From the NCBI GenBank assembly GCA_016794425.1, contig JAEUHR010000023.1, positions 186,001 to 250,000 of the forward strand: a stretch of 64,000 nt of DNA, written 5' to 3'. The notes under the pieces are model-generated. The model was not told the origin of the DNA. It searched no databases and saw nothing but the letters and a program-made list of their open reading frames with translations. How positions within the stretch are numbered: the stretch's first letter is position 1; the number at the start of each line of letters is the position of its first letter. Of the stretch, positions 1 to 64,000 are shown piece after piece. This DNA comes from Planctomycetota bacterium (GTDB lineage: Bacteria; Planctomycetota; UBA1135; UBA2386). Position numbers and translations under genes: made by a program.

Positions 1-1
1 G

Positions 2-415
2 CCGGAGTTCGACTTCACGCAGCTGTCCGCGCACGGCGACGCGGTGCTGCTGGTGTCGGCCCGCGGCCTGCTGCGCGTGCCGTTCGGCAGCGGCCCGTCG
101 CTGCGACCGATCGCCGCGCACGAGCCGCCGACCGACCGGACCTGGTACTGGACCGGCAAAGCCGGCGACTTCGACCACGACGGCACCGCCGATCTGGCCC
201 TGATCGACCGCCAGTTGCCGGGCGTGCAGATCCTCGCCGGCGGCCCGGACCGGCTCGACCGCGCGCTCGCGATTCCGGTGTTCGAAGCGCCGCCGAGCGA
301 CGAACCCGACAACGAACCGCGCGAACTGGCCACGGGCGACCTCGACGGCGACGGCCGCACCGACTTCGTGCTGCTCGCCCACGACCGCGTGCTGATCTAC
401 CTGCAACAGAAGTGA
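2..415 (+). CDS. FG-GAP/VCBS repeat protein, C-terminal fragment
   Basis: This is the C-terminal end of a larger protein; the reading frame is open to the left edge, so the start lies outside the window. Two segments match the calcium-binding loops of FG-GAP/VCBS beta-propeller blades: one reads GDFDHDGTADLALID and the next GDLDGDGRTDFVLL, both of the D-x-D-x-D-G-x-x-D type. Proteins built from such blades are usually exported and surface-bound. Its TGA stop overlaps the GTG start of the next gene by 4 nt, so the two are probably co-transcribed. The specific ligand or role cannot be read from the fragment. Confidence 0.75.
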   Translation, partial: PEFDFTQLSAHGDAVLLVSARGLLRVPFGSGPSLRPIAAHEPPTDRTWYWTGKAGDFDHDGTADLALIDRQLPGVQILAGGPDRLDRALAIPVFEAPPSDEPDNEPRELATGDLDGDGRTDFVLLAHDRVLIYLQQK

Positions 416-2145
416 CGACGATGCTCCGACTGCCCCTCGTTCTCTCGTGCTGCGCCGCCGTGGCGGCCCAGCAGACCTCGGCCGCCCCCGCCGCCAACCG
501 CTTCGTACCGGCCGACTCGTGCCTGGTCGTGCGCTGTGCCTCGCCCGCGAAGTGGCAGAAGCACTTCGCCAAGACCCAGCTCGCCAAGCTGATCCAGTCG
601 CCGTCGATGGCGCCGCTGCTCGCGGAATTCACGACCGGCTTCGAGGAAGCACTCGGCCGCGTGCGCACCGAGGGCAACTTCGACCCGGAGCTGCTCGACA
701 AGCTGTGGCAGGAGTACGAGGGCGACCTGGTGCTGTCGCTGCAACTCGACTGGGACGACGTGCCGGCCGCGGCGCAGGAAGGCCGGCAACCGCGCATGAG
801 CATCGTCGCCGCGCTGTCGCCCGGCGAAGGCCTCGACCTCGCGGCGCTGGCCGGCGAGCTGACCGAACAGATGGAGCGCAAGGCCACCGAACAGCGCCCG
901 ATGCGCGATGCGACCATCGGCGATCTGCAGGTCCGCATCACCGGCGACGAACGCATGACCGCGATGGCGCCGACGCTGATCGACGGCCACCTCGTCACGG
1001 TGTTCGCCACCTCGACCGATTTCGAACCGGTCGCCGCGCGCCTGCTGGCGAGCGAGGGCCGGCTCGAAGGGGACTCCACCGCGCACCCGATGCACGTGCA
1101 GGCCCGGCTCGGCGACGCGATGCGCGTCGTGATGCCGATGCTCGCCGAGCAGATGCAGGGGCAGGCGCCGTTCGACATCGCCGCGGTGATCGAGAGCCTG
1201 GGCCTGGCCTCGCTGCAGGACCTGTCGCTGCAGCTCGACGCCGACGGACCACACATGACGCTCGAGTTCGGCGCCGACCTGCGCGCCGACGCGGAGGGCC
1301 TGTGGGGCACGGTGATGTTCGCCCAGACCCCGCGCCTGTTGCGCTTCGTGCCGCCCTCGTGCGACTGGTTCTCGACCACGCCGTTCGACGTCGGCGCACT
1401 GTTCGCGACCGTCAAGCGGGTCTGGCACGGCCTCGGCGAGGACGTGCCGCTGTCGTTCGACCAGGCGATGCAGGCGTTCGGTGAGGCGACGAAGGTGCGC
1501 CTCGAGGAGGACCTGATCGCGCACCTCGGCACCGAGATGCTGATGGTCGACGACGTCGAAGCCACGACCGAGGCCGCGGCCGACGAAGAGGAAGAGTACT
1601 CGACGTTGTCGGGCTCGTGCATCGCGTGGGCCCTGCGCGACGGCAAGGCGTTCGGGCAGAGCATCGAGGCGCTGCTGCGCTCGCGCGGCCTGCACGCGGC
1701 ACGCAAGTCCGAGGACTACGCCGACACGAAGATCTACCGGCTGAAGCCCGGCGGCCTGGTCGAGGTCGAGTACGCGATCACCGACGACCTGCTGGTCCTG
1801 GTGCTCGGCAACAGCGAGATCGCGCGCCGCAACCTGCGCGCGGTGCTCGACGCCCGCGCCGCTGCCGCTGCCACAGCCGAACTGCCCGCGAAGGTGCAGG
1901 CGCACGTGGCCGCGCTGCCGACCGGCTGGAGCGGCCTGTCGGTGACGCCGGTCGGGCCGCTGATGCAGGGCATCGGCAACACCGTGCAGACCATGCTGAC
2001 GATGCAGGGCGTCGACGCCGAAGAACTCGAATGGGCCGGCCTGCTGCAGCAGATCGCCGGCGACATCCGGCGGCTCGGCATCGATCACATGGTCGGCGCG
2101 ACCTGGACGACCAAGCGGTCGCTGCGCTCGCGCATGCGCTGGTGA
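412..2145 (+). CDS. secreted hypothetical protein
   Basis: A 577-residue protein with an N-terminal export signal: a hydrophobic stretch LRLPLVLSCCAAVAA, then an AQQ-type cleavage region. Translation may start at the GTG (412), which overlaps the upstream stop, or at ATG 421, three codons later. The body is acidic, with a short glutamate-rich run near residue 385 and alternating hydrophobic segments. I do not recognise a named family. The layout recalls the exported, substrate-free DUF3352-type proteins of planctomycetes, but this is only a resemblance. The gene ends next to a long inverted repeat shared with the convergent gene. Confidence 0.8.
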   Translation: MTTMLRLPLVLSCCAAVAAQQTSAAPAANRFVPADSCLVVRCASPAKWQKHFAKTQLAKLIQSPSMAPLLAEFTTGFEEALGRVRTEGNFDPELLDKLWQEYEGDLVLSLQLDWDDVPAAAQEGRQPRMSIVAALSPGEGLDLAALAGELTEQMERKATEQRPMRDATIGDLQVRITGDERMTAMAPTLIDGHLVTVFATSTDFEPVAARLLASEGRLEGDSTAHPMHVQARLGDAMRVVMPMLAEQMQGQAPFDIAAVIESLGLASLQDLSLQLDADGPHMTLEFGADLRADAEGLWGTVMFAQTPRLLRFVPPSCDWFSTTPFDVGALFATVKRVWHGLGEDVPLSFDQAMQAFGEATKVRLEEDLIAHLGTEMLMVDDVEATTEAAADEEEEYSTLSGSCIAWALRDGKAFGQSIEALLRSRGLHAARKSEDYADTKIYRLKPGGLVEVEYAITDDLLVLVLGNSEIARRNLRAVLDARAAAAATAELPAKVQAHVAALPTGWSGLSVTPVGPLMQGIGNTVQTMLTMQGVDAEELEWAGLLQQIAGDIRRLGIDHMVGATWTTKRSLRSRMRW

Positions 2146-2147
2146 GA

Positions 2148-2218
2148 CGCGCGGGGCCGGACCGAGTCATGCTGCCACCCAAGTGAGCACTCGGGGTGGT
2201 CCGCCCGGCCCCCGCGCG
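2148..2218. terminator. inverted repeat between convergent genes
   Basis: A GC-rich arm at about 2148-2160 (CGCGCGGGGCCGG) pairs, with one bulge, with CCGGCCCCCGCGCG at about 2206-2218. Nested inside are shorter complementary pieces: CCGAGT 2162-2167 with ACTCGG 2189-2194, and CCACCC 2175-2180 with GGGTGG 2194-2199; these two inner stems would exclude each other in part. It sits between two convergent stop codons, so it could end transcription from both sides. No T-tract follows, so it is not a classical intrinsic terminator. Confidence 0.4.
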
Positions 2219-2236
2219 AGAGCCGCTGTTCAACCA

Positions 2237-3319
2237 TCACTGCAGGTCGTATGGGAAGCCGTCAGCGGCGACGAGGGATGCGTTCAACAGGTCGACCGTG
2301 ACGTTCATGTAGGCCTGACCGTTGGTGCGGCGTAGCTGGAGGACGACCGCCGTTGGGTTCAGCAACCAGTTCGTCGGCTCGACTACTCGTCCGCTCGCCA
2401 GCTGGTTGCTGCGACTACCACTCCAGTGCGTCCATGTCGTCGTCACCGCCGCCGCGTCGAAGGTGAAGTCGAAGCCTTTGACGAACGAGTCGGCCGGATC
2501 GGGAGCGACCACGAACGTCTGCCAACTGCAGGTGACCTTGTTGCCAGCGACGGTGCGGTTCGGCGATGACGCGAGGTACTCGCCTGCAGCCATCAGTGTG
2601 ACCTCGATGACGTTCGTCGGCGAAGTGGCCTGGGCCTGCACGGCATACACGATCACGCGCTGCGCGAGCGACGGACCGATGGTGACTTCGACGAGGTGAT
2701 TCCCCGGCGTGGTACCGATGTCGGCCAGGTTGAACGTGGCGCTGGACTGTGAGACAGCCTGGATCTCCGCAGGTGCCAACCGCTCGATGCCGTCGATCCG
2801 CACACTGACGACGTCGAACTGCGAGAGGTTGCTGATCGTGTACCCCGCAACGCTGACCGACAGGTTGACGAGCGAGTTGAAGCCGTTCTCGAACCGCAGC
2901 GGGCCGGATCGCGCGTTCGGCGGGACCGTCACCCGATAGGAGTCGTCGTCGATTCGAACGACCGCGAGGCCACGAATCGTCGGCTGACCGCTCGTGTCCG
3001 CGAAGTAGATGCGCGGTGACTGGGGGTTGTACAAGGGGAAGTGTAGCGCGTACGAGGCGGCTCGGTAACCAGTCAGAGGCGGCAGGGACACCTGCATCAC
3101 GGCGGTGTGGACCGTGATGATCTGCCCTACGAAGGCTTCCCTGGGCGCGATGTCGACGATTCGCGGCACCAACGCGCTCTGTGCCGCCGCCGAACCGGTG
3201 AGGCCGGCAAGGTTGCCCGCGATCACCAAGGGCAGCAGTCGGGTGACGCGACCGGCGCCACGGACCAGCCGAGAAACCGCGGTAGTGAACCCACGGAACG
3301 TACTGTTGTTTGCTTTCAT
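2237..3319 (-). CDS. secreted hypothetical protein, possible Ig-like (IPT/TIG-like) domain
   Basis: A 360-residue protein. The start was placed at the ATG beginning MKANNSTFRG because a signal peptide follows: arginines, then LLPLVIAGNLAGLTGSAAAQ with an AAAQ cleavage motif. The mature part opens with PRIVDIAPREAFVGQIITV, the phrasing seen at the start of IPT/TIG immunoglobulin-like domains ('meaning of the gap' turn followed by G-x-x-I/V-T-V). The rest is beta-rich and threonine/asparagine-rich. Its base composition is visibly less GC-rich and its codon use looser than that of neighbouring genes. No catalytic motif is seen. About 270 bases upstream carry no other gene. Confidence 0.75.
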   Translation of the reverse strand: MKANNSTFRGFTTAVSRLVRGAGRVTRLLPLVIAGNLAGLTGSAAAQSALVPRIVDIAPREAFVGQIITVHTAVMQVSLPPLTGYRAASYALHFPLYNPQSPRIYFADTSGQPTIRGLAVVRIDDDSYRVTVPPNARSGPLRFENGFNSLVNLSVSVAGYTISNLSQFDVVSVRIDGIERLAPAEIQAVSQSSATFNLADIGTTPGNHLVEVTIGPSLAQRVIVYAVQAQATSPTNVIEVTLMAAGEYLASSPNRTVAGNKVTCSWQTFVVAPDPADSFVKGFDFTFDAAAVTTTWTHWSGSRSNQLASGRVVEPTNWLLNPTAVVLQLRRTNGQAYMNVTVDLLNASLVAADGFPYDLQ

Positions 3320-3589
3320 GGTCAGGCTCTGGGTTTGGATGGAGCGCACACCCCGTCCGCGGAATGACGGTTCGGGGTGGTTCCTCTGGTAGAGGGGACC
3401 CGTCCGTTGGCCCGGAACGGAGCGCACCCGCAAGAGCCGGGAGTTGGCGCAACCCGACCGCCTCACGCACCTTCGGTGCAGCAAGCGGCACGGCGTAGGT
3501 GGCGCAGGCCGCCGGAGTCGGTCATCCCGTCGCGCGCCCAGCCCGGCCACCGGCAGTCCGTTCGCCTGCCGTCGTGGGCGCGCGGGGCG

Positions 3590-4450
3590 TCACCAGCGGT
3601 AGAAGCCCTGGCCGCTCTTCTTGCCGAGCTTGCCCTCGGCCACCATGCGCCGCATCAGCTCGGGCGCCCGGAAGCCCGGGTGGTCCAGTTCCTGCGCCAG
3701 GTAGTCCGCGATCGCGAGCCGCACGTCGAGGCCGACCAGGTCGGTCAGTTTCAGCGGCCCCATCGGGTGGCCGTAGCCGAGCACCATCGCCTTGTCGATG
3801 TCCTCGGCGCTGGCGACGCCGCTCTCGAGCATGCGGATCGCCTCGAGACCGAGGCAGACGCCGAGCCGCGAACTGGCGAAGCCGGGGCTGTCCTTGACCA
3901 GGATCGGCTCCTTGCCGAGCTGCCGGCCGTAGGCGGTCACCGCGTCGATGACCGGCGCCGACGTCGCGTCGGTGCGCACCAGCTCCAGCAGCGCCATCAG
4001 CGGCACCGGGTTGAAGAAGTGCATGCCGATGCAGCGCGCCGGCCCGGCGACGCCGGCGAACACCTTCGCCAGCGACAGCGACGAGGTGTTGCTGGCCAGC
4101 ACGCAGTCGGGCGCGACGACGGCGGCCAGCTCGCGGAAGATGCCGTTCTTCAGCGCCAGCTGTTCGGGCACGGCCTCGATCACCAGCTGCGCACCGCGCG
4201 CGGCGCCGGCGCGATCGGTCGTGGTGGTGATGCGCGACAGCACCGCGTCGCGCTGCTCGACCGTGGTCTTGCCCTTATCGACGCCCTTCTGCAGGAAGTC
4301 GCGGATGCGCGCCAGGCCGCGCTGCACGAACTCGTCGGTCACGTCCTGCAGCACGACGCTCGAACCGGCCTGCGCACACACCTGCGCGATGCCGGCCCCC
4401 ATCGTGCCTGCGCCGAGCACCGCCACCGTCGGGAACTTCGCTTCACTCAT
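3590..4450 (-). CDS. 3-hydroxyacyl-CoA (3-hydroxybutyryl-CoA) dehydrogenase
   Basis: Oxidises (S)-3-hydroxyacyl-CoA to 3-ketoacyl-CoA with NAD+ in the cytoplasm, a beta-oxidation or butyrate-type step. The 286-residue length is that of the single-domain-pair PaaH/Hbd enzymes. The Rossmann NAD motif GAGTMG lies at residues 13-18, SNTSSL follows at 120-125, and the catalytic His is H144 in IGMHFFNPVP. The C-terminal dimerisation domain ends in KSGQGFY. The start MSEAK was chosen because it is 4 nt after the enoyl-CoA hydratase stop and directly precedes the NAD fold. The pair therefore forms an operon catalysing consecutive steps. Confidence 0.93.
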   Translation of the reverse strand: MSEAKFPTVAVLGAGTMGAGIAQVCAQAGSSVVLQDVTDEFVQRGLARIRDFLQKGVDKGKTTVEQRDAVLSRITTTTDRAGAARGAQLVIEAVPEQLALKNGIFRELAAVVAPDCVLASNTSSLSLAKVFAGVAGPARCIGMHFFNPVPLMALLELVRTDATSAPVIDAVTAYGRQLGKEPILVKDSPGFASSRLGVCLGLEAIRMLESGVASAEDIDKAMVLGYGHPMGPLKLTDLVGLDVRLAIADYLAQELDHPGFRAPELMRRMVAEGKLGKKSGQGFYRW

Positions 4451-4454
4451 CGGA

Positions 4455-5219
4455 TCAGCCCTTCTTCTGCTTGTGGAGGAACGCGTCCATGCGCGCCTTC
4501 TTGTCGTCGCTGTCGAACAGCACCGCTTGCACCGAACTCTCGAACGTGCGCGCGGTTTCCTGGCCGGGCCGCGACAGCGCATTCAGCGACCGCTTGGCCG
4601 CTCGCACCGCGAGCCGGCCGTTCTGCGCGATCTCGGCGGCGAGCTGCAGCGCCCGCTCGACGACTTCGGCGTCCGGCACGACGGCATTGGCCAGGCCGAT
4701 GCGCAGCGCCTCCTGCGCATCGACGGTGCGGCCGGTGTAGACCAGCTCGCGCGCGCGGCCGAGGCCGATCAGCCGCGGCAGCCGGTAGGTGCCGCCGGCC
4801 GCCGGCATGATGCCGAGCTTGACCTCGGGCTGGCCGAGCTTCGCCGATTCGCCGACGACGCGCAGGTCGCAGGCGATCGCCAGCTCGCAGCCGCCGCCGA
4901 GCGCGAAGCCGCGGATCGCCGCGATCACCGGCGCCGGGAACTCCTCGATGCGCTCGAACAACCCGCTGTTGATCGCCTTCAGCGCGTCGCGCGACGTGCG
5001 TTCGCGCAGCTGCGCGATGTCGGCACCGGCCGCGAACGCCTTGTCGCCGGCGCCGGTCAGCACCAGCGCCGCGATCGATTCGTCGTGCCACAGCGCGTCG
5101 AGCACCGCGTGCAGGCCGTCGACCATCTCCTGGTCGATCGCGTTGCGCCGTTCGGGCGCGTTGAGGGTCACGAGCACGGCGTCGCCGCGGCGTTCGTGCA
5201 GGACTCGGGGTTGGCTCAT
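4455..5219 (-). CDS. enoyl-CoA hydratase
   Basis: Adds water across trans-2-enoyl-CoA to give 3-hydroxyacyl-CoA, the substrate of the dehydrogenase encoded 4 nt downstream. From MSQP the protein has 254 residues, typical of the crotonase family. The oxyanion-hole segments are AGADI (64-68) and RGFALGGGCELA (103-114); the two catalytic glutamates expected for hydratases are E112 in GGGCELA and E132 in GQPEVKLGIMP. An upstream in-frame ATG (5231) would add MRAP only. No thiolase or acyl-CoA dehydrogenase gene is nearby, so the whole pathway is not in the window. Confidence 0.93.
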   Translation of the reverse strand: MSQPRVLHERRGDAVLVTLNAPERRNAIDQEMVDGLHAVLDALWHDESIAALVLTGAGDKAFAAGADIAQLRERTSRDALKAINSGLFERIEEFPAPVIAAIRGFALGGGCELAIACDLRVVGESAKLGQPEVKLGIMPAAGGTYRLPRLIGLGRARELVYTGRTVDAQEALRIGLANAVVPDAEVVERALQLAAEIAQNGRLAVRAAKRSLNALSRPGQETARTFESSVQAVLFDSDDKKARMDAFLHKQKKG

Positions 5220-5289
5220 CGGGGCGCGCATCTTGCCGCGCCGACCGCGGCGAGGGAACCGTGCGATCGCCGCCGCCGCCGCCCGAGCG

Positions 5290-5736
5290 TCAGATCGGCT
5301 GGCCGCAGTGCTGGCAGAACTTCGAGTCCTCTTCGTTCAGCTTGCTGCATGCACGGCACTTCAGCATCACGACCTTGTCGCCGCCGCCGAGCTCCACGCC
5401 GGCCTCGTCGAGCGCGTCCTTGGCCATGCCACCGACCTGACGCGACCACGGTTCGAGGTCCTGCCGCGCTCGCTTGGGATCGAGCACGACGCCGGAGCCG
5501 GCGAGGCCACGCGCGCCGACGACACGCAGGAGGCTGCCGACGACCATCAGCGCCATGCCGAGAAACGCGCGGGTCATGCTCGAGTCCCGGCGTTCGCCGA
5601 AGCCCGCCGGATCGAGCACCACACTGGGCGAGCTGTTGGTGAAGAACACCGAGACGAACAGCAACAGGCCGCCGACGATCAGGGCGATGCCGAGGTAGTA
5701 GGCGACCTTCCTGCCTTCAGAGATCTCGTGCGACAT
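5290..5736 (-). CDS. small membrane protein with C-terminal zinc ribbon
   Basis: A 148-residue protein. Two hydrophobic helices lie near residues 11-32 (VAYYLGIALIVGGLLLFVSV) and 55-72 (AFLGMALMVVGSLLRVVG). They are followed by a cytosolic-looking linker and a C-terminal zinc-ribbon: CRAC, then CQHCG, four cysteines in two C-x2-C pairs with the NEEDSKFC spacing typical of such ribbons. The start MSHEISEG was chosen because the long upstream extension of this frame is shadow sequence over the next gene. Function is unknown; the zinc ribbon suggests protein or nucleic-acid contact near the membrane. Confidence 0.8.
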   Translation of the reverse strand: MSHEISEGRKVAYYLGIALIVGGLLLFVSVFFTNSSPSVVLDPAGFGERRDSSMTRAFLGMALMVVGSLLRVVGARGLAGSGVVLDPKRARQDLEPWSRQVGGMAKDALDEAGVELGGGDKVVMLKCRACSKLNEEDSKFCQHCGQPI

Positions 5737-5783
5737 GGGCCTCCGGGTGAGGCGGGAGTCTACGGGCGCGGCGCCGCAGTACG

Positions 5784-6152
5784 TCAACGCGGCCACCACC
5801 AGGCCAGCAGCGTCACGACGATGCCGCACAGGTAGAGCCAGCCGAACACCGTCTGGTTGTGCCGCGCCAGCCACTCCGGCAGGAAGATGTCGAAGTTCGG
5901 TGCGCGGTCGTCGGTGTAGCGCGCCGCGACGGCCGTCAGCGGGCAGCGGCGGCGGTTGGCCAGCAGCACCGCGACTTCGACCAACACGACCGCGATCAGC
6001 ACCGCGGCCAGACCGAGCGCGCCGGCCAGCGCCGCGATCGGGATCGCGACGATGCAGCCCGCGAACCCCGCCCAGACGACGGTGTGCAGCAGGCGCACCG
6101 CCCACAGCGCGGCGGCAGCCCGCGACGCCGGCGCTCCGGCACGTTCCGACAC
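5784..6152 (-). CDS. small polytopic membrane protein
   Basis: A 122-residue protein with about three membrane helices: LHTVVWAGFAGCIVAIPI, GALGLAAVLIAVVLVEVAVLL, and a C-terminal VFGWLYLCGIVVTLLAWWW. Between the second and third helix is a polar segment, RRRCPLTAVAARYTDD followed by PNFDIFLPEWLARHN, whose RCPLT and FDIFLP wording looks conserved-domain-like rather than random. I know no enzymatic function for it. It is encoded just downstream of, and divergent from, another small membrane protein gene, with 34 nt between their starts. Confidence 0.65.
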   Translation of the reverse strand: MSERAGAPASRAAAALWAVRLLHTVVWAGFAGCIVAIPIAALAGALGLAAVLIAVVLVEVAVLLANRRRCPLTAVAARYTDDRAPNFDIFLPEWLARHNQTVFGWLYLCGIVVTLLAWWWPR

Positions 6153-6186
6153 GCCCGCATGCTAGGCGCTGCGCTAGCCTGAACAC

Positions 6187-6660
6187 ATGGTGAGCCGGGA
6201 TCCGCCTGCCCCCGCCGACGACGCACCGCGTCGCAGTCGGCGTCGCGACGCACCGCCGGTACTCGGGCCGTGGCTCGAGTACCGGCCGTCGATGCCGATC
6301 GCGGACCCGCCGATGCGCGTCCTGATCGGCTGCATGGTGCTCGCCATCGCCGTCGCCGCCACGTTCGCTCGGAGCCTCGGCCGGCTCTCGTACTGGATGC
6401 TGCTGATCGGCGGCTTCGGCATCGGCATGGCCGTGTCTGGCATCCTGCAGCAGCGGCACGAACAGCGGATCCGCCGCGAACTGCGGCGAGCCGCGAAGGA
6501 ATGGCCGTCCCTGCTGCGCGATGCCTGCGCCACCAGGGGCGTCGGCGGCGCGATTCCACGCCTGCTGCAGCAGCGTGGCTACCGCGACTACTTCCTGCGC
6601 CGCTGGCTGGCGGCGCGCCTCGCGCGCACGCTCGCCGACGCGACGAGGTCGGAGCACTGA
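6187..6660 (+). CDS. small membrane protein, hypothetical
   Basis: A 157-residue protein: a basic, proline-rich N-terminus, two hydrophobic segments (about residues 43-60, VLIGCMVLAIAVAATFA, and 67-86, LSYWMLLIGGFGIGMAVSGI), then an amphipathic, arginine-rich tail with many R/L pairs. The tail is probably cytoplasmic and helical. No family is recognised. It is divergent from the preceding small membrane protein and convergent with alkB. Confidence 0.6.
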   Translation: MVSRDPPAPADDAPRRSRRRDAPPVLGPWLEYRPSMPIADPPMRVLIGCMVLAIAVAATFARSLGRLSYWMLLIGGFGIGMAVSGILQQRHEQRIRRELRRAAKEWPSLLRDACATRGVGGAIPRLLQQRGYRDYFLRRWLAARLARTLADATRSEH

Positions 6661-6687
6661 CCCCACGCGCCTCCCACGCCGCGGCCG

Positions 6688-7341
6688 TCAGCGCGCGACA
6701 CGGAACGTCAGATTGATGCGGCAGCGCCCGAACCGCGGGTGCAGGCCGTCGGCGACCGGCAGCACGCCGTGGAAGAACCGCCGCGACGGGCCGCCCCAGA
6801 CCACGACGTCGCCGCTGGCCAGCGGCACGCGCCGCGCCGCATCGCCGCGCTGCACGCCGCCGAAGCGGAACACCGCCGGCAGGCCGAGCGACACCGACAC
6901 GATCGGCTGCGCGAAGTCGCGTTCGTCGACGTCCTGGTGCAGCCCCATGCGGGCCCCCGGCGCGTAGCGGTTGACCAGGCACGCATCGGGCGCGAACGCA
7001 CCGTGGCCGGCGGCGGCAGCGGCGCGCGCCGCGAGGTCGGCGAACACCGGCGGCATCGGCGGCCACGGCGCGCCGGTCGTCGGATCGCACGGCGCGTAGC
7101 GGTAGCCGTGACGGTCGCTGACCCACCCGACCGCGCCGCAGCAGGTGGTCGTCACGCTCATCGGCCGGCCGCCCGGCGTCGCCATGGCGCGGAACGGCGC
7201 CATCGCCGCGACCGCGGCCACCGCGTGGTGCAGTTCGGCTTCGAGGCCCCGCGCGAAGCCGACCAGCCAGAACGCGCCGGGCGCGAGTCGGCGGCGCGCG
7301 GTGGCGTCGTACGGCAGGTCGTCGAACAGTCCTCGTTGCAT
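6688..7341 (-). CDS. alkB: AlkB-type alpha-ketoglutarate-dependent DNA repair dioxygenase
   Basis: Removes methyl lesions such as 1-methyladenine and 3-methylcytosine from DNA by oxidative demethylation using Fe(II), O2 and 2-oxoglutarate. The 217-residue length from MQRGLFDDLP matches E. coli AlkB (216). Iron ligands are H135 and D137 in GLHQDVDE and H191 in RFFHGV; the 2-oxoglutarate-binding arginines are R208 and R214 in RCRINLTFR. Each is offset by four from the E. coli positions. An N-terminal extension from an upstream GTG/ATG is possible but would cover unrelated sequence. It is monocistronic, with 220 nt to the divergent gene. Confidence 0.95.
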   Translation of the reverse strand: MQRGLFDDLPYDATARRRLAPGAFWLVGFARGLEAELHHAVAAVAAMAPFRAMATPGGRPMSVTTTCCGAVGWVSDRHGYRYAPCDPTTGAPWPPMPPVFADLAARAAAAAGHGAFAPDACLVNRYAPGARMGLHQDVDERDFAQPIVSVSLGLPAVFRFGGVQRGDAARRVPLASGDVVVWGGPSRRFFHGVLPVADGLHPRFGRCRINLTFRVAR

Positions 7342-7561
7342 GCGAACGCGGCAGTTACGCCGTAGCTTGCCGCTGCGCGCCGGCGACCGCGAGCATCGCT
7401 GATGGCTCGAGTGGGCACTCCACAAACCGCGTGGCAATCGAGGTTTGGGTGCTGCCGGCGCGTTGATCCACGCAAGTCATCAGTTCCGTCTGGGCCGACC
7501 AAGGCCGCACGAGTCGGCCCGCGTGCAGTGCCGGTGAGCCCACCGGATACGTTCGGGCGCC

Positions 7562-9073
7562 ATGAACCCGATCCACGCCTCCGCTGCGGGCGCGCTGCTC
7601 GCGGCGGCCTGCCTGGCCCAGAACCAGGCGATCACGATCTACAACCAGGACTTCGCGGTGGTGCGCGACCGCATCGCGCTGAAGCTGCAGCAGGGCATCA
7701 ACGACGTGCAGTTCGTCGGCGTGACGACGCACCTCGAACCCGACTCGGTCGTGTTGCGCGACCCGACCGGCAGGGTGCCACTCGCCGTGCTCGAACAGAA
7801 CTACCGCGCCGACACGATCTCGCAGGGCCTGTTGCTGCAGCACTTCGAGGGCAAGGAGATCGACTTCCTGATCTTCGACCGCGACGGACAGGAGCGCACC
7901 GTGCGCGGCCGCATCGTCCGCAGCGGTTACTCGCCGAACTTCGGCGCCGCGCAGCGCTACGGCAACCAGTTCTTCGCGCGCCAGGCAGCGCTCGGCGATC
8001 CCGCGGGCGGCGGTGGCTCGCCGATCATCGAGGTCGACGGGCGCCTGCGGTTCTCGCTGCCGGGCCAGCCGCTGTTTCCGGCGCTGACCGACGACGCGAT
8101 CCTGATGCCGACGCTGCACTGGCGACTGCACGCAGCCGCCGCGGCGGAGCTCGATGCCGAGGTCAGCTACGTGACCGGCGGCATGAGCTGGCAGGCCAGC
8201 TACAACCTGATCGCCCCCGAACACGGCGACACGCTGGATGTCGTCGGCTGGGTCACGCTCGACAACCAGTCCGGCAAGACGTTTGCCGACGCGACGGTGA
8301 AGCTGATGGCCGGCGACGTGAACAAGCTGCAGCCGGGCGAACCCACGACCGGCAGCGACGAGATGGCGCTCGGCGGGCTGCGGGCCGGCGGCGCCGCGAT
8401 CACCGAGAAGGCGTTCGACGAGTTCCATCTGTACTCGCTGCCGCTGCCGACGACGCTGCGCAACCGCGAGCAGAAGCAGGTCGAGTTCGTGCGCGCGCTC
8501 GGCGTCGCCACGAAGACGCTCTACGTCTACGACGGCGCCGCGGTCGCCCAGTACCGCGGCTGGAACCAGGAGACGATCCGCGACCAGCCGGACTACGGCA
8601 CCCAGTCGAACCCGAAGGTCTGGGTCATGCGCGAGTTCGCCAACACGGCGGCCAACGGACTCGGCCTGCCGCTGCCGAAGGGCCGCACGCGCTTCTACCG
8701 CCGCGACGACGCCGACGGCAGGCTCGAGTTCACCGGCGAGAACCGGATCGACCACACGCCGCGCGACGAGACGCTGCGCATCTACACCGGCGACGCGTTC
8801 GACGTGGTCGGCGAACGCAAGCGCACCGACTACAACCTGCGCAACGGCAACCATCAGCTCGAGGAAGCGTTCGAGATCCGCGTGCGCAACCGCAAGGACG
8901 CCCCGATCGACGTGCGCATCGCCGAACGGCTCTACCGCTGGCTCAACTGGCAGCTGGTGCAGCAGTCGCACGACTTCGTGCGCATCGACGACCGCAACGT
9001 CGAGTTCCGCGTCACGGTGCCGGCCGGCGGCGAGACGGTCGTCACCTACCGCGTGCGCTACGACTGGCAGTGA
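7562..9073 (+). CDS. secreted DUF4139 domain protein
   Basis: A 503-residue protein with a signal peptide (HASAAGALLAAACLAQNQ). The sequence begins its mature part with AITIYNQDFAVVRDRIAL, the 'NQ(x)AVVRD' opening found in DUF4139 proteins, and keeps the family's middle section (VSYVTGGMSWQASYNL) and its C-terminal beta sheet (EVTYRVR-type ending, here TVVTYRVRYDW). The family is described as exported and of unknown biochemical role, often annotated 'mucoidy inhibitor A'-like. The 220 nt upstream hold no gene; no promoter was identified with confidence. It stands alone between alkB and the ECF locus. Confidence 0.82.
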   Translation: MNPIHASAAGALLAAACLAQNQAITIYNQDFAVVRDRIALKLQQGINDVQFVGVTTHLEPDSVVLRDPTGRVPLAVLEQNYRADTISQGLLLQHFEGKEIDFLIFDRDGQERTVRGRIVRSGYSPNFGAAQRYGNQFFARQAALGDPAGGGGSPIIEVDGRLRFSLPGQPLFPALTDDAILMPTLHWRLHAAAAAELDAEVSYVTGGMSWQASYNLIAPEHGDTLDVVGWVTLDNQSGKTFADATVKLMAGDVNKLQPGEPTTGSDEMALGGLRAGGAAITEKAFDEFHLYSLPLPTTLRNREQKQVEFVRALGVATKTLYVYDGAAVAQYRGWNQETIRDQPDYGTQSNPKVWVMREFANTAANGLGLPLPKGRTRFYRRDDADGRLEFTGENRIDHTPRDETLRIYTGDAFDVVGERKRTDYNLRNGNHQLEEAFEIRVRNRKDAPIDVRIAERLYRWLNWQLVQQSHDFVRIDDRNVEFRVTVPAGGETVVTYRVRYDWQ

Positions 9074-9080
9074 CGCGCGG

Positions 9081-9686
9081 TCACGGCACCACGAACTCGG
9101 CCAGTGTCGCGGCCGACGCCGACGGCGACAGCGCGTAGAGCACGAACTCACCCAGTTCGCGGCGCGCGAGCTCGAATCGGCTGTCGGCGGGCAGCCGCGG
9201 CCGCGGGTCCTCGGCGCGCGGCAGCACGTAGACGCAGACCGGCGTGTCGTCGGTGCGTGCCAGCAACGCCATGCAGCGGCCGGTCGGCAGCGGCCCGCAG
9301 TAGCAGCCGAGCAGGCGCACCGACGCCGGTTCGAGGTCGAGCTGCGCCGCGAACCGCTGTTCGCACGCCTGCCGCAGGTCGAGGTCCGGTTCGCAGCAGG
9401 ATCCCCCACCGAAGCCGTCGGCGACCGCGTGTTCGTAGGCCGCGATCCACATCGCGCCGAGCGTTTCGCCGACCGGCTCGCCGGTGCCGCGCGCTGCCGG
9501 CCGCCACCACCAGGCGACGGCCAGCAGCAACACGGCCGCCGCGGACACGAGCCACGGCCAGGGCCGGCGCATCGGTGCCGCGGCGGCTGCCCGCGCGGCG
9601 ATCGCGGCGAAGTCGGCCGCCGGCGGCGGCGCGAACGCGCGGCGCAGCGCGCCGTCGACGTCGTGGTCGGCGAGGGGGTCGGTCAT
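9081..9686 (-). CDS. membrane-anchored putative anti-sigma factor with cysteine-rich outer domain
   Basis: A 201-residue protein whose start codon overlaps the stop of the upstream ECF sigma gene by 4 nt (ATGA), the usual layout of a sigma/anti-sigma pair. Residues 1-42 are predicted cytoplasmic; one helix, PWLVSAAAVLLLAVAWWW, spans about 44-61. The rest would be outside the cytoplasm and contains seven cysteines (97, 98, 108, 128, 130, 138, 151), six of them in two tight groups, SCC...AC and CYC...RC. The classical zinc anti-sigma motif H-x3-C-x2-C is absent from the short cytoplasmic part. The anti-sigma role is inferred from position and topology. Confidence 0.7.
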   Translation of the reverse strand: MTDPLADHDVDGALRRAFAPPPAADFAAIAARAAAAAPMRRPWPWLVSAAAVLLLAVAWWWRPAARGTGEPVGETLGAMWIAAYEHAVADGFGGGSCCEPDLDLRQACEQRFAAQLDLEPASVRLLGCYCGPLPTGRCMALLARTDDTPVCVYVLPRAEDPRPRLPADSRFELARRELGEFVLYALSPSASAATLAEFVVP

Positions 9687-10222
9687 CGCGGTATCCGGAC
9701 GGGTTCGGGTGCGGTGGCTGGAGCCAACGTGGTCCGCAGCGCCGCACGCGCGCGGCGGACGTGGCTGGCGACGGTGTTCTCGGGCAGATCGAGCATCGTG
9801 GCGATCTCGGCGAACGTGTGCTCCTGGATCACGTGCAGCAACAGACATGCGCGCGCCGTCTCACCGAGGTCGAGCAGCCCACGCGCGAGCGCGTCGTCGA
9901 GCCCGCCGCGATCGGCGTCGAACGGCCAGGCGGCCGGCTGCCGCACGGCCGCCGTGCGCCGATCGAGGTCGGCGACGGCAGTCGGACGACGGCGGCGCCG
10001 CCAATTCGCCCCCTGGTGGCGCGCGATCTGCGACAGCCAGGCCCGCAGGTCGGTGCCCGGCACGAACGAGTCGCGGCGCTGCCACGCGACGCGGGCAGTC
10101 TCCTGCACCAGGTCGGCCGCGTCCTCGCGACCGACCCACGCCGCCGCGAGCACCCACAGCGATCGACCGTGTTCGGCGAACGCACGTTGGAACTCGTCGG
10201 CGCCGAGGGCAGGAGCCGCCAT
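9683..10222 (-). CDS. ECF-type RNA polymerase sigma factor
   Basis: A group IV sigma factor of 179 residues from the ATG at 10222; a GTG two codons earlier is an alternative. Region 2 is recognisable in DAADLVQETARVAWQRR (core-binding and -10 recognition helix) and region 4 in HTFAEIATMLDLPENTVASHVRRARAAL (helix-turn-helix for the -35). The linker is alanine/proline/arginine-rich. It lies 18 nt after a small cysteine-rich protein gene and overlaps the putative anti-sigma gene by 4 nt, so the three genes form one unit. The signal sensed is unknown; the cysteines in both partners suggest a metal or redox cue. Confidence 0.88.
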   Translation of the reverse strand: MAAPALGADEFQRAFAEHGRSLWVLAAAWVGREDAADLVQETARVAWQRRDSFVPGTDLRAWLSQIARHQGANWRRRRRPTAVADLDRRTAAVRQPAAWPFDADRGGLDDALARGLLDLGETARACLLLHVIQEHTFAEIATMLDLPENTVASHVRRARAALRTTLAPATAPEPVRIPR

Positions 10223-10240
10223 GCGCACAGTGTCCCGCGC

Positions 10241-10468
10241 TCAGCAGCCGCCGCAACCCTTCGGCGGGCAGCAGCCCGGCGCCGGCGTCGGCACCGTGCA
10301 GCACCCGGCATCGCAGCAGTCCGGCGGGCAGCAGTCGGGCGGGCAGACCGGCCCGTCGCACGGGCAGCAGCAACAGGCGCCCGGGCCTTGGGCCGGCGCG
10401 CAGGCCGAACCCGGACCGACCGGCAGGCAGCAGAACAGGGTGAAACAGACGCTCCAGAACGTGCTCAT
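10241..10468 (-). CDS. 75-residue cysteine-rich protein
   Basis: The reading frame encodes only 75 residues, of which 20 are cysteine (27%), most in pairs and often next to proline: the segments ACCCCPC, CPPDCCPPDCC, DAGCC and PGCCPPKGC. The N-terminus, MSTFWSVCFTLFCCLPVG, is hydrophobic enough to be a short signal or membrane anchor. The sole plausible in-frame start is the ATG at 10468. It precedes the ECF sigma gene by 18 nt on the same strand and is probably the first gene of that operon. Metallothionein-like metal binding or a disulfide-rich secreted peptide are both possible; I know no named family for it. Confidence 0.6.
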   Translation of the reverse strand: MSTFWSVCFTLFCCLPVGPGSACAPAQGPGACCCCPCDGPVCPPDCCPPDCCDAGCCTVPTPAPGCCPPKGCGGC

Positions 10469-10603
10469 GCCCCCTGATGTCGCGTTGGCCTTCGATCCGT
10501 GCAGCCGGGCCCCGAAGTCCGCCCGCCCGTTGGCATCGCGGGCGCGGCCGCCGGAACGCCGATTTCGCGAATAGCATCGGCGGTTGCCGACGACCTGAGC
10601 ACC

Positions 10604-11131
10604 GTGGCCACCCCGCCCCCCGACCTCGCGCCGGCGCCGCCGGCGTCCGCCGCACGGCCCGACCTGACGGACCACGCTACCGGTGTGCGGCGCTACCTGC
10701 GGGCGCTCGGCGCCACCGCCGATGAAGCCGACGAGCTGTTGCAGGAGACGCTGCTGGTCGCGTGCCGCGCGGCCGTGCCGGTCGCGCCCGCGGCGGCGCG
10801 TGCGTTCCTGCGCGGCGTGGCGCGCAACCACTGGCTGCGCACGCGGCGCTGGTGGCGCCGGCGGCGCGAGCGCGAGGTCGCGCTGGCAGTCGACCAGCTG
10901 TGGCTCGCGACCGCCGAGGACGACGACGGCGAAGCGCTGCTGGCGGCGCTGCGCGAGTGCCTCGGTGGCCTCGCGGCGCGCACGCGCACGGCGCTCGAAC
11001 TGCACTACCACGACGGGCTCGGCTGGACACAGGTCTCGACCCGCCTCGGCCTGCGCCCGAACGGCACCAAGACGCTGGTCCAGCGCGCCCGCGAAGCCCT
11101 GCGGAACTGCATCGAACGGAGACTGCGATGA
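10604..11131 (+). CDS. ECF-type RNA polymerase sigma factor
   Basis: A second ECF sigma factor, divergent from the cysteine-rich/sigma operon. Region 2 is seen in VRRYLRALGATADEADELLQ with ETLLVACR, and region 4 in ALELHYHDGLGWTQVSTRLG followed by NGTKTLVQRAREAL. I placed the start at GTG 10604 (175 residues), because the sequence upstream of it is low-complexity; a GTG at 10499 would add 35 residues, and neither has a good ribosome-binding site. Its stop overlaps the start of the LRR membrane protein gene (ATGA), making that protein the likely regulator or signal receptor for this sigma factor. Confidence 0.85.
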   Translation: MATPPPDLAPAPPASAARPDLTDHATGVRRYLRALGATADEADELLQETLLVACRAAVPVAPAAARAFLRGVARNHWLRTRRWWRRRREREVALAVDQLWLATAEDDDGEALLAALRECLGGLAARTRTALELHYHDGLGWTQVSTRLGLRPNGTKTLVQRAREALRNCIERRLR

Positions 11132-12756
11132 CGACGATGGACATGCTGGCGATCGCCCGCGAACGGCAACTCGACTGGCTGCTCGACGAAGTGCTGGGTG
11201 GCGGCACGGCCGCACGCCGCGCGGCGCACCCGTGGCTGGCGGCGGCGATCGTGCTGCTCGGCCTCGCCGCGGCGATCGGCACCGCTCTGCTGCGGCGCGA
11301 CGGCGCCGCCGAACCCGCGCCGCTGCAAGAGCCGCCGGCGAACGAATGGCACGAGTGCCACGGCCCGCAGGGAGTGGCGGCCGTGCCCGACGACGTGGTG
11401 CAGCTGCGCTGCTTCGACTTCGATGACGATGCGATCGCCGCGCTGGCGCGGTGCCAGCGCCTCACGCACCTCGATCTGTCGGGCATGGACGTCAACGAGA
11501 AGGGCTACTCGGTGTCGCTGAAGATCACCGACCGCGGTGTCGAGCACCTCGGCCAGCTGACCAGCCTGCGCTGGCTGTCGCTGGCCCAGTGCCACGAGAT
11601 GAAGGGCGAAGGCCTCGCGGCGCTCGAGGCACTGCCGCTGCTCGAACACCTCGACCTGACCTACAGCGGCGTCGAGTCCCCGGCGGTGGAACGGCTCGCG
11701 CGGCTGCCGAGCCTGCGTTCGCTGTCGCTGTCACACTGCATGGACTTCCACGGCCGCTCGCTGGCCGAGGTCGCGAAGATCCCGGGCCTGCAGCGGCTCG
11801 AACTGCGCGCCTGCACGACCGTGGCGGCGGCCGACGCGCTGCACCTGACGCGGCTCACGCACCTGCGCCACCTGGACCTGCGCGATTGCCAGGGTCGGTT
11901 CCGCGGCCAGCGCGGCGACTTCTTCATGGGCGGTGCAGGGCGCGGCGACGTGCCGCCGCCGCCGGTCGAGGACGGCGTCGGCATCACCGACGCGGTCGTC
12001 GCCGCGTTCGCGGGCGCGAAGCTCGAGACGCTGCTGCTGGGCGGCAGCGAGTCGCTCACCGATGCGATCGGACCCGTGCTCGCCGGCATGACGACGCTGC
12101 GCATGCTCGATCTGTCGGCCCTGCCGCGCACGACCGACGCGCTGCTGCCGCAGCTGCCGGGCGGCCTCACGTCGCTGAGGCTCGATCGCAACCCGCAGTT
12201 CACCCTCGCGGGTCTGCGTCGGTTGCCCGCGCTGCCGGGACTGCGGGAACTCGGCCTGGCGGCGATGGCGGAACTCGGCGACGACGGCGTCGCCGCGCTG
12301 CTGGCGGACCGACGGCTCGAGCGCTTCGCGTTCGGCGGCACGCGCGAAGCGGGCAAGGACGGCGAAGTGGTGCGGCGGCCGATCACCGAGTCGATCGCCG
12401 CCGCGATCGCTGCACAACCCGACCTGCGTCACCTCGAGCTACGGCATGCGGAACTCGACCGCCGTGCCGCGGCGCGGCTCGCGGCGCTGCCGCGGCTCGA
12501 GACGCTGGACCTGACGTCGAGCTCCTTGGCCGCCGGTGCAATCGCCGAGTTCGCGGCGGCCCCGGCGCTACGGGAGCTCGACCTGACGTGGGCCAAAGGC
12601 CTCGCCGTGGCCGACGTCGCGCGGGCGGCGCCGCAGTTGCGGCAGCTCCAGCTCTACGGCACCGAGCTCGACCAGCGCGCGGTGCAGGATGGCCTCGCGC
12701 AGCGTCATGGCCTGGTCGTCACGCTGCCGCAGGGCCAGCGCCACCGCGTGCCGTGA
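11128..12756 (+). CDS. transmembrane leucine-rich-repeat protein, putative anti-sigma/sensor
   Basis: A 542-residue protein with a short cytoplasmic N-terminus (MTTMDMLAIARERQLDWLLD), one membrane helix at about 36-54 (WLAAAIVLLGLAAAIGTAL), and a long outer part made of leucine-rich repeats from about residue 95 to 530. Typical repeat wording is LTHLDLSGMDV, LRWLSLAQCHE, LEHLDLTYSGV and LRHLDLRDCQG, the 24-28 residue cysteine/leucine pattern of bacterial LRRs. Because its start overlaps the sigma stop, and topology matches an anti-sigma factor, it is proposed to hold the sigma factor at the membrane and sense a surface ligand. That role is inference. Its last 38 nt overlap the convergent glycosyltransferase remnant. 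Confidence 0.82.
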   Translation: MTTMDMLAIARERQLDWLLDEVLGGGTAARRAAHPWLAAAIVLLGLAAAIGTALLRRDGAAEPAPLQEPPANEWHECHGPQGVAAVPDDVVQLRCFDFDDDAIAALARCQRLTHLDLSGMDVNEKGYSVSLKITDRGVEHLGQLTSLRWLSLAQCHEMKGEGLAALEALPLLEHLDLTYSGVESPAVERLARLPSLRSLSLSHCMDFHGRSLAEVAKIPGLQRLELRACTTVAAADALHLTRLTHLRHLDLRDCQGRFRGQRGDFFMGGAGRGDVPPPPVEDGVGITDAVVAAFAGAKLETLLLGGSESLTDAIGPVLAGMTTLRMLDLSALPRTTDALLPQLPGGLTSLRLDRNPQFTLAGLRRLPALPGLRELGLAAMAELGDDGVAALLADRRLERFAFGGTREAGKDGEVVRRPITESIAAAIAAQPDLRHLELRHAELDRRAAARLAALPRLETLDLTSSSLAAGAIAEFAAAPALRELDLTWAKGLAVADVARAAPQLRQLQLYGTELDQRAVQDGLAQRHGLVVTLPQGQRHRVP

Positions 12757-13742
12757 CCGCGCTGCCGGCGTCGACCGGTTCGCCGAACGGCACGCAGAAC
12801 AGCAGCAGCATGCCGGCCAGCGTCGGCACGCTGGCCAGCGCCGGCACGTGGTCGGCGACCGGCCGTTCGATCTGCAGCAACGCGACTGCCGACCACGCAC
12901 ACCACGGCGCCGCGCGCAGCGCCGACACGATCGGCAGCAGCAGGTAGACCAGATGGTGGTACCAGACGATCGGGCTGAACGCCGCCATCACGACCACCAG
13001 CCGTTCGAAGCGGCCGCGCCGCCGCAGCGCGACCAGCAGCGCCGACACGAACAGCACCTTGTGCACCGCCTTGCCGACCGACTCGCCGCCGAGCCGCATC
13101 GCGAACGCCTCGACGCTGAGGTTCATGTAGTCGAACGTGCTCGCCGCGGTCGCCATCGACACGTCGATCCACGTGCGCAGGTACTCGGGGCGCCACACCA
13201 GTGCCGCCGCAGCCGACAGCACGACGCCGGTCACCGCGCAGGCTGCGACCGCGCGCCACTGCCGCGCCGCTGTGAAGTGCAGCAGCAGCAGGGCCGGCGA
13301 TGTCTTCAGAACGATGGCGACCGCGAGCGCGACGCCGGCCAGCCGTTCGTCACCGCGGCGCGACGCGCGCCACGCCAGCGCGATCGCCAGCAGCGCGAAC
13401 GTGTTGATCTGGCCCGCGTACAGGTTGTCCCACAGCGGCGCGTAGCACAGCAACAGCCACGGCGAAAGCGAGCGCAGCAGCGACGTTCCAGAGCCATGGA
13501 CCGAATGCGCCCACGCTGGCCACCAGGAACAGCGACGCCGGGTGGTAGAGGAAGCCGGGTCCGATCGCGAAGGGCAGGTAGGGATTGTCGCCATGGACGG
13601 CCTTCGCCAGCGCACCGGCGTAGATCTGGAAGTCGCCCGCGAACGCAAACGAGCCGGCGATCCGCGACCAGGCGTAGCTGGCCGTCACCGCGAGCGCCGC
13701 GGCGACGGGCACGTGCAGCAGGACGCGGCGCCAGGCGGACAT
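12719..13742 (-). pseudogene. GT87-type (DUF2029) membrane glycosyltransferase, frameshifted
   Basis: Two overlapping reading frames carry the two parts of one polytopic membrane protein. The first (from ATG 13742) reads MSAWRRVLLHVPVAAAL, DFQIYAGALA, NPYLPFAIGPGFLYHPASL and PWLWN. The second continues with WLLLCYAPLWDNLYAGQINTF, RLAGVALAVAIVLKTSPAL and SPIVWYHHLVYLLL. DFxxYY/YA, the GQ-N motif and the GVxxGxAxxxKxxP helix are features of GT87 polyprenol-phosphate-dependent mannosyltransferases. A +1 shift is needed somewhere in 13440-13490. The join is also about 15-20 residues shorter than I would expect, so a small deletion may be involved. It could be a true pseudogene or an assembly error. 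It overlaps the convergent LRR gene by 38 nt. Confidence 0.65.
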
Positions 13743-13779
13743 GGCGCGCAGGATGCCAGCGGCCGCGCAGGTCGGCAAG

Positions 13780-14817
13780 TCACGGTTCGAGCACGATCTT
13801 GCCCAGCGTCTCGCGCGCTTCGAGCAGCCGATGGGCCTCGCCGACCCGTGCCATCGGCAACTGGCGGTCGAGCACGGGCCGCAGGCGCCCCTGATCGAAC
13901 AGCCGCAGGATCTGGCGCAGATCGCCCTTGCTGCCCATCGTCGAACCGAGGATCGACAGGCTCTTGAAGAACACCGCGTGCAGCGACAACCGTACGTCGC
14001 CGCCCGTGGTCGCGCCGCAGGTGACCAGGCGCCCGCCGCGCGCGAGGCAGCGCACCGAACCGTCGAACGTCGCCGCGCCCACGTGCTCGAACACGACCTG
14101 CACGCCGGCCTTGCCGGTGAGCGCGCGGACCTCGGCGGCGAAGTCCTGCGTCCGGTAGTCGATCACGTGGTGCGCGCCGAGCGCCGCGACCTTCGCGCAC
14201 TTCGCCGCGCCACCGGCGGTCGCGATCACCTGCGCGCCGAGCAGGTTCGCGATCTGCACCGCGGCGCTGCCGACCCCGGACAGGCCGGCGTGCACCAGCA
14301 CGGTCTCGCCGGCGCGCAGCTCGGCCCGGCGCACCAGCATGTGCCACGCCGTCTGGAACACGAGGCAGATCGACGCCGCTTCGGCCGCGGTCAGGGCGCG
14401 CGGCTTCGGCGCGACGTTCGCGAACGGCACGTCGACGAACTCGGCCGCGGTGCCGTCGCAGCTCTCGCCGAGGATGTGGTAGTGCCGGCACAGCTGGTCG
14501 AGGCCCGTCTGGCAGGCCTCGCAGGCGCCGCAGGACACGCCGGGCAGCACGACGACCGGATCGCCCTCGGCGACGCCGCGCGTGCCGGGTCCGAGCGCAT
14601 CGACGACGCCGCAGGCGTCGCTGCTCGGGATCAGCGGCAGCGGGAACGTGTGGCCCGGCACGCCGCGCCGGACCCAGGTGTCGAGGTGGTTCAGGCCGAT
14701 CGCCTGCACGCGCACGCGCACGCGGCCCGGGCCGGGAGTCGGCACCGGCCGCTCCTCGAGCCGCAGTCGATCGAACCCGCCGTGCTCGCGCACGACGACG
14801 CAGCGCATGGTCGCCAT
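13780..14817 (-). CDS. zinc-binding medium-chain dehydrogenase/quinone reductase-type oxidoreductase
   Basis: A 345-residue NAD(P)-dependent MDR-family enzyme. The N-terminal GroES-like domain has GLNHLDTWVRRG and IPSSDACGVV; the structural-zinc lobe GVSCGACEACQTGLDQLC provides four cysteines (about 96-110 region). The Rossmann fold follows with AGLSGVGSAAVQIANLLGA. The position normally used for the first catalytic-zinc cysteine reads GLNHLD, without a cysteine, as in quinone-reductase-like members that keep only the structural zinc. Substrate cannot be deduced. A start nine bases later (MRCVVV) is possible. The gene is 37 nt upstream of the frameshifted glycosyltransferase on the same strand. 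Confidence 0.87.
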   Translation of the reverse strand: MATMRCVVVREHGGFDRLRLEERPVPTPGPGRVRVRVQAIGLNHLDTWVRRGVPGHTFPLPLIPSSDACGVVDALGPGTRGVAEGDPVVVLPGVSCGACEACQTGLDQLCRHYHILGESCDGTAAEFVDVPFANVAPKPRALTAAEAASICLVFQTAWHMLVRRAELRAGETVLVHAGLSGVGSAAVQIANLLGAQVIATAGGAAKCAKVAALGAHHVIDYRTQDFAAEVRALTGKAGVQVVFEHVGAATFDGSVRCLARGGRLVTCGATTGGDVRLSLHAVFFKSLSILGSTMGSKGDLRQILRLFDQGRLRPVLDRQLPMARVGEAHRLLEARETLGKIVLEP

Positions 14818-14856
14818 CGTGCGCGATGATCGCGGCGCCGGCGCGCCGACGCCACC

Positions 14857-17343
14857 TCAGACCTGCTGCGGCACCGACGGCGACGACGGGTTCAGCAGGC
14901 TGCCCAGCGTGGCGCGCAGCGCTTCGAGCTGGAACGGCTTCGCGAGCACGCAGTCCGGCCGCAGCGTGCTCGCCATCTGCCCGACGTGCGAATCGGCGTG
15001 ACCGCTCATCAGCGCGATGCGCGCGTCGGGCCGCACCTGACGCAGTTGTCGCAGCACCTCGGTGCCGTCCATCGCCGGCATCGTCAGGTCGACGAACGCG
15101 ACCAGCGGTCGGTCGACCGGTGCGGCGGCCGCGGCCTGCACGCACGCCGCGCCGGCGCCGAACGGCGCCGCTTCGCGGCCGAGGAAGCGCAGCATGCGGA
15201 CCAGGATCGCACGCACGTGTTCGTCGTCGTCGACCAGCAGGATCGTCGCCGGCACCGCGGGTGGCGGCAGGCTCGGCAGCACGACGGTCGGCTCGGCGGT
15301 CGCGCCGGGCGGCGCCGCACCGGGCAGTTCGATGCGGAACGTGCTGCCGCGGCCGAGTTCGCTGCGCACGCCGATGCTGCCCCCGTGGCGCTGCACGATG
15401 CCGCTGACCACGGCGAGGCCGAGCCCGCGGCCCGGGAAGCGCGTCGTGAAGAACGGGTCGAACACGCGTTCGGCGACTTCGGGGGTCATGCCTTCGCCGT
15501 CGTCGACGACCTCGATCACGATCCGGCCGGGCCCGGCCTCACCGGCGGCCGACGGCACCCTGCCGACGCGGATCGTGACCGTGCGAGCCTTCGCATCGCG
15601 GGCGTTGGTGGCGAGGTTCAGCAGCGCCTGGTCCAGCGCCGCCGCATCGGCGACCGCGCCGAGCGATTCGACCTCGGCGACGAGCCGCACGTCGATCGCG
15701 TCGCCGCAGGCCGACCGCAGCACCGGCACCAGCGAGCGCAGCGCCGCCACCAGGTCGATCGGTGCGGGCTGCAGCGGGGCGCCGCCGGCGTAGGTCTGCA
15801 GCTGTTTGCACAAACGCGCCGCATGCCGGCCCGACTGCCGGATGCTCTGCGCGAACGCCGCGGCGTCGGTGTTGGGCAGCGCTTCGGCGATCAGCTCGGC
15901 GTTGCCGAGGATGCCGGTCAGCAGGTTGTTGAAGTCGTGCGCGACGCCGGCGGCCATCGTGCCGAGGCCCTGTGCGCGTTCGAGACCGCGCAGCCGCTCC
16001 TCGAGCTGCGCCTGCTCGCGGCGTGCGGCGTGCACATGCTCGATCTCCTCGGCGAGGCGGCGGTTCACGCGCTGCAGCCGCCGGCGGCCGTGCCAGAACA
16101 GACCGACCAGCACGGCCATGCCCGCCGTCAGCGCGGTCGTCGACCAGACGCGCCGTTCGCGGATCTCGGCGACGCTGCGCGCCTCGGCGTCGCGCAGCCC
16201 CTGCTCGGCGAGGTCGCGCGCCTCCTCGGCCTCGCGCAGCCGGGCACGGGTCTCCCGCACCTGCTGCTCGATCTCGACGCGCGCAGCCCGTCGCGCATCG
16301 ATCGCCTCCGCGAGCCGAGCCGCGGTCGGCCCGTCGGCCGCACGCACGGCGAAGTCCAGACGCGTGCGCTGCAGCTGGTCTTCGATCGTCGTGTAGCCGC
16401 GGCCTGCGACCAGCGCTTCGCCCTCTTCGAGCAACGTGATCGCGTGTTCGGTCTCGCCGATGCGTCGCGTCAGGAAGGCGCGCACGTCCAGCGTGGCGCC
16501 GAGCTCGCGGCGGTCGGCGAGCAGCCGAAACAGGTCGCTGGCCTGCTCCAGGTGCGCCAGCGCTCCCTTCGGGTCGCTGTCGACCAGCGCCGCGGCGCGG
16601 AACGAGTGCACGGTGCCGAGCAGCCGGCGGTTGCCCTGCGCCCGGCCCAACGCCTCGGCGGCGTCGAGCAACGCCGCGGCGGACTCGAGCGGACCGTCGA
16701 CGGTCCTCGCCTTGTACTCTTCGAGCAGCAGCCACGGCCGGTAGACGGCGACGACGTCGGGCCGCGGTCCCGCCTCGGCCTCGGCGAACAGGCGTCGCAG
16801 CGACGCCAGGCCGCGCGTCGGCGTCGTGTGCAACGTCAACATCGCCGCGCGCAAGCGCAGGACCAGATCGCCGACCTGCTCGGCCGCTGCCTGGCCCGGG
16901 ATCGAGTGCGCGAGTTCGTCGCCGTGCCGTTCGGCGTAGCACAGGCAGCGCGCCAACGCGAAGTGGCTGTGCACGCGCAGCCGCGGCGGCGTCGCGGCCG
17001 GCAGCGGGTCACAGCGGCCCTGCCACACCTGCGCCGGTATCGGTCCTTCGAGCCGGGCGCAGGCGAGCTGCGCCAGCGCCGCCATCGCCTCGGCAGCGCC
17101 GACCACGTGGGATCCGCGGCCCGCCTCCCACAGTTCGGTGGCGACGCGCAGCGCCGCTGCGCAGTCGACTTCGAGCAGCCATTCGACCCGTTCGGCGCCG
17201 AGGTCGAACCAGGCCTCGGAGAGGGGTGGCACCGCGGCCTGCTCCCGCGCCTGCTGCTCGGCGCGGGCGTCCTGCGCCCCCACCACGGACGGAAGGGCGA
17301 CGAGGATCCCGCAGAAGACGAGCGAGCAACGACCCGGCAACAC
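14857..17343 (-). CDS. hybrid sensor histidine kinase/response regulator
   Basis: An 828-residue signalling protein, starting at GTG. A signal-like segment (about 1-23) precedes a large helical, TPR-like outer region to about 390 that ends in a coiled-coil rich in E/R/A. One membrane helix spans about 400-417. The kinase core follows: H-box AAGVAHDFNNLLTGILG with phosphoacceptor H469, N-box NLATNARDA (576-584), G1 DDGEGM (614-619), F-box FDPFFTT and G2 GRGLGLAV (638-645). A C-terminal receiver has DDD at about 705, phospho-acceptor D752 and K802. No separate DNA-binding response regulator is adjacent. The sensed signal is unknown. Confidence 0.9.
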   Translation of the reverse strand: MLPGRCSLVFCGILVALPSVVGAQDARAEQQAREQAAVPPLSEAWFDLGAERVEWLLEVDCAAALRVATELWEAGRGSHVVGAAEAMAALAQLACARLEGPIPAQVWQGRCDPLPAATPPRLRVHSHFALARCLCYAERHGDELAHSIPGQAAAEQVGDLVLRLRAAMLTLHTTPTRGLASLRRLFAEAEAGPRPDVVAVYRPWLLLEEYKARTVDGPLESAAALLDAAEALGRAQGNRRLLGTVHSFRAAALVDSDPKGALAHLEQASDLFRLLADRRELGATLDVRAFLTRRIGETEHAITLLEEGEALVAGRGYTTIEDQLQRTRLDFAVRAADGPTAARLAEAIDARRAARVEIEQQVRETRARLREAEEARDLAEQGLRDAEARSVAEIRERRVWSTTALTAGMAVLVGLFWHGRRRLQRVNRRLAEEIEHVHAARREQAQLEERLRGLERAQGLGTMAAGVAHDFNNLLTGILGNAELIAEALPNTDAAAFAQSIRQSGRHAARLCKQLQTYAGGAPLQPAPIDLVAALRSLVPVLRSACGDAIDVRLVAEVESLGAVADAAALDQALLNLATNARDAKARTVTIRVGRVPSAAGEAGPGRIVIEVVDDGEGMTPEVAERVFDPFFTTRFPGRGLGLAVVSGIVQRHGGSIGVRSELGRGSTFRIELPGAAPPGATAEPTVVLPSLPPPAVPATILLVDDDEHVRAILVRMLRFLGREAAPFGAGAACVQAAAAAPVDRPLVAFVDLTMPAMDGTEVLRQLRQVRPDARIALMSGHADSHVGQMASTLRPDCVLAKPFQLEALRATLGSLLNPSSPSVPQQV

Positions 17344-17442
17344 GGGCCGGAAGCCTACGACGCGAAGGGCTCGCAGGCGACCGTGCGATCGGGGGTTCCG
17401 GTCAGAACGGGCCGCGATGGGCCGAAGTGCGCAGGCCGCAGA

Positions 17443-17919
17443 TCAGCCGGCCATGGTCGCGTGCAGGAACCAGGCGTGCTTCTCGAACATCGTGACGATG
17501 TCGGTCAGCACGCTGACGGTGTCGTCGTCCTTCTGCTGCAGCGCGACTTCGCGCGCCGCATGGACGCCGGCGAGGTAGGCGCCGAACCGTTCGGCGAGCA
17601 GCCGGACGTGCTCCAGGTCCTTCGTCACCTCCTGCGGGTACTCCGGCAGCCGCGAGTTCTTGGCGACGTGGCGCGCCGTGCCGACCGCCAGGCTGCCGAG
17701 CGTCAGGATGCGCTCGGCCAGCGTGTCGTTCTGCGCCTGCATGTCGGTGGCGAACTGGTCGAACAGCGGGTGCAGCGCCGCGAACTGCGGCCCCTTGATG
17801 TTCCAGTGTGCGACCTTGATCTGCGAGTGCAGGTCGATGCCGTCGGTCAGCACCGGCAGCAGCGCGTCGCAGATCGTCTTGCGGGCGGCGGCGGAGAGTT
17901 GGCTCGGGGAGGACTTCAT
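17443..17919 (-). CDS. dps: Dps-type DNA-binding ferritin-like protein
   Basis: Forms a hollow dodecamer that oxidises and stores iron, consuming peroxide, and may protect DNA. The 158-residue protein carries all five ferroxidase-site residues in the Dps spacing: H38, H50, D54, D65 and E69 (AHWNIKG; LHPLFDQF; NDTLAER). The start MKSSPSQ is preceded by AAGGTGA as ribosome-binding site on the minus strand. It is the third gene behind ahpC and ahpD, 62 nt downstream of ahpD. A TCGGA pentamer repeated four times lies in that gap. Together with the PerR-type operator upstream of ahpC this places it in a peroxide-defence operon. Confidence 0.93.
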   Translation of the reverse strand: MKSSPSQLSAAARKTICDALLPVLTDGIDLHSQIKVAHWNIKGPQFAALHPLFDQFATDMQAQNDTLAERILTLGSLAVGTARHVAKNSRLPEYPQEVTKDLEHVRLLAERFGAYLAGVHAAREVALQQKDDDTVSVLTDIVTMFEKHAWFLHATMAG

Positions 17920-17942
17920 GGGGTCACCTTCGTGGTCTCGGT

Positions 17943-17962
17943 TCGGATCGGATCGGATCGGA
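17943..17962. repeat. tandem pentanucleotide TCGGA x4 in dps leader
   Basis: Four perfect head-to-tail copies of TCGGA occupy 17943-17962, in the 62-nt gap between ahpD and dps, ending 24 nt upstream of the dps start codon. Tracts of this kind can change copy number by slippage, which here would alter only leader length, not a reading frame. Confidence 0.8.
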
Positions 17963-17981
17963 TGGACTCGGCGTCGGTGCG

Positions 17982-18518
17982 TCAAGCCGGCACCGGCTGC
18001 GCCGCCGCGAGGGTCGTCGCGGTGGCGTGCACGACGGCGGCGATTCGCACGGCGTCGTGCACCTGGGCCGCCGTCAGACCGGCCGCGGTGACGACGCGTT
18101 CGTGGGCCTGCACGCAGGTAGCGCAGCCGTTCACCGCGCTGACCGCCAGGGCGAACAGCTCGAAGTCGACCTTGTTTCCGGCCGGGGCGGCGAGCCGCTG
18201 CATGCGCAGACGCGGCGGCAGCTGTTCGTACTCGGGCTTCGCGACCATGTGGCGGAAGCGGTAGTAGACGTTGTTCATCGCCATCAGGGCCGCGGCCGCC
18301 TGCGCGTCGGCGGCGGTCGCCGCGGGCATCTGTTCGCCGGCTGCCGCCACGATCGCGGCGGCGAGCGCCGGCTGCCGGCAGGCCCACGCGACCGCCAGCG
18401 CCGTGCCGAAGCGCTGCGCCGGCGACAGTTCGGACTGCTGCAGCACCGACGTGAGGTTCAGGCGGATGTCCTTCGCGGTCTCGGGCAGGCCGGCCGCGAG
18501 GCGTTGCAGCGCTTCCAT
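17982..18518 (-). CDS. ahpD: alkyl hydroperoxidase AhpD
   Basis: Thiol-based peroxidase/reductant of AhpC. The 178-residue length and active-site residues match M. tuberculosis AhpD: E120, C132, C135 and H139 in the segment AVNGCATCVQAHE, each two positions later than in that enzyme. The start ATG shares one base with the ahpC stop (TGATG), so the two are translationally coupled. The presence of AhpD rather than AhpF next to AhpC suggests that electrons reach AhpC from a lipoamide-type donor through AhpD, as known in actinobacteria; the donor is not encoded here. Confidence 0.92.
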   Translation of the reverse strand: MEALQRLAAGLPETAKDIRLNLTSVLQQSELSPAQRFGTALAVAWACRQPALAAAIVAAAGEQMPAATAADAQAAAALMAMNNVYYRFRHMVAKPEYEQLPPRLRMQRLAAPAGNKVDFELFALAVSAVNGCATCVQAHERVVTAAGLTAAQVHDAVRIAAVVHATATTLAAAQPVPA

Positions 18519-19057
18519 CACGCGACCTCCAGGGTCTTCTGGCCCTTCTGCCAGTTGCACGGGCACAGCTCGCCGGTCTGCAGCGCGTCGAGCGTGCGCA
18601 ACACCTCGTCGACGTTGCGGCCGACGTCGAGGTCGTGCACCGACGCGTAGCGGATCACGCCCTGCGGGTCGACGAGGAACGTCGCGCGCAGCGGCACGCC
18701 TTCCTTCGGGTGCAGGATGCCGAGCGCCTGGCACAGTTCGCGCTTCTTGTCGGCCAGCATCGGGAACGGCAGGTCCTTCAGGGCCGGGTGCTGCTGGCGC
18801 CAGGCGAGGTGCACGAACTCGCTGTCGCACGACAGCCCGAGCACCTGCGCATCGCGGTCCACGAACTCGGCGTTGCGGCGACCGAACTCGGCGATCTCGG
18901 TCGGGCAGACGAACGTGAAGTCGAGTGGCCACGCGAACACCACCAGCCACTTGCCGGCGTGGCTCCGGTGCGTGATCTCGGCGAAGTGCTTGCCGGGCTC
19001 GAGCGAGACCGCGGCGGCGAGGCGGAAAGCGGGGAAATCGTGTCCGACGGTCATCAT
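18518..19057 (-). CDS. ahpC: peroxiredoxin AhpC
   Basis: Cytoplasmic 2-Cys peroxiredoxin that reduces hydrogen peroxide and organic peroxides. Length 179 (or 178 if the second of two adjacent ATG codons is used). The peroxidatic cysteine is C51 in DFTFVCPTEIAEF; the resolving cysteine is one of the two in GELCPCNW near the C-terminus (165/167). It is the first gene of the ahpC-ahpD-dps operon. About 50 nt upstream lies a 15-bp palindrome identical in pattern to one at perR, so peroxide-dependent control is likely. Confidence 0.95.
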   Translation of the reverse strand: MMTVGHDFPAFRLAAAVSLEPGKHFAEITHRSHAGKWLVVFAWPLDFTFVCPTEIAEFGRRNAEFVDRDAQVLGLSCDSEFVHLAWRQQHPALKDLPFPMLADKKRELCQALGILHPKEGVPLRATFLVDPQGVIRYASVHDLDVGRNVDEVLRTLDALQTGELCPCNWQKGQKTLEVA

Positions 19058-19104
19058 GGTTCGGTTCTCGTGGTCGCGGGCGATGTTCTGGATATCGTAT
19101 GTTC

Positions 19105-19119
19105 TTGGACTTCGTCTAA
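19105..19119. promoter_or_regulatory. candidate PerR operator upstream of ahpC
   Basis: TTGGACTTCGTCTAA is an imperfect palindrome of the form TTrGAC-n3-GTCyAA. Reading on the minus strand it is TTAGACGAAGTCCAA, matching the site at 19587-19601 in 11 of 15 positions on one orientation and in both conserved arms. It lies 48 nt upstream of the ahpC start codon, within reach of an ahpC promoter. The surrounding 60 bases are distinctly AT-richer than the rest of the window. Confidence 0.65.
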
Positions 19120-19153
19120 TTTCACGGCGCGCACGACCTCGTTGCGCCTGCGG

Positions 19154-19579
19154 TCACGGAGCCTTCTTGCCGCGCCGGCGGCCCCGCACGACGACCATGT
19201 ACTCGCGCACGTCGACACCCTCGAGGTCGTCGACCTTCGCGACGCGCAGTGCCGCCCACGGGATGTCCTCGATCGCGCCGGTGGCGTCGTCGACGAAGTG
19301 GTGGTGCGGCTCGACCTTGGGGTCGAACACCACGCAACCCTCGGCCAACACCAGCTGGCGCAGCAGGCCGTGCTCGGTGAACAGCTGCAGCGTGTTGTAG
19401 ACGGTCGCGCGCGAGACCATCGGAAAGTCGGTCTTCACGCGCTGCCAGACCTCGTCGGCCGACGGGTGGTCCGCGGTCGACAGCACGTAGCCGGCGATCG
19501 CGACACGCTGCGCGGATGGCCGGATGCCGGCCTTCTCGAGCTGCTCGGCAAGGTGGTGTTCGTCGCTGCGCTGCTTCAC
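19154..19579 (-). CDS. perR: Fur-family peroxide regulator, PerR-like
   Basis: A 141-residue winged-helix regulator starting at GTG. The DNA-recognition helix is in MVSRATVYNTLQLF (54-67), the Fur-family signature. The metal site retains the His cluster EPHHHFVDD (H92-H94) needed for the regulatory iron/manganese. The paired C-x2-C structural zinc motifs of Bacillus PerR are missing: the position after HHHF is DDATG instead of CxxCG and no second pair occurs near the C-terminus. A peroxide role is inferred from the neighbouring ahpC, ahpD and dps and from operators at both this gene and ahpC; an Irr- or Fur-like sensor cannot be excluded. Confidence 0.87.
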   Translation of the reverse strand: MKQRSDEHHLAEQLEKAGIRPSAQRVAIAGYVLSTADHPSADEVWQRVKTDFPMVSRATVYNTLQLFTEHGLLRQLVLAEGCVVFDPKVEPHHHFVDDATGAIEDIPWAALRVAKVDDLEGVDVREYMVVVRGRRRGKKAP

Positions 19580-19586
19580 GGTCTTT

Positions 19587-19601
19587 TTAGACTACGTCCA
19601 A
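19587..19601. promoter_or_regulatory. candidate PerR operator in the perR promoter
   Basis: TTAGACTACGTCCAA, the same TTrGAC-n3-GTCyAA palindrome as upstream of ahpC, 8 nt before the GTG start of perR. It covers the presumed -10 element of perR, which would make the regulator control its own gene. Confidence 0.65.
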
Positions 19602-19617
19602 TTATCGGCTTTGTCAA
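19589..19617 (-). promoter_or_regulatory. sigma-70-like promoter of perR
   Basis: On the minus strand a perfect -35 hexamer TTGACA (19617-19612) is followed after 17 nt by TAGTCT (19594-19589) as a weak -10. It is one of the few recognisable housekeeping promoters in this window; the -10 lies inside the palindromic operator. Confidence 0.6.
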
Positions 19618-19758
19618 GCCAGGCGTTCGGGCCCGACCCGGACCGCGCCATGGGACCGGCTCAACGGTCGCGGCGCCACGCGTCGCCGAGCCGCGCCGCG
19701 ACCCCCGGATCCAGCGGTGCGGCCCCGTCGGTGCTCCGCGGCCGTCCGCGCAGCGCGT

Positions 19759-20331
19759 TCAGCCGCGCAGGCGACCGGCGACGTGCAGCACGCGCTGCAC
19801 GACCTTCTGCGCCGCGGCAGCCTGCTTCGCGTCGGCGAAGCCGCCGTCGGCAGCGAACGCGCGCTCCGCGTTGCCGAGCGCGAACTGCTCGGTGACGACG
19901 AGCACGCCGAGGTTCATCAACACCTGCCGCAGGTGCACCAGGGCCCGCATGCCGCCCAGCGCTCCGGGCGAACTCGCCATGATGCCGGCCACCTTGTCGC
20001 GGAACGGCGACACCGTCGGCTCGGCCGCGTACGGCCGCGACAGCCAGTCGAGCGCGTTCTTCAGGACGGCCGGCAGGGACGCGTTGTACTCCGGCGTCGC
20101 GATCAGCAGCGCGTCGTGCGCCTGCACGATCGTGCGCAGCCGCACCGCCGCCTCGGGCAGGCCGCTCGCGGCCTCGAGATCGCCGTCGTAGAGCGGCATC
20201 GGGTGGTCGCGCAGGTCGACGCAGGTGGCCTCGGCGCCGCCGGCGCGCGCCAGCGCCGCCGCGGCCCGCGCGAGTTGTTTGCTGAACGCGCCCGTGCGCA
20301 ACGAGCCGGCGATGCAGAGCAGTTTCGTCAT
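19759..20331 (-). CDS. NADPH-dependent FMN reductase family protein
   Basis: A 190-residue flavodoxin-like oxidoreductase. The flavin-binding start LLCIAGSLRTGAFSKQLARA carries the G-S-x-R-x-x-S/F-x-x-x-L phosphate loop; ATPEYNASLPAVLKNALDWLSR is the second hallmark (P-E-Y-N-x-S-x-P-x-x-L-K-N-x-x-D-W). Such enzymes reduce quinones, azo compounds or chromate using NAD(P)H; the physiological substrate is unclear. Its ATG overlaps the stop of the large acyltransferase fusion gene by 4 nt, so it is the second gene of that operon. It may counter oxidative stress, in keeping with the adjacent PerR cluster. Confidence 0.9.
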   Translation of the reverse strand: MTKLLCIAGSLRTGAFSKQLARAAAALARAGGAEATCVDLRDHPMPLYDGDLEAASGLPEAAVRLRTIVQAHDALLIATPEYNASLPAVLKNALDWLSRPYAAEPTVSPFRDKVAGIMASSPGALGGMRALVHLRQVLMNLGVLVVTEQFALGNAERAFAADGGFADAKQAAAAQKVVQRVLHVAGRLRG

Positions 20332-23300
20332 TCGCCGCGCATCGTAGTCGCGGCTGCGGCGAGGCACAGCTCCTTCACGGCGCGCAGATCGAGCTTGCCG
20401 GTACCGAGCAGCGGCAGCGCGGCGACCGGGACGAACTGGTCGGCGCGCGGCACGAACAGCGGCGGCAGGCCCCGCGCGGACAGTTGCCGCAGCACGTCGG
20501 GGATCGCTTCGGCGGCCAGCGTCGTCACCACCATCAGCCGTTCGCCCTTCTTCGGGTCGGGCACGCCGCAGACCGCGAACGCGCGCTCGTCGCGGCCGCA
20601 ACACTCCTGCAGGTGCTGCTCGACGGTCCCGTGCGGCACCATCTCGCCGCCGATCTTCGAGAACCGCGACAGCCGGTCGGTCAGGAACAGGAACCCCTCC
20701 TCGTCGAGGCGGCCGATGTCGCCGGTCACGTAGCAGCCGTCGTGCATCGCCGCCGCGGTCAGATCCGGGCGGCCGAGGTAGCCGCGCATCACGTTGGCGC
20801 CGCGCACCAGCACGAGCCCCGCGGTGCCGACCGGCAGCGGTGCCCGCGTCTCCGGATCGACGATCCGCACCGAGACGCCCGGCAACGGCCGCCCGACCGC
20901 GCCGCGGCGCGAGCCGGCCTGGTAGAAGCCCGCCGCGCGGTAGCCGGGCGTGCTGGTCGCGACGACCGGTGCGCACTCGGTGCAGCCGTAGCCCTGGATC
21001 GGCCGGATGCCGAAGCGGTCCGCGAACGCGTCCGCCAGCGCGTCGGTCAGTTTCTCGGCGCCGGTCAGCACGACGCGCAGCGAGCCGAGCTGCCCCGGTT
21101 CGCAGCGGCGCAGGTACAACTGCAGGAACGTCGGCGTCGCCAGCAGGATCGTCGCGCGGTGCGTCGCCGTCATCTCGCCGACCGCCGCGGCGTCGAGCGG
21201 ATTCGGGTGGAACACGATGCCGGCCCCCTGCTGCACCGCGTACCACAGCGCCATGTTGCCGAACGAGTGGAACAGCGGCAGCACGCCGACCAGACGGTCC
21301 GTGGGATCGAGCGGGATGACCTGCGCGACCGCGTCGCAGTTCGCCTGCACGTTGCCGTGCGTCAGTTCGACGCCCTTCGGCTCGCCGGTGCTGCCGCTGC
21401 TGAAGATCACGGTCGCGACGTCGTCGCGCACGATCCGCCGCGCGGCCCCGCAGGCGCGTTCGAGCGCGCGCACCGGCCACAGCAGCGCGCGCAGCGCGGC
21501 CGCCAGTCGTTCGCCGCGCCCGACCGACGCGAGCACGTCCTCCAGCACCAGCAGCTGCACGCCGTCCGGCAGCGCGACCGGCAGCCGTTCGAGGAACGCG
21601 CGCGACGACAGCACCGTGCGCAGACCGGCCTGCCGCACGCACGACGCCAGCGAAGCGGCGCCGATCGTGTAGTTCAGCGGCACCGCGGTGCGGCCGGCGA
21701 GGCTGGTCGCGATCGCGGCCAGCGCGCCGCCGATCGACGGCGGCAACAACAGACCGACCGACTGCTGGCCGGCCAGCGGCCGGCGCAACCGACGCGCCAG
21801 CACGACCGCCGCAGCCAGCGCGCCGAGCCGCGACAGGTGCCGCCCCTGCGTGTCGGCCAGGCAGCGCCGCCACGGCGCCTGCCGCGCGCTGCGCACGAAC
21901 GCGCGGTGCAACGGCTGCAGTTCCGTCGCACGCAGCTGCCACGCCGCTTCGCCGAGTTCGTCGACGCGGCGCCGCACCTCGGCCGGCGCGACGCCGCTGG
22001 CCACCGGCTCGCCGAACGACACGGTGACCGGGCACGGCACGCGCGTCGGCAGCCACTGCACGCGGCCCTGCCGCGCACTCAGCAACCCGCCGTAGACGCG
22101 GTCGAGGTGCACCGCCACGATCGGCACGGCGCGCCCCTTGACGATGCGTTCCATGCCGCGGCGGAACGGCAGCGTGCTGCCCATGCGGCTGATCTCGCCC
22201 TCGGCGAACAGGCACACGAGTTCCCCCTGGTCGAGCGCGGCGCCGGCGTCGCGCAGCGCCTTCAGCACGACGCGGGGGCCGCCGCTGGCCGCGATCGGGA
22301 TCGCGCGCAGCGCCGACAGGAACGGCTTCAGGTACGGCCGTTCGTACCAGTGCTTCTCGACCACGAAGCGGATCGGTCGGTCGGTCGCCGCGAGCAGGAA
22401 CAGCCCGTCGAGGAACGACACGTGGTTGGGCACCAGCAGCGCCCCGCCGGTCTCCGGCACGTGCGGGGCGCCGACGATGCGCACGCGGTAGAACGTGTGC
22501 GCCAGCAGCAGCACGACCGAGCGCAGCAGCGCGTCGGGCAGCAGCCAGACCGCCCACGCGGTCGCGGCCGCGGTCGCGATCGCGGCGACCAGCAGGATGT
22601 CGGTCGAGGCAGCACCGAGTTCGGCCAGCGCCGAGCACGCGAACGCGCCGACCAGGATGCCGAGGCTGGCGAGACCGTTGACCAGTGCGATCACGGCGCC
22701 GCGGCGCGCGGCCGGTGCACGCCACTGCACCAGCGAGTTCAGCGGCACGACGATGAAGCCGCTGGCGATGCCGAGGCCGAACATCATCACCAGCGTCATG
22801 ACGCGGCCCGGTGCGAACAGTCCCATCGCCGCGGCGCCGAGCGCGAGGCCGATCGCGCCGAGCGGGATCTGGCCGCTGTCGACCTTGCCGCGGGCGAGCC
22901 GGCCCGCGAGCACGGCACCGGCGCCGGTGCCGATCGCCAGCACCGCCAGCGGCAGGCCGGCGATGTCGTCGCCGAACTGCAGCACCTGCTTGCCGTAGAC
23001 GAACACGTCCTGGCCGAGCAGGCTGGCGATGGTCCAGAACAGCGTCGCGCCGATCGTCGCCAGCCACAGCACGCGGTCGCCGCGGATCGCGCGCCACGCG
23101 CCACCCAGCACCGAGGCGAACGGTTCGGCGGCGCCGCTCGCCGGCACCGCCGGCACGAACCACGCGGCGACCAGGCCCATCAGCGCGAACACGGTCAGCA
23201 CCAGGCCCGCGAGCCAGGCGCAGTCGCCGGCTAGCTGCAGCAGCGGCCCGGCGCAGGCGGTGCCGAGGATGATCGCCAGGAAACTCGCCGCCTCGAGGCG

Positions 23301-23756
23301 GCCGTTCGCGGCCGCGAGTCGATCGTGCGGCAGCAGTTCCGGCAGGATGCCGTACTTGGCCGGCGCGAACAGCGCGCTCTGCGCGCCCATGCCGACCAGC
23401 ACGACGAACGGCAGCCAGCCGGCCGGCGCAACGGCCAGCGCGATGGTGCCGAGCGCCATCAGCGCGACCTCGGCCAGCTTGGTCCACAGCACGAGGCGGC
23501 GCTTGCTGATGCGGTCGCCGAGCACCATCGCCGGCAGCGACACGAGCGCCAGCGGCAGCGTCAGCGCGACCATGCCGAGCGTCGCGAGGCGCTGCTTGCC
23601 GGCTTCGTCGCCGGTCGGCAGCGCCGCCCAGGCGAGCAGCACGGCCAGCATCTTGAACGCGTTGTCGTTGAACGCGCCGAGGAACTGGGCGACCAGCAGA
23701 CCGCCGATGCGCGGCGGCGGGACGGGCGACGGGGCGACCGGCGACGGGTGCGACAT
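20328..23756 (-). CDS. fused MFS transporter / 1-acylglycerophosphate acyltransferase / acyl-ACP synthetase (LplT-Aas type)
   Basis: A 1142-residue three-part protein. Residues about 15-415 form a twelve-helix MFS transporter (GGLLVAQFLGAFNDNAFKM, GDRISKRR). A PlsC acyltransferase follows, with the catalytic H-x4-D motif in NHVSFLDG near residue 444 and the FAEGEISR segment. The last 500 residues are an AMP-forming acyl-adenylating enzyme with the phosphate loop FSSGSTGEPKGVELTH near residue 784 and GYGCTECAP. This matches the LplT-Aas lysophospholipid flipping and re-acylation pathway, encoded as separate proteins in E. coli, and should act at the inner membrane to repair phosphatidylethanolamine. 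Start MSHPS chosen, since the upstream extension lacks features. Confidence 0.9.
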   Translation of the reverse strand: MSHPSPVAPSPVPPPRIGGLLVAQFLGAFNDNAFKMLAVLLAWAALPTGDEAGKQRLATLGMVALTLPLALVSLPAMVLGDRISKRRLVLWTKLAEVALMALGTIALAVAPAGWLPFVVLVGMGAQSALFAPAKYGILPELLPHDRLAAANGRLEAASFLAIILGTACAGPLLQLAGDCAWLAGLVLTVFALMGLVAAWFVPAVPASGAAEPFASVLGGAWRAIRGDRVLWLATIGATLFWTIASLLGQDVFVYGKQVLQFGDDIAGLPLAVLAIGTGAGAVLAGRLARGKVDSGQIPLGAIGLALGAAAMGLFAPGRVMTLVMMFGLGIASGFIVVPLNSLVQWRAPAARRGAVIALVNGLASLGILVGAFACSALAELGAASTDILLVAAIATAAATAWAVWLLPDALLRSVVLLLAHTFYRVRIVGAPHVPETGGALLVPNHVSFLDGLFLLAATDRPIRFVVEKHWYERPYLKPFLSALRAIPIAASGGPRVVLKALRDAGAALDQGELVCLFAEGEISRMGSTLPFRRGMERIVKGRAVPIVAVHLDRVYGGLLSARQGRVQWLPTRVPCPVTVSFGEPVASGVAPAEVRRRVDELGEAAWQLRATELQPLHRAFVRSARQAPWRRCLADTQGRHLSRLGALAAAVVLARRLRRPLAGQQSVGLLLPPSIGGALAAIATSLAGRTAVPLNYTIGAASLASCVRQAGLRTVLSSRAFLERLPVALPDGVQLLVLEDVLASVGRGERLAAALRALLWPVRALERACGAARRIVRDDVATVIFSSGSTGEPKGVELTHGNVQANCDAVAQVIPLDPTDRLVGVLPLFHSFGNMALWYAVQQGAGIVFHPNPLDAAAVGEMTATHRATILLATPTFLQLYLRRCEPGQLGSLRVVLTGAEKLTDALADAFADRFGIRPIQGYGCTECAPVVATSTPGYRAAGFYQAGSRRGAVGRPLPGVSVRIVDPETRAPLPVGTAGLVLVRGANVMRGYLGRPDLTAAAMHDGCYVTGDIGRLDEEGFLFLTDRLSRFSKIGGEMVPHGTVEQHLQECCGRDERAFAVCGVPDPKKGERLMVVTTLAAEAIPDVLRQLSARGLPPLFVPRADQFVPVAALPLLGTGKLDLRAVKELCLAAAATTMRGE

Positions 23757-23781
23757 GGCAGCAGTATCGCCAGCAAGGTCG

Positions 23782-23795
23782 TTCCATCCGCGGAA
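23782..23795. promoter_or_regulatory. candidate LysR-type operator (T-N11-A dyad)
   Basis: In the 71-nt gap between the divergent acyltransferase-fusion and LysR genes, TTCCATCCGCGGAA has TTCC/GGAA arms and fits the T-N11-A pattern of LysR sites. A second TTCC half-site follows at 23809-23812. The position allows control of both divergent genes. Confidence 0.4.
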
Positions 23796-23827
23796 GTTCT
23801 GCTGCACGTTCCGATAAGCTGGGCGAC

Positions 23828-24712
23828 ATGATCGACCTGCACCGCCTGGCGGGTTTCCACCTGGTCGCGACCCAGGGCGGCTACGCCCGCGCCGCCCGCG
23901 CCGCGCCGTACCCGATCACGCAGCCGGCGCTGCACCAGCAGGTCCGCAAGCTCGAACAGGAGGTCGGCCTGCAGCTGCTCGAACGCGTCGGCAAGGACCA
24001 GATGCGGCCGACGCCGGCCGGCGCCCATCTGCTGGCGTTCGTAGGCCCGTTCCTGCGCGACCTGCCGCACGTGGTGCAGAGCTTGCGCACCGGCGAGTTC
24101 GACGGTCGGCTGTCGATCCACGCCGAATCGCTGCTGATCCGCCAGCTGCTGCCCGACTGGCTGCGGGCGTTCCGGCGCCGGCGGCCGGCCGCCGAACTGC
24201 ACCTGCAGGAGCTGATCCGCGTCGACGCCGACCTGCTGCGCAGCGGCCGCGCCGACGCGCTGGTCGCGCACCTGCCCGAGGTGCCCGCCGACGTCGCGAC
24301 GCAGGTCGTCGCCACGGTGTGGGCCTGCCTCGTGGTGCCGCGCGAGCACGCGCCGGCCCGCGGCCGGCCGGCGCTGCGCGACCTCGCCGCGCTGCCGTTC
24401 CTCGGCTACCCGGTCGGCACGCGCCACCACGCGCTGCAGCTGCAGGCGCTGGTCCAGCACGACGTCACGCCGGGCACGACGATCGCGCTCGACACCGCCG
24501 ACGCGATCCTCGGTTTCGTCGAATCGGGCCTCGGCTGGTCGCTGGTGCCGAGCCTTGACCCCGACGGACCGAAAGGCCGCCGGCTGGCGGCCTACCCGTG
24601 GGGCCGACCGCCGGTCACGTTCCCGATCGTGCTGGCCTGGCGCCGCGACGCACCCGCGAACCCGATGCTCGAGGCGCTGCGGGCGACGGCGCCGCGGCCG
24701 GACCCGCGCTGA
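23828..24712 (+). CDS. LysR-family transcriptional regulator
   Basis: A 294-residue regulator with the usual N-terminal winged helix-turn-helix (LHRLAGFHLVATQGGYARAA, ITQPALHQQVRKLEQEVGLQLLERV; residues about 4-60) and a C-terminal periplasmic-binding-protein-like effector domain. The end of the domain has GFVESGLGWSLVP, the conserved co-inducer-pocket wording of the family. It is divergent from the LplT/PlsC/Aas fusion gene, 71 nt away, and may control it. The effector is unknown; a lysophospholipid or fatty-acid signal would make sense but is not shown by the sequence. Confidence 0.9.
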   Translation: MIDLHRLAGFHLVATQGGYARAARAAPYPITQPALHQQVRKLEQEVGLQLLERVGKDQMRPTPAGAHLLAFVGPFLRDLPHVVQSLRTGEFDGRLSIHAESLLIRQLLPDWLRAFRRRRPAAELHLQELIRVDADLLRSGRADALVAHLPEVPADVATQVVATVWACLVVPREHAPARGRPALRDLAALPFLGYPVGTRHHALQLQALVQHDVTPGTTIALDTADAILGFVESGLGWSLVPSLDPDGPKGRRLAAYPWGRPPVTFPIVLAWRRDAPANPMLEALRATAPRPDPR

Positions 24713-24762
24713 TGGCGGGACTGGACACGGCCGGGCAGCCACTACGATGCCGGGCCTCGCTC

Positions 24763-27426
24763 ATGGACCGTCGCCTGCTCGTCGTGGGACTGCTCGCGCT
24801 GCTGCTGGCCGCAGGCGTGTGCTCGTGGTCGTGCATCGGTGCCGACGCCTCCCCGCCGATCCCGCACACCGACGGGCAGCCGGCCACCGCCGCCGCGGCC
24901 GCGACCACCGACAGCGGGCGCACCGACCGCGCCACGGCCGACGCCGCACGCGCCACTGCCGAACCCGACCGGCGCCCCGTCGATGCGTTGCACGGCTCGG
25001 GCCGACCGCTGCCGCGCGATCCACGCTGGATCGAGGTACGCGTGATCGACCGGGGCACGCGCGCCCCGGTGGCCGGTGCCGAGGTGGGCTGGGTCGACGA
25101 GTCGATCCACTACTGCGACCTCGGTTCGCGGTTCGCCGCGATCGCCTCGGCCTTGTGGCGCTGGCCCGAGCAGCTGGTGCGGCGCGGCGGCTGGTGCACG
25201 TCGAGCGACGCGAACGGCATCGCCCGCATCACGCTGCGCGAGTGGACCAGTGCGCTGGCGCGGCACGGCGACCGCTACGGCGAACTGCAGCTGACCGACG
25301 TGGAACTGCCGCCGCCCGGCGGCCACGTGATCGAACTCGACGCCGACCGCACGCTGCGCGTGCTGGTGCTCGACGATCGCGGCGAACCGGCGGCCGGCGT
25401 GCCGATCGCGATCGGCGCTTACGTGGACGGCCGCTGCGAGAGGTTCCTGCGCGGCGACCTGCTGGCCACGACGAGGGCAGACGGCACCGCGACGGTGCCG
25501 CATGTGCAGTGCCTGTTCGCCGAGGACGGAGCCGAGCGCCTGCTGACCCACGACCCGCCACCGGACCTCTGGCGCGTGCGCACCTACCTGGCCGGCCACG
25601 ACGACCCGGGTGCGCCGATCCCGCTCGCCGATCTGCCCGCCGAACCGATCGTGTTGCGGTTGCCGCCGTGTGGCAGCTTCGACGTCGCCTGCGAGGCGAA
25701 CGGTGCGCCGGTGCCGGCCTTCGCGGGCGTGCGACTCGAACACGTGCATCCGTCGACGCGCGACCCGTCGCGCATGGCCGTGGGCTACCACCCCGCCGAC
25801 GCCACCGGCCGTGTGCGCATCCCGCACGTGCCACTCGGCGCGCGCTACCGGCTCGAAGCCTCGTCGAGCGGCAACCTCGAGGTCGAATGCGACGGCCCCA
25901 CGCGCCGCGGCGAGGTGGTCGCGGTCCGGGTCGCGCCGGCGCCGGATACTCTGGCGCTGGCCGGCCGGCTGGTCGACGAGCAACGGCGACCGATCCGCAG
26001 CGCGCGCCTGCATCTGCGGGTCGACGGGCGCCAGATGATGCTCTCGCGCGGGTTCGCCAGCGATGCCGACGGCCGCTTCCTGGTCGCGATCGGCCCGGCG
26101 ACGGAGGACAACCACGTCGACCTGTTGCGCATCGAGAGCGACTGGCTCCCCGAGTCGAACCCGCGCCGCCTCGAACTGGGGCCGCGTACGCTGCGCCCTG
26201 GCGTCGAGCAGCTGGGCGACCTCGTGCTCGCGCCCGGCGTGCCGATCGTCGCCGGCACCTTCGTCGACGGGCAGGGGCCGTGCACTTCGTACGTCGGCTA
26301 CTGGCTCGAATACGCGGCCGTGGCCGCGGACGGCAGCGTGCAGTGGTACTCCGCCCCCGACGCGATCACGCTGCTGGATCCGAGCGGCCGGTTCGAGGTG
26401 CTCGGCGAGGCGCCGCCCGGCGCGCTGCGGCTCGCGTTCGACGAAGACCAGCTGCTGTCGCAGAGCCCGGTCGAAGTGGTTCGCGGCAGCACCGACCTGG
26501 TCGTACGCGTCGACCTCGGCCATCGGCTCGGCGCAACCGTGCTGGTCGATACGATCGACTTCGATCCGTTCGAGGCCGTGCTGGTGCCGAAGGAGCCGCC
26601 GGCGAACGCCGCCGAACGCGCGCGGCTCGCCGTCGAGCCGTGGACCACCGACGGGCAGCACCATCGGCTGCAGTGGTCGGCGCTGCGGGCCGGGACCTAC
26701 ACGCTGGAACTGCGGCTTTGGTCGCAGCCCGAACCGGTGCTGCGGCTCGCCGACGTGCAGGTGCCCGGCCCCGACGGCGGCGACCCGCGGCTCGGGGCGA
26801 TCGACCTGCGCTCGCTGGTGCGCGTCGTCGAACTCCACTGCACCGACCTGGAAGGCGCACCGCTCGGCGAGGATGCCGTCGTGTTCGCGCCCGGCCAGCA
26901 CCCGGCCGCGACATGGGCCGCGAAGGACCTCCATCAGGGTTCGCCGGGCCGCCTGCTGCTGCCCGTGCAGGGCGCGCGCGAACTGCTGGTCGGCGCCGAG
27001 GGCTTCCGGCCGCGCGTGGTCGCGGTGACCGGAGCGCACGCCGACGTGCGGCTCGAACCGTGGCCGCGGCTCGAGGTCCGGATCGCCAACCTGCCCGCGC
27101 GACCGCCGGGCGTGTCGGTCGAAGTGCAGCTCGATCCGCCGGCCCCCGGCTCCGAAGGCGATGCGATGTACCACTCCCAGGCCTACCGCCGCAGCCGCGC
27201 CGAGATCCTGCAGGTCGGCATGCAGTGCCGTCGGTTCGACGGCAGCCGCGTGGACCTGACGATCGGCGACGGCCCGCACCGCCTGTGGTTGCGGCTGGCC
27301 GACGACGTGCGGACCGTCGAACTGATCGAGCCGCTCGTCGTGCTTCCGACCACCGGCCACGTCGAGCTCACGGTGCCGCCGGCGCAATGGCAGGCGGCGC
27401 TGGCGCAGTTCTCGGCGCCGCGCTGA
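24763..27426 (+). CDS. secreted carboxypeptidase-regulatory-like repeat protein
   Basis: An 887-residue protein with a signal peptide, possibly a lipoprotein signal (MDRRLLVVGLLALLLAAGVCSWSC: an LAAGVC type lipobox near residue 19). The body is a series of beta-sandwich modules of the CarboxypepD_reg/Cna-B-like type, recognised by repeated phrasing such as 'D-x-G-x-P-x-x-G-V/A-x-V' (DDRGEPAAGVPIAI; DEQRRPIRSARLHL; ADGRFLVAIG). Such proteins are exported and common in planctomycetes; their binding partners are unknown. It follows the LysR gene after 50 nt. Two similar proteins are encoded elsewhere in the window (32387 and 62633). Confidence 0.8.
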   Translation: MDRRLLVVGLLALLLAAGVCSWSCIGADASPPIPHTDGQPATAAAAATTDSGRTDRATADAARATAEPDRRPVDALHGSGRPLPRDPRWIEVRVIDRGTRAPVAGAEVGWVDESIHYCDLGSRFAAIASALWRWPEQLVRRGGWCTSSDANGIARITLREWTSALARHGDRYGELQLTDVELPPPGGHVIELDADRTLRVLVLDDRGEPAAGVPIAIGAYVDGRCERFLRGDLLATTRADGTATVPHVQCLFAEDGAERLLTHDPPPDLWRVRTYLAGHDDPGAPIPLADLPAEPIVLRLPPCGSFDVACEANGAPVPAFAGVRLEHVHPSTRDPSRMAVGYHPADATGRVRIPHVPLGARYRLEASSSGNLEVECDGPTRRGEVVAVRVAPAPDTLALAGRLVDEQRRPIRSARLHLRVDGRQMMLSRGFASDADGRFLVAIGPATEDNHVDLLRIESDWLPESNPRRLELGPRTLRPGVEQLGDLVLAPGVPIVAGTFVDGQGPCTSYVGYWLEYAAVAADGSVQWYSAPDAITLLDPSGRFEVLGEAPPGALRLAFDEDQLLSQSPVEVVRGSTDLVVRVDLGHRLGATVLVDTIDFDPFEAVLVPKEPPANAAERARLAVEPWTTDGQHHRLQWSALRAGTYTLELRLWSQPEPVLRLADVQVPGPDGGDPRLGAIDLRSLVRVVELHCTDLEGAPLGEDAVVFAPGQHPAATWAAKDLHQGSPGRLLLPVQGARELLVGAEGFRPRVVAVTGAHADVRLEPWPRLEVRIANLPARPPGVSVEVQLDPPAPGSEGDAMYHSQAYRRSRAEILQVGMQCRRFDGSRVDLTIGDGPHRLWLRLADDVRTVELIEPLVVLPTTGHVELTVPPAQWQAALAQFSAPR

Positions 27427-27488
27427 ACGGCGACCGGCGCGCGCTGCTTGCGCCGCAGCGCGCAGCGGCCCACGATGTCACCCCCGCC

Positions 27489-27719
27489 GTGACCGACCGC
27501 CCGATCCAATCCGTCTCGATCGAAGCCGGCTGCATCAGCTGCAAGCTGTGCCAGGACATCGCGCCGCAGGTGTTCCTGGTCGCCGACGACGCGGACTGCG
27601 TCGTACGGCCCGAAGCCCGGCACCACTTCGTGCGGCTGCGCGAGGACATCGAACAGGCGGCGCGCGACTGCCCGGTCGAGGTGATCAAGGTCGAACACGC
27701 CCGCGCCAAGGCGACCTGA
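27489..27719 (+). CDS. small [4Fe-4S] ferredoxin
   Basis: A 76-residue ferredoxin starting at GTG. Cysteines C15, C18 and C21 (GCISCKLCQDIAPQVF) and C61 (AARDCPVEVIKV) give the C-x2-C-x2-C...C-P arrangement of single-cluster [4Fe-4S] ferredoxins. One more cysteine (C37) is not part of the pattern. The gene lies 62 nt after the end of the preceding secreted protein and 126 nt before the next; no partner oxidoreductase is adjacent, so the electron donor and acceptor are unknown. Confidence 0.85.
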   Translation: MTDRPIQSVSIEAGCISCKLCQDIAPQVFLVADDADCVVRPEARHHFVRLREDIEQAARDCPVEVIKVEHARAKAT

Positions 27720-27845
27720 GGCGCTGCCGATCCGGCAGCAGCGAGGCGTCCGGGCCGGCCGTTCGCGCCACGCGCGAAATCCTGGCCAGCACGGTTTTTT
27801 TGCCGCGAGCGACAGCGTTTTCGCGCGCGGACCGCTGCTGCCAGC

Positions 27846-28781
27846 ATGAACCACCGAATCGTCCTGGCCTCCCTCCTCCTGCCCCTCTGCGCCGCGGCCC
27901 CGGCGCTGGCCCAGATCCAGATCCCGATCAACCCGAAAGCCACGTTCCTGCGCACCAACATCGACGCGCAGGCCGTGCCCGCGGCCGCGGTGCCACTGGC
28001 CGCCCTGAGCGTCGCCCCGGGTCAGTGGCTGTCGATCTCGACCACCGGCGGCTTCTCGAACAACGGCAGCGCCGACAACCAGCGCAACCTCGCCTGCGTG
28101 TTCAGCAGCAGCAACGTGCTGTCGCCCGACGGCGTGCAGAACCGCGTGCCCGGGGCGATCGCGGCCGGCACCGCCTACACCAGCGCGCTGACGCTGAACG
28201 GCAACCTGCCGACCGACATCCCGCAGGACTTCGCCGTCACCAACACGAAGTCCAACGGCACGCTGGTCAAGGTGCCGCCGGGCGCGACGCACATCTTCTA
28301 CGCGATCGCCGACAACAGCTACTCGGGCAACACCGACCCCAACAACGACTACTTCGTCGTGTTCGCGGCCGGCATCCCGGGTTCGATGCAGGGCACGGCC
28401 GAGGACTGCGAACTGCTGACCGGCGTGTCGGCACTGCCGACGCTGACGCCGGACGTGAAGACCGCGGTGCCGTTCACGACGATCTACGCCGAGATCCGGC
28501 AGCGCTACGACCTGACGACGAACCAGGTCTACCTGCTGGCGTGGGACGCGTTCCCGACCGCCGGCGCGCCGCCGCTCGAGCTGCTGCCCGGCATCCACAT
28601 GGGTCCGAACTTCGCCGTCGCGCAGTTCGGCCTGATCACGACGACGCCGGCCCAGTGGAGCGTGTTCACCGCGCCGGGCTTCGCCGGCGACACCATCGTG
28701 CTGCAGGCGGCGTTCCTGACCGCGCAGGCCCGCAACGGCTGGGTCGAGACCTCCAACGCGCACCAGATCCAGCTGCAGTGA
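27846..28781 (+). CDS. secreted protein with possible PA-IL/LecA-like beta-sandwich
   Basis: A 311-residue exported protein (signal IVLASLLLPLCAAAPALAQ). The mature N-terminal half has two features shared with PA-IL (LecA)-like galactose-binding sandwiches: a strand pattern ALSVAPGQWLSISTTGGF, and a later VKVPPGATHIFYAIADNSYSGNTD with an acidic turn suited to calcium. The C-terminal half is a further beta-rich domain with no family recognised. Ligand binding is inference. It is convergent with metH; a palindrome joins the two stop codons. Confidence 0.7.
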   Translation: MNHRIVLASLLLPLCAAAPALAQIQIPINPKATFLRTNIDAQAVPAAAVPLAALSVAPGQWLSISTTGGFSNNGSADNQRNLACVFSSSNVLSPDGVQNRVPGAIAAGTAYTSALTLNGNLPTDIPQDFAVTNTKSNGTLVKVPPGATHIFYAIADNSYSGNTDPNNDYFVVFAAGIPGSMQGTAEDCELLTGVSALPTLTPDVKTAVPFTTIYAEIRQRYDLTTNQVYLLAWDAFPTAGAPPLELLPGIHMGPNFAVAQFGLITTTPAQWSVFTAPGFAGDTIVLQAAFLTAQARNGWVETSNAHQIQLQ

Positions 28782-28807
28782 GCCGCGCCCCGGGCGGGGC
28801 TCGCTCA
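28779..28807. terminator. palindrome spanning two convergent stop codons
   Basis: TGAGC at 28779-28783 (containing the + strand stop) pairs with GCTCA at 28803-28807 (containing the complement of the metH stop), and inside it GCCCC pairs with GGGGC around a GGGC loop. The interrupted 10-bp stem has no T-tract. As the sole sequence between two convergent genes it may stop transcription both ways. Confidence 0.4.
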
Positions 28808-31800
28808 GCTGCCCGGGTTCGTCACCGTGACGTTGAAGTACTTCGCGGCCGGGTGGTGGCAGACCACCGCCGACGTGCTCTGCTCGGGCACCAGCTGGAA
28901 CTCCTCGCTGAGCACGACGCCGATGCGCGCGGCCTCGAGCAGAGGCAGCAGCTTGGCCTGGTCCTCGAGGTTCGGGCAGGCCGGGTAGCCGAACGAGTAG
29001 CGGCTGCCCTGGTACTTCTGCTTGAACAGGTCGTCGATCGCCAGCGCGTCGTGGTGCGCGATGCCGAGCTGCTGCCGCATGCGCTTGTGCCAGTACTCGG
29101 CCAGCGCTTCGGCGCCCTCGACCGAGAGGCCGTGGAAGTGCAGGTAGTCGTCGTAGCGGTTCTCGCGGAACAGCCGCTCGCTCTCCAGCGTCGCGCAGGC
29201 ACCCATCGTCACCAGAGAGAAGCCGACGACGTCGGTGCGGCCGCTGTCCTTGCGCGCGAAGAAGTCGGCCAGGCACAGCCGGCGCCCGCCGGGCTGGCGC
29301 GGGAAGTCGAACCGGCACAGCTCGCGCCGCCGGTCGACCGGATCCAGCACGACCAGCGAGTTGCGGTCGCTGTGGCACGGCCACCAGCCGTAGACGACCC
29401 GCGGCTCGAGCAGCCGTTCGTCGCGCGCGCGCTTGATCCACTCGCGGAAGCGCGGTTCGACGACGTCGGTCAGGAACTTGCCGTAGTCGGCCTCGCTGCG
29501 CTTGCCCTGCCGGTACTGCCACTGCAGCCGGAACAGCGCCTTCTTGTTCACGTACTGCAGCACCGTGCCGAGGTCGAGTTCTTCGGGCCCGACCACGGCC
29601 GCGCCCCAGAACGGCGGCTCCGGGATGCGTTCGGCCGGCGCCACGCCGCTGTCGGCGTACTCGGTGAACGCGTGCTGCAGCAGCTCTTCCTTCTCGGCGC
29701 GCGTCATGCGCCGATGGCTCGTGATGCGCTTCTGCGGCGTCGGCGACTGCGTGACCGTCTTCGCCTTCGCGCGCCCGGTCAGCTCGTCCATGATGTGCAG
29801 CCCCGAGAACGCGTCGGCACCGTAGTAGACCGGCCCCGACGTGTAGGCGGCGCGCAGGTCTTCCTCGACGTAGTGCCGGTTCAGCGCCGCGCCGCCGCAG
29901 ATCACCGGCGTCGCGATGCCGCGCTGGCTCATCAGCTCAAGGTTCTCCTTCATCACGACGGTCGACTTCACGAGCAGGCCGCTCATGCCGATCGCGTCGG
30001 CGCGCTGTTCGCGGGCCGCCTCGAGGATCTGCTCGACCGGCACCTTGATGCCGAGGTTGACGACACGGTAGCCGTTGTTGCTGACGACGATGTCGACCAG
30101 GTTCTTGCCGATGTCGTGCACGTCGCCGCGCACGGTCGCGAGCACCATCGTGCCCTTGGTCTCGCCTTCGACCTTCTCCATGAACGGCTGCAGGTACGCG
30201 ACCGCCGCCTTCATCGCCTCGGCGCTCTGCAGCACGAACGGCAGCTGCATCTCGCCGCTGCCGAACAGCTCGCCGACGACCTTCATGCCGTCGAGCAGGA
30301 TCTCGTTGACGATCTCGAGCGGCCTGTACTTCTGCATCGCCTCGTCGAGGTGCCGGCCGATGCCGACCTTGTTGCCGTCGATGATGCGCTTCTTCAGCCG
30401 ATCCTCGACCGGCAGCGTGTTCTCGTCGGCGCCGCCGCCCGTCACGACCCGCTTCTTGCCCGCGAACCGCTGCAGGAACACGAACAGCGGGTCGTAGCCG
30501 TCGCGGCGGCGGTCGTAGATCAGGTCGAGCGTGACCTGGCGATCGGCCTCGTCGAGCTGGTGCGTCGGGATGATCTTGCTGGCGTGCACGATCGCGGCCG
30601 ACAGGCCGTGCTTGCGCGCCTCGGCCAGGTAGACCGAGTTCAGGATCTGCCGCGGGTACGGATCGAGGCCGAAGCTGATGTTCGACAGGCCGAGGATCGT
30701 GCGCACGCCCGGCAGGTGGCGCGTGATCAGGTCGATGCCCTGCAGCGTCTGCACGCCGGCGTCGCGCGAGGCCTCGTCACCGGAGCCGATCGTGAACGTC
30801 AGCGGGTCGAAGATCAGGTCGCCCGGCCGCATGCCGTGCCGGTGCACGACGATGTCGTGGATGCGGCGCGCGACCTCGAGCTTGCGCTCGGCGGTCTTCG
30901 CCATGCCCTCCTCGTCGATCGTCAGCGCGACGAACATCGCACCGTGCCGCCGCGCCAGCCGGCACAGCGCGTCGGCTTTCTCCTCGCCGTCCTCGAGGTT
31001 GATCGAGTTGATGATCGGCCGGCCCGGGATCGCCTGCAGCGCCTTCTCGACCACGTCGATCTGCGTGCTGTCGATCATCACCGGCGCCGTGACCTGCTGC
31101 ACCAGCGGCTGCAGCAGCTTCAGCATGTCGGCGGCCTCGTCGCGCCCGACATAGGCGGTGCAGACGTCGAGCACGTGCGATCCCTCGTGCACCTGCTCCT
31201 TCGCCATCTGCAACATGCCCTCGACGTCGCCGGCGAGCATCAGCTCCTTGAACTTCTTGCTGCCGTTCGCATTCGTGCGTTCGCCGACGATCAGCGGCCC
31301 GGAGTCCTGGTCGAGCGGCACCGAGTGGAACAGTGACGCGAGCTGCGGCTGGTAGTCGACCGGCCGCGGCGCCGGGCGCAGGTCCTGCATCGCCGCCGCC
31401 ATCGCCTGCACGTGGTCCGGCGTCGTGCCGCAGCAGCCGCCGACGACGCCGACGCCGAACTCCTGCACGAACCGCGCCTGGAAGCGCGCCAGCTCGGCCG
31501 GCGTCAGGTCGTAGACCGCCCGGCCGCCGACGTTGCGCGGCAGCCCGGCGTTCGGCATCACCATGATCGTGCGCGTCGTCGTCTGACCGAGGTGGCGCAC
31601 CGACTCCTGCATCAGGTCGGGCCCGGTCGCGCAGTTGAGGCCGATCACGTCGACCGGCAGCGCTTCGAGCGTCGTCACGGCGGCGGCGACGTCGCTGCCG
31701 ACCAGCATCGTGCCGGTGGTCTCGACCGTGACCGTGCAGAAGATCGGCACCTCGCGGCCCTGCTCGGCCATCGCGTCGCGCGCCGCGTGGATCGCGATCT

Positions 31801-32332
31801 TGACCTGCAACAGGTCCTGGCAGGTCTCGATGTTCAGGCAGTCGACGCCGCCGGCGAGCAGGCCACTGCAGTAGACCTTGTAGGCCTCGTACATCTGCTG
31901 CGTCGTCACGTGGCCCAGCGTGACCAGCTTGGTGCCCGGCCCCACCGAGCCGGCGACGAAGCGCGGCCGCTCCTTCGTGCTCGCGCGAGCGGCCGCGCGG
32001 CGCGCGACCTCGGCCGCCAGTTGGTTCAGGGCGAACGCGCGTGGGCCGAGGTCGAACTCGTCCAGCACGTACGGCAGGCCGCCGAACGAGTTGGTCTCGA
32101 CCACGTCGGCGCCGGCCGCGAAGTAGCGGTCGTGGATCGCCTCGATCACGTCGGGCCGCGTCTCGACCAGCAGCTCGTTGCAGCCTTCCTTGCCGGCGAA
32201 GTCGTCGAGGGTCAGGTTGGCGGACTGGATCTGCGTGCCCATGCCGCCGTCGAAGACGAGCACCCGCTCGCGGAGGACGCGCAGGATCGGGAACTGCTCC
32301 AGGCGGGCACGGGGGTCGAAACGAGGGGTCAT
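28805..32332 (-). CDS. metH: cobalamin-dependent methionine synthase
   Basis: Transfers a methyl group from 5-methyltetrahydrofolate to homocysteine via methylcobalamin, cytoplasmic. 1175 residues from MTPRFD, the full four-module length. The homocysteine domain holds the zinc cysteines at about 232 (LNCATGP) and 298/299 (GGCCGTTPDH). The pterin-binding domain follows with GERTNANGSKKF. The cobalamin domain carries the D-x-H-x-x-G motif in VHDIGKNLVD near residue 738, with the axial histidine. The C-terminal activation domain (about 900-1175) ends in SYPACPNLEDQ-type sequence (FGYPACPNLEDQAKLL). No cobalamin riboswitch is recognisable in the 54-nt gap upstream. Confidence 0.97.
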   Translation of the reverse strand: MTPRFDPRARLEQFPILRVLRERVLVFDGGMGTQIQSANLTLDDFAGKEGCNELLVETRPDVIEAIHDRYFAAGADVVETNSFGGLPYVLDEFDLGPRAFALNQLAAEVARRAAARASTKERPRFVAGSVGPGTKLVTLGHVTTQQMYEAYKVYCSGLLAGGVDCLNIETCQDLLQVKIAIHAARDAMAEQGREVPIFCTVTVETTGTMLVGSDVAAAVTTLEALPVDVIGLNCATGPDLMQESVRHLGQTTTRTIMVMPNAGLPRNVGGRAVYDLTPAELARFQARFVQEFGVGVVGGCCGTTPDHVQAMAAAMQDLRPAPRPVDYQPQLASLFHSVPLDQDSGPLIVGERTNANGSKKFKELMLAGDVEGMLQMAKEQVHEGSHVLDVCTAYVGRDEAADMLKLLQPLVQQVTAPVMIDSTQIDVVEKALQAIPGRPIINSINLEDGEEKADALCRLARRHGAMFVALTIDEEGMAKTAERKLEVARRIHDIVVHRHGMRPGDLIFDPLTFTIGSGDEASRDAGVQTLQGIDLITRHLPGVRTILGLSNISFGLDPYPRQILNSVYLAEARKHGLSAAIVHASKIIPTHQLDEADRQVTLDLIYDRRRDGYDPLFVFLQRFAGKKRVVTGGGADENTLPVEDRLKKRIIDGNKVGIGRHLDEAMQKYRPLEIVNEILLDGMKVVGELFGSGEMQLPFVLQSAEAMKAAVAYLQPFMEKVEGETKGTMVLATVRGDVHDIGKNLVDIVVSNNGYRVVNLGIKVPVEQILEAAREQRADAIGMSGLLVKSTVVMKENLELMSQRGIATPVICGGAALNRHYVEEDLRAAYTSGPVYYGADAFSGLHIMDELTGRAKAKTVTQSPTPQKRITSHRRMTRAEKEELLQHAFTEYADSGVAPAERIPEPPFWGAAVVGPEELDLGTVLQYVNKKALFRLQWQYRQGKRSEADYGKFLTDVVEPRFREWIKRARDERLLEPRVVYGWWPCHSDRNSLVVLDPVDRRRELCRFDFPRQPGGRRLCLADFFARKDSGRTDVVGFSLVTMGACATLESERLFRENRYDDYLHFHGLSVEGAEALAEYWHKRMRQQLGIAHHDALAIDDLFKQKYQGSRYSFGYPACPNLEDQAKLLPLLEAARIGVVLSEEFQLVPEQSTSAVVCHHPAAKYFNVTVTNPGS

Positions 32333-32386
32333 CAGGCCAGGGCGGCCGCGCAGCATAGCGGCGTGCCGTGGCCGGACGCCGCCTTT

Positions 32387-34303
32387 TCAGCGGCGCGGCG
32401 GCAACTCGACCCGCACGGTCCGCGGCGCGGCACCGACCTCGACGTCGACCCGCGCCGACCGGTGGCCCGGCGCACTGATCCACAACCGCGTCGGACCGTG
32501 CGGCAGTCCGTGCAGGCGCAACGGCCCGTCCGATTCCTCGGCGTGGTCGCCGACCACGACGACGGCACCGAGCCGTGCACCGTCCGCGCCGACCACGTCG
32601 AGGTCGACGGCACCGTCGGGCGGCACGATCGTCCACGGCCCGGAGCCCTTCAGTTCGGTGCGGAACGGCACCGCGTCGTCGTCGCGCCGCACCACGACCC
32701 AGTCGCCCTGCTGCAGGTCGGGTCCGAGCCAGCCGCCTTCGGCGTCGAGCGGCCACCGCGACGGGTCGGCCGGCTCCTGCCAGCCGGGCCGCAACAGCGC
32801 GGCGGTCGCGCCGGCCAGCGGCGCACCGCTGCCGTCGCGCACGGTCAGCTGCGGCGGCTGGCCGACGGCGAGGTCGCCGAGCGCCCGCGTGCCGCCGTCG
32901 GCCGGCAGCAGCACCCACAGGTACCGTGGCCGCAGCGCGCCGTCGTTCGGCCGCACCCCCAGCAGCTGCCAGCCGCGCCGGTAGCCGGCGGTGAGATCGA
33001 ACGTGCCATCGGCGGCGTCGGCGCGCAGGCCGCGTTCGTCGCCCCAGTCGACGACGGCCGGCACCGGCCGGCCGGCAGCGTCGACGACGCGGCCCGTCAC
33101 GCGCGGGTCGGGCTGCCAGCGCACGGTCAGCGGATCGGGCACCGCCGCGGCGTCGGCGAACCGGAACGCGTACTCGCGGTCCGGCGCGTACTCCATGTGG
33201 TCGTCGCGCACCACCAGCACGAATGGCACGCCGATCGGCACGTCGACCGCGTCGGTCTCCTTCGCCACGTCGCCCTTGTCGGCGAGCTGCGGGTACCAGG
33301 CGAAGAACTCGACGCCGTCCGGCGGTGCCTGTTCGACCACGACGCGCACGCGGCGCACCGCGGGCGGCACCGGCCGCGCGTTCGCGGTCACTTCGACCGT
33401 GCCTTCGTACGCGTCGCGGCGGTACGGCTCCGGCAGGCGCAGCGTGACCGGATACGGATCGTCGCCGTCGACATCGAACGTCAGGTCGCGGCCGTCGGGC
33501 AGCACGACGCGGTGCGGTGCGTCGCCCGGTTCGCAGCCGAGCACCGTGAACGTGCCGTCGGCGGCGGTGCGGGCCCACGGGCCGCGATGTTTGCTGCCGG
33601 CGCAGACGAACGCACCGGCCACCGGCGTGCCGTCGTGCGCGACGACGCGACCGCGCACGTCCGGCGCGAAGCCGCACTGCACCACCATCGGCGGTTCGCC
33701 CGGGCGCCAGCGCACCGACTCGTAGAAGAAGTGCAGCCCCGGGTGCTGCACGTAGAGGTCGGCGATGCCCTGCTGTGGGTCGATGCCGCGCAGCACGGCG
33801 AAGCCGTTCGGACCGGCGGTCGCGTTGGCGACGTCGGGCGAATGGCCGCAACCGCCGCACAGCCCGATGCGGGCGCCGCCGGCCGGGCGGCCGGCCCAGT
33901 CGCGGATCTCGAGCGGCACGTCGAACGGCCGGCCGATGCGCCAGACCGCCGCGACCGACGAGTTGCGCACCGCGACGCCGGCGGTCGGATGCCGCATCAC
34001 CTGCCAGTGCCACTTCCGCACCGGCGTCGGCACGTCGATGCGCACGAACCCGTCGGCGTCGCTGGTGCCGCGATGCTCGAACCAGAACTCGCCGCACATC
34101 GGCGTGCCGTGCTCCGGCACCAGGAAGACCTCGGCGCCGGCGATCGGGGCACCGCTGAGGTCGTCGACGAGCCGCGTCAGGTACGGCCCGCGCTCGCCGG
34201 CGGCTGCACCGGGGAACAGTTCGTCGGTGATCGTGACCTGCGCGGACGCAGCGGCGGCGGTCAGGACGGCGGCGAGAGTGCAGCGCGGGAGGGACAGTTC
34301 CAT
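32387..34303 (-). CDS. secreted carboxypeptidase-regulatory-like repeat protein
   Basis: A 638-residue exported protein; the signal peptide is MELSLPRCTLAAVLTAAAASAQ. The mature chain is a series of beta-sandwich modules recognised by repeated phrasing such as DDLSGAPIAGAEVFLV, VAHDGTPVAGAFV, VDAAGRPVPAVVDW and VRDGSGAPLAGATAAL. These are CarboxypepD_reg-like. It belongs to the same type as the protein at 24763 but is not obviously a recent copy. The gene is 23 nt downstream of the ThrE-type exporter gene on the same strand, with metH following after 54 nt, so it could be in their operon; no functional link is evident. Confidence 0.8.
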   Translation of the reverse strand: MELSLPRCTLAAVLTAAAASAQVTITDELFPGAAAGERGPYLTRLVDDLSGAPIAGAEVFLVPEHGTPMCGEFWFEHRGTSDADGFVRIDVPTPVRKWHWQVMRHPTAGVAVRNSSVAAVWRIGRPFDVPLEIRDWAGRPAGGARIGLCGGCGHSPDVANATAGPNGFAVLRGIDPQQGIADLYVQHPGLHFFYESVRWRPGEPPMVVQCGFAPDVRGRVVAHDGTPVAGAFVCAGSKHRGPWARTAADGTFTVLGCEPGDAPHRVVLPDGRDLTFDVDGDDPYPVTLRLPEPYRRDAYEGTVEVTANARPVPPAVRRVRVVVEQAPPDGVEFFAWYPQLADKGDVAKETDAVDVPIGVPFVLVVRDDHMEYAPDREYAFRFADAAAVPDPLTVRWQPDPRVTGRVVDAAGRPVPAVVDWGDERGLRADAADGTFDLTAGYRRGWQLLGVRPNDGALRPRYLWVLLPADGGTRALGDLAVGQPPQLTVRDGSGAPLAGATAALLRPGWQEPADPSRWPLDAEGGWLGPDLQQGDWVVVRRDDDAVPFRTELKGSGPWTIVPPDGAVDLDVVGADGARLGAVVVVGDHAEESDGPLRLHGLPHGPTRLWISAPGHRSARVDVEVGAAPRTVRVELPPRR

Positions 34304-34326
34304 GGCGAAGGCGGCCGCGCCAGCAA

Positions 34327-35559
34327 TCAGCGCGCCGAGGGTCGGCGGCGCGCCTCCGGCTCGACGTCGAGCGGCGGCGGCACCAGCACGCCGGCGAACA
34401 ACAGCCCGGCGACGATCGCGCCGCCGACCAGCAGCATGCGGAACGCGAACGGTGCGCTCGACGCGAAGTCGCCGGTCAGGGCGGTCGTGAGCCCGCTGAG
34501 GCCGAGACTCCCCGGCACCAGCAGCAAGAGCCCGGGCGTGCGCACGGTGGCGGCCGGCTGCCGCCAGCCGCGCGCGTGCAGGTTGGCCAGCGCCGCGACC
34601 GCGAGCGCACCGACGCAGGCGCCGAGTTCGTCGCCGAGCCAGCCGCTGCCGAGCCGCGCGCCGCCGAAGCCGGTGGCCATCGCCGCCAGCACCCACGGCG
34701 CCTGGCGCCACGACGCGCGCAGCAGCACGACGAACGCGAACCAGTTGGCGCCGAGGCCGAGCACGCACCAGCCGAGCCCGAGCCGGACCGGCGCCGCGAC
34801 CGGGGCCGGACCGAACGCCAGCGCCGCCAGCCGGTCGCCGAGGCCGATGCCGATCGCCATCGTCAGCAGCACGGCCAGTGTGCCGAGCAGCCGCGCGCTG
34901 CCGGCCGCGAGGTGGCGCACCGACAGTTCCGCCAGTGCGGTCGTGAACGACAGGCCCGGCAGCAGCACGACGATCGCCGCCATCGTCGCGATCGGCGCAT
35001 GCACCGGCGGCCACGCGACCGCGGCCGCGGCCGCGACGAACGCGACGACGAGGCATGCCAGCGCCGACTGCACGTCGCCGAGGCCGGGCCGACGGCGCGC
35101 CGCGATGCCGATCGCCGCGACGGCGGCACCGGCCAGCGCAGCGACCGCGGCCTCACGACCGCCGCCGCCGAACAGCACCGCGGCACCGGCGCCGGCCGCG
35201 GTGTGCGCCAGCAGGTCGAGCCACGCGTTGCCGCGCGCCGCCGCCGCCAGCACGGCGCGCACGTCGCCGAGGCCTTCGGTCGGCGTGCGTTCGCCGCGCA
35301 CCACCCGATCGCGGATCGCGTACAGCGCCGCCAGCCGCGCGAGGTCGTGGTCGCCCGGCGCGACGCGCGTCAGCACCGTCTGCGGCGTGGCCCCGGCCGG
35401 ACCGATCGCGCTGAAGATCGCGGTCGGCGTGGCGAAGAAGCTGCCCTCGAGCCCGAGCGCGCGGCAGCACGCGTCCATCGTGTCCTCGACGCGATAGGCC
35501 GGGCTGCCGAGCGCGTGCATCGCACGGCCGAGCTCGAGCACGAACTGCTGCGCGGTCAC
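34327..35559 (-). CDS. threonine/serine exporter (ThrE family)
   Basis: A 410-residue inner-membrane protein joining two parts: an N-terminal ThrE domain (about 1-260; VTAQQFVLELGRAMHALGSPAYRVED, then the characteristic loop with VLLPGLSFTTALAELSVRHL) and a C-terminal ThrE-2/DUF3815-like domain (about 280-400; ANWFAFVVLL, LLVPGSLGLSGLTTAL). The G-x-x-L-P-G signature appears twice. About ten membrane helices are visible. I set the start at GTG 35559; a later ATG (residue 14) is an alternative. The function, threonine/serine export, follows from the Corynebacterium family, and the direction of transport here is not known. Confidence 0.85.
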   Translation of the reverse strand: MTAQQFVLELGRAMHALGSPAYRVEDTMDACCRALGLEGSFFATPTAIFSAIGPAGATPQTVLTRVAPGDHDLARLAALYAIRDRVVRGERTPTEGLGDVRAVLAAAARGNAWLDLLAHTAAGAGAAVLFGGGGREAAVAALAGAAVAAIGIAARRRPGLGDVQSALACLVVAFVAAAAAVAWPPVHAPIATMAAIVVLLPGLSFTTALAELSVRHLAAGSARLLGTLAVLLTMAIGIGLGDRLAALAFGPAPVAAPVRLGLGWCVLGLGANWFAFVVLLRASWRQAPWVLAAMATGFGGARLGSGWLGDELGACVGALAVAALANLHARGWRQPAATVRTPGLLLLVPGSLGLSGLTTALTGDFASSAPFAFRMLLVGGAIVAGLLFAGVLVPPPLDVEPEARRRPSAR

Positions 35560-35647
35560 GTCGCGCAGCGTAGCGGCAGGCGGCAGCCGAATTCGCGGCG
35601 GGTGCCATGCCGCGCGGGATCGAGTTGGCCTCGTGCGAGCCCGCGAT

Positions 35648-37663
35648 TCAGCGTTCGTGCCGCGGGTACCGCCAGACGCCCAGGTTCGAGCGCGACCACT
35701 CGTAGAAGAAGCGGATGCCCCGGTCGGAATCGCTCGCTCCCGAGCCACCCATCTCGGCGTTCGGCCCGGTGCCCATGACACCACGCACGTCCTCGACGTA
35801 GGTCGTGCGGAACAGGATCGCCAATCGTGGTTCTGCGAGGGCCGCGCGCCACAGCGCATCGAGGCGCGTGAGGCTCTGTGCCGTGAACAGGCCCTCGTTG
35901 CCGCTGGCGTCCTCGTCGGGAGTCTCGGTGTTGACGACGAAGCCGTGGTCCGGCAGCGGCATCGCCTCGTGGATCATCATCACGTCGGCGCCCGGGTAGT
36001 CGACCGGGGACCCGTTCAGGTGGTTCGGCACGATGCCGACTTCGATGTCGGGAGCGACGGCGTGGAACCAGCCCGTGAGTCGCGCCTTCTTGGCGGCGCC
36101 GTCGGGCTCGCGGAACACCTCGTGGTCGATTCGCGTCGGGTGGTGGAACTCCTGGAACAGATTCACGATGACGTTGCGCAGGCCGCGCGTCTGCAGCAGT
36201 GCAGCGGTCTGCTCGATCGCGCGCCGCACGGCCGCCTCGTCGCGCAGCAGCTGGTCCTTGCGCGGCATCATCAGCACCACCAGCACGACCATGCCGCGGC
36301 GGTCGGCTTCGCGCACGACGAGTTCGAGACGGCGCGCGAACGCCGGGATCAGCATGCCGTCACCGGTGAATGCGTTCGGGCCGGCATCGACGTCCGGAAA
36401 GCCGCCGTTGGTGCCCTGCAGTGCAACGCTGATCAGGTTGATCCCGTGCGCTGCCATGTTGTCGAGGTTGGCGACGAACCGCTGGGTCACCGCGGGGCTC
36501 AGCAGGGCGTTGTTGCAGCGCAAGCCCCACAGACGCACCTCCTCGCCACCGAGGAACGCGCGCTCGCCGCGGACTTCGAACTCTCGCGTCGGCGTCGGCG
36601 CCGAGGCCGCTGCTGCAGCGCCGTCCGTGGTGGCGACCGGTTCGTGTCGCGGGTAGCGCCAGCGACCGATGGTGTCGCGCACCCACTCGTAGTAGCAACG
36701 CACGCCGCGATTGCCGGCGGTGTCGCCGGCGCCGCCGATTTCGGGATGCGGAGCCGTACCGCTGAAGTTGCCGATGCCCTGCACGAACGCCGCATGGAAG
36801 AACATCACCGCGTTCGGTGCCGCGCGGTAGCGCTCCCAGTCGGCACGCATCGCGTCGAACTGCCCCGGGGTGAACACGCCGTCGTTCTCGTAGGCGTCGC
36901 GCTTCTGCGTCTCCACGTTGACGACAAACCCGTCCGGGGGAATCGCCATGCTCTTCTGCACGATGCGCACGTCCATGCCGGGGTAGCTGTCGGTCGTCGT
37001 CGATTTCTCGTACGGGCAGACACCGACCTCGATCCCCGCACTGGCATCGTGGAACCACCGGGTCAGCTGCGCCTTCTTCGCGGCACCGTCGGGCTCCCGC
37101 AACAGCGGCTGGTCGGCGCGATCGGTGTGGTCGAACTCGTGCGCGAGGTCGACGAACACGTTGCGCAGACCGCGTGACTGCAGGAACTGCGCCGTCTGCT
37201 CGACCGCGCGCCGCACCGCGGCATCCCCTTCGAGCACCTGGTCCTTGCGCGGCGAGAACACGCCGACGCAGACGACCATGCCACGCTGGTCGCACTCTCG
37301 GATCAGCCACTCCAGGCGTTCGGCGACGTCGCGCTTCAGCGTGCCGTCGCGACGGAAACCGTTCAGGCCGGCATCCGGATCGGGCCAGCCGCCGTGGCTG
37401 CCCTGCAGGTAGACCGCGATCGCGTTGATGCCGTGCGCGACCATCGTGTCCAGCGCCCGCACGTGGCGCTCGGTCACGGTGCGGCTGTAGAGCGCGTTGC
37501 CGCAGCGCAGCCCCCAGAGGTCGACCTCCTGGCCGCCCAGGAACGCACGCTCGCCGCGCACCTCGAACTCACGCGTCGGCGCGACGGTGACAGCCGCGGG
37601 CGGTTCGGTCTGCGCGACGAGCAGAGACCAGGAAACCACACTCAGTGCGATCAGACGGTGCAT
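35648..37663 (-). CDS. secreted protein of two tandem glycosidase-like (GH-A/TIM-barrel-like) domains
   Basis: A 671-residue exported protein (signal RLIALSVVSWSLLVAQ) made of two clearly homologous halves, about 30-345 and 358-671. Both open with the same words, PTREFEVRGERAFLGG, and keep GLRC.NAL, HGIN.I.V.LQG, the MV.V..PRKDQ strand and W.YPRHE. Each half has a glutamate after a strand that could be a beta-4 acid/base (E176, HEFDH; E505, QEFHH) and another in a position of a beta-7 nucleophile (E251, VVNVETQ; E580, VVNTETP), both exactly 329 residues apart. This fits cellulase/GH5-like hydrolases but is inference. It lies 8 nt after the TonB receptor. Confidence 0.75.
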   Translation of the reverse strand: MHRLIALSVVSWSLLVAQTEPPAAVTVAPTREFEVRGERAFLGGQEVDLWGLRCGNALYSRTVTERHVRALDTMVAHGINAIAVYLQGSHGGWPDPDAGLNGFRRDGTLKRDVAERLEWLIRECDQRGMVVCVGVFSPRKDQVLEGDAAVRRAVEQTAQFLQSRGLRNVFVDLAHEFDHTDRADQPLLREPDGAAKKAQLTRWFHDASAGIEVGVCPYEKSTTTDSYPGMDVRIVQKSMAIPPDGFVVNVETQKRDAYENDGVFTPGQFDAMRADWERYRAAPNAVMFFHAAFVQGIGNFSGTAPHPEIGGAGDTAGNRGVRCYYEWVRDTIGRWRYPRHEPVATTDGAAAAASAPTPTREFEVRGERAFLGGEEVRLWGLRCNNALLSPAVTQRFVANLDNMAAHGINLISVALQGTNGGFPDVDAGPNAFTGDGMLIPAFARRLELVVREADRRGMVVLVVLMMPRKDQLLRDEAAVRRAIEQTAALLQTRGLRNVIVNLFQEFHHPTRIDHEVFREPDGAAKKARLTGWFHAVAPDIEVGIVPNHLNGSPVDYPGADVMMIHEAMPLPDHGFVVNTETPDEDASGNEGLFTAQSLTRLDALWRAALAEPRLAILFRTTYVEDVRGVMGTGPNAEMGGSGASDSDRGIRFFYEWSRSNLGVWRYPRHER

Positions 37664-37671
37664 GGTCGGGT

Positions 37672-39843
37672 TCAGAACGTGTGCGTGACGCCGAGCTGGA
37701 ACACCAGGCTGGCCGGGGCGCCGGGGAAGATGCCGCGCGCCGTGCGCGGCTCGAAGTACTGCTCGTCGAGGATGTTCCTGCCGCCGATAATCAGCGTGAA
37801 CTCGTCGGTGTCGCCGAGTCTGGTGTCCCAGCCGATGCCGGCGTTCCAGAGCGCATACGACGGTCGGATGCCCGCGGTGCCGTTCGCGGTCAGGTTGCGC
37901 GTGTTGGCGGCATCGGTGAAGGCGGGACCGACGTAGCTGCCGTCGATCGACAACCACACGCCACTGCTCTCGTGGCGATAGCGCGCGCCCCAGGACGCGA
38001 GCCAGCGCGGCGCACCGGCGAAGCGATTGCCGTCGAACTCGCCATCGGTGAACTTCGAGTCGTTCCACGCCGTCGCGCCCCACAACTCGACTCCGGCGAG
38101 GCCGATGGCTCCGAGTTCCGAGGTCAGGGCGAGTTCGACGCCGCGATGGCGCGACGAGCCGGCATTCACGAACACGTCGAACTGGTTCGGGTCCTGCACC
38201 AGCCGGTCGCTGTAGTCGATGTGGTACAGCGTCACATCGGTGCCGAGCAGACCGTCGAGCCCGCGCGTGCGGGAGCCGACCTCGTAGACCCAGGCGTACT
38301 GGGCGCTGACGTCCTGCGGATTGCTGGTGATCGAGATCTGGGGCGCCTGTGGCGCGGCGAAGGTGCTCTGTACGCCGCCGAACAGCGACCAGGTCTCGGT
38401 GAGCCGCCGCGCCAGCGTCAGTCCCGGCAGCACTTCGGTGAAGTTCTTCTCCACGCCGACGCCGTTGATGCGGTTCTTCGCGTCGATCTGCACGTACTCG
38501 AGGCGCACGCCGGGCGTGACGGTCCAGTCGTCCAGACGGAACGTGTTCTCGATCCACGCCGAGGCCGTGTAGTAGTCGTACTGCTCTTCACTGCGGCGGA
38601 TCTGCGACGTGCCGTTCGGGAAGTACCGGGAGACGGTGCGCACGATGTCTTCCTGCAGGTAACGCAGGCCGACGTGCAGTTCGCCGGTGCCGCCAGCCAC
38701 CGCGTACGAGTGCGTCAACTGCGGCTGCACTGCGGCGGTGCGCATCGGCCGCGGCGTCGTCTGGATGAACTGCAGGTTGCCCGTCAGGCCGTAGAAAGTC
38801 GGTGAGCCGAGGAAGAACGTCCGATTGCCGTCGTACCAGTAGGTGATCAGTTCGAACAACGTGTCGCGATCGACGTCCCACTCGAGCTTGAGGTTGGCGC
38901 GATCCTGTTCGCCCCTGAACCGGTTCTGCGGCGAGAGCGTCTGCTTCGGATCACGCTCGTATTCCGCCAGCGACAGGCCGTCGGCCAGATGCGTGTCGTC
39001 CTCGTAGGTCTCGAACTGACCGAGCAGGCGCACGGAGTCGGACAGGCGATAGCTCGACTTCAGCGCGTAGTTCTCGATCGTGTAGTCGCCGCCGTCGCGG
39101 AACGTCTCCCCGTCCTTGTAGACGGCTTCCACCAGCACGCCGAGCGGCCCCTCGGTGCCACCGGTCGCGGCGTAGAGCGACGCGTTCTCGAACGTGTCGT
39201 AGCGCAACCGCGTGTGCACCATCGTGCGTTCCGGGATCGGCCGCGTCAGGAAGTTGATGACGCCACTGACGTTGTTGGGCCCGTAGCGCACCGCGCCGCC
39301 ACCGCGCTGGATGTCGACGGCGTGCACGCGTTCGAGGGTGAACGGGAACAGCGAGTTGCCAGGGCCGCCGTACGGCGCCGGTGCCAGCGGAATGCCGTCG
39401 ACGTACATGCCGAGGTTGATCGAACGCCAGGCGCCCTCGGCACCGTTGGTCACGCCGCGCAGCGACAGGTTGGGCAGCGAGTCCGAACCGGTCTCCTCCT
39501 GCAGGAACACGCCGGGCGAGCGCCGCAGCAGTTCCTGGATGTTCATCGCGCCACTGGTGCGCGCCTCGCGCGGACCGATCAGGTCACGCCCGCCACCGTG
39601 GTCGATCGGCACTTCCTCGAGGTCGCGATCGCCACCGGTCTCGGACTCGGTGACGAGCACCTCCGGCAGGCGCGTGCCGACCTCGGCGGCCGGCGGCTGG
39701 GCGGGCGGTGACGACGCCGGCGGCTGCTGTCGCGGTTGCTGTGGCAGCGGCTGCTGCGCGGGCGCTGCCGCGGCGATCGTGGCTGCGGCCAGCGACAGCA
39801 AGAGCAGGGAGCAGACGGGACGAGGGCGATCGGTGGGACGCAT
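37672..39843 (-). CDS. TonB-dependent outer-membrane receptor (FecA-like)
   Basis: A 723-residue beta-barrel receptor with a plug domain. The signal peptide is SLLLLSLAAATIAAAAPAQQ, then a Pro/Gln-rich linker and a TonB-box-like LPEVLVTES. The plug contains SGAMNIQELLRRSPGVFLQ, PNLSLRGVTNGAEG, and GAVRYGPNNVSGVINF; the chain ends in ...QLGVTHTF, the aromatic C-terminal residue needed for barrel insertion. Similarity to iron(III)-dicitrate-type receptors (RGVGGxRYG phrase) suggests siderophore or iron transport, though a carbohydrate could be imagined from the glycosidase-like gene that follows. The divergent tonB gene could supply energy. No Fur box is seen in the 245-nt gap. Confidence 0.88.
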   Translation of the reverse strand: MRPTDRPRPVCSLLLLSLAAATIAAAAPAQQPLPQQPRQQPPASSPPAQPPAAEVGTRLPEVLVTESETGGDRDLEEVPIDHGGGRDLIGPREARTSGAMNIQELLRRSPGVFLQEETGSDSLPNLSLRGVTNGAEGAWRSINLGMYVDGIPLAPAPYGGPGNSLFPFTLERVHAVDIQRGGGAVRYGPNNVSGVINFLTRPIPERTMVHTRLRYDTFENASLYAATGGTEGPLGVLVEAVYKDGETFRDGGDYTIENYALKSSYRLSDSVRLLGQFETYEDDTHLADGLSLAEYERDPKQTLSPQNRFRGEQDRANLKLEWDVDRDTLFELITYWYDGNRTFFLGSPTFYGLTGNLQFIQTTPRPMRTAAVQPQLTHSYAVAGGTGELHVGLRYLQEDIVRTVSRYFPNGTSQIRRSEEQYDYYTASAWIENTFRLDDWTVTPGVRLEYVQIDAKNRINGVGVEKNFTEVLPGLTLARRLTETWSLFGGVQSTFAAPQAPQISITSNPQDVSAQYAWVYEVGSRTRGLDGLLGTDVTLYHIDYSDRLVQDPNQFDVFVNAGSSRHRGVELALTSELGAIGLAGVELWGATAWNDSKFTDGEFDGNRFAGAPRWLASWGARYRHESSGVWLSIDGSYVGPAFTDAANTRNLTANGTAGIRPSYALWNAGIGWDTRLGDTDEFTLIIGGRNILDEQYFEPRTARGIFPGAPASLVFQLGVTHTF

Positions 39844-40088
39844 CGACGTGTGGCGGCAGGCCGGCGTGGCGCAGGCAGAGGGTGACCGGTGAGGGCAAAG
39901 CACGTACCGGGACCCGAGTGTCGAGCGACCTCCGGCGCTGCCCGGGAGCACCGCGCGCGCGCGTCCACGCGTACCCGATCGATGACACGCTGCTACGCGC
40001 CCGTTGCGCCACGGCCTGCACACCTAGGGCGCGCGCAGCGACGACCACTGCGACAAGGGCCGGGGCATGCGCGTTGCTCGGTCCGACC

Positions 40089-40766
40089 GTGTCCAAGTTC
40101 GTCCGCACCACGACGCGCCGTCGGCGACCTCGGTCGCCAGCACCGGTCGTGTGCTCGCTCGTGCTGCATGCCACGTGGATCGGCGGCGCTGCGGCCGCCG
40201 CCGCGTGGCAGACGCACCCTGCACACCGACCGCCGGTCGTGTTCGCGGTCGAAGCCACGCAGGCCAGCGAGGCGGCGGTGCCTGCGCTGCCGTCTTGCGA
40301 AGTGCTCCGCGAACCGGCCGACGAACCGGACTCGCTGTCCACGCCGCCTGCCACGGACGCACCAGCGCCGCCGGAGCCGGGCCCGGCCCCGATCCTGCAA
40401 CCGCCGCCTGCGGCGCCGGCCCCCGACTGGCTGCATCGGGTCGTCGTGCGCCCTGCGGCCGCGCCGCCGCCCGCGGCGGCTGCTGCAGCCGCGATCACGC
40501 GTCCGGAAGTGCCGGTGCCGCTGCCCGGCCACAACCCGAGTCCCGATTACCCGCCGGCCGCGCGGCGGCGCGGGGTCGAAGGTCAGGTCGTGGTCCGCAT
40601 CGACGTAGCCGGGGACGGCAGCGTGCAGGCCTGCACGGTGCGGATCAGCAGCGGCAGCACGTTGCTCGACGACGCGGCGCTGCGCGCGGCGCGGCGCTGG
40701 CGTTTCACGAACGGACCCGGTGTCGTCGAACAGCCGTTCCGCTTCGAACTGGCTCGGGCGCAGTGA
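40089..40766 (+). CDS. tonB: TonB family energy transducer
   Basis: A 225-residue protein from the GTG at 40089, chosen because the membrane helix follows shortly: VVCSLVLHATWIGGAAAAAAW (about 20-40). A long proline-rich periplasmic linker (PAPPEPGPAPILQPPP) leads to the C-terminal TonB domain: PSPDYPPAARRRGVEGQVVV, VQACTVRISSGSTLLDDAAL and RRWRF. It couples inner-membrane proton force to outer-membrane receptors such as the one encoded on the divergent strand 245 nt away. ExbB/ExbD are not in the window. Confidence 0.85.
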   Translation: MSKFVRTTTRRRRPRSPAPVVCSLVLHATWIGGAAAAAAWQTHPAHRPPVVFAVEATQASEAAVPALPSCEVLREPADEPDSLSTPPATDAPAPPEPGPAPILQPPPAAPAPDWLHRVVVRPAAAPPPAAAAAAAITRPEVPVPLPGHNPSPDYPPAARRRGVEGQVVVRIDVAGDGSVQACTVRISSGSTLLDDAALRAARRWRFTNGPGVVEQPFRFELARAQ

Positions 40767-40784
40767 CCGCGGTCCGGCGCCGGC

Positions 40785-41180
40785 TCAGCGCAGGCTTTCG
40801 ATGCGACCGGCAGCGTCGACGATCTGCGTGATGCGCAGGCCGTAGGCGTCGTCGACCAGGACCACCTCACCGCGCGCGACGAGCTTGCCGTTGACGCGCA
40901 GGTCGACCGGCTCTTCGGCCTTCTTGTCGAGCGCGATCACGCTGCCCGGCACGAGCCGCAGCACGTCGTCGAGGCTCATCTGCGCGCGCCCGACTTCGAC
41001 CGAGATCGGGATCTCGACGTCGAGCAGCAGGTCGAGGTTGCGCGCCTGTTCGGCCTTGGTGCCCGGACCGAGCTGGCCGAACGCGACCGGCTGCACCGCG
41101 GCGGCCGCCAGTTCGGCGGAAGCCTTCGCTACGTCGGCGGCGTTCCAGTCGCCGTGGGTGGGATCGTCCGGGGCACTCAT
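40785..41180 (-). CDS. fliN: flagellar motor switch protein FliN
   Basis: Part of the cytoplasmic C-ring. The 131-residue protein has an N-terminal variable part and a C-terminal SpoA domain: LDLLLDVEIPISVEVGRAQM, LDDVLRLVPGSVIALDK, EPVDLRVNGKLVARGEVVLVDDAYGLRIT. The start overlaps the fliM stop by 4 nt (ATGA). It is the last gene of the flagellar operon, convergent with tonB after 18 nt. Confidence 0.95.
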   Translation of the reverse strand: MSAPDDPTHGDWNAADVAKASAELAAAAVQPVAFGQLGPGTKAEQARNLDLLLDVEIPISVEVGRAQMSLDDVLRLVPGSVIALDKKAEEPVDLRVNGKLVARGEVVLVDDAYGLRITQIVDAAGRIESLR

Positions 41181-42178
41181 CGCGATTCGGCCATGACATC
41201 GGCAACCTGCAGGCCCAACCTGTTGCCGATCCGGCCGACGTGGCCGGTGAACTTGGGCCGGCCGTGGACCGGCACGATCGCCGGTTCGCCGATGCGCGTC
41301 GCCAGCGGAATCACGTCACCGGGCTGCAGCTCGAGCAGCTGGCGCAGCCGGATGCGGGCGCCACCGAGCTGGACGGCGAGGTCCAGCGACACGTCCTTGA
41401 CGGTGCCGGCGACCTTGTCGCGCAGCGCGCCCGGTTCGAGCCGGGCCACCGAGTCGCGCGTGAAGCGGTCCAGCAGCGGCTCCAGCGAGACGAACGGGAT
41501 CAGCAGGCGCAGGTCGCCCATCAGGAAGTCGCCGGTGGACTGGAAGTAGACCGCGAGCACGACGTCCTGCGACGGCAGGATCTGCGCCATCGACGGGTTG
41601 CAGAACCGGTTCTGCAGCGTCCACTTCAGCTTCACGACCTCGGCCAGGCTCTCGCAGATGCGATCGAGGCAGGGCCCGACCAGCGCCTCGGCGACCGTGT
41701 GTTCGGCGGCCGTGAAGTCCTTCGGCACCTTGGTGACCTTGCCGGAGCCGCCGAGGATCCGGTCGACGGCGCCGTACAGCAGGCTCGTGCTGGCCGTGAA
41801 CAACACGGGCAGCCGGAACGGCTCCATCTGCAGTACGTAGATCGACACCGGGCCGGGCAGTTGTTCGAGCCAGCTGCCGAACCGCAGCTGTTCGACCGCG
41901 ACGCAGTCGCAGCGCGTGTCGAGCCGCAGCTTGTCGCTGATCGTCGCCGACAGCAGTTTGCCGGCGCTCTCGAAGTAGCGCTCGAGGCCGCGCAGCTGTT
42001 CGCGCCCGAGCCGGTTCGGCTTCAGCAGGTCGACCGGACTCACCACGACACCCTCGTCGGCCAGCATCGGCGCCGGCACCGGCACGCCGACCTGCGACTC
42101 GTCGGCCATGGTCGTGCCCTCGCTGCGGAACATCTGCAGCAGGGTGTCGATCTCTTCGTTGGTGAGGATCTCGTTCAC
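41177..42178 (-). CDS. fliM: flagellar motor switch protein FliM
   Basis: C-ring protein that receives the chemotaxis signal and, with FliN, sets rotation direction. 333 residues starting at GTG. The N-terminal peptide (MNEILTNEEIDTLLQMF) corresponds to the CheY-P-binding tail (consensus LSQxEIDxLL). A middle domain has GLERYFESAGKLLSA and PMFRLPVL-like segments (EPFRLPVLFTAS), and a C-terminal SpoA domain ends the protein. It lies 10 nt behind fliL and overlaps fliN. Confidence 0.95.
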   Translation of the reverse strand: MNEILTNEEIDTLLQMFRSEGTTMADESQVGVPVPAPMLADEGVVVSPVDLLKPNRLGREQLRGLERYFESAGKLLSATISDKLRLDTRCDCVAVEQLRFGSWLEQLPGPVSIYVLQMEPFRLPVLFTASTSLLYGAVDRILGGSGKVTKVPKDFTAAEHTVAEALVGPCLDRICESLAEVVKLKWTLQNRFCNPSMAQILPSQDVVLAVYFQSTGDFLMGDLRLLIPFVSLEPLLDRFTRDSVARLEPGALRDKVAGTVKDVSLDLAVQLGGARIRLRQLLELQPGDVIPLATRIGEPAIVPVHGRPKFTGHVGRIGNRLGLQVADVMAESR

Positions 42179-42188
42179 GGTGCGACGA

Positions 42189-42707
42189 TCACTGCATCAG
42201 CCACTTGGTCCACATCACGCGACTGACGCGCGCCAGCTTCTGGCCGTCCTGGTCCGGGAACAGCGTCTGGTCGAGGTCGTCGATCAGGTCCTTCTCGAGC
42301 ATGCGCACGCCGGACTCGGAGTTCAGCTCCTCCATGCTGCGCGTCTTCAGCAGCAGCAGCACGTTCGAGTTGGCGAGCTCCCAGTGCTCCTTGATCTGCT
42401 CGAATGCGGCCTCTTCCTGGTCCTCGCGCACGCGGTAGACGAACTTCAGCGCGACGCGCCCGATGCCCTTGCCGGCCTTGGTGCGCGGGTTGAACTCGTG
42501 CTGGATCGGATCCGGATGCGTGACGTCGAGCATCTCCCAGACCTTGACCGGCTGGGCGACCTCGACGGTCTTCGGCGGCACGGCGAAGACCACGCCGGCA
42601 CCGCCGACGATCGCGCCCACGGCCACCAGCACGAGCGGCGGGAGGCCCTTCTTCTTCTTGCCGCCGTCCGCTTTCGCGTCGGCTTCGGTTTTCTTCTCTT
42701 CGGCCAC
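42189..42707 (-). CDS. fliL: flagellar basal body-associated protein FliL
   Basis: Single-pass membrane protein around the stator. The 172-residue chain starts at GTG: lysine-rich cytoplasmic tail (EEKKTEADAKADGGKKKKG), one helix (LPPLVLVAVGAIVGGAGVVFAV) and a periplasmic domain with RNTRTK-like FNPRTKAGKGIGRVALKFVY. It differs from the E. coli protein by a longer periplasmic part ending MWTKWLMQ. 99 nt separate it from the upstream MotE-like gene, wide for this operon; no promoter was recognised there. Confidence 0.85.
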   Translation of the reverse strand: MAEEKKTEADAKADGGKKKKGLPPLVLVAVGAIVGGAGVVFAVPPKTVEVAQPVKVWEMLDVTHPDPIQHEFNPRTKAGKGIGRVALKFVYRVREDQEEAAFEQIKEHWELANSNVLLLLKTRSMEELNSESGVRMLEKDLIDDLDQTLFPDQDGQKLARVSRVMWTKWLMQ

Positions 42708-42806
42708 GTTGTGTCACTCCGGGCTGCCGATCCCTGCCGCGACCTTCATCGGCCGGACGCCGGCGCAGTGTTGAACTCTTCCACGCTCGCGCACGGCCCT
42801 GCCGGT

Positions 42807-43880
42807 TCAGCGCCGACCGTCCGTTGCCGCCGGCTCCTTGGTGACGCGCATGCGCTTCTTCAGCACGTCCTGCACCATCGGGTTCGGCAGCGCGGCCAGC
42901 ACCTCGTTGACCTTGTCCTTGTCCATGAACTCGAGCAGTTTCAGGATCTCGTCCTGGCCCTGCTCGGTCTTCCACTGCTCCATCAGGATCTCGGCGGCCT
43001 TGCTGGACTCGAACGACGCCAGCGTCTGCGCGTTCCGCTTCAGCGCCGCGACCTCGTCGTTGCGCACCAGCTTGACCTGATCCTGGAACTTCTGGATCCG
43101 CGCATCGAGGTCGCGGTGCAGCTGGTCGATCTTCGTGCGCTCGGCGCCGAGTTCGGCCTGCCGCCGCGAGATGTCGTCGGCCAGTTCGTGCAGTTCCTGC
43201 TCGCGCAGGTCGAGGGCGACCTTGCGCCGTTCGATCTCCGCCATCACGCCCTGCACGCGCTGCCAGGCCTCGTTGAGCTGTTCGGGCGTCAGGCCGGCCG
43301 GCATGCCGTCGAAGCGGAAGAACTTGCCCGGCGCGTACTTCGTGTGCCGATCGCCGGCGAGGTCCTGCTCGATCTGCTGCAGGTCGCCGCGCACCGCGGC
43401 TTCGCCGTGCGGCGCCGCCGGCGGCGCGTGTTCGGCGGCCGGCTTGCCGTGTTCGCCTTCGGCGTGCTCGCCGCCGTGCCCACCACCACCGTGGTCACCA
43501 CCCTCGGCCGCCTCGCCGTGGCCGCCACCGCCGTGGCCGTCGCCGGCGGGCTTCTCCGGCTCGACGACCGACTTGCCGACCTTGCGGCGCACCGGCTTCT
43601 CCGGCTCCTGGGTCTGCGGTTCCTGTGCGCCGGCGTCCGCCGGCGTCGCCGCCGAACCGTCGTGCGTCGCATCGACCGGTGCCGGCCCGTCGGCGCCGTG
43701 CGCGGCGTCGGCGGCGTGTTCGTCCGCGGGCGGCGCGGGCGGCGCCGGGAAGAACGAGTTCAGCAGCGGGATGTTCGCGGTGCCCTCGTGGTTCAGCCGG
43801 CCGGTGGCGGCGAGACCGCCGACCAGCGAACCGGCGAACAAGAGCAGACCCACCACGACCTTGACGATCAGCGACTTCAT
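42807..43880 (-). CDS. MotE-like flagellar protein with His/Gly-rich linker
   Basis: A 357-residue protein. One N-terminal helix (LIVKVVVGLLLFAGSLVGGLAA) is followed by an alanine/proline/glutamate-rich stretch and a remarkable linker rich in histidine and glycine (about residues 116-155, runs such as GHGGGGHGEAAEGG and GHGGEHAEGEHG). A long coiled coil (about 200-300) follows, then a C-terminal MgtE_N-like domain (LLEFMDKDKVNEVLAALPNP). This is the layout of MotE, a periplasmic partner of the stator known from some epsilon-proteobacteria. It overlaps fliJ by 4 nt. Function is by position; the His-rich part suggests metal binding. Confidence 0.65.
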   Translation of the reverse strand: MKSLIVKVVVGLLLFAGSLVGGLAATGRLNHEGTANIPLLNSFFPAPPAPPADEHAADAAHGADGPAPVDATHDGSAATPADAGAQEPQTQEPEKPVRRKVGKSVVEPEKPAGDGHGGGGHGEAAEGGDHGGGGHGGEHAEGEHGKPAAEHAPPAAPHGEAAVRGDLQQIEQDLAGDRHTKYAPGKFFRFDGMPAGLTPEQLNEAWQRVQGVMAEIERRKVALDLREQELHELADDISRRQAELGAERTKIDQLHRDLDARIQKFQDQVKLVRNDEVAALKRNAQTLASFESSKAAEILMEQWKTEQGQDEILKLLEFMDKDKVNEVLAALPNPMVQDVLKKRMRVTKEPAATDGRR

Positions 43881-44332
43881 GCCTCGTTGCCTCCGTGCAC
43901 CGGCGTGCCGCCGCGTGCCTGCCGCCCGAGCGATGCCAGTTCGTCGAGCTCCTGTTGTTCGGCGCGTTGCGCGTCGACGCGCCATTCCTCGCGCCGGCGA
44001 TCGCGCAGGTTCTGCAGCGTGCGCCGTTCGCGCGTCTTGACCACGAACTCGGCGCGCGCGGCGTCGAGCTTCTGCTGCGCCTGCTGCTGGCCCTGCTGCA
44101 AGCGCCACTGGTGGCGCCGCAGACCGACCTCGAGCGAACGCGCCAGGCTGCCCTTGGCGCCGTGGTCACGGCCTTGTTCGGCGCAATCGCGCAGCCCCTG
44201 CGCCGCGGCCGCGAGCCGCTGGTCGTAGGCCTGCACCTCGGTCACCGCGGCCGCGAGGTCGCGGCGCGCGTTGCGCTCGAGCTGCGCCCGCAGCCGCAGC
44301 AGCGGCGTGAGCCGGAACCGGAATCGACGCAT
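43877..44332 (-). CDS. fliJ: flagellar export protein FliJ
   Basis: Soluble coiled-coil chaperone of the flagellar export gate, binding FliI and escort complexes. 151 residues, almost entirely helical: MRRFRFRLTPLLRLRAQLE opens with the FxFxLxxLLxxR pattern of FliJ proteins. Start ATG chosen from that signature. 98 nt separate it from fliI. It overlaps the next gene by 4 nt. Confidence 0.85.
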   Translation of the reverse strand: MRRFRFRLTPLLRLRAQLERNARRDLAAAVTEVQAYDQRLAAAAQGLRDCAEQGRDHGAKGSLARSLEVGLRRHQWRLQQGQQQAQQKLDAARAEFVVKTRERRTLQNLRDRRREEWRVDAQRAEQQELDELASLGRQARGGTPVHGGNEA

Positions 44333-44404
44333 GGCAGCCGTATCGGCCGTGGCATGGGCCGATGCTGAGCGGATTCCGGTGCTGGTCGGGTGCCGGCGGC
44401 GGCA

Positions 44405-44436
44405 GCGTACGGCGGCGGACCGCGCCGCCGCTACGC
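44405..44436. terminator. hairpin at the fliI stop, possible intra-operon attenuator
   Basis: GCGTA (44405-44409) and GGCGGCG (44411-44417) pair with CGCCGCC (44423-44429) and TACGC (44432-44436), an interrupted 12-bp stem with a 5-base loop, overlapping the fliI stop codon. A second inverted repeat, ATCGGCC/GGCCGAT (44342-44348/44357-44363), follows before fliJ. No T-tract is present, so it may be an mRNA end or processing signal rather than a strong terminator. Confidence 0.4.
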
Positions 44437-45744
44437 GCCGGCGATCGCCTGCAGCGCCTGCCGCGTGTCGGCGCCGCGGCGCGAATCGGCGCCGTGGAAC
44501 AGCAGCGACTCGATCGCCGCGATCTTCGCGATCGCCTGGTCCAGCAGCGGATCGGCGCCCTTGCGGTAGGCGCCGACCGAGACGAGGTCGCGGTTCTCCT
44601 CGTAGTGCGCCAGCCACTCGCGCAGCTTGCGCGCGCGCCGCTGATGGTCCGGCGAGGTCACCTTCGGCATCAGACGGCTGATCGACGCCAACACGTCGAT
44701 GGCCGGGAAGCGTCCGCGTTCGGCGATGCGGCGGCTCAGCACGATGTGGCCGTCGAGGTAGCCGCGCAGCGCGTCGGCGACCGGCTCGTTCATGTCGTCG
44801 CCGTCGACCAGCACCGTGAACAGGCCGGTGATCGTGCCGCGATCGTCGTTGCCGAGCCGTTCGACGAGGCGCGGCAGCTGCGCGAACAGCGACGGCGGGT
44901 AGCCGCGCAGCGTCGGCGGTTCGCCGGCCGCGAGGCCGACTTCGCGCACCGCCATCGCGTAGCGCGTCACCGAGTCCATCATGAACATCACGTCGAGGCC
45001 CTGCGCGCGGAACGCCTCGGCGATGGTCACGGCGCACAGCGGCGCCTTCGTGCGCAGCATCGGCGCCGCGTCGGACGTGCAGGCGACGACGACGCTCTTC
45101 TTCAGGCCCTCGGGTCCGAGCGCTTCGGTGACGAACTCGCCGACCTCGCGGCCGCGTTCGCCGATCAGCGCGATCACGTTGACCTGACCGGCAGCGCTGC
45201 GCGCGATCGAGCCCATCAGCGTCGACTTGCCGACGCCGGAACCGGCGAAGATGCCGATGCGCTGGCCCTTGCCGCAGGTCAGCAGGCCGTCGATCGCCGC
45301 GACGCCGGTCTCGATCGGTTCGCGGATCGGCGACCGCTGCAGCGGCCCCGGCGCGTCGCCGGTGACCGGGCGCAGCGGACCGGCCGGCGGCGGACCGCCG
45401 TCGAGCGGACGGCCGAGCGCGTCGACGACGCGGCCGAGCAGCGCCGGACCGGTCGGCACGGCGACCGCGCGGTGTTCGTTGTGCACGACGTCCCACGGCG
45501 CGACGCGATGGTGGTCGCCGAGCGCCATCACGACCGCGTCGGCACCGTCGAAGCCGACCACCTCGGCGGGGATCTGCAGGCCGCCGCCCTCGGCGACGAT
45601 CGTGCACAGGTCGCCGATCGCGGCACCGAGGCCGGTGACGTGGATCGCGATGCCGCGGATCGCGCGCACACGACCCTCGGCGCGCGGCCGGTTCTGGGCG
45701 CGCGCGCGGTCGACGATCTGCTGCAGGCCGGCCGGCAGCGTCAC
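44431..45744 (-). CDS. fliI: flagellum-specific ATPase FliI
   Basis: ATPase of the flagellar type III export apparatus, cytoplasmic. 437 residues from GTG. The Walker A loop is GIFAGSGVGKSTL; the Walker B-like DVMFMMDSVTRYAMAVREV and the conserved glutamates follow. The N-terminal part contains GxGAxI-type beta-barrel sequence. It overlaps the fliH stop by 4 nt (GTGA). Homology to F1-beta and InvC-type ATPases is evident, but the neighbourhood makes it flagellar. Confidence 0.97.
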   Translation of the reverse strand: MTLPAGLQQIVDRARAQNRPRAEGRVRAIRGIAIHVTGLGAAIGDLCTIVAEGGGLQIPAEVVGFDGADAVVMALGDHHRVAPWDVVHNEHRAVAVPTGPALLGRVVDALGRPLDGGPPPAGPLRPVTGDAPGPLQRSPIREPIETGVAAIDGLLTCGKGQRIGIFAGSGVGKSTLMGSIARSAAGQVNVIALIGERGREVGEFVTEALGPEGLKKSVVVACTSDAAPMLRTKAPLCAVTIAEAFRAQGLDVMFMMDSVTRYAMAVREVGLAAGEPPTLRGYPPSLFAQLPRLVERLGNDDRGTITGLFTVLVDGDDMNEPVADALRGYLDGHIVLSRRIAERGRFPAIDVLASISRLMPKVTSPDHQRRARKLREWLAHYEENRDLVSVGAYRKGADPLLDQAIAKIAAIESLLFHGADSRRGADTRQALQAIAGA

Positions 45745-46331
45745 GAAGCCGCCTCGCGCCGCACCTCGGCGACGATGCGTTCGAGCGCCTCGCGCGGGTC
45801 GTAGCGCAACCGGCCGGTCGAGGTCTCGGCACGCACACCGCCGCGCGGCACCTTCGGATCGGCGACGAACCGCGCCGCCGCGACCTCGTCGTGCAGTTCC
45901 GGTTGCGCCGCGAGCCGCTGCTGCACGGCCGCGGCGTCGTCGGGGTGCAGGCGCACGACCAGGTCGGTCGCCGAGCTGCCGCGCACGCAGTCGCGCAGGC
46001 AGCGGGCGACGGTCGGTGTCGGATCGTGGCGACCCGCATCGAGTGCAGCGCCGACGATCTCGCGCGCGACCTGCAGCCCCAGTTCGACCGCCAGCGCCGC
46101 GACCTCGTCGAGGCGCTGGCCGACCAGCGTCGGCAGCTCGGCGATCGCGCGCCGCGCGGCGGCCGCCAGTTCGACGACGCGCCGCCCCTCGTCGACGCGG
46201 AGCGCCTCGCGTTCGCCGAGGTCGAGCAGCCGCGCGGCCGTCGCGGCCTGCGGCGTGCCCGGACGCGCGTGGCGCGGCAGCAGCCGGATCCCGGTCAGCA
46301 CTTCACCGGCGTTCGCGGCAGGATCGCTCAT
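45741..46331 (-). CDS. fliH: flagellar assembly protein FliH
   Basis: Regulator of FliI in the export apparatus, cytoplasmic. 196 residues, mainly helical; the middle has LAVELGLQVAREIVGAALDAG, where FliH proteins carry glycine-spaced repeats, followed by a region resembling the stalk of FliH/YscL (LVVRLHPDDAAAVQQRLAA; DPKVPRGGVRAETSTGRLRY). Position between fliG and fliI supports the call. It starts three bases after the fliG stop. Confidence 0.85.
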   Translation of the reverse strand: MSDPAANAGEVLTGIRLLPRHARPGTPQAATAARLLDLGEREALRVDEGRRVVELAAAARRAIAELPTLVGQRLDEVAALAVELGLQVAREIVGAALDAGRHDPTPTVARCLRDCVRGSSATDLVVRLHPDDAAAVQQRLAAQPELHDEVAAARFVADPKVPRGGVRAETSTGRLRYDPREALERIVAEVRREAAS

Positions 46332-46334
46332 CGC

Positions 46335-47354
46335 TCAGACCATCTGCTCGGCCGCGGCCGGCTTGATGTCGCCCTTGTCCATCATGTCGCGGATCATCGT
46401 CAGGATCTCGCTCTGCGCCTGCAGCACGTCCGACAGCGGCGTCGGGCCGAGGTTGTCGCGTTCCTCGCGCACCATGTCGGCGGCGCGCTTGCTGAGGTTG
46501 GTCAGGATCGCCTGCTCGACCGGCGGGATCGCCGCCTTCAGCGACACGGCCAGCTGCCGCGAATCGACCGCGGCCAGCACCTTCTGCATCGCCTTCTTGT
46601 CGAGCTTGGCGATGTCGTCGAACGTGAACATCTCCTCGCGGATCGCGCCGGCGATCTGCGCATCGCTCTGTTCGATCTTCTCGAGCACCGCCTTCTCACC
46701 GCCGCCGAGGTTGTTCAGGATCGACGCCGCGGCCTTGATCCAGGCCTTCGGCTCGCTGCGCAGCGTGGTCAGACCGAGGTCCTTGACCTTCTTGCGCATC
46801 ACCTCGAGCACGCGCTGCACGACGTCGGCCGGCGTGCGGTCCAGCGTCGCGACGCGCAGCACCAGATCGGCCCGCACCTCCTCGTCGAGGAAGTTCAGCA
46901 CCTCGCCGCCCTTCTTGCGGTCGAGGTGGGCGATGAACACCGCCGCGATCTGCGGGTGCTCCTCGGTCAGCAGGTTGGCGAGATCCTCGGCGGTCAGCGC
47001 CTCGAACATCGCGAACGGCCGCTTGGCCAGGATGTCGCTGTTGGCGCGCTTGGCGACCTCGCCGCTGCGCTCTTCGCCGAACGCGCGGCTCAGCACGCCG
47101 CGCATCAGGCCGCCGACGTCGCCGAGCGCCATGCCGCCCTGGCGCATGCGCTGCACGACACCGTGGTAGACGCGGCGGATGCTGTCGCGGTCGACGGCGA
47201 CCTCCTGCAGCTCCTGCATCGCGCGCGTGACCCTGTCGACGCTGTCGTCGGAGAAGCTGCGCATGACCTTGGCCGCGAGCTCCTGGTCGATCGACAGCAG
47301 CAGCATCGCGACCGCGCGTTCGACGGTCGTGTTCAGTCGCGGTTCGTCGCTCAC
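46335..47354 (-). CDS. fliG: flagellar motor switch protein FliG
   Basis: C-ring component that contacts the stator and generates torque. 339 residues from GTG, as usual for FliG (about 330-340). The EHPQ motif occurs in LLTEEHPQIAAVFIAHL, and the C-terminal charged helices (SRQLAVSLKAAIPPVEQAIL, NLSKRAADMVREE) hold the torque residues. Note that the motif MFTFDDIAKLD, a FliG hallmark, is present. Located between fliF and fliH. Confidence 0.97.
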   Translation of the reverse strand: MSDEPRLNTTVERAVAMLLLSIDQELAAKVMRSFSDDSVDRVTRAMQELQEVAVDRDSIRRVYHGVVQRMRQGGMALGDVGGLMRGVLSRAFGEERSGEVAKRANSDILAKRPFAMFEALTAEDLANLLTEEHPQIAAVFIAHLDRKKGGEVLNFLDEEVRADLVLRVATLDRTPADVVQRVLEVMRKKVKDLGLTTLRSEPKAWIKAAASILNNLGGGEKAVLEKIEQSDAQIAGAIREEMFTFDDIAKLDKKAMQKVLAAVDSRQLAVSLKAAIPPVEQAILTNLSKRAADMVREERDNLGPTPLSDVLQAQSEILTMIRDMMDKGDIKPAAAEQMV

Positions 47355-47367
47355 GGGGACACCTCGG

Positions 47368-48879
47368 TCACGCCTTCTGCTCCATCAGCCAGGCCTCGAG
47401 CAGCCGCGCGAGCGCGGCCGGATCGCTGGCGATCGTTCGCTCGATCTCGCGGCGCATGCGCTTCTGCTGCTCCTCCGGCGTCAGGTTCTCCTCCTTGACC
47501 TCGGCCCGGCCGTCGTCGCCGACGGCCAGCACACCGGTGCCACCGTTGCCGGCCGCCGCACTGCGCGGCGCCGCGCGGCGGAACAGGCCGCGCAGGAACA
47601 GCACCACGACGATCACGCCGAGGATCTGCCCGACCGTCGGCCCCCAGCGCAGCGCCAGGTCGACCATCGTCGGTCCGGCCGCGATCGGTTCCTCGGCCTC
47701 GACCGGCGCGAAGTCGCCAGCCAGCGTGCTGAACGCCTCCGGCTTGTCGCGCGCCGGATCCCAGCCGACGATCGCCTTGACGGTGCCGACGAGGTCCTCC
47801 TTGCGGAAGCCCGCCGACTGCTCGAGCGACCGGTCGTAGAGCACCGCGACCGCGAGCCGGCGGATCTCCGGCGCCATGCGGCCGGTGCGCCGTTCGCCGA
47901 TCTCGGTCACGTACTCGCGGTCACGCGTCTCGTTGCGCGACGTGTTCTTGTCGCGTTCGCCGTCGTTCGCGGGCCGGCCGTTCTCCTCGCTCGAGTCCTT
48001 CGAGATCTTCTCGGAACGGACGATCGGGTCGGTCGGCAGCACCTTCTCGCTGGTCACCTCCCAGGCCGGGTCGAGTTCGACGATCACCGACACGCTGGTC
48101 TTGCCGGGCCACAGCTGGTCGAGGCGCTCCTGCGCGATGCGCGTGCGCTCGTCGCTGATGCCGCGCTGCAGGTTCAGGAACTCGGACGAACCGGCGCCCG
48201 CGTCGCGGTCGGGGTCGTAGCGCCAGCGCTGGTTGCCGGTCGAACTGACGATCTCGACGTTCTCGAGCGGCACCGTCAGCTGCGACGACGCGACCGATGC
48301 GGCGCTGCGCGCGATCGGCTCGAACGACACGCCGGTCTTCAGCCGCAGCACGACGGTCGCGGTCGGCTTGACCTCGGCGTCACGGTCGCGGAACGCGGCG
48401 GTGCGACGCGGCCGGCTCGCGGCCACGGTCACCGACGCGACGCCGTCGAGCATCGCGATCGCCTGCGCGGCCTGCGCGCGCGACGCGGCGTCGAGCTTCC
48501 ACGCCTTGGTCTCGGCATCGTCGATCAGGCTGGTGCCGCCGCCGACGGTCGGCGGCGACGTGCCGTTGAGGCCGGCCTGGCGCATCGCCATGTTGGCGAC
48601 GCCGACCTTGCCGCGCTCGACGCGGAACGTGCGGCCGTCGTCGTCGACGACCCACGAGATGCCCGCCTTCTGCAAGGCCTGCTGCATCTGCGTGATCTCG
48701 TCGTTCGACGCGGCGCGGAACACGGTCTCGTAGCTCGGCTTGCCGGCGAACCAGACGACGACGCCGAGGCCGACGATCGTCGCGACCATCACGGCGCTGA
48801 CGACCAGGCGCTGCCCGCCGTCGAGCCGGTTCCAGATGCCCTTGAGCTGGGCCAGGATCTCGTTGAGGAAGAACCGCAT
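47368..48879 (-). CDS. fliF: flagellar MS-ring protein FliF
   Basis: Forms the MS-ring in the inner membrane. 503 residues, with a helix at the N-terminus (VSAVMVATIVGLGVVVWFAG) and one near the C-terminus (VGQILGVIVVVLFLRGLF), and the ring-building motifs between: AVRALDG-like LDGVASVTVAASRP, and FTTxVKxxxG-type repeats. The C-terminal cytosolic tail binds FliG. Shorter than the E. coli protein (about 550). It lies 3 nt downstream of fliE and 13 nt upstream of fliG. Confidence 0.93.
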   Translation of the reverse strand: MRFFLNEILAQLKGIWNRLDGGQRLVVSAVMVATIVGLGVVVWFAGKPSYETVFRAASNDEITQMQQALQKAGISWVVDDDGRTFRVERGKVGVANMAMRQAGLNGTSPPTVGGGTSLIDDAETKAWKLDAASRAQAAQAIAMLDGVASVTVAASRPRRTAAFRDRDAEVKPTATVVLRLKTGVSFEPIARSAASVASSQLTVPLENVEIVSSTGNQRWRYDPDRDAGAGSSEFLNLQRGISDERTRIAQERLDQLWPGKTSVSVIVELDPAWEVTSEKVLPTDPIVRSEKISKDSSEENGRPANDGERDKNTSRNETRDREYVTEIGERRTGRMAPEIRRLAVAVLYDRSLEQSAGFRKEDLVGTVKAIVGWDPARDKPEAFSTLAGDFAPVEAEEPIAAGPTMVDLALRWGPTVGQILGVIVVVLFLRGLFRRAAPRSAAAGNGGTGVLAVGDDGRAEVKEENLTPEEQQKRMRREIERTIASDPAALARLLEAWLMEQKA

Positions 48880-48882
48880 GGA

Positions 48883-49275
48883 TCAGACCGATGACCTCGA
48901 CAGCTTGTCCCAGGCGTCGACCAGCTTGTTGCGCACTTCGAGCAGCAGGTTGAACGCGGTCTCGCTCTTGCTCGCCGCGATCAGCACGTCGTGCACCTCG
49001 ACGTCCTCGCCGAGCGCGAGCCCGCGCGTCTTCGCGCTGACGTCCTGCTGCAGCGCGTTGACGCGCGCGATCGAGTCGGCCAGCACGCCGCCGAACTCGC
49101 GGTCGCCGTGCCGGACGCTGCGGATGCGATCGAGCGCGCGTTCGCCGAAACTGGCCGGATCCTGCACCGGGCCCGTCGACGGCGCTTCGCGCCCCTGCGC
49201 GCCGAGCTGGCGCGCCAGGTCCTGCAGCTGCGTCGGGTCGAAGCCCGGCAGCGATGGAAGGTCGAAACCGCTCAT
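48883..49275 (-). CDS. fliE: flagellar hook-basal body complex protein FliE
   Basis: Links the MS-ring to the rod. 130 residues, with the C-terminal signature of FliE: DVLIAASKSETAFNLLLEVRNKLVDAW, resembling the consensus DVMxAxxKAxLALQxxVQVRNKLVxAYQEI. The N-terminal half is variable and proline/glutamine-rich. It follows flgC by 17 nt. Confidence 0.92.
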   Translation of the reverse strand: MSGFDLPSLPGFDPTQLQDLARQLGAQGREAPSTGPVQDPASFGERALDRIRSVRHGDREFGGVLADSIARVNALQQDVSAKTRGLALGEDVEVHDVLIAASKSETAFNLLLEVRNKLVDAWDKLSRSSV

Positions 49276-49292
49276 CGGATCACCTCACGCGC

Positions 49293-49757
49293 TCAGCGGC
49301 TCAGGTTGGTGATGGTGTTCTGCAACATGCCGCGGTAGGTCCGCAGCGCCGTCAGGTTGGCGTCGAAGCCACGCTCGATGACCGACATGTCGACCAGCTC
49401 CTGGAACAGGTCGACGTTGCTGCCGAGCACCTTGCCGGTCGCGTCCGCGTCCGGGTGGCCGGGCTGGTAGAACACCGGGAACGGCGTCTGGTCCTCGACG
49501 ACCTGCGCGACCTGCACGCCGCTGGCGAGCTTCGCGACCGCGTCGCCGTCGAGTTCGCCGCTGCGCGCCTCCTCGAGCAGCTCCTCGAACACGACGGTCT
49601 TGCGGCGCCACGGCTCGTGCTCCGCGTTGCCGGTGCGGTGCATGTTGCCGAGGTTGGCGGCGACGATCTCGGCGCGCTGCAGTCCGGCCCGCAGACCGGA
49701 CGAGGCGATGTCGAAACCGCGGAACACTCCCTGCATCGGATCCTGCATGGTCGTCAC
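49293..49757 (-). CDS. flgC: flagellar basal-body rod protein FlgC
   Basis: Proximal rod subunit. 154 residues; the N-terminal signature is GLQRAEIVAANLGNMHRTG (consensus L..xNLANxxT), and the C-terminal DLFQELVDMSVIERGFDANLTALRTYRGMLQNTIT closes the rod-type coiled coil. The GTG start overlaps the flgB stop by 4 nt; an ATG three codons in (MQDPMQ) is possible. Confidence 0.93.
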   Translation of the reverse strand: MTTMQDPMQGVFRGFDIASSGLRAGLQRAEIVAANLGNMHRTGNAEHEPWRRKTVVFEELLEEARSGELDGDAVAKLASGVQVAQVVEDQTPFPVFYQPGHPDADATGKVLGSNVDLFQELVDMSVIERGFDANLTALRTYRGMLQNTITNLSR

Positions 49758-50101
49758 CTGCCTGCGATGGCCTTGTTCAAGGTCGCGAAGTAGCTGCCGA
49801 CGCGACGCGACATCACGTCGTGCAACAGCGCCGTCTTGCCGAGCAGCGACAGCTCTTCCATCAGCACGACGTTGTTGACGCCGGGCGGCCCGGACAGATC
49901 GCGCTCGACGACGGGTTCGACGGCCTTCTCGTCCGCACCCTTGGCGCGGGCCTCGCGCAGCAGGTCCTCGAAGCGGACCTGGTAGCGCTTGAAGCCGGGC
50001 ACGTCCTGGTTGGCGATGTTGTGCAACACCGCCTTGCTGCGCCGTGCCAGCACGTCCAGCAGGCGCTGCTGGAACGCGGTGTCGCCATCGAAGTCGAGCA
50101 T
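49754..50101 (-). CDS. flgB: flagellar basal-body rod protein FlgB
   Basis: First gene of the flagellar operon; proximal rod subunit. From ATG 50101 it has 115 residues and the signature LLDVLARRSKAVLHNIANQDVPGFK about residue 15-38, the spacing of known FlgB proteins. A second ATG at 50128 would add nine residues. The upstream 138 nt to egtD are the only place for the operon promoter, but no sigma-54 or sigma-28 consensus could be assigned. Confidence 0.9.
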   Translation of the reverse strand: MLDFDGDTAFQQRLLDVLARRSKAVLHNIANQDVPGFKRYQVRFEDLLREARAKGADEKAVEPVVERDLSGPPGVNNVVLMEELSLLGKTALLHDVMSRRVGSYFATLNKAIAGR

Positions 50102-50266
50102 GGGATTCGCCGTTTGCCGCTCAAGCATCGGCGCGAACCCGTGTCGGCCTTGAGACCGGTCGTTCGCCGCCGGCAGCCGGGCGCCGTGGCGGGCCGGTGT
50201 CGGGTTTCCCGACGATGCCAGGCAGTGCTTTCGCGGCGCCGGCCGGTGCGTATCCTCCCCGGTCCG

Positions 50267-51262
50267 ATGTCGCTGCCCCTGCGCCAGTCCACGGCGCGCG
50301 AGACGAGACCGCCGAGCTTCGTGCAGGCGCCTGCCCCGACGGCCGTCGCCCCGGCGGCGGTGCTGCACGCGGCGCTGGCCGCGGACCGCGTCGCGATTCC
50401 GCCGCGGTTCTTCTACGACGAGCTCGGCTCGCGCCTGTTCACCGTGATCACGGCGCTCGACGAGTACTACCCGACCCGCACCGAGGCCGGGCTGCTGCGC
50501 GAACACCTGCCGGCGATCGCGGCCGCGGCGCCGGTCGTCGGCAACACGCTGGTCGACCTCGGCGCCGGCGACTGCCGCAAGGCCGCCGCGTTGTTCCCGG
50601 TCGTGCGGCCGCAGCGTTACGTCGCGGTCGACGTGTCGGTCGACTTCCTGCGCGATGCGCTCGGCGAGCTGCAGCGCCACCACCCGCAGGTCGAGATGGT
50701 CGGTGTCGGCACCGATTTCTCGCAGCAGCTGCAGCTGCCGGACGCGGTGCCGCCGGGCCGCCGGCTGTTCTTCTACCCGGGTTCCTCGATCGGCAACTTC
50801 ACGCCGCGCGAAGCGGTGCCGTTCCTGCGTTCGGTGCGCGACCAGATGCACGGCGACGGTGTGCTGTGGATCGGTGTCGACCTGCAGAAGGACGCGGCGA
50901 TCCTCGAGCCGGCCTACGACGACGCGCTCGGCGTGACCGCGGCGTTCAATCGGAACGTGCTGCGCCACGCGAACCGGCTCGCCGGCACCGACTTCGACGT
51001 CGCCGACTGGCGCCACGTCGCGTTCTACGACCCGCGCGAGGGCCGCATCGAGATGCACCTCGAGGCGCTGCGCGACCTCGTCGTCACCTGGCCCGGCGGC
51101 CGCCGCCGCTTCGTGGCCGGCGAACGGATCCACACCGAGAACTCGTACAAGTACACCGTCGCCGGCTTCGCGCAGGTGCTCGCCGACGCGGGGCTGCGGT
51201 CGGTCGGCTGCTGGACCGACCCGCGGCGCTGGTTCGGTTTCTTCGTCGCGGTGCCGGCGTGA
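50267..51262 (+). CDS. egtD: L-histidine N(alpha)-methyltransferase EgtD
   Basis: First committed step of ergothioneine biosynthesis: three SAM-dependent methylations of histidine to hercynine, cytoplasmic. 331 residues (typical 320). The N-terminal IPPRFFYDELGSRLFTVITALDEYYPTRTE is diagnostic for the DUF2260/EgtD family. SAM binding is in LVDLGAGDCRKAAALF; FFYPGSSIGNFTPREA is the conserved histidine-pocket region. Its stop overlaps the egtB start by 4 nt (GTGA). Divergent from the flagellar operon. Confidence 0.95.
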   Translation: MSLPLRQSTARETRPPSFVQAPAPTAVAPAAVLHAALAADRVAIPPRFFYDELGSRLFTVITALDEYYPTRTEAGLLREHLPAIAAAAPVVGNTLVDLGAGDCRKAAALFPVVRPQRYVAVDVSVDFLRDALGELQRHHPQVEMVGVGTDFSQQLQLPDAVPPGRRLFFYPGSSIGNFTPREAVPFLRSVRDQMHGDGVLWIGVDLQKDAAILEPAYDDALGVTAAFNRNVLRHANRLAGTDFDVADWRHVAFYDPREGRIEMHLEALRDLVVTWPGGRRRFVAGERIHTENSYKYTVAGFAQVLADAGLRSVGCWTDPRRWFGFFVAVPA

Positions 51263-52422
51263 ACGCGCGCCGCCTGTCGCCGCCGCAGCTCGCCGACGCG
51301 CTCTCGGCGGCACGCGCGGCGACGCTGGCGGCGACCGTGGACCTCGACGATCGGGCCTGGGTGCCGGCCTACGATCCGGGCCTGCAGCCGACCGCGTGGG
51401 ACCTCGCGCACATCGGCTGGTTCGCCGAGTTCTGGCTGCTGCGCGGCCCGCACCGGATCGGCCCGGACGGCAACGCGCGCGCCGACCGGCCGCCGCGCTG
51501 GTTCGGGCCGGACGAGCAGCTCGACTCGGCGCGGATCGCGCACCGCGCGCGCTGGCAGATGCCGCTGCTGCCGCGCGCCGAACTGCTGGCGCGCCTGCAG
51601 GACCAGCTCGCCGCGTGCCGGCAGGCGCTGGCGGCCGGACCCGACGACGACCGGCTCTACCACGCGCACTTCGCGCTGTTCCACGAGCTGATGCACACAG
51701 AAGCGCTGGCCTGGACGCGCGCGATCCAGGCGCTGCCGGCGCCGCCGGGGCTGGTGATGCCGAGCGTCGGTGCGCTGCCGGAACTGTGGATCGACGGCGG
51801 CGAACACCGGCTCGGCGGCGGCGGCGACGGCGAGTTCGCGTTCGACAACGAACTGCCGGGCCGCACGGTGCGCCTCGAGCCGTTCGCGATCGACGCGGTG
51901 CCGGTCGTCAACGCGCGCTTCGCGGCGTTCGTCGACGCCGGCGGCTACGAACGCGACGAGCTGTGGCCCGGCGCGGCCGGCGCCTGGCGCGAACGCCGCG
52001 CCGCGCGGCTGCCGCAGCGCTGGCGGCGCACCGGCACCGGCTTCGAGCAGCGCTGGTTCGATCGCTGGCAGCCGCTGGTGCCGGACGCGCCGGTTGTGCA
52101 CATGAGCGCGTTCGAGGCCGAGGCCTTCTGCCGCTGGGCCGGCCGCCGCCTGCCGAGCGCCGCCGAATGGGAAGTCGCCGCGCCGCGCCTCTCGTGGGGC
52201 GACACGGTCTGGGAGTGGACCGCGGACCCGTTCGCGCCGTACGCGGGCTTCCGGCCGGGCCCCTACACGACCTACTCGGCGCCGTGGTTCCACCACCAAC
52301 GCGAGCTGCGCGGCGGCTGCTTCGCGACGCACCGCCTGATGCACGACCACCGCTACCGCAATTTCTTCCTGCCGGGCCGCACCGACGTGTTCGCCGGCTT
52401 CCGCACGGTCGCGGCCGACTGA
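51259..52422 (+). CDS. egtB: hercynine oxygenase EgtB
   Basis: Non-haem iron enzyme that joins hercynine with gamma-glutamylcysteine or cysteine in ergothioneine synthesis. 387 residues. The N-terminal DinB-like domain has the iron ligands H51 (WDLAHIGWF), H142 and H146 (FHELMHTE). The C-terminal FGE/sulfatase-modifying-like domain includes VWEWTADPF, LRGGCFAT and YRNFFLPGRTDVFAGFRTV. That domain looks shorter than usual between the WEVAA and EWT elements. No egtA or egtC was found nearby. It abuts the convergent ATP-grasp stop with no gap. Confidence 0.92.
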   Translation: MNARRLSPPQLADALSAARAATLAATVDLDDRAWVPAYDPGLQPTAWDLAHIGWFAEFWLLRGPHRIGPDGNARADRPPRWFGPDEQLDSARIAHRARWQMPLLPRAELLARLQDQLAACRQALAAGPDDDRLYHAHFALFHELMHTEALAWTRAIQALPAPPGLVMPSVGALPELWIDGGEHRLGGGGDGEFAFDNELPGRTVRLEPFAIDAVPVVNARFAAFVDAGGYERDELWPGAAGAWRERRAARLPQRWRRTGTGFEQRWFDRWQPLVPDAPVVHMSAFEAEAFCRWAGRRLPSAAEWEVAAPRLSWGDTVWEWTADPFAPYAGFRPGPYTTYSAPWFHHQRELRGGCFATHRLMHDHRYRNFFLPGRTDVFAGFRTVAAD

Positions 52423-53745
52423 TCAGCCGACACCCGGCTCGACACCGAACAGCCGCCGCCCCGCTTCGGCGGCCAGCGCCTGCAGCGCCGCGAAGTCGGC
52501 CGCGGCGGCGTTCAACACCGCGTGCCGGTGCGAACCGTACCAGCGGTACTCGCGCCGCAGCGCGCGCCGCGACGCCGGCTCGAGCCACAGCCGCGCCGTC
52601 GGTGCTGCCGCGGCCAGCCAGTCGCGCGCCGCGCGGTCCGGCACCGGCCCCGGCCCGCCGTCGAAGCGGCGGAACGCGAAGCTGCCGGCGGTGCCCGCGG
52701 TCCTCGGCGCGCGCGGCACCGCGAGCGGATCGGCGCCGGTCGCGAGCGCGATCGCGATGCCGTCGACGTCGACGCCGTCGACCGCGCGGTACATCGTCGT
52801 GAACTGCCCGGCGCCGCGCGCATTGACCTCGATCACCTTGACGCCGCCGTCGTCCTGCAGGAACAGCTCGACGTTCCACAGGCCGTGGCGCAGGCCGACC
52901 GCGCGCACCGCCGCCAGCGCGGCCTGCCGCAGCCGCTGCTGCGCTGCCGCCGGGTGGCGCGACGGGTACGTGAAGCCGGCGAAGTGCCGCGCGCCGTTCA
53001 CCTCACCCGGGTACATCCACTCGTCGACGAGCCCGAGCACGTGGTGCTCGCCCTGCACCGCGAAGCCGTCGACGTTGACCTGCTGGCCGCGCAGCGGCTC
53101 CTCGAGCAGCACGCCGTCGACCGGCGCCGGCAGCGGCACCAGCTCCGCCGCGAGCTGTGCGAACGGCCGCGCGAGCCCGCGCAGCAGCACGCGATCGGCC
53201 AACGGCAGCCGCAGGTGCGCGGCCAGTTCGGCCGCCGAGTCGACGCGCCGCGCCAGCGCCGAGAACGCGCCCTTGATCGGCTTGCAGAACCGCGGCCACA
53301 CCTGGCCAGCGCCGCGCACGACGGCGTCGAGCGCGGCCGCCGAGCGGCAGCGGCGGTCGCCGAGGCCGAACGGCAGCGCGACGCTGGCGACCGTGTGGTC
53401 CGGCGCGCCGGCCTGCAGCGCGCGGCGCAGCAGCGCCTTGTGCTGGGCGTGCACGATCGCGCGCGGATCGTGGCCGGGCAGGCCGAGCCGCTGCGCGACG
53501 ACGGCCGCCGCGAGGCAGCCGAAACCGTCGTCGTTGGACCAGACGCCGTCGACGCGGCCGCGGTAGCGCGCAACCAGCCGGTCGACGTAGCGCCGCGCGT
53601 CGAACCACAGCAGCCGGTGCCAGTGGCGCGGCTCGAGCAGTTCGAAGCCCTCGCGTTCGAGCACCAGCGTGCCGTCGGCACGGCGCCGCTGCAGTGTCTC
53701 GTCCTCCCAGGAACCCTGGAACAGCACCAGCAGGCGCGGCGGCAT
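52423..53745 (-). CDS. ATP-grasp enzyme
   Basis: A 440-residue ATP-grasp ligase. The central region has the nucleotide-binding RFCKPIKGAFSALARR loop and DGVLLEEPLRGQQVNVDGF; the metal site is VKVIEVNARGAGQFTTMY (E-x-N-x-R). Such enzymes form amide or ester bonds with ATP. The N-terminal part differs from D-Ala ligase and carboxylase families, and I cannot name a substrate. The gene is transcribed 34 nt after the double-glycosyltransferase gene, so the pair may act on one product. Its stop codon adjoins the egtB stop (TGATCA). Confidence 0.78.
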   Translation of the reverse strand: MPPRLLVLFQGSWEDETLQRRRADGTLVLEREGFELLEPRHWHRLLWFDARRYVDRLVARYRGRVDGVWSNDDGFGCLAAAVVAQRLGLPGHDPRAIVHAQHKALLRRALQAGAPDHTVASVALPFGLGDRRCRSAAALDAVVRGAGQVWPRFCKPIKGAFSALARRVDSAAELAAHLRLPLADRVLLRGLARPFAQLAAELVPLPAPVDGVLLEEPLRGQQVNVDGFAVQGEHHVLGLVDEWMYPGEVNGARHFAGFTYPSRHPAAAQQRLRQAALAAVRAVGLRHGLWNVELFLQDDGGVKVIEVNARGAGQFTTMYRAVDGVDVDGIAIALATGADPLAVPRAPRTAGTAGSFAFRRFDGGPGPVPDRAARDWLAAAAPTARLWLEPASRRALRREYRWYGSHRHAVLNAAAADFAALQALAAEAGRRLFGVEPGVG

Positions 53746-53779
53746 CGCGGCGCAACGTGACCGCGGCGCGGCCCGCGCG

Positions 53780-56017
53780 TCAACGAGCGCCGACCGGCTC
53801 CGGCCGCGGCGTCGGCGCCAGCGTCACCGTCGGCAGCGGCGGCTGCGCGCGCAGCGACCGCGGTTCGCACGCGAGCTGCGCGATCCGCGCCGCCGCCGCG
53901 TCCCAAGTGAACGCCTGCCGCACCCCGGCCGCCGCGGCGCGCGCGGCGCGGCGCCGTTCGGCCCGGTGCACCAGCGCGTCGACCAGCAGCAGGCCCGCGT
54001 CGGCGGCCGACGGCTCGAGCACCCACGGCTCCTGCACGTGCGCGCCCGGCAGTTCGACCGGCCGCCGTTCGGCCGGGATCCGCGCCGCGCCGGGCCCCTG
54101 CAACAGCGCATCGCCGCCGCCGCCGGCCGTGGCGACGACCGGCAGCCCGCAGGCGCGCGCCTCGAGCAGCGGCAGGCCGAAGCCCTCGCCCCGGTACGGG
54201 TGCAGCAGCACGTCGCAGGCGGTGTAGATCGCCGCCAGCCGTTCGCGCGGCAGGTCGTCTTCGATCCACCACATCGGCGGCGTGCCGGCCGTGCGCTGGA
54301 AGCGCCGCGCCAGCTCGCCGAGGTGGAACCGGCCGTAACAGTGGCCGTGGCCGACCGACTTGACGACGACGACCGGGTCCTGGCCGGCTTCGCGCGCCGC
54401 CAGCACGGCGCGCAAGAACACGTCGAAGCCCTTGCGCCACACGAGGCCGCCGTGGAACAGCACCGCCGGCCGCGCGCCCTTCCAGGCGACCAGCTCGGGG
54501 TCCGGTGCGGCGTCCTCGCGCATCGCGGCGTCGACGCCGTGCGGCGCCAGCACGATCGAGGCGCGGTCGCGGCCGGCGGCGGCGACCAGGTCGGCACCGT
54601 ACTCGCTGTGCACGACGACCGCGTCGGCGGTCGTCGTCGTGTGCGGCAGCAGCTCCCACGGCAGCGCGCCGAACTCCCAGTCGACGCGCAGCGCCCAGGT
54701 GCGGCACTGCGGTCGCGCCGCGCGCACCGGCCAGCCCGCCGACAGCCACAGGTCGACGGTGCCAGGATGGCGGCACAGCAGCGGTTCGAGTTCGGGCGCG
54801 CGGCGGCGCAGCTGCGCCAGATCGCCGTGGAACGGCGCGCGCGGCACCAGCCGCACGTCGACGTCCGCGCGGCGAACCAGCGCGCGCGCGGTCTCGATCG
54901 ACAGTTCGCTGCTCGACGAGACTTCGAAGAACGGCGCCTCGAGCACGATCGTCGGCCGCGACGGCGGTGCCGCCGGCACCGGCGCCGGCGGGGCGGCGGG
55001 CCGGCCGCGCACCAGCTCTTCGACCACGTGCCGGCGCGCACGGCGACCGGTCGCAGCCGCGGCGGCGCTGTCGGCGAGCGCGCTGCGCAGCGCCGCGGCG
55101 ACCGCGGCCGGCGCCGGTTCGAACGTGACCTGCGCGCCGGCGGCGGCGACGCGGCCGCCGATCGGCAGGCAGATGCCGTCGGCCGAGAGCATCACCACGG
55201 TCTCGGCGCAGCGGCTGACGCAGACCGGCCGGCCCGACGCCAGCGCGGTGACGAGCCAGCGCGACGGCCGTTCGCGGCGCCACGGCAGCAGGATCGCCGC
55301 CGCGTCGCGCGCATGGCCGGGCTCGAACGCGGCCCGCACCAGCTCGCACGGTGCCGGCGCCGGCGCGACGCGGTCGCGCAGCCGCGCGACCAGGTCGTCG
55401 CCGGCATCGGGCAGCACCAGTCGCAGGCCACGGCCGTGCGGCGCGTGTTCGCGCAACCAGACGTCGACGACGAGGTCGGTGCCGCTCGGCACGTCGCCGC
55501 AGCCGACGTGCACGATCGGCCCGTGCGGCGCCAACGCCGGCAGCGCGAGCCACGGCGCCAGTTCGCGCGCTTCGAGCGCGTGCGGTGGATGCTCGCAGCC
55601 GGCCCAGCGCAGCTCGGCGCGCACGCGCTCGAGCAGGTCCTGACCGGTGCTGCCGTCGCGCGCCGCCAGCACGATCGCCGCGCGCGGCCATTCGAGCGCG
55701 ACCAGCGTCGTGACGTCGGCGCGCAGCGGTGCGGCCGCGAACACCACCACCGGCGCGGTCGCCGCGACGACGTTGCCGGCGGCGCGCAGCAGCAGGTCGA
55801 TCTCGGCCGGCGGCAGCAGGGAACCGACCACGAAGTCGCGCACGCCGTCGGTCAGGTGGATCGTGTGTTCGCCGGCGGCCACCGGCCGCGGCTGCACCGA
55901 CGACAGCGACAGCGCGCACTCCATGCCGTTGCCGAGTGCCAGCCGCAGGAAACTGCGCAAGAGACCTGCCGCCGCGTCCTCGCCGAAGGGGTCGCCGTGG
56001 ATCCGCACCTGGTTCAT
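53780..56017 (-). CDS. glycosyltransferase with two GT-B-like halves
   Basis: A 745-residue protein. The C-terminal half (about 370-730) is a GT4-type glycosyltransferase with the nucleotide-sugar site: VLFHGGLVWRKGFDVFLRAVL, then the E-x7-E motif in YRGEGFGLPLLEARACGLPVVAT. The N-terminal half (about 1-340) is a weaker GT-B-like unit ending ...LVTALASGRPVCVSRC where the corresponding E-x7-E is lost, so it may be an inactive or receptor domain. The donor and acceptor are unknown. Located in an operon with the ATP-grasp gene, downstream of which it is 34 nt. Confidence 0.78.
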   Translation of the reverse strand: MNQVRIHGDPFGEDAAAGLLRSFLRLALGNGMECALSLSSVQPRPVAAGEHTIHLTDGVRDFVVGSLLPPAEIDLLLRAAGNVVAATAPVVVFAAAPLRADVTTLVALEWPRAAIVLAARDGSTGQDLLERVRAELRWAGCEHPPHALEARELAPWLALPALAPHGPIVHVGCGDVPSGTDLVVDVWLREHAPHGRGLRLVLPDAGDDLVARLRDRVAPAPAPCELVRAAFEPGHARDAAAILLPWRRERPSRWLVTALASGRPVCVSRCAETVVMLSADGICLPIGGRVAAAGAQVTFEPAPAAVAAALRSALADSAAAAATGRRARRHVVEELVRGRPAAPPAPVPAAPPSRPTIVLEAPFFEVSSSSELSIETARALVRRADVDVRLVPRAPFHGDLAQLRRRAPELEPLLCRHPGTVDLWLSAGWPVRAARPQCRTWALRVDWEFGALPWELLPHTTTTADAVVVHSEYGADLVAAAGRDRASIVLAPHGVDAAMREDAAPDPELVAWKGARPAVLFHGGLVWRKGFDVFLRAVLAAREAGQDPVVVVKSVGHGHCYGRFHLGELARRFQRTAGTPPMWWIEDDLPRERLAAIYTACDVLLHPYRGEGFGLPLLEARACGLPVVATAGGGGDALLQGPGAARIPAERRPVELPGAHVQEPWVLEPSAADAGLLLVDALVHRAERRRAARAAAAGVRQAFTWDAAAARIAQLACEPRSLRAQPPLPTVTLAPTPRPEPVGAR

Positions 56018-56105
56018 CGTGCGCTCTCATCGGCAGTTCGGGCACGCTGCTGAAACCGTCGACAGCGCTGTGGCGGGCCGCGACACCGGGCGCCAAGATC
56101 GCGCG

Positions 56106-57092
56106 ATGCCCTCGCCGACGTCGCACCCCGATCGCGCTGCCGCGACGCTGGCCAACGTCGCCGACGAGCGGCAGCAGCGCGGCGCCGGACCGTTCGCGCC
56201 GCCCGGCGCCGGCGCCGCCGACTGCCGCATCGACGTGAAGCTGCTGCTGCACGCGGCGGAGCGCGCCGCCGCACGTTCCCCCCGCGCGCGCGAACGGCTG
56301 GCCGCGCTCGAACTGCCGCTGCGGCCCGATCTGCGCGCCGGCACGGTGCGCGACGGCACTGCGCACGGCCTCGCCGCCGCGCTCGAGGAGGTCGTCGCGC
56401 TGGCGCCGGCGCCGCCCCCGCCGGCGGCTCCGGACGATCCCACGGCGCGGATCTGGACCGGCCGCGAGCTGCGCAAGAAGAAGGACCTGCTGGTCGCCAG
56501 CGGCGGACCGCGCGTGCGCTTCTCGCGCCGCGAAGGCCTGCTCTACGTCGACCGCGACGCTGCGGTGCACAGCGCCAACTGCCTGCGCTTCGAGGCCCGC
56601 CGCGACCACGGTTCGCTGGACGCGTTCGCCGGCTGTGACGGCGAACGGCCGCGGCTGCACTCGGCGCAGTTCCTGCAGCCGCAGCGCTACGTCGAGGCCG
56701 GCCCGCGCACGACGCTGCTGTTGGCGGGCCGCCTCGGCCGCGGTGCGATCGGCTGGCCGTGCGAACTCGAGCTGGTCGGCGACACGCGCGAACCCGGGCT
56801 CGATCTGGTGCTGCGCGTCGACCACCGGCACGCCGGCTGGCGGCTGCGCGCGCGCTTCCTCGGCGTGCCGGCCGACGCGATCCGGCACGACTGCACGCCG
56901 GTGACCGAAGTCGTGCAGAACGACGCCGGCGGCTTCGTCGCGGTCACGCTGGTGCGCGGCTGCACGACGCTGCTGGTCGACGGCGCGCCGGTCGCGGTGC
57001 CGGGCGCCGCGTGCCTGGGCCGCGTCGAGCATCGTTTCCGGCTCGGCGGCACCGCCGGCCCGAGGCTCGACACCGGTGCACGGCCTGGCTAG
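56106..57092 (+). CDS. hypothetical protein, 328 aa
   Basis: A protein of 328 residues (ATG 56106) that I cannot assign. The N-terminal third is helical and alanine/arginine/proline-rich. The remainder is beta-rich with paired cysteines (HSANCLRFEARR; DAFAGCDGERPR; HDCTPVTEVVQNDAGG; RGCTTLLV; GAACLGRVEHR). The end is proline/glycine-rich. No signal peptide or membrane helix is seen, so it is probably cytoplasmic. It lies between a divergent glycosyltransferase and the pseudokinase, 42 nt upstream of the latter, perhaps in an operon. Confidence 0.65.
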   Translation: MPSPTSHPDRAAATLANVADERQQRGAGPFAPPGAGAADCRIDVKLLLHAAERAAARSPRARERLAALELPLRPDLRAGTVRDGTAHGLAAALEEVVALAPAPPPPAAPDDPTARIWTGRELRKKKDLLVASGGPRVRFSRREGLLYVDRDAAVHSANCLRFEARRDHGSLDAFAGCDGERPRLHSAQFLQPQRYVEAGPRTTLLLAGRLGRGAIGWPCELELVGDTREPGLDLVLRVDHRHAGWRLRARFLGVPADAIRHDCTPVTEVVQNDAGGFVAVTLVRGCTTLLVDGAPVAVPGAACLGRVEHRFRLGGTAGPRLDTGARPG

Positions 57093-57134
57093 CGTGGCCC
57101 GGCTCGCCCGCCCCGCAACGCCCCCCGCCCCGCC

Positions 57135-58352
57135 GTGATCGAGCTGCTCTGGTTCGCCGCCGGCGCCGTCGTCGCCGCTGCCGCCTGCACGCTGCTGCGC
57201 CGGCGCTCGGTCGGCGGCGACGTTCCGGCCGTCGACACGCCGCCGCCCGGGCCGGCGCCGCTCGGGCCCGGGCCGATCGCGGTCGGCGCGCGGCGGCTCG
57301 CGCGCACGGTCGGCGAGGAACTCGCGAACCTGGTCAGCGGCGTCGAAGGCCGCGCCCACCACCTGATCCAGCAGGCGCCCGATCCGCGGCAGCTGCCGGC
57401 CGCCGCCGAGTCGCTGCTCGCCGCCGTGCACCGGCTGCGCACGCTGCACACGAAGATGGTCGCCTTCAGCGAGGGCCGCACCGGCCATGCCGGCCGGGCC
57501 TCGGTCGCCGCGGTGGTCGCGGGCCTGCGCGAAGAACTGCAGCAGCTGCAGCTGGGCCTCGAGCTGCGCTGGGACGCACCCGACACGCTGCCGCCGGTGC
57601 CGATCGCGCCCGAAGTCGTGCACGACGCGCTGCTGTTCCTCTGTTCGGCGCTGTTGCGCGCCGAACGCGGCGCGATGCGGCTGTCGGTCGCCGCCGAGGT
57701 CTGCTTCGCGGCGGCGACGCCGCGCGTGCGGATCGAGCTCGCGCTCGAGTCCGTCAACGAAGGCGTGCCGACCGGCGGCGCATCGACGCTGTTCGAGGAG
57801 CCGGGCTTCACGTTCGACCTCGAGTCGGCCAACAAGCTGATCACCGGCCACGCCGGCGAAGTGGCGCTGTCGCACCTGCCCGGCCACACGGTGCGCGCCG
57901 TCGTGCACTGGCCGGCGGCCGACGGCGCCGTGGTCGACGCGGCCGAGACGGCCGGCGACGACGCGGATCCGATCGTGCAGGCGCTGCCGCACCGTTACGG
58001 CGGTGCGCTGGTGCTCGAGGCCGATCCGGCGATCCGCGCGATGCTGGCCAGCGAGCTGAAGGCCACCGGCCGCGCGGTGTTCGCGTGCGCCGACATCGCG
58101 GCGGCGCGGTCGTTCCTCGAAGCGACGCCGGACCGGTTCGAACTGCTGATCGTCGACCAGGCGCAGCGGCTCGACGCCGACGAGGCGCTGCTGCCGACGA
58201 TCCGGAGCCTGGTGCCGGGCCTGAAGATCTGCGTACTCGGCGCCGGTGACGCCGCGACGCGCAGCGACTGGCCCCGCCTGCACCGCATCCACAAACCGTT
58301 CGGCGTCGACGAACTGCGCCGCGCGCTCGCCTCCGTGCTGGCCGCCGGTTAG
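57135..58352 (+). CDS. membrane-anchored degenerate histidine kinase with receiver-like domain
   Basis: A 405-residue protein with one N-terminal helix (LLWFAAGAVVAAAACTLL) and a layout parallel to the hybrid kinase at 14857: dimerisation/H-box, ATPase domain, receiver. In the H-box the line VGEELANLVSGV (59-70) aligns with VAHDFNNLLTGI of that kinase, with E61 where the phosphoacceptor H469 is. N-box asparagines are lost (F168, A172), G1 and G2 loops are absent. The receiver keeps D341 and K387. The protein looks like a pseudokinase that may bind or titrate another kinase. It is 22 nt upstream of rph. Confidence 0.75.
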   Translation: MIELLWFAAGAVVAAAACTLLRRRSVGGDVPAVDTPPPGPAPLGPGPIAVGARRLARTVGEELANLVSGVEGRAHHLIQQAPDPRQLPAAAESLLAAVHRLRTLHTKMVAFSEGRTGHAGRASVAAVVAGLREELQQLQLGLELRWDAPDTLPPVPIAPEVVHDALLFLCSALLRAERGAMRLSVAAEVCFAAATPRVRIELALESVNEGVPTGGASTLFEEPGFTFDLESANKLITGHAGEVALSHLPGHTVRAVVHWPAADGAVVDAAETAGDDADPIVQALPHRYGGALVLEADPAIRAMLASELKATGRAVFACADIAAARSFLEATPDRFELLIVDQAQRLDADEALLPTIRSLVPGLKICVLGAGDAATRSDWPRLHRIHKPFGVDELRRALASVLAAG

Positions 58353-58362
58353 GGTGCGCGCC

Positions 58363-58368
58363 GGAGGA
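58363..58368 (+). promoter_or_regulatory. ribosome-binding site deciding a CTG start of rph
   Basis: GGAGGA at 58363-58368 is a perfect Shine-Dalgarno core and lies 6 nt before CTG 58375. This spacing is ideal for CTG as the start codon, whereas the in-frame GTG at 58354 lies upstream of it. Confidence 0.55.
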
Positions 58369-58374
58369 ACCCGC

Positions 58375-59097
58375 CTGGCTCGCAAGCAGAACCGTCCGCC
58401 GGACCAGACCCGGCCCCTGAAGTTCACGCGTTCGTACACCGACCTGCCGGGTTCGGTGCTGACCGAGTGCGGCCGCACCAAGGTGCTGTGCACGGTGTCG
58501 GTGCAGGACCAGGTGCCGCCGTGGATGTACAACCGCCACGCCGGCGGCTGGCTGACCGCCGAGTACTCGATGCTGCCCGGCGCCGGCCAGCCGCGGAAGC
58601 CGCGCGAGGGCCGCACCGGCCGGCCGCTCGACGGCCGCACGTTCGAGATCCAGCGGCTCGTCGGCCGCGCACTGCGCTGCGCGGTCGACCTCGGCGCGCT
58701 GCCCGAGCTGACGCTGTGGGTCGACTGCGACGTGATCTCGGCCGACGGCGGCACGCGCACCGCGTCGGTCAACGGCGCGCTGGTGGCGGTCTACGACGCG
58801 CTGCTGTGGCTCGAGGAGCAGAAGCGGCTGCCGAAGTGGCCGCTGCGCGGCATGGTGTCGGCGGTCTCGGTCGGCCTCGTCGGCGGCGAGCCGATGATCG
58901 ACCTCGACTACGACGAGGACAGCACCGCCGAGGTCGACCTCAACGTCGTCTGCGCCGCCGACGGCCGGCTGATCGAAGTGCAGGGCGCGGCCGAGAAGCG
59001 GCCGTTCTCGCTCGAGCAGTTCCAGCAGATGCTGGCGATGGCGCAGCTGGCGTGCACGCGCATCGATGCGCTGCAGAAGCAGGCGCTCGGAATCTGA
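58375..59097 (+). CDS. rph: ribonuclease PH
   Basis: Phosphorolytic 3'-5' exoribonuclease that trims tRNA precursors. With a CTG start at 58375 the chain is 240 residues, close to E. coli (238). The family pattern is intact: RPPDQTRPLKFTRSY, DLPGSVLTECGRTKVLCTVSV, PREGRTGRPLDGRTFEIQRLVGRALR, and SADGGTRTASVNGA with ISADGGTR. The GTG at 58354 (247 residues) would leave the Shine-Dalgarno site inside the coding region. rdgB follows one nucleotide after its stop, as in many bacteria. Confidence 0.92.
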   Translation: MARKQNRPPDQTRPLKFTRSYTDLPGSVLTECGRTKVLCTVSVQDQVPPWMYNRHAGGWLTAEYSMLPGAGQPRKPREGRTGRPLDGRTFEIQRLVGRALRCAVDLGALPELTLWVDCDVISADGGTRTASVNGALVAVYDALLWLEEQKRLPKWPLRGMVSAVSVGLVGGEPMIDLDYDEDSTAEVDLNVVCAADGRLIEVQGAAEKRPFSLEQFQQMLAMAQLACTRIDALQKQALGI

Positions 59098-59098
59098 C

Positions 59099-59719
59099 GT
59101 GCGCGAACTCTGGCTCGGCACCAACAACGCGAAGAAGCGCGCCGAGCTGGAGCGCATCCTGCGCCCGTTCGGCCTCGCGCTGCGCACGCCGGCCGAACTC
59201 GGTGTGCCCTACGAACCGGTCGAGGACCGGCCGGACTTCGCCGGCAACGCGCACGCGAAGGCAGCCCTGCTGGCGCGGCTCGCGCACGGCTTCGCGCTGG
59301 CCGACGACAGCGGCCTGTGCGTCGACGCACTCGACGGCCGGCCCGGCGTGCACTCGGCGCGCTACGGCGGCCCCGGCCTCGACGACCGCGGCCGGCTGCT
59401 CACGCTGCTGCGCGAGCTCGACGGCGTGCCGCCGCCGCGGCGCACCGCGCACTTCACCTGCAGCCTGTGCCTGTGCGGTCCGGACGGCTCGGTGCTGGCC
59501 GCGATCGAACGCGAGTGCCCCGGCACGCTGCTGACCGCGCCGACCGGTGACGGCGGCTTCGGCTACGACCCGATCTTCGTGCCGAGCGAGTTCGCCGGCG
59601 ATCCGGCACACACGTTCGCGCGGCTCGACGCGGCGACCAAGGACCGGCTCAGCCACCGCGGCCAGGCGCTGCGCGCGCTGGCCGAACGGCTGCCGGCCCT
59701 GCTGGCGCGTCAGGGCTGA
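59099..59719 (+). CDS. rdgB: non-canonical purine NTP pyrophosphatase (RdgB/HAM1)
   Basis: Removes inosine/xanthosine triphosphates from the nucleotide pool. 206 residues from the GTG one nucleotide after rph. Motifs: LGTNNAKKRAELERIL (nucleotide/Mg site), FALADDSGLCVDAL, GVHSARYGG and FGYDPIFVP, and the C-terminal FARLDAATKDRLSHRGQALRAL. The pairing with rph is a common arrangement. It overlaps the convergent spermidine-synthase-like gene by 10 nt. Confidence 0.95.
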   Translation: MRELWLGTNNAKKRAELERILRPFGLALRTPAELGVPYEPVEDRPDFAGNAHAKAALLARLAHGFALADDSGLCVDALDGRPGVHSARYGGPGLDDRGRLLTLLRELDGVPPPRRTAHFTCSLCLCGPDGSVLAAIERECPGTLLTAPTGDGGFGYDPIFVPSEFAGDPAHTFARLDAATKDRLSHRGQALRALAERLPALLARQG

Positions 59720-62487
59720 GCGACCGCGGCCCGACCGGTCGCGCGCATGCCGACCATGCCGAGCACGTAGACCGCGCCGGCGACCAGCAGCACGTTCGTG
59801 AAGCCGATGCCCATGCTCAGCACGATGCAGAAGATCGAGCCGAACACCGAGCAGAACGCGTTGACGGCCCAGCCCCACGGCAGCAGCTGCGGGCACTGCG
59901 CCTCGACGACGCGCATGCCGGACGGGAACGGCATGCCGAGCACGAGGCCGGTCGGCACCAGCATCGCGACGACGACCGCGATGCGCAGCGGCAGCGGCTG
60001 GCCGAGCAGCTGCGGCAGCAGCCAGTTGACGGCGAGCGTGTTGGCGACGACGACCGCGACGATGCCGAGCAGCATCCAGCGCAGGTGCCGCGTGCGGACC
60101 TCGGCGATGCGGCCCGCGAGCAGCGACCCGAGGCCGGCGGCCGCCAGCAGGCTCGTCAGCACGACCGACAGCGCGTAGGTCGGGTGGCCGAGGAAGATCA
60201 CCAGCTTCTGCATCAGCGCGATCTCGAGCAGCATGAAGCCGAGCCCGAGCGCCGCGAAGTAGGCGAAGTAGCGCCACGCGCCGGGCGTACGCAGGCCTTC
60301 GTGCGCGAGCCGCCGCAGCGGCAGCAGGATCAGCACGCCGGCCAGCAGCATGATCTGCACCAGCGAAGCCAGCAGCACGACGTGGCCGACCGGCACGTCG
60401 GTCTGGTAGGTGAACACGCCCGGATCGCCGCGCGTCACCAGCGCGCGCAGCGCCGCACCCCAGCGGTAGTAGTTGAAGAAGAACGGCCGGTCGTCGGTCG
60501 CCGGCGCGATGTCGAACTCGTAGGCGTCGACGAACGCGCGCCGCGCGGCATCGTCGCCACGCAGCACCGTCGCGTAGGCCGCCAGCGCCTCGCGCATGTA
60601 GGCGCCCTCGGCGCGGATGCCGGCGCGCACGTCCGGCTGGTTCAGCAGCTGCAGCGCCGGCGCCGCGTGCGGCCCGTCGCGCAGCTCGGCCGGCAGCATC
60701 GCCGCGGTCGGCGCGGCGTCCGGCGCGGCCGCGACGGCGATCGCCGCGCGCTGCAGCTCGAACACCAGCGCCGACTGTGCCGCCGGGTCGTTCGGGAACC
60801 CGCCGACGCGCGCCATCGCGCCGAGCAGGGCCGGCCGCAGCTTGGCGAAGTGCGACGCCTCGAGCGCCGGCGCCGGGCCCTCGCCCAGCGGGTCGTAGAT
60901 CAGGCCGACGAAGCCCTGGCGCGCCGCGAACGCGCGCAGCGCCGCGACCTCGACCGCCGTGAACGCGCCCTTCTTGACCATCGTCGACGCCCAGGTCCGG
61001 CCCTGGAACACGGCGACGTGCCGCGGCGCGTCGGCGACGCCGAGTTCGCGCAGCGCCGAGCAGGCGATGTTGGCCAGCCGCAGCGTCTCGCGCGGCTTCG
61101 CCGGCGCGCTCTCGACGAAACGCGACCAGTTGACGATGCCGTTCTCGTTCAGGTGCTCGTAGAAGTCGCGCACCGCGCCGGTCGTGTAGAGGTAGCTTTC
61201 CGACAGCGTGTAGGCGCCGGTGCTGAGCGCCGTGTACGAGTCGACGCCGCTCATCTGGATCACGTCGTAGCGGTCGTCGTGCGACCGCAGCCAGGCGCGG
61301 CCTTCGCTGTTGATCAGCCGGATCCGGTCGGCGAACGGGCTCGACGGCAGGAACAGTCCGCCGAGGTAGTCGGCGTAGCGTTCGGTGACCATCTCGACCA
61401 TCGCGGTGTTCAGTTCGACCGCGTCGACGTGCCGCGCACCGTTCGCGAGCGCCATCAGCACGTCGACGCCGCCGCCGACGCCGATCACCATCACGCGGTG
61501 GTCGGTGCGGCCGGCCGCCGCGTGCGCGACGTAGCCGGTCGCCGGCTGCATGTCGTCGAGGAATGGGAACTGCTCGAGCCGCACCGCATCCTTGAACAGC
61601 CACGTCGGCGCGGTGCCGTCCTGCCCGACCGAACGCACCAGGATGTCGCGGTGGTCGACCAGGCCCTGGTCGCCGCCGATGCCGGGCGTCGACGGCAGTT
61701 CGGGCCCGACCTGCACCTCGGCGGTCGCGCTGTGGATCTTGTCGATGCGCAGGCCCGGTACGCCGCGCAGCGTCTCGGCCTCGATCACGCGCTCGAGCAC
61801 TTGCGCCTCCTTGCCGGGCGCGTACGGCACGCGCCAGTCGATCGCGCCGCTGCCGAAGCCGACCGCGACCAGCGCGCCACCCGCCAGCACGATGCCCGAC
61901 GCCACGCGGTAGCGCAGCGGCGCGCCGCAGGCGAAGCAGAACGCGGCCAGCAGGCCGAACGCGCCGGCCATCACGACCGCGGCCGAGCTGCCGAACTGCT
62001 TCATCAGCACGACCGCGAGGCCGGCGCCGAGCGCGGAGCCGCACAGGTCGCCGAAGTAGAGCCGGTTGACCTGCTGCACGTAGCGTGTCAGCGCGAGCCC
62101 GATGCCCATGCCGCCGAGCAGGAACGGCACGCCGATGATCAGGTAGACGAAGAACAGCGCCAGGAAGTCCTCGGCGCGGTTCAGGATCGACAGGCTGTCG
62201 ATGCGCACCAGCGTCGCGAAGCAGAACGCCAGCATCACCGCGATGCCGTAGGCGACGCTGACCAGCGTCAGCGCCCTGGCCGGATCGCGCAGCCGTTCGC
62301 CGAGCCGCAGCGCGGTCATCAGGCTGCCCGAGGCACCGAAGCCGAGCAGGCCGATCGAGATCACCATGTAGGTGAAGTGGTGCCACATCATGATCGCGAA
62401 GACGCGCGTCAACGCGATCTCGAACAGGATGATGGACAACCCGAGGAAGGCGATCCCCGCGAGCGTCGACCGGGAGCTTGGTTGCAT
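59710..62487 (-). CDS. membrane-embedded spermidine-synthase-like protein
   Basis: A 925-residue protein: about seven helices (LAGIAFLGLSIILFEIALTRVF, HHFTYMVISIGLLGFGASGSL...), then a soluble domain resembling spermidine synthase/Rossmann methyltransferase (VMVIGVGGGVDVLMALANGA with DAVELNTAMVEM), a long linker, and about six more helices near the C-terminus (HVVLLASLVQIMLLAGVLIL, NVLLVAGAVYVLGMVGM). This is the 'fused MFS/spermidine synthase' type found in planctomycetes; substrate and reaction have not been established to my knowledge. An upstream ATG (62514) would add nine residues. Confidence 0.83.
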   Translation of the reverse strand: MQPSSRSTLAGIAFLGLSIILFEIALTRVFAIMMWHHFTYMVISIGLLGFGASGSLMTALRLGERLRDPARALTLVSVAYGIAVMLAFCFATLVRIDSLSILNRAEDFLALFFVYLIIGVPFLLGGMGIGLALTRYVQQVNRLYFGDLCGSALGAGLAVVLMKQFGSSAAVVMAGAFGLLAAFCFACGAPLRYRVASGIVLAGGALVAVGFGSGAIDWRVPYAPGKEAQVLERVIEAETLRGVPGLRIDKIHSATAEVQVGPELPSTPGIGGDQGLVDHRDILVRSVGQDGTAPTWLFKDAVRLEQFPFLDDMQPATGYVAHAAAGRTDHRVMVIGVGGGVDVLMALANGARHVDAVELNTAMVEMVTERYADYLGGLFLPSSPFADRIRLINSEGRAWLRSHDDRYDVIQMSGVDSYTALSTGAYTLSESYLYTTGAVRDFYEHLNENGIVNWSRFVESAPAKPRETLRLANIACSALRELGVADAPRHVAVFQGRTWASTMVKKGAFTAVEVAALRAFAARQGFVGLIYDPLGEGPAPALEASHFAKLRPALLGAMARVGGFPNDPAAQSALVFELQRAAIAVAAAPDAAPTAAMLPAELRDGPHAAPALQLLNQPDVRAGIRAEGAYMREALAAYATVLRGDDAARRAFVDAYEFDIAPATDDRPFFFNYYRWGAALRALVTRGDPGVFTYQTDVPVGHVVLLASLVQIMLLAGVLILLPLRRLAHEGLRTPGAWRYFAYFAALGLGFMLLEIALMQKLVIFLGHPTYALSVVLTSLLAAAGLGSLLAGRIAEVRTRHLRWMLLGIVAVVVANTLAVNWLLPQLLGQPLPLRIAVVVAMLVPTGLVLGMPFPSGMRVVEAQCPQLLPWGWAVNAFCSVFGSIFCIVLSMGIGFTNVLLVAGAVYVLGMVGMRATGRAAVAQP

Positions 62488-62632
62488 GCGTGTGTCGCGC
62501 GGCGAGACGAGCATCGGCGACGCTCACGCGCGGCGCGATTCTCGGCACGGGCGAGAAGGGTATCCAACCAAAACCCGCCGCGCGCCGCGGTGCCGCGAGG
62601 CGCCGATGCGATCGGACGCTGCGGCGCACCGG

Positions 62633-64000
62633 CTACGGCGCCGGCACGTCGACGCGCAGTCCGGCGGCGGCCGCCGGCACCTCGAACGCGACCGTGACCG
62701 GCGCGCCGTCCGGCCACCGATGCGCCGTGCACCGGTACGCGCCCGGCGGCAGCGCGCGGCACCAGGTCCGCTCGGCGGCAGTGACCGGCGCGTGCACGGC
62801 CCACAGCTCGGTGCCGTCGACGCCCGCCACTCGCAGTTCGACGATCGTCGCGGCGGCGCCGGCATCCGCGAACGCCGCCGCGAACGCGAACGTCACCGCC
62901 GGCGCCGGCGCGACCGGCACGATGCTGGCGGTCGCGCGGTCGGGCGCGACCACCAGTTCGGTGGCCGCGACGACGCCGTCGTGCGCGAACGCCAAGAGCC
63001 GGTAGACGCCGGCGGGCAGCGCCGGGCTGCGGTAGCTGCCGTCGGGCCGCGGCAGCAACGCGCCGCTGTTGCCGGCGCGGTCGGCCACCAGAGCCTCGAC
63101 ACCGCGCGCCGGCCGGCCGTCCGGGAACTGGAACCGCACCTCGAGCGTGCCCGTGGCCGGCAGCCGCACGCTGCCGACGTCGAGGTCCTGGCGCGGCGCC
63201 AGGTCGTACGTGCCGAGCACCACCGCGGCGGCATCCGGCACGCGCACACCTGCCTGGTAGCGCCCGGGCGGCAGCGGTCCGAGCCGGAACGCCCCGGTCG
63301 CGTCGAGTGCCAGTTCGCAGTGCCGGCGCTCCCGTTCGCCGGCCGGGAGCAGCCACGCGGTCGCGGCGCCGGCGACCGGTGCACCATCGGCCTGCAGCAA
63401 CACGCCGCGGATCCACGCGGCATCGGCTTCGCGCCAGGCACACCGCAGCAGCAGCTCGCCACCGGGCACGACGTCGGCGGCGGCGGCCCAGGCGACCGAG
63501 TCGAGGCACTGCGGCGGCCTGGCCTCGACGGTGTAGCGCTCGGCAGCGAGCCCCTCGAACCGGAACGTGCCGTCGGCCGCGGTGGTCGCGTCGACCACGC
63601 TGCCTCCCCCCACCGGCCACGCCTGCACGCGGAAGCCAGCGATCGGCGCTTCGGTGCGGTCGACCAGGCGGCCGTGGATCGCCCGCACCGCCCCGAGGGC
63701 GAAGTCGCAGCGCCCTTCGCCGGCGGTGAGCTCGACGTCGCGCGCGGTCGGCGCCGCCGCCGCCCCCGCGTCGACCTCGACGCGGACCGGACCGGGCGGC
63801 AGGTGCGCGAACCGGTAGCGGCCCTCGGCGTCGGTCGACGCCGTCTGCGCGCACAGGTGGAACAGCGGCCGCAGCGCTTCGACCCAGACCGCACCGGCAC
63901 CGGCCCACGCCGGCCGCACGGTCAGCTTCGCCGGCAGCGGCGCGCCATCGCCGGTGGTCACACGGCCGCCGAGCGCCACACCGGCACCGAGCTGCAGTTC
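62633..64000 (-). CDS. secreted repeat protein, N-terminally incomplete (carboxypeptidase-regulatory-like)
   Basis: The frame is open through the right edge of the window, so the start is missing. The visible 455 residues consist of successive beta-sandwich modules: GVALGGRVTTGDGAPLPAKL, STDAEGRYRFAHLPPGPVRV, IHGRLVDRTEAPIAGFRVQAW, VLLQADGAPVAGAA and TDATGAFRLGPLPPGRYQAG-like LDATGAFRLGPLPPG. This is the CarboxypepD_reg pattern ('GxVxDxxGxPxxGAxV...D..GxFxxxxLPPGxY'). It ends with TAG at 62633. It is the third such protein in the window and is oriented like the membrane protein downstream, separated by 145 nt. Confidence 0.8.
   Translation of the reverse strand, partial: ELQLGAGVALGGRVTTGDGAPLPAKLTVRPAWAGAGAVWVEALRPLFHLCAQTASTDAEGRYRFAHLPPGPVRVEVDAGAAAAPTARDVELTAGEGRCDFALGAVRAIHGRLVDRTEAPIAGFRVQAWPVGGGSVVDATTAADGTFRFEGLAAERYTVEARPPQCLDSVAWAAAADVVPGGELLLRCAWREADAAWIRGVLLQADGAPVAGAATAWLLPAGERERRHCELALDATGAFRLGPLPPGRYQAGVRVPDAAAVVLGTYDLAPRQDLDVGSVRLPATGTLEVRFQFPDGRPARGVEALVADRAGNSGALLPRPDGSYRSPALPAGVYRLLAFAHDGVVAATELVVAPDRATASIVPVAPAPAVTFAFAAAFADAGAAATIVELRVAGVDGTELWAVHAPVTAAERTWCRALPPGAYRCTAHRWPDGAPVTVAFEVPAAAAGLRVDVPAP

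Follow-up and report, generated by a model that had tools for sequence, protein, structure and literature searches.

Three co-directional genes of a Planctomycetota genome, coding for a cysteine-rich micro-protein, an ECF sigma factor and a single-span membrane protein, were found to be conserved as a unit. The function preferred for this unit, with a confidence somewhat better than even, is that of an autoregulated metal or thiol buffer of the cell envelope, run by a self-contained ECF module. The membrane protein would be an anti-sigma factor keeping the sigma factor at the membrane, and its outer cysteines (CC-x9-C and GCYCG) would react with a thiophilic signal, either a soft metal (copper, cadmium, mercury) or an oxidant. 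This reaction would free the sigma factor to transcribe its own operon, and the exported cysteine-rich protein would then bind the signal through its Cys-Cys pairs, shutting off the response and closing the loop. The buffer reading is supported by the conservation of the operon, purifying selection, an operon-specific promoter, export-like N-termini and extra sensor cysteines, as well as by Cys-Cys pairs in excess of expectation and varying Cys totals, and it has precedents in Caulobacter SigF-NrsF and in the bufferins linked to sigma/NrsF genes. Counting against it, no metal transporter or redox gene was identified among the neighbours of the operon.

Gene layout, conservation and coding status

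The window, i.e., the whole 64-kb stretch of DNA analysed, carries the three genes in a region of about 74% GC:

10468-10241 (-), cysteine-rich micro-protein gene, 75 aa with 20 Cys (26.7%) and 15 Pro
10397..10468 (-), N-terminal hydrophobic, export-signal-like segment of the micro-protein (residues 1-24), from hydropathy
10222-9683 (-), ECF sigma factor gene, 179 aa, regions 2 and 4 only
9686-9081 (-), membrane protein gene, probable anti-sigma factor, 201 aa, its start overlapping the sigma stop

The micro-protein gene ends 18 nt before the sigma ATG (10222), and the sigma stop and the membrane-protein start share 4 nt (ATGA). The 179-residue protein is an ECF sigma factor with regions 2 and 4 and without region 1 or 3, Pfam Sigma70_r2 and Sigma70_r4_2 both scoring above cut-off. 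A preliminary description of this DNA had reported a 75-residue frame with 20 cysteines, an ECF sigma gene 18 nt downstream and, overlapping the latter by 4 nt, a single-helix membrane protein with seven cysteines in its outer domain and no zinc anti-sigma motif. All of these features were confirmed; the cytoplasmic domain of the membrane protein contains no HxxxCxxC (ZAS) motif, the first cysteine of the protein being residue 97.

When used as sole query in a direct protein search, the micro-protein retrieved no relatives above noise, and since its composition is too biased for searching, relatives were traced via the neighbouring genes. Strong relatives of the membrane protein were found in 18 of the 34 genomes of the Planctomycetota family, the window's own genome included, each directly behind a sigma-factor homologue (18/18 operons). 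A Cys-rich frame lies just upstream of the sigma gene at all 18 family loci, ending 3-38 nt ahead of it where measured. Two more operons, L165 and L166, with clearly signal-like N-termini, were found in other families of the order. The preliminary description had proposed checking whether the micro-protein keeps its place beside an ECF sigma gene, and had taken homologues without the frame as grounds for doubting it; the neighbourhood was found to be conserved in the 18 family operons and in the two elsewhere in the order, and the search for frameless homologues returned none within the family. A profile search of the genome collection with a 7-row alignment gave matches from Planctomycetota or bacterial metagenome-assembled genomes exclusively. 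The distribution of the operon is patchy, and it is missing, for example, in a genome of the same genus (G012). Its neighbours differ between genomes, which argues that the operon is self-contained.

The micro-protein frame stays open far upstream (406 codons), and in a region of such GC content an open frame alone is no evidence of coding; a frame left open by chance in GC-rich DNA between genes would look the same in this respect. The cysteine content, however, is not due to chance. No other stop-free stretch of 75 codons in the six frames of the whole window contains more than 15 Cys, and none of 2000 dinucleotide shuffles of the segment reached 20 Cys, the maximum being 13. The pN/pS values of the micro-protein gene were 0.23-0.57 in six pairs, close to those of the sigma gene in the identical pairs (0.18-0.55). 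Three pairs were examined by codon position, and in these the substitutions clustered at third positions, with 17/17, 17/17 and 18/20 cysteines kept. Judged by its conservation and by purifying selection close to that on the sigma gene, the 75-residue frame is a real protein-coding gene. The chance-frame explanation, contradicted by the conserved frame, position, cysteines, N-terminus and promoter, was rejected on the basis of the Cys-count shuffles, pN/pS and conservation, and its probability is considered negligible.

The micro-protein homologues are 62-227 aa long and are of two types. The short type has CCPPxCC-like blocks and a C-terminal CC/CGxGCG cluster, and the long type has Lys/Ala-rich repeats with Cys clusters (L039, L042, L043, L045 and L047). 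All 18 micro-protein N-termini tested by hydropathy were hydrophobic, the resemblance to a signal peptide being clearest in the relatives. Several, including that of the window's species, have no basic residue, so that the N-terminus of the window's micro-protein possibly anchors it in the membrane or works poorly as a signal. Export of the micro-protein is probable, and any buffering would then occur in the envelope. Vicinal Cys-Cys pairs exceed the expectation from shuffled composition in nearly all members, Cys totals are often odd, and Cys number and spacing vary; the variation and the odd totals would be less expected of a fixed disulfide fold than of metal or thiol chemistry. The AlphaFold2 model of the micro-protein was poor (pLDDT 52), with no confident fold. 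The micro-protein most probably acts outside the cytoplasm, as a sponge for toxic metals or reactive thiol chemistry.

No named family had been known to the preliminary description, and none in Pfam or NCBIfam was found to fit the micro-protein or its relatives, except for a weak compositional match of one relative to high-sulfur keratin. A literature search found no paper on secreted Cys-rich small proteins of Planctomycetes. As far as the literature and the family libraries show, the operon and the micro-protein family are apparently undescribed. The keratin match bears on another explanation: crosslinked by disulfides, the Cys-rich protein would serve as a structural part of the envelope, produced when the envelope is under stress, and the ECF system would detect damage to the envelope. 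The walls of some planctomycetes have been described as proteinaceous and cystine-rich, and a Cys/Pro-rich, export-like protein with repeats would suit such a role. Nevertheless, the micro-protein is very small, odd Cys totals are common, and an operon of such patchy occurrence, lacking even in a member of the same genus, is unlike a core wall protein; a structural role is considered improbable.

Predicted promoter and regulon

A candidate promoter was located ahead of the micro-protein gene:

10474..10503 (-), predicted operon promoter, TGCACG-N15-CGACATCAG
10498-10503 (-), -35-like element TGCACG, followed by a 15-nt spacer
10477-10482 (-), -10-like element CGACAT, followed by CAG, with 8 nt between its last base and the micro-protein ATG

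The motif TGCA(C/A)G-N15-NNACATNNG was found upstream of the micro-protein in 19 of the 20 operons, always with a spacer of 15 nt, the sole exception being L165. Its position and conservation suggest that it is recognised by the operon's own sigma factor. In the window's own genome, the operon site is the only match to TGCACG-N15-CGACATCAG with fewer than two mismatches, and the only perfect one. Across the 34 genomes of the family there are ten perfect matches, all ten of them at this operon. Since perfect matches are confined to the operon, the most economical interpretation has the sigma factor probably serving just its own operon, and weaker matches elsewhere in the genome may be further targets. 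A regulon beyond the operon was rejected on the count of off-operon sites with one mismatch in the 34 genomes (11), which is near that of a reversed-pattern control (7). In 17 of the 19 operons, 8-33 nt separate the last base of the -10-like hexamer from the start codon, against 70 and 76 nt in the other two; at such short distances, leaderless transcripts or very short leaders are probable for many of the operons. Here an ECF sigma factor seems to have one operon as its entire regulon, with a product open to direct testing. Because the promoter layout is fixed, the target of this otherwise uncharacterised planctomycete sigma factor can be predicted from the sequence.

A site with two mismatches at 23803-23832, preceding a LysR-type gene, was also discarded, as what the relatives of this gene have in common is AAGCT immediately ahead of the start instead of the ECF motif. 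In the LysR-type gene (start at 23828) and its relatives, a conserved (G)ATAAGCT-like element lies only a few nucleotides upstream of the start codon (window 23747-23840), suggesting a leaderless transcript and a different promoter type.

The membrane protein and its outer cysteines

The following parts were assigned to the membrane protein:

9582..9677 (-), cytoplasmic segment with two predicted helices (residues 4-35), from AlphaFold2 and the NCBIfam anti-sigma model
9504..9560 (-), single predicted membrane helix (residues 43-61), from AlphaFold2
9363..9398 (-), Cys-Cys...Cys motif CC-x9-C (C97, C98, C108), outer domain, alignment A5
9294..9308 (-), GCYCG motif (residues 127-131), outer domain

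The AlphaFold2 model, obtained with 15 sequences, was confident (mean pLDDT 85, pTM 0.64), with helices at residues 4-17 and 23-35, a membrane helix at 43-61 and an outer alpha/beta domain thereafter. The class I (ASDI) anti-sigma factors RseA, RsiW and RskA share with it a gene coupled downstream of an ECF sigma gene, a cytoplasmic N-terminus, one membrane helix and an outer sensor domain. In that class, helices 1-3 of the cytoplasmic domain bind sigma region 4 and helix 4 binds region 2 (PMC7406223). The coupled downstream gene and the one predicted span were found here as well, whereas the four-helix cytoplasmic domain was not. The cytoplasmic part has only some 42 residues with two predicted helices, the front helices that grip sigma region 4 being missing; the zinc motif is absent too, and a Cys-Cys...Cys motif is present in the outer domain instead. 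Similarly, the micro-protein-linked relatives matched an NCBIfam anti-sigma model weakly and only from about position 50 on, whereas full-length cousins without the micro-protein (L129, L130 and L150) matched it from position 3-8. L149, which has no micro-protein, is also short, so the shortening is not exclusive to the micro-protein operons. From these models, the best reading of the membrane protein, proposed as the sensor in the preliminary description, is an anti-sigma factor that has kept only the final part of the class-I sigma-binding domain. Against the anti-sigma part of the buffer reading, the modelled cytoplasmic part is too short for a complete class-I domain, and the shortened domain raises the question of whether contacts of the helix-4 type are enough to hold a sigma factor.

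In a Foldseek search with the outer domain, RseB/MucB ranked on top without reaching significance (E 0.07-0.17), and a profile search against PDB sequences gave nothing significant. Pfam DUF3379 matched weakly in 3 of 18 membrane-protein relatives, and no paper on DUF3379 together with sigma factors was found in a literature search. Planctomycetota anti-sigma factors with the same C-terminal outer domain (RRELGxLVLYE) were found at L128-L131, L171, L173 and L174; where compared, their cytoplasmic domains are longer and a Cys-rich partner is lacking. The membrane-protein gene at L126:4846-5139 contains masked bases in one copy, and the other copy (L048) reads through.

All seven cysteines of the membrane protein (C97, C98, C108, C128, C130, C138 and C151) are in the predicted outer domain. 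In alignment A5, C108 is invariant and C97 almost invariant among the 19 micro-protein-linked sequences, and no cysteine occupies position 108 in the micro-protein-less relatives read (L128-L131, L149, L150, L171, L173 and L174). The five operons with the long Lys/Ala-repeat micro-protein lack GCYCG. These five adjoin one another on the tree, so that the link between GCYCG loss and the long repeats may be a single event; the covariation is real in the table and was rejected as an independent correlation on the tree. As shared ancestry could explain both, the C108 and GCYCG correlations with the micro-protein are only suggestive, and the extra outer cysteines may reflect shared ancestry rather than function.

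The same correlations are the basis of the main rival to the buffer reading, which is not exclusive with it. The Cys-rich protein would be mainly a regulator, docking outside the cytoplasm on the cysteine motif of the anti-sigma factor through metal bridges or mixed disulfides and gating sigma release, a role comparable to that of RseB on RseA. The restriction of the sensor's C108 to micro-protein operons, the loss of GCYCG with the long-repeat type and promoter evidence that indicates no target beyond the operon would all suit direct gating. Nevertheless, the GCYCG correlation may go back to one or few events, so many cysteines and such rapidly changing repeats are more buffer-like than expected of a specific ligand, and the outer domain resembles RseB/MucB without statistical significance (E 0.07 or worse). 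A mainly regulatory role is accordingly rated as rather unlikely. A combination of both functions is put forward tentatively, with a slightly higher though still low confidence: the hypervariable, exported Cys-Cys-repeat protein would be the sole product of the ECF regulon and also the direct partner of the sensor, signalling its metal or redox status via CC...C to a minimal anti-sigma factor, in a closed, one-operon homeostatic loop of an undescribed three-part system.

Comparison with known systems and genomic surroundings

The preliminary description had taken the micro-protein as effector or buffer, the sigma factor as output and the membrane protein as sensor. These roles are partly supported, fitting the conserved operon, the operon-specific promoter and the extra cysteines that the sensor was found to have only alongside the micro-protein. 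What changed is that the sensor is now best taken for an anti-sigma factor whose sigma-binding domain is shortened, and that the buffer, whose effector role fits, is placed in the envelope, export being probable from hydropathy.

The closest parallels are the SigF-NrsF system of Caulobacter crescentus and the Buf1 clusters, which like the operon as read here combine an ECF sigma factor, a membrane negative regulator with non-cytoplasmic cysteines and a small regulon (PMC3511200, PMC12452194). They also include small Cys-containing proteins with Sec signal peptides and respond to copper or heavy metals. Two conserved periplasmic-side cysteines of NrsF matter for keeping the chromium/cadmium-induced regulon basal (PMC3511200), and copper-chelating bufferins are encoded in clusters with sigma/NrsF genes (PMC12452194). 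In contrast to Buf1, the micro-protein belongs to an unrelated family, has far more cysteines, which occur in Cys-Cys pairs, and is apparently unmodified; DUF2282, the bufferin-1 precursor family, gave no Pfam or NCBIfam match in the window's micro-protein or its relatives. The operon also lacks the adjacent MNIO and the partner protein of the Buf1 clusters and differs in gene order, and its anti-sigma factor has one span and an outer domain, whereas NrsF has six spans. In Cupriavidus metallidurans, gigPABT with rpoQ-rsqA is induced by copper and gold, with a proposed role in periplasmic stress protection (PMC10304878). Set side by side without sequence comparison, both loci have small-protein genes beside an ECF sigma factor and a predicted membrane anti-sigma factor; unlike the operon, the Gig locus is divergently arranged and has further genes, and control of gig by RpoQ is unproven (PMC10304878). 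With a different peptide, a different anti-sigma factor and no MNIO, the operon is not a member of the SigF-NrsF, bufferin or Gig families. Metallothioneins are likewise small and very Cys-rich with variable spacing, but the micro-protein has an export-like N-terminus and is co-operonic with an ECF sigma factor, and it matched no metallothionein family in Pfam or NCBIfam. If the buffer reading is true, bacteria outside Pseudomonadota evolved an ECF-controlled exported cysteine sponge, apparently independently of bufferins.

The bufferin parallel also leads to the suggestion that the micro-protein is a new kind of MNIO-modified, bufferin-like RiPP, with the enzyme encoded elsewhere in the genome. 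Bufferins likewise have export signals and ECF links, and the window's own genome has two MNIO (PF05114) genes with Cys-repeat precursors of their own. However, these are on another contig or about 178 kb away and not in the operon cluster, there is no MNIO near the operon in the window, and the micro-protein matches no described precursor family. Moreover, 9 of the 18 operon-bearing family genomes, which are incomplete, gave no MNIO match, and on this ground the micro-protein is unlikely to need such an enzyme. The MNIO explanation is consequently held to be very improbable. The precursors beside the two MNIO genes, with bufferin-like CKGQGGC repeats, lie in two separate clusters at L210:2427-2790 (+) and L211:3749-4165 (-).

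Divergent from the operon, 10499-12756 (+) is occupied by a second ECF sigma gene, whose start (about 10499-10535) is uncertain, and behind it by a gene for a leucine-rich-repeat membrane protein, with overlapping start and stop. This pair was also found beside the operon in L184, L186 and L198, and is common to four genomes only.
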